Virus record (IMG/VR): IMGVR_UViG_3300034095_000853
Span: 1-20,985 of that record
Length of the DNA: 20,985 nt
Strand: one strand, 5' to 3'
Source: a virus
A program made the translations under genes and the position numbers. Shown here piece after piece: positions 1-20,985 of this stretch; within the stretch, counting starts at the first letter, position 1; each line of letters begins with the position of its first letter. The notes below the pieces were generated by a model. That model did not search any database, was not told where the DNA came from, and saw only the letters and a list, made by a program, of their open reading frames with translations.

Positions 1-72
1 CTTTTCTGCTGATGGTGCTGTCGGAACTGCCGATCTTGTGCTTGTTGTTTCTTCTCGTTTTAAAATTGCCAT
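1..72 (-). CDS. 5' end of an unidentified gene, cut by the window edge
   Basis: An ATG at 72-70 opens a frame that stays open to the window edge (24 codons). The visible peptide begins MAILKREETTSTRSAVPTAP and is Lys/Arg/Thr rich with no recognisable domain. The leader reads AAGAAGGGAACAAA just before the ATG, one of the few starts here with a purine-rich Shine-Dalgarno-like element. It lies downstream of the hairpins and iterons at 101-233, so it is probably the next gene of the replication region. Function cannot be assigned from so little sequence. Confidence 0.5.
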   Translation of the reverse strand, partial: MAILKREETTSTRSAVPTAPSAEK

Positions 73-100
73 TTTGTTCCCTTCTTTTTGCTTCTGGATA

Positions 101-135
101 GCTTCGCCTCTCGCCTTAAGCGAGAGAGGCGAAGC
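101..135. repeat. Long imperfect hairpin (GC-rich arms)
   Basis: The arms GCTTCGCCTCTCGC and GCGAGAGAGGCGAAGC pair around a CTTAA loop, giving about 14 base pairs with a two-base bulge. Flanking GATA/TATC bases can lengthen the stem with a one-base bulge. No T-run follows on either strand, so it does not look like a simple intrinsic terminator. It lies between the replication gene and the next gene, beside a second hairpin and the iterons. A role in origin structure, or as an mRNA 3'-end block, is inference. Confidence 0.7.
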
Positions 136-136
136 C

Positions 137-162
137 TATCTATCTTCGTTAGAAGATAGATA
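137..162. repeat. Perfect 11-bp inverted repeat hairpin (AT-rich arms)
   Basis: TATCTATCTTC (137-147) and GAAGATAGATA (152-162) are exact reverse complements around a GTTA loop. It begins one base after the GC-rich hairpin at 101-135 and is followed by further TCTATCTATC sequence. The AT-rich arms next to four iterons recall the melting element or single-strand initiation structures of plasmid and phage origins. No U-tract follows on either strand. Confidence 0.7.
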
Positions 163-193
163 TTCTATCTATCTAGGACTGACATGGTTTGTG

Positions 194-233
194 TTGGGTT
201 ACGGTTGGGTTTCATTTGGGTTTCGTTTGGGTT
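194..233. repeat. Four iterons, TTGGGTT at exact 11-bp spacing (candidate replication origin)
   Basis: The heptamer TTGGGTT occurs at 194-200, 205-211, 216-222 and 227-233, so the period is exactly 11 bp, about one helical turn. The fuller unit is roughly nnTTGGGTTnn. Eleven is not a multiple of three, so coding constraint in one frame does not easily explain the spacing. The repeats sit just past the annotated stop of the replication-initiator-like gene and inside its -1 frame extension. Iterons inside or beside a rep gene are a known phage and plasmid origin layout. That this is the origin is inferred from position and periodicity. Confidence 0.6.
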
Positions 234-235
234 AT

Positions 236-601
236 TTACAGACGCATACCGACTGGCTTTTTTTGTGGCTTTGGAGCGTCACTTTTCGGGCGTCCACCTT
301 TTTTTCCGTTCCGATAATTTGCGAACAATTTCTTGTTTTGATCCTGCCATTGATGGAGCACAAGAGCATCACCTTCGCGCCTTGCGTAGCCACTTTCTAC
401 GAGCGCATTTTCGAGTTGCATTGGGTCGCCTTCCCAGTCTGCTATCGCCGCGATGATGTCAGCCGTCTTTTCGATCCGTTCGCACTTTCTGAATTGGCAT
501 TGCGACCAGAGCTTCAAAAGTGAAAACACTCCTGCGTGGCCTGCTAGGCGTAGCAGGATTTTGGTCTTGTAGTGGTCAGGGAAGTCAGGCGATAGGATCA
601 T
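236..601 (-). CDS. Phage replication initiator-like protein (N-terminal winged-helix type), possibly frameshifted
   Basis: The 121-aa product starts MILSPDFPDH and shows the pattern of phage replication proteins with a winged-helix N-terminal domain: a Leu-rich helix region (about 16-35), an Ile/Ala-rich helix (about 45-55), then GYARREGDALVLHQWQDQNK and the basic NGKKGGRPK linker (99-106). ATG 601 was chosen because the longer frame overlaps its neighbour heavily and is Arg-rich; from 601 the overlap is 17 nt. The C-terminus looks short. An A7 tract at 264-258 forms the heptamer A AAA AAG (263-257). A -1 shift there adds 30 residues (including NPNETQMKPNRNPTQT), ends at the TAG at 165 and gives 145 aa. 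That Asn-Pro-Asn-Glu-Thr-Gln type of tail is typical of this family. Programmed slippage, mutation or homopolymer error are all possible. Confidence 0.6.
   Translation of the reverse strand: MILSPDFPDHYKTKILLRLAGHAGVFSLLKLWSQCQFRKCERIEKTADIIAAIADWEGDPMQLENALVESGYARREGDALVLHQWQDQNKKLFANYRNGKKGGRPKSDAPKPQKKPVGMRL
540..557. repeat. Perfect 7-bp hairpin inside the replication gene
   Basis: CCTGCTA and TAGCAGG are exact reverse complements around a four-base GGCG loop. It lies within the coding region for the early helices of the replication protein. It may be fortuitous or may be an RNA or origin structure; nothing here decides between these. Confidence 0.45.
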
Positions 602-791
602 GTGATTTCTTCCGTAAATGCCTTTCCAGCACCTCCTCGGCCTCCTCCTCGATCCACCGCGTGGACTGAGTAACAACCTCGAGCCAGGTGCCGTCGATTA
701 GGATCTCCCAATCCCACCGGTAGCAGTCGTCTTGATGGTTCGGCCAGCAGCGGAGCGGATATCCTTTCCAATGTTGCATTTGGTCATTCAT
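585..791 (-). CDS. Small Trp-rich acidic protein, function unknown
   Basis: A 68-aa product beginning MNDQMQHWKGYPLRCWPNHQ. It has six Trp residues and an acidic helical stretch (IEEEAEEVLERHLRKK) near the C-terminus. An upstream ATG at 842 would add 17 residues. ATG 791 is preferred because it gives only an 8-nt overlap with the stop of the 59-aa gene upstream, matching the local style. Its end overlaps the replication gene by 17 nt. I recognise no family; position suggests a small accessory protein of the replication region. Confidence 0.5.
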   Translation of the reverse strand: MNDQMQHWKGYPLRCWPNHQDDCYRWDWEILIDGTWLEVVTQSTRWIEEEAEEVLERHLRKKSHDPIA

Positions 792-963
792 CTTGTCCGG
801 ACAAGAATTGTCGGAGCCGTTGGTTGTCTTTTCGGAGTTCATCGTTTTCGTTATTCAAATATTCAATGCGGTTGTTTAATAAGTTTGTTAAAGCTTCAAG
901 ATCAAGCATATGATCTTTAACTTGTCTTGTGAGATTTAGTAGTCTTGTGATGCCGTCGAACAT
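784..963 (-). CDS. 59-aa protein with a predicted coiled coil, function unknown
   Basis: An ATG at 963 opens a 59-codon frame ending in TGA at 784. Residues 20-52 contain Leu, Ile and Tyr at roughly heptad spacing among Asn, Glu and Arg (LEALTNLLNNRIEYLNNEN followed by DELRKDNQRLRQFL), a convincing short coiled coil or zipper. It fills the gap between its neighbours, overlapping the upstream 69-aa gene by 47 nt and the downstream 68-aa gene by 8 nt. The long upstream overlap lowers confidence; a start at the internal ATG 909 would remove it and leave 41 aa. A dimerising regulatory or replication partner is possible but inferred. Confidence 0.5.
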   Translation of the reverse strand: MFDGITRLLNLTRQVKDHMLDLEALTNLLNNRIEYLNNENDELRKDNQRLRQFLSGQDE

Positions 964-1126
964 AATCTGAGATTCTTTCTAAATGGGTTTCCGCCAATGC
1001 TCTCCCCTCCGGCGTGTCGTCGTATGTATGCTGGTAGACCGGTAGCGGGTCGCCCCGTTCCAACCTAAGCCCAATAGGGCAGTCATTCATACAGATGACC
1101 AACCGGAGAGTGAGAGATCCGTTCAT
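917..1126 (-). CDS. Small hypothetical protein (69 aa)
   Basis: It starts three bases after the SSB-like gene's stop. The product includes MNDCPIGLRLERGDPLPVYQ and a basic His/Lys-rich C-terminus (RRHHKTTKSHKTS). A start at the internal ATG (residue 12) is also plausible. No domain is recognised. The frame fills the space after the SSB-like gene without a better competing frame, which is the main support. Confidence 0.45.
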   Translation of the reverse strand: MNGSLTLRLVICMNDCPIGLRLERGDPLPVYQHTYDDTPEGRALAETHLERISDYVRRHHKTTKSHKTS

Positions 1127-1129
1127 CTA

Positions 1130-1636
1130 TTAAAACGGAATGTCGTCGGTTTCGTCTTGGGGTTGAGCAACGAAGCCGTTGCTTTTAGCGACAATGTGTT
1201 TGTCGGTTTTGGCCGCTGGCTTGCGCCGGTTGCCTAGCCATTTTGCCTTTTCATCACCGAACAACCACCGCTCAACGCAGTTAAACTGGTGATCTGGGTT
1301 TGTTTGCCCTGGTTCTACGCCGATGACACAGACGCCTTTCTCGCCGATCAAGTCTTCGGCTTCGACGGTCACGTCTTCGCCTGGGATGACTGCACGCCCG
1401 ATGCTGGACAGCACCTGATCAACTTTCCACGCCGCTTTCGGAGTGAAGGTGAGATGCTCCCACATTGTCGGCCCTGTCGTGCCGCCTTCAAGAATGACAG
1501 CTACGTCGAGCTTGATCGTAGGGTTGCCTGCTTGGCTTGTCTTCTCGACGGCCTTTATGATTTCGACTTCGTAGGTTCCCGGCTCTACGAAGTAGATGGC
1601 CGCCTGTTTTGGTTCTGATGCTTTGTATGTTGGCAT
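1130..1636 (-). CDS. Single-stranded DNA-binding-like protein (DUF669-like)
   Basis: The 168-aa product has a beta-rich N-terminal half (PGTYEVEIIKAVEKTSQAGN, then PTIKLDVAVILEGG), the pattern of phage DUF669-like ssDNA-binding proteins with an OB-type fold. It ends in an acidic, flexible tail, DETDDIPF, like the partner-binding tip of bacterial SSB. It would coat single strands for the Sak4-like annealase and recruit replication or repair partners in the cytoplasm. The leader before ATG 1636 is AATAGAAAATACAAAT with no Shine-Dalgarno motif. A 105-bp gap upstream (1637-1741) may hold a regulatory signal; only weak inverted repeats are seen there. The fold is inferred from pattern, not alignment. 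Confidence 0.7.
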   Translation of the reverse strand: MPTYKASEPKQAAIYFVEPGTYEVEIIKAVEKTSQAGNPTIKLDVAVILEGGTTGPTMWEHLTFTPKAAWKVDQVLSSIGRAVIPGEDVTVEAEDLIGEKGVCVIGVEPGQTNPDHQFNCVERWLFGDEKAKWLGNRRKPAAKTDKHIVAKSNGFVAQPQDETDDIPF

Positions 1637-1741
1637 ATTTGTATTTTCTATTGTTGTTTGTTGGTCAGCGTTTTTTAGGATGCGCTGCCCCCCTTTTGCC
1701 CCTGCTACCTACGGGACTGACCTATGTAGGTTGCGAGGAAA

Positions 1742-2023
1742 TTACATTAGCAAAAATGGATCTTCATTTAGTGCTTTTTCAATTTCTGAGATTTTTCTTA
1801 GTTCTTTTAGAATTTCCTTAAGATCAAAGTCTTTTTTTTCAACTAGCCAAATGACCTCTGTAAGTAAAGATAAAACTCTTTTTTCGGATGTCTTGCCTCC
1901 ACGGACAGCTGCAAGCCACCAAGGGAAGCGAACATTATTGTTTGACATTAACCCAATACCTTCTTCGACACCAAACTCCTTGGTTTCGTTATTCCAGTAA
2001 ATGCGTGCATCTTTAATATTCAT
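1742..2023 (-). CDS. Hypothetical protein, 93 aa, AT-rich gene
   Basis: The product begins MNIKDARIYWNNETKEFGVE, has an aromatic stretch (RFPWWLAAVRGGK) and a charged helical C-terminal half (DLKEILKELRKISEIEKALN). The start overlaps the nuclease stop as ATGA. Codon use is more AT-rich than in its neighbours, so the gene may be a later acquisition. I recognise no family. Its place between nuclease and SSB-like protein suggests a role in recombination or early takeover, but that is context only. Confidence 0.6.
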   Translation of the reverse strand: MNIKDARIYWNNETKEFGVEEGIGLMSNNNVRFPWWLAAVRGGKTSEKRVLSLLTEVIWLVEKKDFDLKEILKELRKISEIEKALNEDPFLLM

Positions 2024-3024
2024 TTTATTTTCGTCTGTCTTAATTGGAGCGAATGCGCTCCGGTTTTTACTGCTGTTGTGTCTGGCTCTACGCCGTTGTT
2101 AGCGCAGAGTTCCAGATAACTCTTTTCTGAGAGCTTACCGCCCATCGCTAGGATTAGTGTCTCTTTTGTGATATTCTGGCTTGCTTTGGCTATTGCTTCT
2201 GTTTCCACGAATTTCCTTCCGCTCATGCTGGTGAGTTTCCATCCTGCGACTTCGTCTCCGTTTTCGAGTCTCGTCTTGAGATGACCTAGCACCGGCTCGG
2301 CGATCTCCTTTTCTGCGAGCTTCCACTCCTTGGCAAACGCTCCCATGCTCTCCGCTGTTGCAAGGATGCGTTGGCGGATCGCATCGATGCTGTTGCCTGT
2401 AACGTCTGGAATTAGCGCGATGGCACTCTCAGCCTGTCTGACGATGGCGTTGCAGTTATTGTAATGCTTACACCAACTGCAATACTCGCAAGGCGTCGGC
2501 TTCGCCTCCGCGCTTGTTGCGCGGTCGATTGTGCGCTTAGTGATCTGCTTGGCTTCCTCGTAACTAAAGTCATAGCTACGATTCATCTTTTGATCGACAT
2601 ATATGACGTGCGCCGTCCAACTCGTGTCGAAGTTGTCTTCCATACACGCCAATGCGTAGGCCGCGAGTTGCTCGCGATAGTTCCGCACTTGGCCTGTTTT
2701 TATATCTGCGACCCACTTCTCGGCCTTGCAGACTGCGTCTGCCGTGCCGAGTTTGCTAAGCCCAGGAACTGCCATTGCAAGATACTCTTCGCGAGTTTCC
2801 ACGAAAGAACCCTTAGCAAGGCGTGTCAGTTCCTCGACTCCGTAGGCGATAGCTGACGAGTCTTCGCCAATGAATGTTACGTTGTCCTGCGCTGATATCA
2901 AGTTGCGGATCGCAACGTCAACTGCCGTGCCGCGCTCCGCTGCTGAACTCGTTCCGTTTGCGCCCTCGAAGAGCGCGCATTCTGCGAGTTTGGGCAGAGT
3001 GCTAGGTGATATCTCTTTACTCAT
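2020..3024 (-). CDS. PD-(D/E)XK nuclease, RecB/Cas4-like (DUF2800-like)
   Basis: A 334-aa product beginning MSKEISPSTLPKLAECALFE. The nuclease core is visible: GTAD (93-96), the DIK of VADIKTG (107-109) and QLAAYA (119-124), matching the D...(D/E)xK...QxxxY pattern of RecB-family exonucleases. A four-Cys set, C179-x2-C182-x2-C185-x5-C191 (PCEYCSWCKHYNNC), resembles metal or Fe-S cysteines near this domain, though spacing differs from classic Cas4. The frame extends upstream to 3156, but those residues are Arg-rich and overlap the ATPase gene; ATG 3024 with an A-rich leader is preferred. It probably resects DNA ends for the neighbouring annealase. Confidence 0.75.
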   Translation of the reverse strand: MSKEISPSTLPKLAECALFEGANGTSSAAERGTAVDVAIRNLISAQDNVTFIGEDSSAIAYGVEELTRLAKGSFVETREEYLAMAVPGLSKLGTADAVCKAEKWVADIKTGQVRNYREQLAAYALACMEDNFDTSWTAHVIYVDQKMNRSYDFSYEEAKQITKRTIDRATSAEAKPTPCEYCSWCKHYNNCNAIVRQAESAIALIPDVTGNSIDAIRQRILATAESMGAFAKEWKLAEKEIAEPVLGHLKTRLENGDEVAGWKLTSMSGRKFVETEAIAKASQNITKETLILAMGGKLSEKSYLELCANNGVEPDTTAVKTGAHSLQLRQTKIK

Positions 3025-3059
3025 TTTTTTAATTCTACATTGGTCGAGTGTAGTATTTG

Positions 3060-3983
3060 TCACGAGTTTGACGCCCTCCATTCGATAGCCGTGTTCACAA
3101 ATTGATCGACGCGAAGCGCAACGCGGTGCAGGTATTCTGGAGCGCAGTCGCGCCACGTCTGCTCGCTTGTTAGGACGCCACGAGCAATTAGGAACTGGTT
3201 GACCGCGCCTTCGTGCTCTGCGAGTCGTCCTGCCCAGCTTTCTGGTGGTGTTGCAGTTGGTGCGACTACGGCTTGCGCCGTTGTCTCAAACAAATGCGCG
3301 ACCGATGCCCATTCCAGCGGGAGTTCCTCTGCGAGTCCGCTTCGCGTCTTCGCATCGTAGGCCGCGCTGTGCGTTGTTAACAGGATGCGTTCCTTGCCGC
3401 CGATGCCTTTGCCCTTGCCGGAGTCCGTTGTTGAGACCTTGGTCTTGAATCGTAAAAACCAAAGCTCGTCCGCAAACTCTTTCAAGAGTGGAGCCGATTG
3501 TTTGCTTAGTTTCAACTCGTATCGGTCATATGCCGCCAATGCGTCTGGAGCCTCGAATCGCACTATCTTGCTGTGCGCGATCATGACCACATTCTTACCG
3601 GAATCAATGAGTTGATCGACTGATGACAGGAACCGGCTCATTCGCTCTGCCACCATCACCCATCCTTTCCCAAAGCCAAAGTCCTCGATACTGGTTTTCT
3701 TGGTGCTTGCCAGTAGGTCTTCTACGCATAGGCGCTCTGCCCAATCCGCGCTGTCGATGACAATCGTTTGATAGTCGGTCGCCTTAGCTTCTGTTAACGC
3801 ATCCGTTAACTGTTTCCACGTTCCGATCTCGCAACGATCCACATCCAGGTGGCTAGTGCCGCCCTCGATGTCCAAGAACAGCGGCTTGGGAAATTTGGCC
3901 GCGAATGTTGATTTTCCTACGGACTCAACGCCGTAGATGACGACGCGCTGGGCGCGTTGTTGCTTTCCTTTTGTTATTTTCAT
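3060..3983 (-). CDS. Sak4-like RecA-fold ATPase (phage single-strand annealing/recombination)
   Basis: A 307-aa protein with Walker A GVESVGKST (18-26) and Walker B TIVIDS (73-78), the compact RecA-core layout of the phage AAA_24/Sak4 group. GKNVVMIAHSK (129-139) looks like the following strand and sensor region. It probably promotes annealing or strand exchange with the SSB-like protein. Neighbours (RuvC-like upstream, nuclease downstream) support a recombination module. The leader is AAAAAAGAAAATAGAAA with no Shine-Dalgarno motif. The last 70 or so residues are poorly conserved in appearance and may be a partner-binding tail. A generic AAA ATPase is the alternative. Confidence 0.75.
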   Translation of the reverse strand: MKITKGKQQRAQRVVIYGVESVGKSTFAAKFPKPLFLDIEGGTSHLDVDRCEIGTWKQLTDALTEAKATDYQTIVIDSADWAERLCVEDLLASTKKTSIEDFGFGKGWVMVAERMSRFLSSVDQLIDSGKNVVMIAHSKIVRFEAPDALAAYDRYELKLSKQSAPLLKEFADELWFLRFKTKVSTTDSGKGKGIGGKERILLTTHSAAYDAKTRSGLAEELPLEWASVAHLFETTAQAVVAPTATPPESWAGRLAEHEGAVNQFLIARGVLTSEQTWRDCAPEYLHRVALRVDQFVNTAIEWRASNS

Positions 3984-3986
3984 TTT

Positions 3987-4424
3987 CTATTTTCTTTTTT
4001 GTTGTGCTGCGTATACGGCCACAGCGAGTGCCGCCCAAGTGTGGGATTTGATGCCGTAGGTTGGCCCCGGCTGGGCTTTTGTTCCCTGCGGCCCGACTTT
4101 GTCGATCAAGGCTTGGCGAATGTTCGCGTCCTTGGCTCGCATCGTGCCACAGAGAAAAAGTTTAATATCTTTTCTGAAAATTAGTTCCACGTCCACTCGT
4201 GCCACCTCGATAAATCTACCGATCCATACGCACGTTTCAAAGGTCGAAGCACCGACCGCCATTCCGTAGCTGGCGATCATCTCGCAGGCGCACCGAGTGT
4301 ATTCGCGACCGATGAGAATCTGGCGGATTTCAGCATTTGGAAGGTGACCGTGATCAACAATCTTTCCGTGGTCGAATTGCACGAACGCGCTGTGAGTCGT
4401 TCCTGGATCGAGTGAGAGTATCAT
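3987..4424 (-). CDS. RuvC-like Holliday junction resolvase
   Basis: The 145-aa product opens with MILSLDPGTTHSAF, the first RuvC strand carrying Asp6. Glu48 lies in CACEMIASYGM and GIKSHTWAALAVAVYA (124-139) is the last conserved helix. The final acidic residue usual in bacterial RuvC appears replaced: His128 then Ala131, a form I believe occurs in phage RuvC relatives. It would cleave branched DNA made by the Sak4-like annealing system before packaging. Bases upstream of the ATG include AAGGG at usable spacing. It overlaps the preceding 104-aa gene by 71 nt. Confidence 0.75.
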   Translation of the reverse strand: MILSLDPGTTHSAFVQFDHGKIVDHGHLPNAEIRQILIGREYTRCACEMIASYGMAVGASTFETCVWIGRFIEVARVDVELIFRKDIKLFLCGTMRAKDANIRQALIDKVGPQGTKAQPGPTYGIKSHTWAALAVAVYAAQQKRK

Positions 4425-4668
4425 TTTTTAGTGCCCTTGTTTTGATTTTGTCAGCTGGCAATGCGAGCACGTCGCAGATGCCTTGGAATGCTTTTGATCG
4501 GATGAAATGAATTGCCGACTCCCTATCAAGTTCCTGTGCCTCGTTTAGCTGTTTGCTTTGAAAGACCTTCTCGCTTTGTAGGTCGGCAACGGCCTGCTGA
4601 ATCATCCCGCACAGAAGGCTGCGGGTGAACTCACATTCCGCGTCATGTAGCTCCTCAGCGGTCATCAT
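4354..4668 (-). CDS. Hypothetical protein, 104 aa, helical
   Basis: The product begins MMTAEELHDAECEFTRSLLC and looks helical and charged (residues 1-70), with a basic C-terminus. ATG 4668 is chosen over ATG 4704 because it overlaps the TGA of the 50-aa gene as ATGA. Its last 24 codons lie inside the RuvC-like gene in another frame, an unusually long overlap. No family is recognised. It may be an early accessory protein. Confidence 0.5.
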   Translation of the reverse strand: MMTAEELHDAECEFTRSLLCGMIQQAVADLQSEKVFQSKQLNEAQELDRESAIHFIRSKAFQGICDVLALPADKIKTRALKNDTLTRSRNDSQRVRAIRPRKDC

Positions 4669-4817
4669 TTCCGCTCCCTGCGGATCTGGCGGTTCATCCA
4701 CCATTTGCGAGTCTGTTCAAGCTCGCAGGTGGCTTTGATGTTGCCGATCAAGTAACCGGCGATGAATGCACAGCAAGTGCAGGTGGCGAAGAGTGCGAGA
4801 AATGTTAGTGGTTCCAT
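4665..4817 (-). CDS. 50-aa single-pass membrane protein
   Basis: ATG 4817 opens MEPLTFLALFATCTCCAFIA followed by GYLIGNIKATCELEQTRKWW and a basic tail (NRQIRRERK). Residues 4-25 form one hydrophobic helix with three Cys, then a positively charged, presumably cytoplasmic, end. The stop overlaps the next start as ATGA. The leader TAATAGAAACTAAATAT shares the AATAGAAA element with two other early genes. Function unknown; small inner-membrane proteins in early phage regions can serve exclusion or takeover roles. Confidence 0.55.
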   Translation of the reverse strand: MEPLTFLALFATCTCCAFIAGYLIGNIKATCELEQTRKWWMNRQIRRERK

Positions 4818-4831
4818 ATATTTAGTTTCTA

Positions 4832-5092
4832 TTAGATTGTTGAAAATGTTTTTTGATAGTATTTCAACTTTGTCGGAATGTAGTTCGCTCTTTCTATTAG
4901 GTGTTCGTCGCGCAATACCGTTTTAGAAAGATTCTGCATGAGATCAGAAATACTTTGCGCTTGCTTTGTCAGCTCAATTATTGCGACTGGATATTGCTTT
5001 AAAGACTCAAGCTTTGTGCCGCCGGTAACGCTGTTCATCCACCAATAGAATGTATCGACTTGTCCCTTGAGTTTCTTTTTCGTTGTTTTCAT
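4832..5092 (-). CDS. Hypothetical protein, 86 aa, Lys-rich N-terminus
   Basis: The product begins MKTTKKKLKGQVDTFYWWMN and continues with helical segments (ESLKQYPVAIIELTKQAQSI). ATG 5092 is preferred over the upstream in-frame start at 5155, whose extra residues are charged and low in complexity. No Shine-Dalgarno is present; the leader is ACAGAAAACCAAAA. It is the first gene after the 202-bp gap, so it may head a transcription unit. No family is recognised. Confidence 0.55.
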   Translation of the reverse strand: MKTTKKKLKGQVDTFYWWMNSVTGGTKLESLKQYPVAIIELTKQAQSISDLMQNLSKTVLRDEHLIERANYIPTKLKYYQKTFSTI

Positions 5093-5177
5093 TTTTGGTT
5101 TTCTGTTTTTGTTTCTGTCGTTCGGGTTCGTCCCGTTCGATGTGCAAACTCTCATTCATCTCCGTAAAGATGAAAAG

Positions 5178-5199
5178 AAAAAAATTCACGAAGTGTGAA
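5178..5199 (-). terminator. Weak intrinsic-terminator-like hairpin
   Basis: On the minus strand TTCAC and GTGAA (5-bp arms, ACTTC loop) are followed directly by seven T residues. It lies between the winged-helix gene and the 86-aa gene and could end the lysis/phosphoesterase transcript. The stem is short and AT-rich, so the call is tentative. Confidence 0.3.
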
Positions 5200-5226
5200 A
5201 ATAATTTTTGAGAAAAGTCTTTACAT

Positions 5227-5253
5227 ATGCGCTCAACCAATACTGGAGCGCAT
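5227..5253. promoter_or_regulatory. Dyad ATGCGCTC-N11-GAGCGCAT in the intergenic gap
   Basis: Perfect 8-bp arms at 5227-5234 and 5246-5253 are separated by 11 bp, so half-site centres are 19 bp apart, about two helical turns. No T-run follows on either strand. It lies in the longest gene-free stretch inside the early region, just downstream of a winged-helix gene. That spacing suits a dimeric repressor operator, but an RNA hairpin is equally possible. I see no convincing -35/-10 pair nearby. Confidence 0.4.
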
Positions 5254-5294
5254 CTGCGGCTTGGATAAAAACCAATTTACAAACTGAAATCTAA

Positions 5295-5567
5295 CTAGAT
5301 CGGTCGAAAGAATTTCACCTCGCGAACGCCTTGATTCGTTTGTATCGTTGCCTTTTTTATTTCAAGCATCCCTTTTCCGACCGCAGTTTCAACTCGGCAA
5401 GTGATCGCCGCGACGGTCAATTTCGATTCTTCGGCAATAGTGCGAATAGTCTTCCATCCTTGCTTGGCTAGGTCTTTTTCGCTTTCAACTTTTGTTGCAT
5501 CATAAAAAGCCGCCCAGGCTTTGTTTACAGCGGCAAGAGCCAAGGGTTGTTTTGTCGTCTTTCGCAT
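5295..5567 (-). CDS. Small winged-helix DNA-binding protein
   Basis: The 90-aa product starts MRKTTKQPLALAAVNKAWAA. Residues 41-90 look like a winged helix: GWKTIRTIAEESKLTVAAIT as helix 2 and recognition helix, then GKGMLEIKKATIQ and VREVKFFRP as two wing strands. ATG 5567 removes an Arg-rich upstream extension that is antisense shadow of the phosphoesterase. It overlaps the phosphoesterase end by 43 nt. A transcriptional regulator acting on the adjacent gap, with its dyad at 5227-5253, is a reasonable guess. Confidence 0.6.
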   Translation of the reverse strand: MRKTTKQPLALAAVNKAWAAFYDATKVESEKDLAKQGWKTIRTIAEESKLTVAAITCRVETAVGKGMLEIKKATIQTNQGVREVKFFRPI

Positions 5568-6247
5568 AAGTTGATGTTTATTGAATTTTCCTTGTAAAAG
5601 CCATACGCGAAGCCCTGCGACCACGCGAATGTTGCCCTGCGCGTACTTGCATATTCCATATCGAAACGCGCCAGCATTCCGGTGCAATAGCCGCTTGCGC
5701 CGTCTAGCGTGCGTGCGCGCTCCCAGCCTACGCGGTGTAGATGGGCCATCACGCATTGGCCGTATGTCTCTGCGTGATCGCGGATGGCCTGCACGTTATA
5801 CATATACCCGTGCAGGAACTTTGTTCCGCCTAGCTCGTAGAAGCTCCGAATGTGGTACGGATACAATTTTGCTTTTAATTCCTTCGCGGTCTTCTCGATG
5901 GCTTGGATTGTCAGCGTAGCGGCGTGAGCCGCAAGCGCGTTGGGCGACGACGCAAGCTTGTAGAGCCTCGCTTCATGGTTTCCGAATAGGATGCACTGCG
6001 GCCTAAGTTCGTGCAGAAAATCAATGCCGGCGGAAAGGTCGTCCGATATGCTCGCGGCTCGGTCGCTTGAGTTCGGGTCAGAAATAGCTCCGGAGCGAAA
6101 CGCTGCTAGGTCTAGGAAGTCGCCTAGATGGATGGTCGTGTCCGGCTTCCAGCGGTCTCGGAACGTCAAGACGGCCTTGCGTGCCTCTGGATCGATCTGA
6201 TCGCCGTGAGAGCACCCAACTGCCATCCATTTTTTCCACCCCTTCAT
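5525..6247 (-). CDS. Calcineurin-like metallophosphoesterase
   Basis: The 240-aa protein shows the family motifs in order: GCSHGD (11-16), HLGDFLD (40-46), FGNHE (88-92), LHG (145-147) and MAHLHR (167-172), which together bind two metals. In motif I the usual Asp two residues before His14 is Cys12, so the metal site may be altered or use Asp16. Such phage enzymes may act on nucleotides, RNA/DNA ends or phosphoproteins; the substrate is unknown. The start overlaps the previous stop as ATGA. It lies between lysis and recombination genes, beside a winged-helix gene. Confidence 0.8.
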   Translation of the reverse strand: MKGWKKWMAVGCSHGDQIDPEARKAVLTFRDRWKPDTTIHLGDFLDLAAFRSGAISDPNSSDRAASISDDLSAGIDFLHELRPQCILFGNHEARLYKLASSPNALAAHAATLTIQAIEKTAKELKAKLYPYHIRSFYELGGTKFLHGYMYNVQAIRDHAETYGQCVMAHLHRVGWERARTLDGASGYCTGMLARFDMEYASTRRATFAWSQGFAYGFYKENSININLCERRQNNPWLLPL

Positions 6248-6468
6248 TTAAGTTCTGGAATGTTCCGTTGGCTACGTTGTTCCCATATCCATGTGCGAAC
6301 GGCCTCTATCGTGTCTTCGTCGAGTTTTGCAAACTCTCCGCATTCGTGCTTTAAGGCGCTCCGAAGCTCTTGATCTATGTCATCCACTAGGATCAGAATA
6401 TCAAGTGCCTTGCAGGCCACCTCGTGCTCGTATCGCTCGGTCTCGTCAAACTCCAATGTCATTTTCAT
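6244..6468 (-). CDS. Hypothetical acidic protein, 74 aa
   Basis: The product begins MKMTLEFDETERYEHEVACK, is acidic and mostly helical, and ends EAVRTWIWEQRSQRNIPELK. ATG 6468 overlaps the previous TGA as ATGA and the gene's own TGA overlaps the phosphoesterase ATG the same way. No family is recognised; it travels with the 81-aa acidic gene. Confidence 0.6.
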   Translation of the reverse strand: MKMTLEFDETERYEHEVACKALDILILVDDIDQELRSALKHECGEFAKLDEDTIEAVRTWIWEQRSQRNIPELK

Positions 6469-6710
6469 GCTTCTTCGTCCTCCTCTTCTTCTTCTTCCAA
6501 GTCTGGGAATAAAATACTGAAAGAGTCTCCTGCGAGTCCTTCGACAGCGTATTTGTTGCCGAAAACAAATTCTCCGTGCATCGTCTCCCCGCCCTGTTCC
6601 CAAGAGACGATGGCGAGACCACAGTCGTAATGCTCCGACAAAAGCCGCTTCGCTTCCGCGAGTGCTTCCGTGCGTTCCGATTCGACCGTCGGTTGTCTCT
6701 TTTTTTTCAA
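6465..6710 (-). CDS. Hypothetical protein, 81 aa, TTG start, poly-acidic C-terminus
   Basis: The start is TTG 6710, overlapping the endolysin TGA as TTGA; no ATG or GTG fits before residue 44. The product begins MKKKRQPTVESERTEALAEA, has a beta-looking middle (GLAIVSWEQGGETMHGEFVF) and ends in a run of Glu/Asp (DLEEEEEEDEEA). The charge contrast, basic start and acidic end, resembles small DNA-mimic or binding proteins but this is not diagnostic. Function unknown. Confidence 0.6.
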   Translation of the reverse strand: MKKKRQPTVESERTEALAEAKRLLSEHYDCGLAIVSWEQGGETMHGEFVFGNKYAVEGLAGDSFSILFPDLEEEEEEDEEA

Positions 6711-7183
6711 GCGAGGACGTCTATTTTTTTAGATACTCGGTTGCGTAAATTGGCGAGCATATCCCTCTCGGTCATTCCCTTCGCCCAATGCGGACGTAGC
6801 TGATAGTGGGGTTCGTCAACAAATTTCCAGTCGCCACCCCATTCCATGCCTAGCGATTTGCCGAGCGTGCCTAGCTCGTGATACAGCGGATGCTCTCCGT
6901 AGTATTCTTTCCCTTTGAATATGCCTACGTCGAACGCAATTCCAAAGTTATGATTTGAAAATCCCGCTTTTGCACGAGTCACAATCTTTGTGTTAGGAAT
7001 CGTTCGGCCTTTTGCATAAAGCGCATCTTGCTCCATGTAAGATCGAGTCGCGGAGATTATCTTTACGTCACAACCAACTTTTGCAGCTATGACCTTTGCT
7101 ACTCCGAGGAAGGCACGTGCGGCCTTTTGAGCTACGGGGTGAAGCGTTGCGATCTGAATCTCGCTGCGGTCGTCAAAGGTCAT
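6707..7183 (-). CDS. Endolysin, M15 family L-alanyl-D-glutamate/D-Ala peptidase
   Basis: The 158-aa enzyme has the M15 zinc motifs SNHNFGIAFD (76-85; His78 and Asp85) and EPHYQL (124-129; His126). Arg47 in SATRSYMEQDALYAKGRT is the substrate-side segment of VanY/T5-type peptidases. It should cut peptidoglycan stem peptides at lysis. There is no signal peptide, so it needs a holin. ATG 7183 overlaps the lipoprotein stop as ATGA. Length matches small T5-like endolysins. Upstream lie a lipoprotein and two small membrane proteins, completing a lysis cassette. Confidence 0.9.
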   Translation of the reverse strand: MTFDDRSEIQIATLHPVAQKAARAFLGVAKVIAAKVGCDVKIISATRSYMEQDALYAKGRTIPNTKIVTRAKAGFSNHNFGIAFDVGIFKGKEYYGEHPLYHELGTLGKSLGMEWGGDWKFVDEPHYQLRPHWAKGMTERDMLANLRNRVSKKIDVLA

Positions 7184-7347
7184 TTTTTGAGCGATGGTAT
7201 TTCTGGGAGTTCGTAGCAAAAAGTGCCGTAATCGGTTTTCAAACATACCGACGGATTTTTAAATCCAGCGCATGAAGTCAGGAACGCCATTCCCAAGAAC
7301 GCAAATGAAAGAACAATCATCCAAAGCGCGATGGTTCTTGCGCTCAT
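7180..7347 (-). CDS. Small lipoprotein, outer-membrane spanin (Rz1)-like candidate
   Basis: The 55-aa product has a signal-type hydrophobic segment (6-22) ending in the lipobox LTSC (23-26), so the mature lipoprotein is about 30 residues starting at Cys26. The mature part includes KTDYGTFCYELPEIPSLKK and two more Cys. A short Pro-containing lipoprotein in a lysis cassette points to an o-spanin or unimolecular-spanin part, which would imply a host with an outer membrane. No i-spanin gene is obvious, though one of the adjacent membrane proteins could partner it. Both ends overlap neighbours as ATGA. Confidence 0.6.
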   Translation of the reverse strand: MSARTIALWMIVLSFAFLGMAFLTSCAGFKNPSVCLKTDYGTFCYELPEIPSLKK

Positions 7348-7508
7348 TTTTCTTTGCGGAAGATTTCTATCAAGCCGATTATCGCCGCAAGTGCCGAACC
7401 AATAGCGTCCCACCTAGACGGGTCTAGGCTTATGCCCACCAAGCTGCCAATTATCGCGACCCCGCGAATAGTGGACGGTTCTTTCAATTTTGCGAATAGT
7501 GTCTTCAT
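7344..7508 (-). CDS. Holin-like small membrane protein, 54 aa
   Basis: The product begins MKTLFAKLKEPSTIRGVAII. Two weakly hydrophobic stretches (about 17-27 and 35-48, SALAAIIGLIEIF) are linked by a short DPSRWD turn, and the C-terminus is basic (RKEK). This matches short phage holin-like proteins carrying a STIRG motif near the N-terminus. It sits between another membrane protein and the lipoprotein with ATGA overlaps at both ends. It probably takes part in pore formation or pinhole lysis. Confidence 0.6.
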   Translation of the reverse strand: MKTLFAKLKEPSTIRGVAIIGSLVGISLDPSRWDAIGSALAAIIGLIEIFRKEK

Positions 7509-7672
7509 GGTTTTTTTGCTTTCAACATTTTATACAGCGATACCGCGCCAATGCAAATTCCAAGGACGAGAGACGTCAGTCGAAGCCACGCCTCGGCCTC
7601 GCTGAACGAGATTAAAACAGCCGTTGCGGGTGCGGACGTCCCGACGAACGTATGAAAAGCATGGTTGTCCAT
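7505..7672 (-). CDS. Holin-like small membrane protein, 55 aa
   Basis: ATG 7672 overlaps the TAA of the fibre-type gene as TAATG. The product begins MDNHAFHTFVGTSAPATAVL and has a transmembrane helix LTSLVLGICIGAVSLYKML (32-50) followed by KAKKP. A first hydrophobic part (14-21) is weaker. Size, charge and place at the head of the lysis cassette suggest a holin or antiholin paired with the 54-aa protein. The extra 15 residues upstream in this frame lie inside the fibre gene and are rejected. Confidence 0.55.
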   Translation of the reverse strand: MDNHAFHTFVGTSAPATAVLISFSEAEAWLRLTSLVLGICIGAVSLYKMLKAKKP

Positions 7673-8976
7673 TAGCTCAGTCCGCCTTGGGTGATGAGTT
7701 CTTCGGTAAGTGTGCATGGCTGGAGAATTATCGTGCTCCGCTCGCCTGCGGTCGTTAGTTCGATCTCGATCTCGGTCGTTACCGATGTGGCGTTGAGAAG
7801 CAGATCGCGAACGCCGAACGTGTTGAAATCAACTGCTGCGGTCTTGCCCGGTGCTGCGCTCAAGCCGCTTTGAACTTGGAGCGTAGAAAGGTCGGTGAAT
7901 CCTTTTGCGCCACCAAATGTGAGGTCGAAATATTTGCCTTGAATGCCGCTGACCGTCACGTTGTTCGCGCCAATAGAATTAAGTGACTGCAATGCAAGTT
8001 CAAATTCGCCCTCGCTTATTGAGGCAGGTAGCGGCCCACTTTGCGCCAAGAGCGTTGATGCAATGCTTCCCGCTGTTACAGTTGCCGAGCCGCTCGTTAT
8101 GCCCGTGGTGATCGTTGACGAACCAAGAATAAATTGCGTCTGGCTTGGGATTGCAGTTACGAAATAAACTTCGCCTTGCGTGTATCCGGTGAGTGCTGTG
8201 AATCCCGTTAATGTAACGACCTGCTGCAACGCAAGGCCGTGATTGGTGGGGGTTATGAAAACGCCATTCGTTACCGTGCTGGCGATGTCCAAGTTGTAGG
8301 TCGGCACAGTGACAACAAAACTTCCTTGGTATGGAGGTCGAGAAAATGAGACACGTTGCACTTCATTTTGAAGCGTCGATCCGGTAAGAGTGGTGGCAAC
8401 GCTGACCGTCAATGCCGTTCCAAGATCAGTCCACGTTGGCTCGTATACTGCGGGAGCGAGACGAAGCTGAAGCTCTTGAATCTCTGCGTTGGTCGCGTCT
8501 CCGACAAGTCGCTCGTCGATGAGCGCGGTCGTGGTTGGGATGAGTCGAGCGAAGTTGCCCGTGATCGCGCTCTGAGTGCCTGCGCTGTTAAACGAGACAA
8601 CGAAGTTCGTTGCCATTGTGCCGTCAACGGATACATTGCCTGCGGCGGTAATTGTTGAGAGTGAGTTGAGCGCGGACGAGATCGCGCCTGCGGTCGCGCT
8701 AAAACCGATTGCTCCGCTGGTCTGGCCTCCGAATGAAAGAGTGAACGTGCCACTGGCTGGCGTTCCTGTTCGGCTTCCTACACCGAATTTTACGCTCGTT
8801 CCGGTATAGTCGATCACGTTAAACGGCGCGGAGACATTGCCTGTTGCCTCCAGAAAGTACAAATTGATCGTGCCGTTGTCGCCCTTCACGAATCGTTGCG
8901 TTGTAGCCGGTGCAAGGCTCGTCAAGCTCGTCGCCAGCCTGCGGTTGGTGGTGTCAATAAATAGATCGCGTGCCAT
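7672..8976 (-). CDS. Fibre/baseplate-type structural protein, 434 aa, with repeated domain
   Basis: The N-terminus (MARDLFIDTTNRRLATSLTS then RFVKGDNGTINLYFLEATG) resembles the BppU-like upper baseplate or fibre-anchor pattern. Two diverged copies of a beta module follow: about 76-137 (SGTFTLSFGGQTSGAIGFSA, AISSALNSLSTI, GNVSVDG) and about 318-375 (EGEFELALQSLNSIGANNVT, GKYFDLTFGG). The protein is Ser/Thr/Gly rich with almost no Cys. It is a virion surface protein at the tail tip, the last structural gene before lysis. Receptor binding is inferred. The start overlaps nothing; TAA ATG join it to the preceding gene. Confidence 0.65.
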   Translation of the reverse strand: MARDLFIDTTNRRLATSLTSLAPATTQRFVKGDNGTINLYFLEATGNVSAPFNVIDYTGTSVKFGVGSRTGTPASGTFTLSFGGQTSGAIGFSATAGAISSALNSLSTITAAGNVSVDGTMATNFVVSFNSAGTQSAITGNFARLIPTTTALIDERLVGDATNAEIQELQLRLAPAVYEPTWTDLGTALTVSVATTLTGSTLQNEVQRVSFSRPPYQGSFVVTVPTYNLDIASTVTNGVFITPTNHGLALQQVVTLTGFTALTGYTQGEVYFVTAIPSQTQFILGSSTITTGITSGSATVTAGSIASTLLAQSGPLPASISEGEFELALQSLNSIGANNVTVSGIQGKYFDLTFGGAKGFTDLSTLQVQSGLSAAPGKTAAVDFNTFGVRDLLLNATSVTTEIEIELTTAGERSTIILQPCTLTEELITQGGLS

Positions 8977-9762
8977 TTATTCGGGTGTTTTGTCAACAGC
9001 TTCCCACTTGCCTATTGGGCAACGCTCGGTTGCCATGCGTAGTTTGGCCCACGTCGAGCATCCGCATTTGCGACAACGGCCCGTGGAGTTGAGTGCGGTG
9101 GCGTCCCATTCGGGACAGGCTTTGCACGTTGCTTGACGGCTGGCGAGTGCTTCGGGTGGGGTGGGAGTAAAATTTGAAGTGGCAAATTTGCGGACAGCAA
9201 ACCCCACACTTTTCATTTGATCCCAAAGTGTGGGATTAGATTCCGTTTGAGGTTTTGCTAATGTTTGCGGCGAATTGATGCTGTTGTATAAATCAAAGTC
9301 ATCTTTGTAGATTTCGCGGAGTTTGTCGGAATACGGAAAATCAATTTCTTTATCGTAAATCTTTGGTGGTTCTCCGAGGGCTAGCGTTTTCCAAAAATGC
9401 TCGATGTGATCTGATGCTTTCCAAAGGTAGATCGGTTGCCCACCCCATTTTAAAAATCTTGATTGCGGGAAAAAATGAAATGAAGGAAACTTTCCTTCAG
9501 CCACTAGTTTCACCGCTTCCTCTGGCTCAATGCCGTCTTCGTGACAGGCAGCAATAAATCTCTTAATCGGGTCGCCCAATAATAACGCCACGGGGTTGCT
9601 TGGTGTATTTTTGTATCCTTGAATTACAAAATGAGGACGAAGAGGCGGTGTGCTTTGATTTTTTTTTATCCAAATTGCATTAACTATTTCCGTGGAAAAA
9701 ACCTTCCAGTTGTAAGCGATGTCGAATCCGCCACTTTCACAATATGAATATCTAAAAATCAT
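8977..9762 (-). CDS. Sulfotransferase-like protein fused to a C-terminal zinc ribbon
   Basis: The 261-aa product has a central region resembling sulfotransferase-family proteins: VALLLGDPIKRFIAACHEDG (near 58-77, like the RDPxxRF PAPS-contact helix, with Gly for Arg), HFFPQSRFL, QPIYLWKASDHIEHFWKTL, and the late KLREIYKDDFDLYNSI. No clear 5'-phosphosulfate loop is seen, so activity is uncertain. Residues 213-252 form a zinc ribbon: C213-x2-C216, C230-x2-C233-x-C235 and C248 in CPIGKW. It sits among tail-tip genes with an ATGA overlap upstream. It may modify a virion or host glycan, or be a structural derivative of the fold. Confidence 0.5.
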   Translation of the reverse strand: MIFRYSYCESGGFDIAYNWKVFSTEIVNAIWIKKNQSTPPLRPHFVIQGYKNTPSNPVALLLGDPIKRFIAACHEDGIEPEEAVKLVAEGKFPSFHFFPQSRFLKWGGQPIYLWKASDHIEHFWKTLALGEPPKIYDKEIDFPYSDKLREIYKDDFDLYNSINSPQTLAKPQTESNPTLWDQMKSVGFAVRKFATSNFTPTPPEALASRQATCKACPEWDATALNSTGRCRKCGCSTWAKLRMATERCPIGKWEAVDKTPE

Positions 9763-10364
9763 GTAATGTTAATGTTTAAAAATGCGGTTGCCGTGTTGTC
9801 CAGATTCCAGATTCCAAAAGTTAGACTCCCCGCAGAAGTTGTTAGCGTTGTGGTTCCAACATTGTATATGAATCCACCTCCACCATTATTATCAAGGTTC
9901 CAGCTTGTAAAAAAGCCGACCGTATAACAAAACCCCGCGTAAATATCACTAAAGCATGATCCGCTTAAAATACCAAACGACCCACCCGCCCCATACCCAA
10001 ACCTATATTCAGAGCCAACTTTTGCAATTTGCCAAGCAAATCCCATATATGAATTATACTCTTGTGCATCAGTAGTGCATGTAACTCCGCCATATGCCGT
10101 AACGCTCCCACCGCATGAACTTAAACTTGATCCCGATGTTGCGCTTGAAAATGAGCAACCTGTATATTCGCTTCCTCCACCAGATGCGCTTACGTTTCCT
10201 CCCGCTTGTAATGCGTTAAACATTGCTTCGGATATTACAATATAATATTCCGTGATTTCTGGGCATGGCGGAAAAGGCGACTCACAGCACGCGCAATTCA
10301 CAGCGCGAAGGCCGCCGTCGGTTTTTGTCTTGATGGCTCCGGCTGGTGTGCGACCTAAGATCAT
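9759..10364 (-). CDS. Gly/Ser-rich, nine-Cys virion-associated protein, 201 aa
   Basis: ATG 10364 overlaps the preceding TGA as ATGA, rejecting a longer in-frame start at 10523. The product opens MILGRTPAGAIKTKTDGGLR, then a cysteine cluster (VNCACCESPFPPCP), and continues as a Gly/Ser/Thr-rich beta protein with five more Cys and several GGG runs. It ends in a hydrophobic beta stretch (TTSAGSLTFGIWNLDN). There is no signal peptide. Position among tail-tip genes suggests an adhesin-like tail protein. The paired Cys could bind metal or form disulfides outside the cell. I recognise no named family. Confidence 0.55.
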   Translation of the reverse strand: MILGRTPAGAIKTKTDGGLRAVNCACCESPFPPCPEITEYYIVISEAMFNALQAGGNVSASGGGSEYTGCSFSSATSGSSLSSCGGSVTAYGGVTCTTDAQEYNSYMGFAWQIAKVGSEYRFGYGAGGSFGILSGSCFSDIYAGFCYTVGFFTSWNLDNNGGGGFIYNVGTTTLTTSAGSLTFGIWNLDNTATAFLNINIT

Positions 10365-10615
10365 GGGCACTCCTCCGTGTCGATCCATTGCAGCGAGCCC
10401 TCTACCGAGCCCAGAACAAATATCCCAGTGCTTGGTATCGGAGGCAGGTTTAATTTCTTCGCGGGGAATCCTGCCAAAGTTGTGTCCTGCAAATACGAAT
10501 CGTCGGCAACCAATTTTGCCCAAGCATAGTTTTGCATTAACGCAGCCGCCGAAATCGGTTGCGCCGATTTGCCGGATGCGATCTGGTCGCGGAAGTCAAT
10601 AGGAAAGTCGTTCAT
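10361..10615 (-). CDS. Hypothetical tail-region protein, 84 aa
   Basis: The product begins MNDFPIDFRDQIASGKSAQP and contains SAAALMQNYAWAKLVADDS and a Pro/Leu stretch (KKLNLPPIPSTGIFVLG). Its stop overlaps the next start as ATGA. It looks like a small globular structural or accessory protein. No family is recognised. Confidence 0.55.
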   Translation of the reverse strand: MNDFPIDFRDQIASGKSAQPISAAALMQNYAWAKLVADDSYLQDTTLAGFPAKKLNLPPIPSTGIFVLGSVEGSLQWIDTEECP

Positions 10616-10637
10616 CGCTTATTACCCTTCTTTGAAG

Positions 10638-11465
10638 CTATATTGTACCAGAGGTTTTCAGCACCACTGTCCAGTTTGGTCTGTTTGTTGAGGGACGCAC
10701 CCATCCAGGCCCATTTTCCTCTGTATAAGCAATTGTAAAATCATTATATTTTAGACCCCAAGTTACCGTCACCTCATCGTATTCTCCAAAGCTTGAGCGG
10801 TTCACACTTATGATCTCTGGATTGCTGGATAGTCCATTTATCAGTGATCCGCGCTTGTATGTGGTTACAATGGCAGGGTTATTCGGATCTTGATCCGATC
10901 TTGAAAATAGATTCTCTAGCTCGGCCTGAGAAAGCCTTGCGCCTTGGCTTCCGTCTCGGCTAATAACCGTGCCAGTGAGAATCGTTGCGCTTAGGGTTGC
11001 TTTAGGTAGCGCAAGAGTCGTGACGGAGTCTGTTTTCCGCATCGTGAATTTGCGCGTCAACGTGTCGCCTAAAATCTGAAGATCGAAGTTAAGTCTCCTT
11101 GTGGCAGCGATACCATTAAATCCGCTATTAATGACAACCTGCAACTTGCAACTCCCTGTATTCGCGCCCAAAACTGACGGGATCGGATTGTTAGCGTCAG
11201 GAGCGGTCACCAAAGAACCAAAAAATCCAGAAGTTGTGAACGTAGTAAATCCGTCAGTTTCGTCCTTGCGCGTAGCGTTTTCGCGGATGATAAATTCTGG
11301 GCGATCTGGGACGCGAAATCCCGCTTTTAATGTCGGCTCAAGATCGTTCGCACTTGTCGTCCGGCATTTGTAAATGCAATCGACGCGACTTAGTCCGCTG
11401 TCGAAGTTTTGCCTTGAAATGCTGGTTAAAATTAAGCCGTCTGATCCGTAATATGTGTGTGCCAT
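10638..11465 (-). CDS. Tail protein following the tape measure (distal-tail candidate), 275 aa
   Basis: The product begins MAHTYYGSDGLILTSISRQN, is beta-rich throughout, and ends NRPNWTVVLKTSGTI. It is the first gene after the tape measure, where distal tail or tail-tip hub proteins usually lie. No signature motif proves this. The start has no Shine-Dalgarno motif and lies four bases after the tape measure stop. Confidence 0.5.
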   Translation of the reverse strand: MAHTYYGSDGLILTSISRQNFDSGLSRVDCIYKCRTTSANDLEPTLKAGFRVPDRPEFIIRENATRKDETDGFTTFTTSGFFGSLVTAPDANNPIPSVLGANTGSCKLQVVINSGFNGIAATRRLNFDLQILGDTLTRKFTMRKTDSVTTLALPKATLSATILTGTVISRDGSQGARLSQAELENLFSRSDQDPNNPAIVTTYKRGSLINGLSSNPEIISVNRSSFGEYDEVTVTWGLKYNDFTIAYTEENGPGWVRPSTNRPNWTVVLKTSGTI

Positions 11466-11469
11466 ACTT

Positions 11470-13938
11470 TTATGCTAGAACTTGTTGCGGTAGTTTTGGT
11501 TCAATTTTTTTAATAAGATCGAGGATGGATTCAACCATTGAGTCAAGCGTGTTTTTCGTAGTTTTTGCTGGCCCGCCCCCAGGTGTTCCAGCTGGTGGCT
11601 TTACTCCGTCCTTCACGGCTTTTGTCGTCTCTCCCATTTTTTTGGTGGTCGCTGCGCCAAGGTCGGCAAATCTATCCAGCCCTTTTTTTGTTCTGTCGGT
11701 CATTTTTGAAAAGTCTTTAAAAACTCCCTCTTCGCGAGCAAGTCGAGTGAGTTCTAGTTGCTCTTGTTTGCTCAATGAGGCTGGAGCCTTATTGCCGTAA
11801 TAATCCTTAAGAATATCTGCCGCTGCTCGCATATCGCGGCCCGATCCGACTCCGGTCACAGAAGTCTCAAGTTCTCGCGCCGCTAATTGTCGCCCTGTTG
11901 CCTCGGCGGCCTTATATTGCCCTGCGGCAATTTGCTCTTGCGCCTTTTTCTGAAGCTTCCCACTTGGGTCAACAGCCTCGGATTCTTGCCGTTTTTTAAT
12001 ATCTTCCCCGATCTTCGTCGCAAGCGAGTTCTTGACGCGGTCGGCATCGCGTGCGGCACGGGCCATTTCATTTGCGAGCTTTGTAGCTTCAGGAGCACCC
12101 ATTCCACTTTTAACCAAATCTTGGATTGTAGATTCAAGTTTTTTTGCGTTGGTAAGCGACTCGGCTAATTTTGTATCCCCAGCCGCAATCGCGTTATTGA
12201 TATCAATTTGAAGAGCAACCTCGGCGCGTTTAATCGCAGCGGATTCCTTCATCTTTTCCTGCCGAGCTTTTTCCGCATTTGCAGCACGCTCGTCTTCGGC
12301 GGACTGCCCATCCGCTAATTCTTTCTGACCGGCCTTTTTTTCTTTTACTGCCTTCTGAGACGCATCAACGTCCTTGTTGATGCGATCCATCACTTGCGCT
12401 TCCCACTCTTTATCGGCGTCGATGATCTCTTGTGTTTTGTTTACAACTTCGTCCTGTTTTTTTGTGACCGTGTCGAACAATGGCGGAACGTCCGCCATGT
12501 TCTTTTTGAAATTCGCGGGAATGTCTCCCATTGATTGGCTGGCCTTATCTGCCGCAAGTTCGACAGCAACTGGGATTCGCTGCAATGCTAATTCTGCCTG
12601 CAATGCGCCAGCTTCAGAGCTTTGCTTTAATCCATCAGCAATTCGACTAAATGCTGGCCCTAGACTTGTAAACGTATCCGCAAGCGATTTAGATACTACC
12701 TTTTTGATGTATCCACTAACGTAATCAAATGCGGATGTAATTGCCATTACTAGCGGCCCGCTTGAGTTAAATTGATCTTTTATGAAATCGCCAACGGTCT
12801 TCATTGCTGCAACGATATTCGTATAGATACTATTCGCCGTGTCTTTCGCTTGCTGAACAATCGCCTGCCAAGCGAGCTTGAATCCGTCCGTAAAGTTGCC
12901 AGTTTTAAACTCGTCGACGGCCTTCTGGAATAGCTTCATGCCGTTCCCAGCACCGACGAAAAAAGCACCGATCTCTTGACCCGCCTTTGCGGCGTCGAAC
13001 ATCGAGAGCGCCGTGGTGACGGCGTCGAGTGCCGGTTTGACCTTGTCGATCAAGCCTGCCGCAAACTCGATGAACTTGCCACCCACGACAACAAGGTTGT
13101 CGCTGATGCGGTCGAACTGCGACGATCCCGCCTTCATTATGTCCGGCAATGAGCCGAGTTGCAGTTTTGCTGTCTCGATCTCGTCGTCGAAATTGGCGAA
13201 TACTTGGTTAAGTGCGCCGCCGCTCTTGCCGAAAATCTCCATCGCTGTCGCGGCTCGCTGTGCAGGGTCTGGAATGCCTGCGATAGCCTTTCCTATTGTT
13301 TTCAGTTGCTCTTCTGGCGTCATGCCTTGGAGTTGAGAAAGTGAAAGACCTAGATCGGCGAATGCGTAGGCGGCCTTGCTTGTGCCGTCTTCTGCGTCAA
13401 CAAGTGCCTTTTGCATTTTGTTGATAATAGGGCCAAGAGCATCCGCTCCGACTCCAGCATTTTGGAATGCTCGTTCCAATAGCAATACCTTATCCACGGC
13501 GATTCCCGTGCGGTCGGCTAGATCGTTCAGCCTGCCGCCCATATCAAGCGCGGCCCCGAAGCTCTGCACGGTCTTTGTCGCAACTGAAAAGGCCGCATCA
13601 ATCGCCATAGAACCTAGTTTTGCAGCGGCTCCCGCGAGTGTTGCGCCTACGGCTATTTTTCCGAAACCGATTTCTCCCTTTTTTCCGGTGTCTTCTGCTG
13701 CCGCTCCGAGGGTTTTGACTTTAGATGAAGCCCCCTGCGACTCATCTCCGACCTGTCTTAATTTTTTCTCAAGATCATTATTTTGAGCGATCTTTTTCAT
13801 TGCCGCGCCCGCTTCAGTAACGGACATCTCAGTCGTCCGCATTTTCAACTTGAGTTGATCTGTCTCGGATTGCAAAGCCTTGAGTGTTTTCTCAAGTCCT
13901 TCGTCGGTTGCTCCAAATGTTACTGATACGTCTGCCAT
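11470..13938 (-). CDS. Tail tape measure protein
   Basis: An 822-aa, largely helical, Ala/Lys/Glu-rich protein. The first 85 residues are coiled coil (TLKALQSETDQLKLKMRTTE), followed by GKIAVGATLAGAAAKLGSMA, a hydrophobic stretch typical of tape measure proteins, and motifs of phage tail proteins (DRTGIAVDKVLLLERAFQNA). A second coiled coil covers about 500-660. Length, position after a frameshifted chaperone, and composition make the call firm. Tail length scales with this protein; at roughly 0.15 nm per residue it would be near 120 nm, an estimate from a general rule. Confidence 0.9.
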   Translation of the reverse strand: MADVSVTFGATDEGLEKTLKALQSETDQLKLKMRTTEMSVTEAGAAMKKIAQNNDLEKKLRQVGDESQGASSKVKTLGAAAEDTGKKGEIGFGKIAVGATLAGAAAKLGSMAIDAAFSVATKTVQSFGAALDMGGRLNDLADRTGIAVDKVLLLERAFQNAGVGADALGPIINKMQKALVDAEDGTSKAAYAFADLGLSLSQLQGMTPEEQLKTIGKAIAGIPDPAQRAATAMEIFGKSGGALNQVFANFDDEIETAKLQLGSLPDIMKAGSSQFDRISDNLVVVGGKFIEFAAGLIDKVKPALDAVTTALSMFDAAKAGQEIGAFFVGAGNGMKLFQKAVDEFKTGNFTDGFKLAWQAIVQQAKDTANSIYTNIVAAMKTVGDFIKDQFNSSGPLVMAITSAFDYVSGYIKKVVSKSLADTFTSLGPAFSRIADGLKQSSEAGALQAELALQRIPVAVELAADKASQSMGDIPANFKKNMADVPPLFDTVTKKQDEVVNKTQEIIDADKEWEAQVMDRINKDVDASQKAVKEKKAGQKELADGQSAEDERAANAEKARQEKMKESAAIKRAEVALQIDINNAIAAGDTKLAESLTNAKKLESTIQDLVKSGMGAPEATKLANEMARAARDADRVKNSLATKIGEDIKKRQESEAVDPSGKLQKKAQEQIAAGQYKAAEATGRQLAARELETSVTGVGSGRDMRAAADILKDYYGNKAPASLSKQEQLELTRLAREEGVFKDFSKMTDRTKKGLDRFADLGAATTKKMGETTKAVKDGVKPPAGTPGGGPAKTTKNTLDSMVESILDLIKKIEPKLPQQVLA

Positions 13939-13942
13939 TTTG

Positions 13943-14743
13943 TTAGGTTTCTGTAAGGGTTTTTTGTCTCTTTTTTAGAATCTGATTCATCTGATTCCGC
14001 ATCTTTACGACCACAACAGCGGTTGCATTGGCTTGTTCGCTTTCTGGAATGACGGTACTTGCCCACGGCACATTATTAGTCAATACAACGCGAGGATTCT
14101 TAATGTCGCTCGTCATGTCTTGAACCTTGCCAGACCCGCTTTTCATTGCCTTTTTTACCCAAGTCGGGAAGTTCGTAAGTAGCCCTCCCTTGTTTACTTT
14201 TTTAAGCTGTGTAGCGCAATCGGCCCACCCACCCTTGCTGATGCCGACTCGCTTTTGCACCTCTGAAATGTATGTCTCTTGATCTGATACGGACGCGATA
14301 AATAGCTTTGATCCTCGCGACTTCGTGCGTCCTGTCGTTTTGTTCCGAGCCTGGTTGTGGACGGATTTTATTTTGCTTCCGCTAATAACTTCCATCCCTG
14401 TCCACTTATTCAAAAAGCCGATGTTGCGAAGGATCGTTTCGACAATATCAAATCTGCCGCTTTTTATCAAAGCCTTGAGTCGCGCCTTGATCCTTTGTGA
14501 TCCGACTCTGTCAGCGTATTCGTCAAGTTGCTCTGTGTTTTTAATAATCTTGCCGATGTCATTTTTTACGCGAATAGTTCCAGACTCCTGTTTATCTCCG
14601 AACGGCTGTGTCCTTCTAGCCAACTCCACGCAAAGAAGGCGAGCGTTGAGCATGACGGCGTCCGGGATCGTGACCTCGCGTATCTCTGCGTAGTCCTTCA
14701 TGATCTGCTCAAATTTCAAGCTCTCGAATTTGAATTTTGCCAT
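13943..14743 (-). CDS. Tail morphogenesis protein of unknown role, 266 aa
   Basis: The product begins MAKFKFESLKFEQIMKDYAE, is basic and helical, and contains NARLLCVELARRTQPFGDKQ, a basic KTTGRTKSRGSK stretch and a C-terminal helix (VVVVKMRNQMNQILKKRQKT). The pattern is reminiscent of HK97-gp10-like or virion morphogenesis proteins, but the match is weak. ATG 14743 is preferred to a TTG at 14752. It overlaps the frameshifted chaperone extension by 35 nt and sits directly before the tape measure, which suggests tail assembly. Confidence 0.5.
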   Translation of the reverse strand: MAKFKFESLKFEQIMKDYAEIREVTIPDAVMLNARLLCVELARRTQPFGDKQESGTIRVKNDIGKIIKNTEQLDEYADRVGSQRIKARLKALIKSGRFDIVETILRNIGFLNKWTGMEVISGSKIKSVHNQARNKTTGRTKSRGSKLFIASVSDQETYISEVQKRVGISKGGWADCATQLKKVNKGGLLTNFPTWVKKAMKSGSGKVQDMTSDIKNPRVVLTNNVPWASTVIPESEQANATAVVVVKMRNQMNQILKKRQKTLTET

Positions 14744-15358
14744 ATTTTGCAAGGGTGTCTTCTATGGTGGCGAGAGCGTCAACATTGACGCTGGCGTTGT
14801 TATTCGCCCAAGCGGAATGTCGCCCATTAACATAGTCGTCTGCGTGCAAGAGCTGAAGCCCTGCCGCGAAGGGCAGTTCTTCCATGATCTCGCGAAAGCC
14901 CCAGCCGGTGATCTTGACTAGCCTGTAGGCGTAGACGGCGAGCCAGTTGGGGCTGTTTAGTTTCCCGATCCTGAGCTTTCTCCTGGCTGAGATGCTGGAG
15001 AAGCGGAATTATAAAGATCGAACGCCTTGCCCATTTCCTCCGACATATCAGAAGTCTCGTGATGGTGCGTCATGTTTTTCTCGATCCAAGAATCCACGGC
15101 GTTGATAAATGTTGCGCGGTCATTGACAACCCCTCGGATCGTGCTCATTGGCTCAGAGTGAAGGAAAGTAAATGCAGCCGCTTTCCAAACTGGATCCATG
15201 TCGCCGGAAAATACTTCGTTGCGTTGCATCCATGAGATCGTAAGCGCGGTAATCGGTCGCAGTGTGCGCCCGTTCACTTTCTTCGGCCCGTCTTCCATTG
15301 CTTGGATGCGAAGGATTTCGTCGTCTTTTTCTAGGTCGTTATCTTTGTTTTTTTTCAT
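14709..15358 (-). CDS. Tail assembly chaperone frameshift fusion (lambda gpGT-like), 216 aa
   Basis: Reading shifts by -1 at G GGA AAC (14966-14960). The first 133 residues come from the frame starting at ATG 15358. The next 83 come from the -1 frame, opening LNSPNWLAVYAYRLVKITGW and ending RELEI at TGA 14711-14709. The extension lacks its own plausible start and has a Trp-rich helical look (GWGFREIMEELPFAAGLQLL) like T-domain chaperone parts. In lambda, gpG and gpGT together fold the tape measure and recruit tail tube subunits. Position just upstream of the 266-aa and tape measure genes agrees. Confidence 0.8.
14957..15358 (-). CDS. Tail assembly chaperone, short form (lambda gpG-like), 133 aa
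   Basis: The product begins MKKNKDNDLEKDDEILRIQA, has a helical core (TALTISWMQRNEVF and AAAFTFLHSEPMSTIRGVV) and ends in a Ser/Gly-rich linker (SPASQPGESSGSGN) just before the stop. A flexible linker next to a slippery site is the gpG pattern. The stop TAA lies immediately after the heptamer. The leader GAAATAATTAT has no Shine-Dalgarno motif. It should be made in excess over the fusion. Confidence 0.8.
   Translation of the reverse strand: MKKNKDNDLEKDDEILRIQAMEDGPKKVNGRTLRPITALTISWMQRNEVFSGDMDPVWKAAAFTFLHSEPMSTIRGVVNDRATFINAVDSWIEKNMTHHHETSDMSEEMGKAFDLYNSASPASQPGESSGSGN
14960..14966 (-). promoter_or_regulatory. Programmed -1 frameshift slippery heptamer GGGAAAC
   Basis: The 0-frame codons are TCG GGA AAC TAA, so the heptamer is G GGA AAC in the X XXY YYZ pattern. 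Both tRNAs can re-pair after slipping to GGG AAA. A small stem, AGCC with GGCT around CCAACT, starts five bases downstream and may stimulate the shift. The lambda G/T site is the related G GGA AAG. Confidence 0.85.
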
Positions 15359-15362
15359 ATAA

Positions 15363-15761
15363 TTATTTCAAAAATCTGGTCATTTCCTGCTTGGTCTTGT
15401 CCGAAGCATTTTCCGAAATGGCAATGCGTTTTCCGTTGTGTTCGATCTCGATCAGTCGCGGCGTATTGCGGATGATGTCCACAAGCACGTCTCGGTTAGC
15501 TAGTGCTGCGCGAATGTAGCAAAGCGGGTTTTCTGGGTCTTTTGCTTCAAGCTCGTCGCCTTCCTTGGTCATCTGGCGATAAACCTGCGAGGCGTCTTGT
15601 CCCTTGTCATTCTCGCCTTCAAACCAAAACTCCGTCGACTCTTTGCCGTCGGTGCGAACCAGTCGAGTGACCGGTGGGAAGTTCATCTTGAAGCCCATCG
15701 TAGCGAGTGCCACAGCGGCTTTGAGGTTGATCGTGTGAAAAAATTTCTTGTTTGCGTCCAT
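15363..15761 (-). CDS. Hypothetical tail-region protein, 132 aa
   Basis: The product begins MDANKKFFHTINLKAAVALA and is mixed helical and beta (RLIEIEHNGKRIAIS). It lies between the terminator at 15779-15808 and the chaperone gene, starting 18 bases after the T-run. It could be a tail assembly factor or an extra chaperone component, but I recognise no family. The leader ACGAACTAAAAAT has no Shine-Dalgarno motif. Confidence 0.6.
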   Translation of the reverse strand: MDANKKFFHTINLKAAVALATMGFKMNFPPVTRLVRTDGKESTEFWFEGENDKGQDASQVYRQMTKEGDELEAKDPENPLCYIRAALANRDVLVDIIRNTPRLIEIEHNGKRIAISENASDKTKQEMTRFLK

Positions 15762-15778
15762 ATTTTTAGTTCGTATAT

Positions 15779-15808
15779 AAAAAGGCGGCTCCCTTTAGCC
15801 GGGGAGCC
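15779..15808 (-). terminator. Rho-independent terminator after the tail tube gene
   Basis: On the minus strand a perfect 7-bp GC-rich stem, GGCTCCC and GGGAGCC, encloses CGGCTAAA and is followed by GCC and TTTTT. It lies 20 bases after the tail tube stop. Since the downstream chaperone and tape measure genes seem to lack a strong promoter here, partial read-through probably sets a step-down in expression after the abundant tube protein. Confidence 0.8.
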
Positions 15809-15828
15809 AGCGGCATGAGCCAGTGTTG

Positions 15829-16194
15829 TTAGACGATCTCTGGGTATTGAGTCGCGGAAACGGTGATCGTTTTGAATGTGCCGGCGCCTGTGGTTTCGGA
15901 AACGGAATCAACGATGACAGCACCGCCGGAAACGCCGTAGGACGTTGTATCGTTGGCGAGAGTAAGGATGTTGGCGAGCTCGTAAGCCACGCCGCCGTTT
16001 ATGACGCCGTCGAGGCTGATCGTGGCGGACTTATTGAAATAGGCCACGGCAACGGTATCGCCGAGAGCGTCCATTACGGTTGCTTTGTCCGACTGAACGG
16101 AGCGAGAAAATGAGTTGAGAAGGAGACCTGTCTCTTGGAGAAGGCCGAATTCGACGCCCGAGGCGACGGAGCTAGTGATGACGGTTGCTGGCAT
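15829..16194 (-). CDS. Putative major tail tube protein, 121 aa
   Basis: The product begins MPATVITSSVASGVEFGLLQ and contains SFSRSVQSDKATVMDALGDT followed by beta strands (VAVAYFNKSATISLDGVING) and KTITVSATQYPEIV. A small beta-sandwich-like protein ahead of the tail chaperones, followed by a strong terminator, matches a tail tube subunit, the most abundant tail protein. It forms the polymerised tube that the tape measure fills. The call rests on composition and position. Confidence 0.6.
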   Translation of the reverse strand: MPATVITSSVASGVEFGLLQETGLLLNSFSRSVQSDKATVMDALGDTVAVAYFNKSATISLDGVINGGVAYELANILTLANDTTSYGVSGGAVIVDSVSETTGAGTFKTITVSATQYPEIV

Positions 16195-16212
16195 AGTAAT
16201 TCGTGGAAAATG

Positions 16213-16659
16213 TCAACTTGCGAAAAGCGCGGCGTGAACGGTGATCGTTACCGACCGCTCGAAATGCCGTTCATTTGAAGATAGTGAAACTGGCCCGTCC
16301 CGAAGGATGCCGAAAACAAAAGCGTATTGCGGACGCACTGCGTTGAGTTTGGTCTTGAGTCCGGTGATGTCATGCGAAATACAAAGCACCTGAGACCACA
16401 GATTCTCCATTGCCATTTGATCCATGTCGTCGGCCTGCACGATCAAAGCGATATCAACTGAGAACTGGAAAATGGCGGAGTCGATAATGCTCTCGCGCTG
16501 CCGCGTGCATTTAACGAAGCACGCTGGCAACGTCATCGTGCCGAAGTTCTCCGCTGCCGTTACAACAAGGGCGCTTTGCATCTCTTGCTGAAGCGCAAGG
16601 ACGAAGGTATCTGTCAGTGCCTTTTCAAGCGTCAGAGTGTATGTCGAGTCCGTTATCAT
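16213..16659 (-). CDS. Putative tail terminator / tail completion protein, 148 aa
   Basis: The product begins MITDSTYTLTLEKALTDTFV and has a helix-strand pattern (CVKCTRQRESIIDSAIFQFS, VDIALIVQADDMDQMAMENL, ERSVTITVHAALFAS) like gpU or HK97 tail completion proteins. It lies directly before the tail tube, where such proteins usually are. ATG 16659 is chosen over a TTG at 16689 since both overlap the previous gene but ATG needs less overlap (35 nt). Function is inferred from position and fold pattern. Confidence 0.5.
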   Translation of the reverse strand: MITDSTYTLTLEKALTDTFVLALQQEMQSALVVTAAENFGTMTLPACFVKCTRQRESIIDSAIFQFSVDIALIVQADDMDQMAMENLWSQVLCISHDITGLKTKLNAVRPQYAFVFGILRDGPVSLSSNERHFERSVTITVHAALFAS

Positions 16660-16861
16660 TCTCTTGGGCGGTAACGTCAACAAGCCCAAGTCGCGCTATC
16701 TCTGCATCGCATTCCGCTTTTGTTCCTACAAATAACGTGCTCTGCGTTGATATTGCCTTTTCTGTCTCATCAAAAAAGATGATCGTGCTCCCATCATAAA
16801 CGAGTTTCCAAGAGGTTGACTCGTCAAAGGCCCATCCCTGTTCGTTAGGTGAAATTATCAT
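16625..16861 (-). CDS. Small fibre-companion protein, 78 aa
   Basis: The product begins MIISPNEQGWAFDESTSWKL and continues YDGSTIIFFDETEKAISTQS, then a helix (AECDAEIARLGLVDVT). It overlaps the PATR-repeat gene as ATGA. Short proteins of this look often follow phage fibre genes and may be assembly factors or caps, but the role here is unproven. Confidence 0.55.
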   Translation of the reverse strand: MIISPNEQGWAFDESTSWKLVYDGSTIIFFDETEKAISTQSTLFVGTKAECDAEIARLGLVDVTAQENDNGLDIHSDA

Positions 16862-17712
16862 GCGATAGTTAGCGTAGAGTTTGCCGAGTTGTATGTCCCT
16901 GTTCGCCCTGGAGCACCGACCAACGTGACGGATGCGTAGGTGCTGACGGTTGAGCCAGCGAAAAATCGGAATGTCATGCCTGCCGTTGGCGCAACGTTAA
17001 ATGAGACCGAAAGGGCGAGTCCTTGAATCGGAAAGGATGCCGTTGCCGTTGATGCTCCATTTGTTTTTGTTGCGCGAAGTATTCCAGCCGTGATCGTTGT
17101 CGATCCCGTGTAAGTTAATGCTCCAGACAGAACAACAGTTCCATTGCCCGTTTTGTTTACATTGCCAACGCCAGAAATGTTACCGGAAATTGTGTAAGTT
17201 GGCGCACCAGTTGTTCGAAATTGCAGTGTTGAGCTATTTATCGCAAAGTTATTTGGAATAGTCACAGAGCTGCTGGTAATGATTTGGCACGGGCCGGAAC
17301 AGGTCACATTCCCCGTCCCAAAAACATTCCCCGATGAAAAAGTGATTGTTCCCGCAGCCCCAGCCGAAGTGTAGTTTGTTCCGCCAGAATAAGTGTTATT
17401 TCCACCAAGCGTGACCGCCAATAATCCGCTTTTTGAAAGAGTCCCCGCTCCGCTAATGACGCCGTTGAGTGTTGATGCGCCCGTTATTGAAAGCGTTCCC
17501 GCATTGATTTGCGTTGCTCCTGTGTAGGTGCAAGTTCCGGAAAGCGTGAGTTGTGCCGCGCCATTTTTTACAAGTCCGATAGTTCCAGAAATCGCGCTTG
17601 AAACGGTCAATGCGGCATATTGCATGAATTGCAAAAATGTTGAAGAGACGCTGATGATGCCTGTTACGGTTGATCCTTGCACTCTTGCTGCGGTGGAATC
17701 GGTTAATATCAT
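16858..17712 (-). CDS. Virion-region protein with autotransporter-type beta-strand repeats (PATR), 284 aa
   Basis: ATG 17712 overlaps the fibre gene TGA as ATGA; an upstream start at 17919 gives a His/Arg-rich shadow. Three PATR-type copies are seen: about 43-76 (LVKNGAAQLTLSGTCTYTGA), 86-118 (GAGTLSKSGLLAVTLGGNNT) and 176-213 (GNVNKTGNGTVVLSGALTYT). The repeat (GxGTLxKxGxGxLxLSGxNTYTG) normally builds the beta-helix passenger of bacterial autotransporters. The N-terminus (MILTDSTAARVQG) has no signal peptide and there is no autotransporter barrel, so it is probably packaged on the virion as a fibre or decoration. Gain from a host adhesin is inferred. Confidence 0.7.
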   Translation of the reverse strand: MILTDSTAARVQGSTVTGIISVSSTFLQFMQYAALTVSSAISGTIGLVKNGAAQLTLSGTCTYTGATQINAGTLSITGASTLNGVISGAGTLSKSGLLAVTLGGNNTYSGGTNYTSAGAAGTITFSSGNVFGTGNVTCSGPCQIITSSSVTIPNNFAINSSTLQFRTTGAPTYTISGNISGVGNVNKTGNGTVVLSGALTYTGSTTITAGILRATKTNGASTATASFPIQGLALSVSFNVAPTAGMTFRFFAGSTVSTYASVTLVGAPGRTGTYNSANSTLTIA

Positions 17713-19196
17713 CCTACGATAATGTAGAGCGTGTTTGCGGCTGGCGAAGTGATCGCAGAATATCCAGCGGACGTGATCTGCATCATGTTGCTGAGTTGCG
17801 TTGCGCCGGTGATGCCGCTGGTTACCGATGCGACTCTCGTAGCCAAGTCCGCTGATAGTCCGCTGATCGTTCCGATGGTCAAAGTTGAATTTACCCAAAG
17901 CGTGGTGGCCGAATTCCAAAGGATCGTTTGGTTGTTTGTTGGCGAAGTGATCAACACGTCGTGCAATTCCTCAAGCTCAAATCCATTTTGCGGTCGAATA
18001 TATAGCTGACCGTTGCCAGCATTCGCACGCTCTACAACGCCGATAAAAACAATATGATCGGGCTGGGTTGGCTTTACTCGCGTAAATGCTCCAGGTGTCG
18101 TATCGAGATAAATTGAGTCGCCGGACACATAGGGAGAGCCAAGTGAAAGCCCGTCTAGAACGCCCTGCGTAATTATGAATCCGTTTTGGTTTGCGCCAAT
18201 AGATTCAGCCACAAGGCCGATAGTTTTGGACGAGCTTGAATCTGCTACGTTTGATGCCCGCTTGACGCTTGCGCGGTTGCCTGTTGCTCCGAATAAATAA
18301 ACAACCTCGCCCTTGTTTAGCGTTGTCGCCTCGGCATTGCGAACGTAGGCCACAAGCATTGACCCCATTTGCAATTGCACGTTGCCGCCTGCAAGCCCGA
18401 CTTGTGGCGCGCCTTCGATTGAGTTCCAGAACATCTTGCCGATGGCATTAGTTTCGGTTGCAGCCGTGTTGAAATTGAGCGAGTCCGCAGGAACGTCCGC
18501 AAGCATCGAGATCGTGCGCGAAGCGGAAAGATCGCCGCCGCCTGTCAGTCCTGTTCCTGCCGTGATCGCCGTGATCTTGAGAGCCTTCGTGTCAAGCGCA
18601 CCTTGCAAATCTGTCTGATTCGATAGCGTTCCAGTTATCGCTCCCCAAGATACAACTGAAAGCGGAGTGACTGCGCTCCACTCCGAACCAGTCCAACCCA
18701 AAGATTGACCAGTGATCGGAGCGGCTGTCGCGACTGAGAACCCTTGCAACTTTACAACACTAGGCGCTGGGTATGTTCCGCCAAGATCGCCCGACGCTGC
18801 GCCTGTAGGAGTGCGCGAATCGCTTAAACGTGAATCGGTCGTGATGACTGCCGTTCCAGAAATCGCGCTTGGTGAAATGCCGGACGATGGAGCTTTTGCA
18901 TCGAGAACCGTTTGCAGATCGGTCTGGTTCGAGAGCGTTCCCGCGATGCCGCCCCAGATCGCTGATCCACCGCCACCACCGCCTGTGATCCATTCCGTGT
19001 CATAGTCAGCATTTGTTTTCTTCGCGAGCACTTGCCCTGTGAAGCCGCCTGTAACAACCCCAACGCCAACTGGCCCAACTGGCCCCTGCGATCCGGTCGG
19101 CCCCGCTGCGCCTGCAATGATTTCGGTGCGAAGAATGGGTTGATTATCGACATTCGGAACCTCGCGGCCTTCGTCTTCTGGAAAGAAAATGCTCAT
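17709..19196 (-). CDS. Tail fibre-like protein with collagen repeat, 495 aa
   Basis: Near the N-terminus is a Gly-X-Y run (GPTGSQGPVGPVGVG, 32-46), then a Gly-rich hinge (72-77). Two copies of a short fibre repeat follow (WGGIAGTLSNQTDLQTVLDA at 81-100 and SWGAITGTLSNQTDLQGALD at 173-192), with DSRLSDSRTPTGAASGDLGG between. The C-terminal part holds ERANAGNGQLYIRPQNGFEL and ends ITSPAANTLYIIVG, phrases typical of phage fibre tips. It is a trimeric fibre candidate for host recognition. It overlaps both neighbours as ATGA. Confidence 0.75.
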   Translation of the reverse strand: MSIFFPEDEGREVPNVDNQPILRTEIIAGAAGPTGSQGPVGPVGVGVVTGGFTGQVLAKKTNADYDTEWITGGGGGGSAIWGGIAGTLSNQTDLQTVLDAKAPSSGISPSAISGTAVITTDSRLSDSRTPTGAASGDLGGTYPAPSVVKLQGFSVATAAPITGQSLGWTGSEWSAVTPLSVVSWGAITGTLSNQTDLQGALDTKALKITAITAGTGLTGGGDLSASRTISMLADVPADSLNFNTAATETNAIGKMFWNSIEGAPQVGLAGGNVQLQMGSMLVAYVRNAEATTLNKGEVVYLFGATGNRASVKRASNVADSSSSKTIGLVAESIGANQNGFIITQGVLDGLSLGSPYVSGDSIYLDTTPGAFTRVKPTQPDHIVFIGVVERANAGNGQLYIRPQNGFELEELHDVLITSPTNNQTILWNSATTLWVNSTLTIGTISGLSADLATRVASVTSGITGATQLSNMMQITSAGYSAITSPAANTLYIIVG

Positions 19197-19495
19197 TTGT
19201 TAATATCCTCAAGAGTGAAATCGACCGATACGGCGTCTTGGGAAAGCTCTGCGGACGTGACGCGAAAGCGTCTACCACCGATGACGAGAACGTCACCGAG
19301 AGAAATGGTCTGCACGAATGCGTCGTAGACCGCCGTTATGGTCATTGATGCGGAGTCCATGAAGCCGCCGTCCGCTAGGCTGTTGTCGCGCCGGTATGTT
19401 GTCCGGTTCGCGAGAAAATTACGCTCGCCGAATGTGACCGCAAGCGGCAGATCGTCCAGCATAGCAGCTAGATCGTTTGTAAATATGTCGAGCAT
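19193..19495 (-). CDS. Putative head-tail connector/adaptor protein, 100 aa
   Basis: The product starts MLDIFTNDLAAMLDDLPLAV if ATG 19495 is used; a GTG at 19501 adds two residues. It then reads TFGERNFLANRTTYRRDN, followed by SLGDVLVIGGRRFRVTSAEL and a C-terminal VSVDFTLEDINK, the small beta-barrel pattern of FII- or HK97-type head-tail adaptors. It lies upstream of the tail genes. Sequence evidence is pattern-level only. Confidence 0.5.
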   Translation of the reverse strand: MLDIFTNDLAAMLDDLPLAVTFGERNFLANRTTYRRDNSLADGGFMDSASMTITAVYDAFVQTISLGDVLVIGGRRFRVTSAELSQDAVSVDFTLEDINK

Positions 19496-19516
19496 TCCCA
19501 CAAAGTGGGTAATGCG

Positions 19517-20179
19517 TCAAAACTTGCGCTCGATACGTCGCTGGTTTGGATGCGTGAAATCGTGCTTCGGGCTGTCTGCGATATGCACCCAACTCTTTCG
19601 GAGTGCCGATGCAAGGATGCTTGTGCTTGTGTTGATCGTAACGACCTCTTGCGCGTCTCGGATATACGCGCACATATATTCTATGCTTTCAAACTCAGCC
19701 ATGCCGTGAGCGGCCTTCCCAGCGCAAAGCACGGGCCTCCCGTTTGCGACTTGATGCGCGGCTGCAATAACATCGCGAGGGTCAATCTTTTTATCTTGCG
19801 AGTATCCGGTCGGAAAACAAAGAACCCATGACCGAAGTTCAGGCGGCGTCACTATCGCGGGAGAGTTGAGAACGATCTGCCGGTCGATGTCCTTGCCTTC
19901 TGGGAAAAGTCCGTAAACGTAATCACTCCACCCTAGCGGACTCGCACAAAAGTCTTCGTGCAAGTCCGGCCAAATTTGCAAGTTGATGATGCGGTGAAAT
20001 CCGCTGTGGTCGTTCTGCGGATAGATTGGCCGGCAGTAATCGACCATCGCGAAAAGTCCGTGATATTCGGGTAGGCATTCAAACATCACATTATGTCCCT
20101 GATCCGCGAAATGCTTCGCTATCGGTAAGCATCGTGCGATGTCTCCTAGACGCAAGTGGTAAACAATTAGGATGTTCAA
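19517..20179 (-). CDS. GT9-like glycosyltransferase (ADP-heptosyltransferase-type fold), TTG start
   Basis: The 220-aa product begins MNILIVYHLRLGDIARCLPI, the first Rossmann strand and LGDI loop of GT9/GT-B enzymes, and ends with INTSTSILASALRKSWVHIA, like the acceptor/donor loop near the GT9 C-terminus. It is shorter than host heptosyltransferases (about 320 aa), so only a core may be present. TTG 20179 overlaps the previous TGA as TTGA and gives the best family N-terminus. Possible roles are modification of virion proteins, phage DNA or host surface glycans. Confidence 0.6.
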   Translation of the reverse strand: MNILIVYHLRLGDIARCLPIAKHFADQGHNVMFECLPEYHGLFAMVDYCRPIYPQNDHSGFHRIINLQIWPDLHEDFCASPLGWSDYVYGLFPEGKDIDRQIVLNSPAIVTPPELRSWVLCFPTGYSQDKKIDPRDVIAAAHQVANGRPVLCAGKAAHGMAEFESIEYMCAYIRDAQEVVTINTSTSILASALRKSWVHIADSPKHDFTHPNQRRIERKF

Positions 20180-20760
20180 AACGTGTAATATTGTTCTGCT
20201 GATTTTCCTGCAACCCAGCCGTGGAATCCGAAGGAACGATCCGGCCCCGCCGTATTTTCTTCAATGTAATGCTCCCACGAGAACGCAGCTGCTACGTCCA
20301 CCGGCGCGTATTTGATGCCGTTATCGCGAAAGCCTTGCTCCATCGTGCGGCAAAGGAAGACATCCCCTGCCTCGCCCTTCCAGAGTGCCTCGGCCTTTGC
20401 TGCCATTTGTAAGAATTTCTGGCTTTGGAGCGTGAATCCAGTATTGCCGACGCGATGCCCTACGTTCCAGAATGCAGGCCAAGGCGCGCCAATCATGTCA
20501 TATTCGAGCCATGAATCATCCCACAGATGCGGGTTGGAAATGAATCCGTCATGCGTGCAGATGAGCGCGTGCGAAGTGTCGAAATAATCCGCAAAGCGAC
20601 CGAGTTCCCAATGCATCGCCTGCTGATAGTTGCATTCTTCTGCGATATAAACGGCGTCTCCGAATCCACCTAGTCCGCAAAGGTGGTTGAACAATTTTTC
20701 GCTTTGTTCGTGCCTTGCCTTTACGCCTTCAAAAACGATCAATGTGACGTCCTTATTCAT
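20176..20760 (-). CDS. DUF5672-like putative glycosyltransferase
   Basis: The 194-aa protein has CTHDGFISNPHLW (68-80), YDMIGAPWPAFW, VGNTGFTLQSQKFL (about 104-117), GDVFLCRTMEQGFRDNGIKY and AFSWEHY, the ordered signature of DUF5672, a GT-A-like group. A DxD-like metal site is not clean. It overlaps the GT2-like gene as ATGA and the GT9-like gene as TTGA, forming one sugar-related block. It probably transfers or prepares a sugar; acceptor unknown. Confidence 0.7.
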   Translation of the reverse strand: MNKDVTLIVFEGVKARHEQSEKLFNHLCGLGGFGDAVYIAEECNYQQAMHWELGRFADYFDTSHALICTHDGFISNPHLWDDSWLEYDMIGAPWPAFWNVGHRVGNTGFTLQSQKFLQMAAKAEALWKGEAGDVFLCRTMEQGFRDNGIKYAPVDVAAAFSWEHYIEENTAGPDRSFGFHGWVAGKSAEQYYTF

Positions 20761-20985
20761 TTCGGGTGGAGTTCGTCGAAGATTGCTTTCGCCCTTGCAT
20801 ATTCCGCCGGATCGTTTCCGCGCTGGTATGTAGCATCGAGCGGACGCTCTTCAAAAAACGGGTGGTGATGAACGATGCTAATATCGCGAGCATCAACAAT
20901 CGCCCCATTTTTCGCGGCACGAAAGGTGAAGTCTGTGTCGCTATATACGTTTCGGAATCGTGGGTTAAATAGTCCATTTTCTTGA
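20757..20985 (-). CDS. 3' end of a GT2-like glycosyltransferase, cut by the window edge
   Basis: The last 75 codons are visible: QENGLFNPRFRNVYSDTDFT, FRAAKNGAIVDARDISIVHH, HPFFEERPLD and RGNDPAEYARAKAIFDELHP. The SDTDFTFRAAKNG segment resembles the late acid/base loop of GT2 enzymes, and the HHHPFFE and RGNDP phrases recur in phage-encoded members. The TGA overlaps the next ATG as ATGA. The catalytic N-terminal domain lies outside the window. Confidence 0.6.
   Translation of the reverse strand, partial: QENGLFNPRFRNVYSDTDFTFRAAKNGAIVDARDISIVHHHPFFEERPLDATYQRGNDPAEYARAKAIFDELHPK

Follow-up and report, generated by a model that had tools for sequence, protein, structure and literature searches.

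A gene of autotransporter-type PATR repeats within a phage fibre cassette: a proposed fibre-tip adhesin

Introduction

PATR repeats usually belong to proteins that bacteria secrete, and their presence among the structural genes of a phage raises the question of what a virus does with them. The window analysed here, one IMG/VR contig of 20,985 nucleotides, carries such a gene directly after a fibre-like gene. A sequence-only reading had suggested a fibre or decoration derived from a host adhesin, which would mimic the host surface or bind its partners and might form an undescribed class of receptor-binding protein. We propose, with moderate confidence, that the gene encodes a separate adhesin, which binds the host surface from the tip of the fibre whose gene lies just upstream.

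A PATR repeat protein between a fibre-like gene and a small gene

By curated profile scores, the 284-aa product is a PATR repeat protein: it matched PF12951 with E 5.1e-16 (58.8 bits, curated cut-off 27) and TIGR02601 with E 9.7e-18 (63.6 bits, curated cut-off 19.85), E-values that rule out a chance repeat match. The gene coordinates given beforehand proved correct; of the three PATR-like repeats counted at that stage, two exceeded the cut-off and one fell below it. The gene and its neighbours are as follows.

19193..19501, minus strand: probable head-closure or head-tail attachment gene, bordering the cassette on its upstream side
17709..19196, minus strand: fibre-like gene preceding the PATR gene, 495 aa; its product has a short collagen-like stretch close to the N-terminus and ends in ..AGYSAITSPAANTLYIIVG
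16858..17712, minus strand: PATR protein gene, 284 aa, proposed fibre-tip adhesin; start codon ATG at 17712 and stop codon at 16858; residues 1-45 form the N-terminal segment, 46-215 the repeat body and 216-284 the C-terminal segment
17485..17574, minus strand: PATR repeat 1 (43.4 bits, E 1.2e-12)
17374..17415, minus strand: partial PATR repeat, below cut-off (17.5 bits, E 1.5e-4)
17074..17157, minus strand: PATR repeat 3 (38.1 bits, E 5.3e-11)
16625..16861, minus strand: small third cassette gene, 78 aa; guessed to be an assembly helper or minor tip part
16213..16689, minus strand: probable tail-terminator gene, named by gene order alone; downstream border of the cassette

The start of the PATR gene overlaps the end of the fibre gene (19196-17709) by ATGA at 17712-17709, as had been noticed before, and its own end overlaps the 78-aa gene (16861-16625) in the same way at 16861-16858. 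Translational coupling at these overlaps could allow fibre, tip and small helper to be produced together.

The protein ends 69 residues past its last repeat. Consistently with the previous description of a gene with neither signal peptide nor barrel, no Sec-like signal peptide was visible by eye at its start (MILTDSTAARVQGSTVTGIIS), and the Pfam search returned PATR as the sole family, with no C-terminal beta-barrel translocator. Lacking both elements, the protein is, judged from its sequence, not a classical type V autotransporter. Pfam and PHROGs gave no gp38 family and no glycine-rich receptor loops; without this homology and these loops, it does not belong to the gp38 family. An enzymatic tailspike (depolymerase) was rejected, as Pfam, PHROGs and NCBIfam placed no enzyme domain on the protein. 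Its sole PHROG match was a fibre protein (E 6.9e-6, via the repeats), and its only PDB sequence match was the Serratia Ssp passenger 8e7f (E 6.9e-5).

Among the neighbours, the fibre-like gene matched a PHROG tail protein (E 1.5e-12) and, weakly and below cut-off, PF24243. The head-closure assignment relies on gene order and on two weak matches, one to PF05354 (E 0.0024, below cut-off) and one to the Hc1 head-closure family phrog_82 (E 0.022). The tail-terminator gene had no family match in Pfam or PHROG; its relatives in phages without the cassette use a later start, near 16659. The 78-aa protein had no Pfam family over cut-off and no PHROG, and its confident small beta/alpha model found no significant match in a PDB fold search; its position would suit a tail fibre assembly chaperone (Tfa/gp38-type), a class to which neither family nor fold linked it.

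An AlphaFold2 model of the PATR protein, built from a 17-sequence alignment, consisted wholly of beta structure, its short strands stacked in a solenoid-like manner (mean pLDDT 81.8, pTM 0.80, residues 1-28 unreliable). Such a model is compatible with the beta-helix expected from the repeats; in Foldseek against the PDB, the IcsA, Ssp and Ag43 passengers were among the top matches at non-significant values (best E 0.17, TM ~0.2). The top structural match in BFVD was UniProt A0A6J5M3L0 (prob 1.00, TM 0.45, E 0.048), an uncultured Caudovirales phage protein named 'Autotransporter-associated beta strand repeat'. The modelled fold is probably a beta-solenoid, and a classical right-handed beta-helix is its likely class.

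The cassette occupies two kinds of genome position

An initial search for PATR relatives had given 24 loci; a profile search then found 106 viral stretches encoding them, of which the best 80, mostly full length, were kept. In nearly all of these best 80 of 106, a fibre-type gene, an ATGA, the PATR gene, a second ATGA and a gene of 69-83 aa followed one another, a shared gene order of the kind that the earlier reading had named as a check. INPHARED contained no relatives of the PATR protein or of the 78-aa protein. The fibre-type gene was highly variable in length and its C-terminus often read ..AGYNAI..NTLYIIVG; a minority of relatives had a different fibre end upstream of the PATR gene, in some cases separated from it by a short gap. 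The tail-tip family PF24243, weak in the window, exceeded the cut-off at the fibre end in two relatives (L020 and L180).

PATR protein length ranged from 281 to 987 aa, and the longer variants (372-987 aa) mostly retained both ends. Three proteins of 986-987 aa (L132:2872-5832, L153:2869-5832 and L160:2863-5826) occupied the genomic slot of the 284-aa window protein and had the usual ends; the first had at least six PATR repeats. In L180:3428-5817, the fibre end ..LTQAEYDALPTKDGNTIYFIKQ and the PATR start MPTFTKAYLGTTPLFKEQG were both atypical and the PATR C-terminus was usual, the facing ends of the two proteins being altered together. A strict pairing of fibre C-terminus with PATR N-terminus was nevertheless rejected, since several phages of the lysis type have the standard PATR N-terminus behind a fibre that ends in another way.

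When genome contexts were classified, with border-gene names resting partly on gene order, 19 of 81 loci had the cassette between head-closure and tail-terminator genes, as in the window, 32 had it at most 4.5 kb upstream of lysis genes and six just downstream of them; the remainder were unplaceable, many on short contigs. The Verrucomicrobiota genome bin G149 includes a 38.9-kb contig (G149:C38; L230, L231) that is collinear with this phage and has no PATR cassette: its head-closure and tail-terminator genes touch, and several fibre-like genes precede the lysis genes. Because of this arrangement, the lysis-side location looks like the ordinary fibre place.

These positions bear on whether the fibre-PATR complex might instead decorate the collar or capsid as a neck or head fibre, giving auxiliary adhesion, a function proposed for the neck passage structures of lactococcal phages, while another protein serves as the main receptor binder. 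The slot between head-closure and tail-terminator genes would suit such a role, as would the existence of phages without the cassette, and PMC6669499 reports carbohydrate-binding modules in the neck structures of 936 phages. However, the cassette adjoins lysis genes elsewhere, where G149:C38 has its fibre-like genes, which makes the head/tail gene position weak evidence for head or neck decoration; moreover, the window has no other obvious fibre from the tail-tip to the lysis genes. We consider a neck or head fibre rather improbable, and favour the fibre-tip adhesin.

A glycine-rich fibre end can take the place of the PATR and small genes

Phages were fetched via the tail-terminator gene and the interval was read wherever a contig spanned it, some contigs being redundant. 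Fibre, PATR and small genes filled this interval in 23 contigs; in ten others, the terminator gene came directly after a longer fibre gene whose product has a glycine-rich end, with no PATR or small gene; one contig held another short fibre, and four were empty. The neighbours of the interval were 91-99% identical between cassette carriers and phages with glycine-rich fibres or an empty interval, and the tail-terminator gene itself was 95-99% identical among phages with differing cassettes. PF21722 exceeded its cut-off in two of three glycine-rich fibres tested and was just below it in the third. A PATR match was present in all eight carriers and nowhere in 12 records of the glycine-rich, other or empty kind, which may be incomplete. 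Since the interval holds either arrangement and PATR is missing from non-carriers, the PATR and small genes behave as a substitute for the glycine-rich fibre end.

In two of the empty phages (L171 and L177), the stretch preceding the lysis genes was likewise free of fibres. With no replacement fibre there, the cassette would not be essential to the lineage: either it can be done without, or these phages have a different adhesin, for which an ORF upstream of the L177 capsid gene is a candidate. A second variable spot was observed in that region, with a repetitive 518-aa ORF in L053:734-2290 and, in the L177 record (reverse complement of L235, ~6906-8611), a 211-aa ORF that is LamG-type lectin-like by eye, plus others; this spot could be a second adhesin site.

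The repeat body varies and the protein ends follow the backbone

The PATR gene was mostly 67-73% identical between phages whose neighbouring genes were 86-99% identical. Among up to 13 phages of the window type, mean pairwise identity was 0.74 for PATR, 0.92 for the small gene, 0.95 for head closure and 0.97-0.99 for other tail genes, and pN/pS reached 0.31 for PATR, and 0.42 for its residues 113-185, against 0.04-0.16 for the neighbours. The higher pS of PATR (0.59 vs 0.25-0.46 for neighbours) suggests allele exchange at this gene. With pN/pS below 1 in the body, selection for change is not proven by these sequences.

In 49 dereplicated PATR proteins, the first 45 and the last 69 residues grouped according to genome context (ANOSIM R values of 0.67 and 0.66, p 0.0005), and residues 79-215 did not (R between -0.10 and -0.06). 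In the window protein, residues 113-150 were 84% identical to their counterparts in L008, which has another backbone, versus 37-53% for most phages of the same backbone. Because the ends group by context, the body does not, and this match crosses backbones, the alignments indicate that the repeat body is exchanged across lineages and that the ends stay with their backbone. Physical linkage to the neighbouring genes or assembly contacts could tie the ends in this way.

A length range of 281 to 987 aa between mostly constant ends, in repeats that recombine readily, is also what might be expected of a structural spacer or length-variable shaft, a solenoid in the fibre rod that makes no receptor contact and changes by near-neutral drift and repeat recombination. 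However, the PATR gene is swapped with a glycine-rich fibre end, not with another shaft, and its divergence is focused in the body, the flanking structural genes being nearly fixed; we therefore regard a spacer or shaft as quite unlikely.

Taken together, the cassette behaviour, the glycine-rich replacement, the rapid divergence of the PATR gene and the exchange of its repeat body point to a likely role in host recognition. For the proposed fibre-tip adhesin, we infer a place in the virion, attachment to the fibre and binding of a receptor, with a helper role for the small protein. The conserved PATR N-terminus, and perhaps the C-terminus, would anchor the protein in the virion; the autotransporter-type solenoid between them would display a variable surface; and recombination within the conserved repeats would swap that surface between phages, in a cassette found at two kinds of genome position. 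The core of the sequence-only reading, a PATR protein free of secretion parts in a structural operon, held up; its interpretation was borne out in part. The core guess gained a likely host-recognition role from the cassette behaviour and is well supported as a hypothesis, and the suggestion of host-surface mimicry is speculation.

A likely Verrucomicrobiota host

The window exonuclease matched only two Akkermansia phages in INPHARED. With phyla inferred from the titles of centre genomes, it was found in 7 of 241 Verrucomicrobiota genomes (best 57%, in G149), and 246 Planctomycetota and 249 Pseudomonadota genomes gave no match. The G149 match sits on G149:C38, perhaps a contig of a phage that was binned together with the genome of its host. 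These matches make Verrucomicrobiota the likely host phylum.

PATR matches over cut-off occurred in 28 of 59 Verrucomicrobiota vs 11 of 60 Pseudomonadota genomes, and many Verrucomicrobiota are rich in putative PATR surface proteins. The phage PATR profile, run against 145 Verrucomicrobiota genomes, again scored best in G149 (E 1.8e-21). Two of the G149 PATR proteins examined had signal-peptide-like starts and one a PEP-CTERM-like end. Over the repeats, the best of them shared ~36% identity with the window protein; since this was the nearest host-type passenger examined, a recent capture of the gene from the host is not likely, and any acquisition would be old.

Could the gene be cargo, displayed by the infected cell to alter its surface (e.g. 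for superinfection blocking), and not a virion part? We judge this very improbable: the secreted kind of the repeats and the optional cassette would fit, but, unlike the bacterial proteins examined, the phage protein has no visible signal peptide, barrel or PEP-CTERM-like anchor, its ATGA overlaps embed it in a structural operon, and no prophage with a PATR cassette was found. A conversion gene or prophage cargo was likewise rejected on the missing secretion signals and on a scan of the genome collection, which gave ordinary bacterial passengers only. The 78-aa gene had no match in 388 Verrucomicrobiota genomes, in a search run without a positive control.

Discussion

The proposed fibre-tip adhesin resembles several known systems in part. 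With PATR/TIGR02601 passengers (Ssp, Ag43 and Verrucomicrobiota surface proteins) it shares a repeat profile over the cut-offs, but it is short and stand-alone, has conserved ends of its own, lies among phage structural genes, and shows no signal peptide, barrel or PEP-CTERM-like anchor. Like the gp38-type distal tail fibre adhesins of S16 and PP01, it is a separate variable gene directly after a fibre gene, with a proposed location at the fibre tip, and related phages have a glycine-rich fibre end in its stead; it differs in its autotransporter-type repeats, in having neither glycine-rich loops nor homology to gp38, and in the extra small gene that follows. Glycine-rich fibre ends (PF21722, Gly_rich_2; compare Pam3 gp24, PMC9608196) share the genomic interval of the cassette in near-identical phages, but are fused to the fibre, differ in sequence and have no third gene. 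FhaB-like beta-solenoid proteins of Ostreococcus viruses (PMC12906663) likewise have a fold of the bacterial secreted-adhesin type; they lie in a hypervariable region of the virus and have a proposed role in host interaction, but belong to algal viruses and to another protein family and are not described as a fibre cassette.

We found no published description of PATR repeats in phages in the literature searched; the candidate matches examined were trimeric (YadA) autotransporters or a mere reference title. Uncultured Caudovirales phage proteins of the A0A6J5M3L0 type, which also carry the PATR repeat name, assigned automatically, are already in UniProt.

A fuller version of the proposal, in which the fibre-tip adhesin is made of host repeats of ancient host origin, perhaps binds host PATR proteins, recombines its body between backbone-locked ends and forms an undescribed receptor-binding class, is possible, and we hold it doubtful. 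If the fibre-tip adhesin is correct, the autotransporter-type solenoid as a stand-alone tip gene would be a new building material for phage adhesins, one that almost identical phages can exchange for a glycine-rich fibre end, and recombination inside the repeats would be a natural experiment on the swapping of receptor recognition. To our knowledge, little is known about the receptors of Verrucomicrobiota phages; the cassette would offer a sequence handle on host range in uncultured phages of probable Verrucomicrobiota hosts.

Other variable or unusual genes were observed in these genomes. From tape measure to lysis genes, close relatives match the window in parts only at 8977-10523 (minus strand), a further spot of diversity close to the tail tip. 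In the stretch that separates the capsid gene from the head-closure gene, 20176-20760 (minus strand) encodes a DUF5672 protein (PF18922) resembling a sugar-transfer enzyme, and 19517-20179 (minus strand) has a weak PseG-like, sugar-transfer-like match; these genes (19517-20760) might modify virion proteins. In L053 (5006-6721), a family 2 glycosyltransferase (PF00535) immediately precedes two sugar-transfer-like genes.
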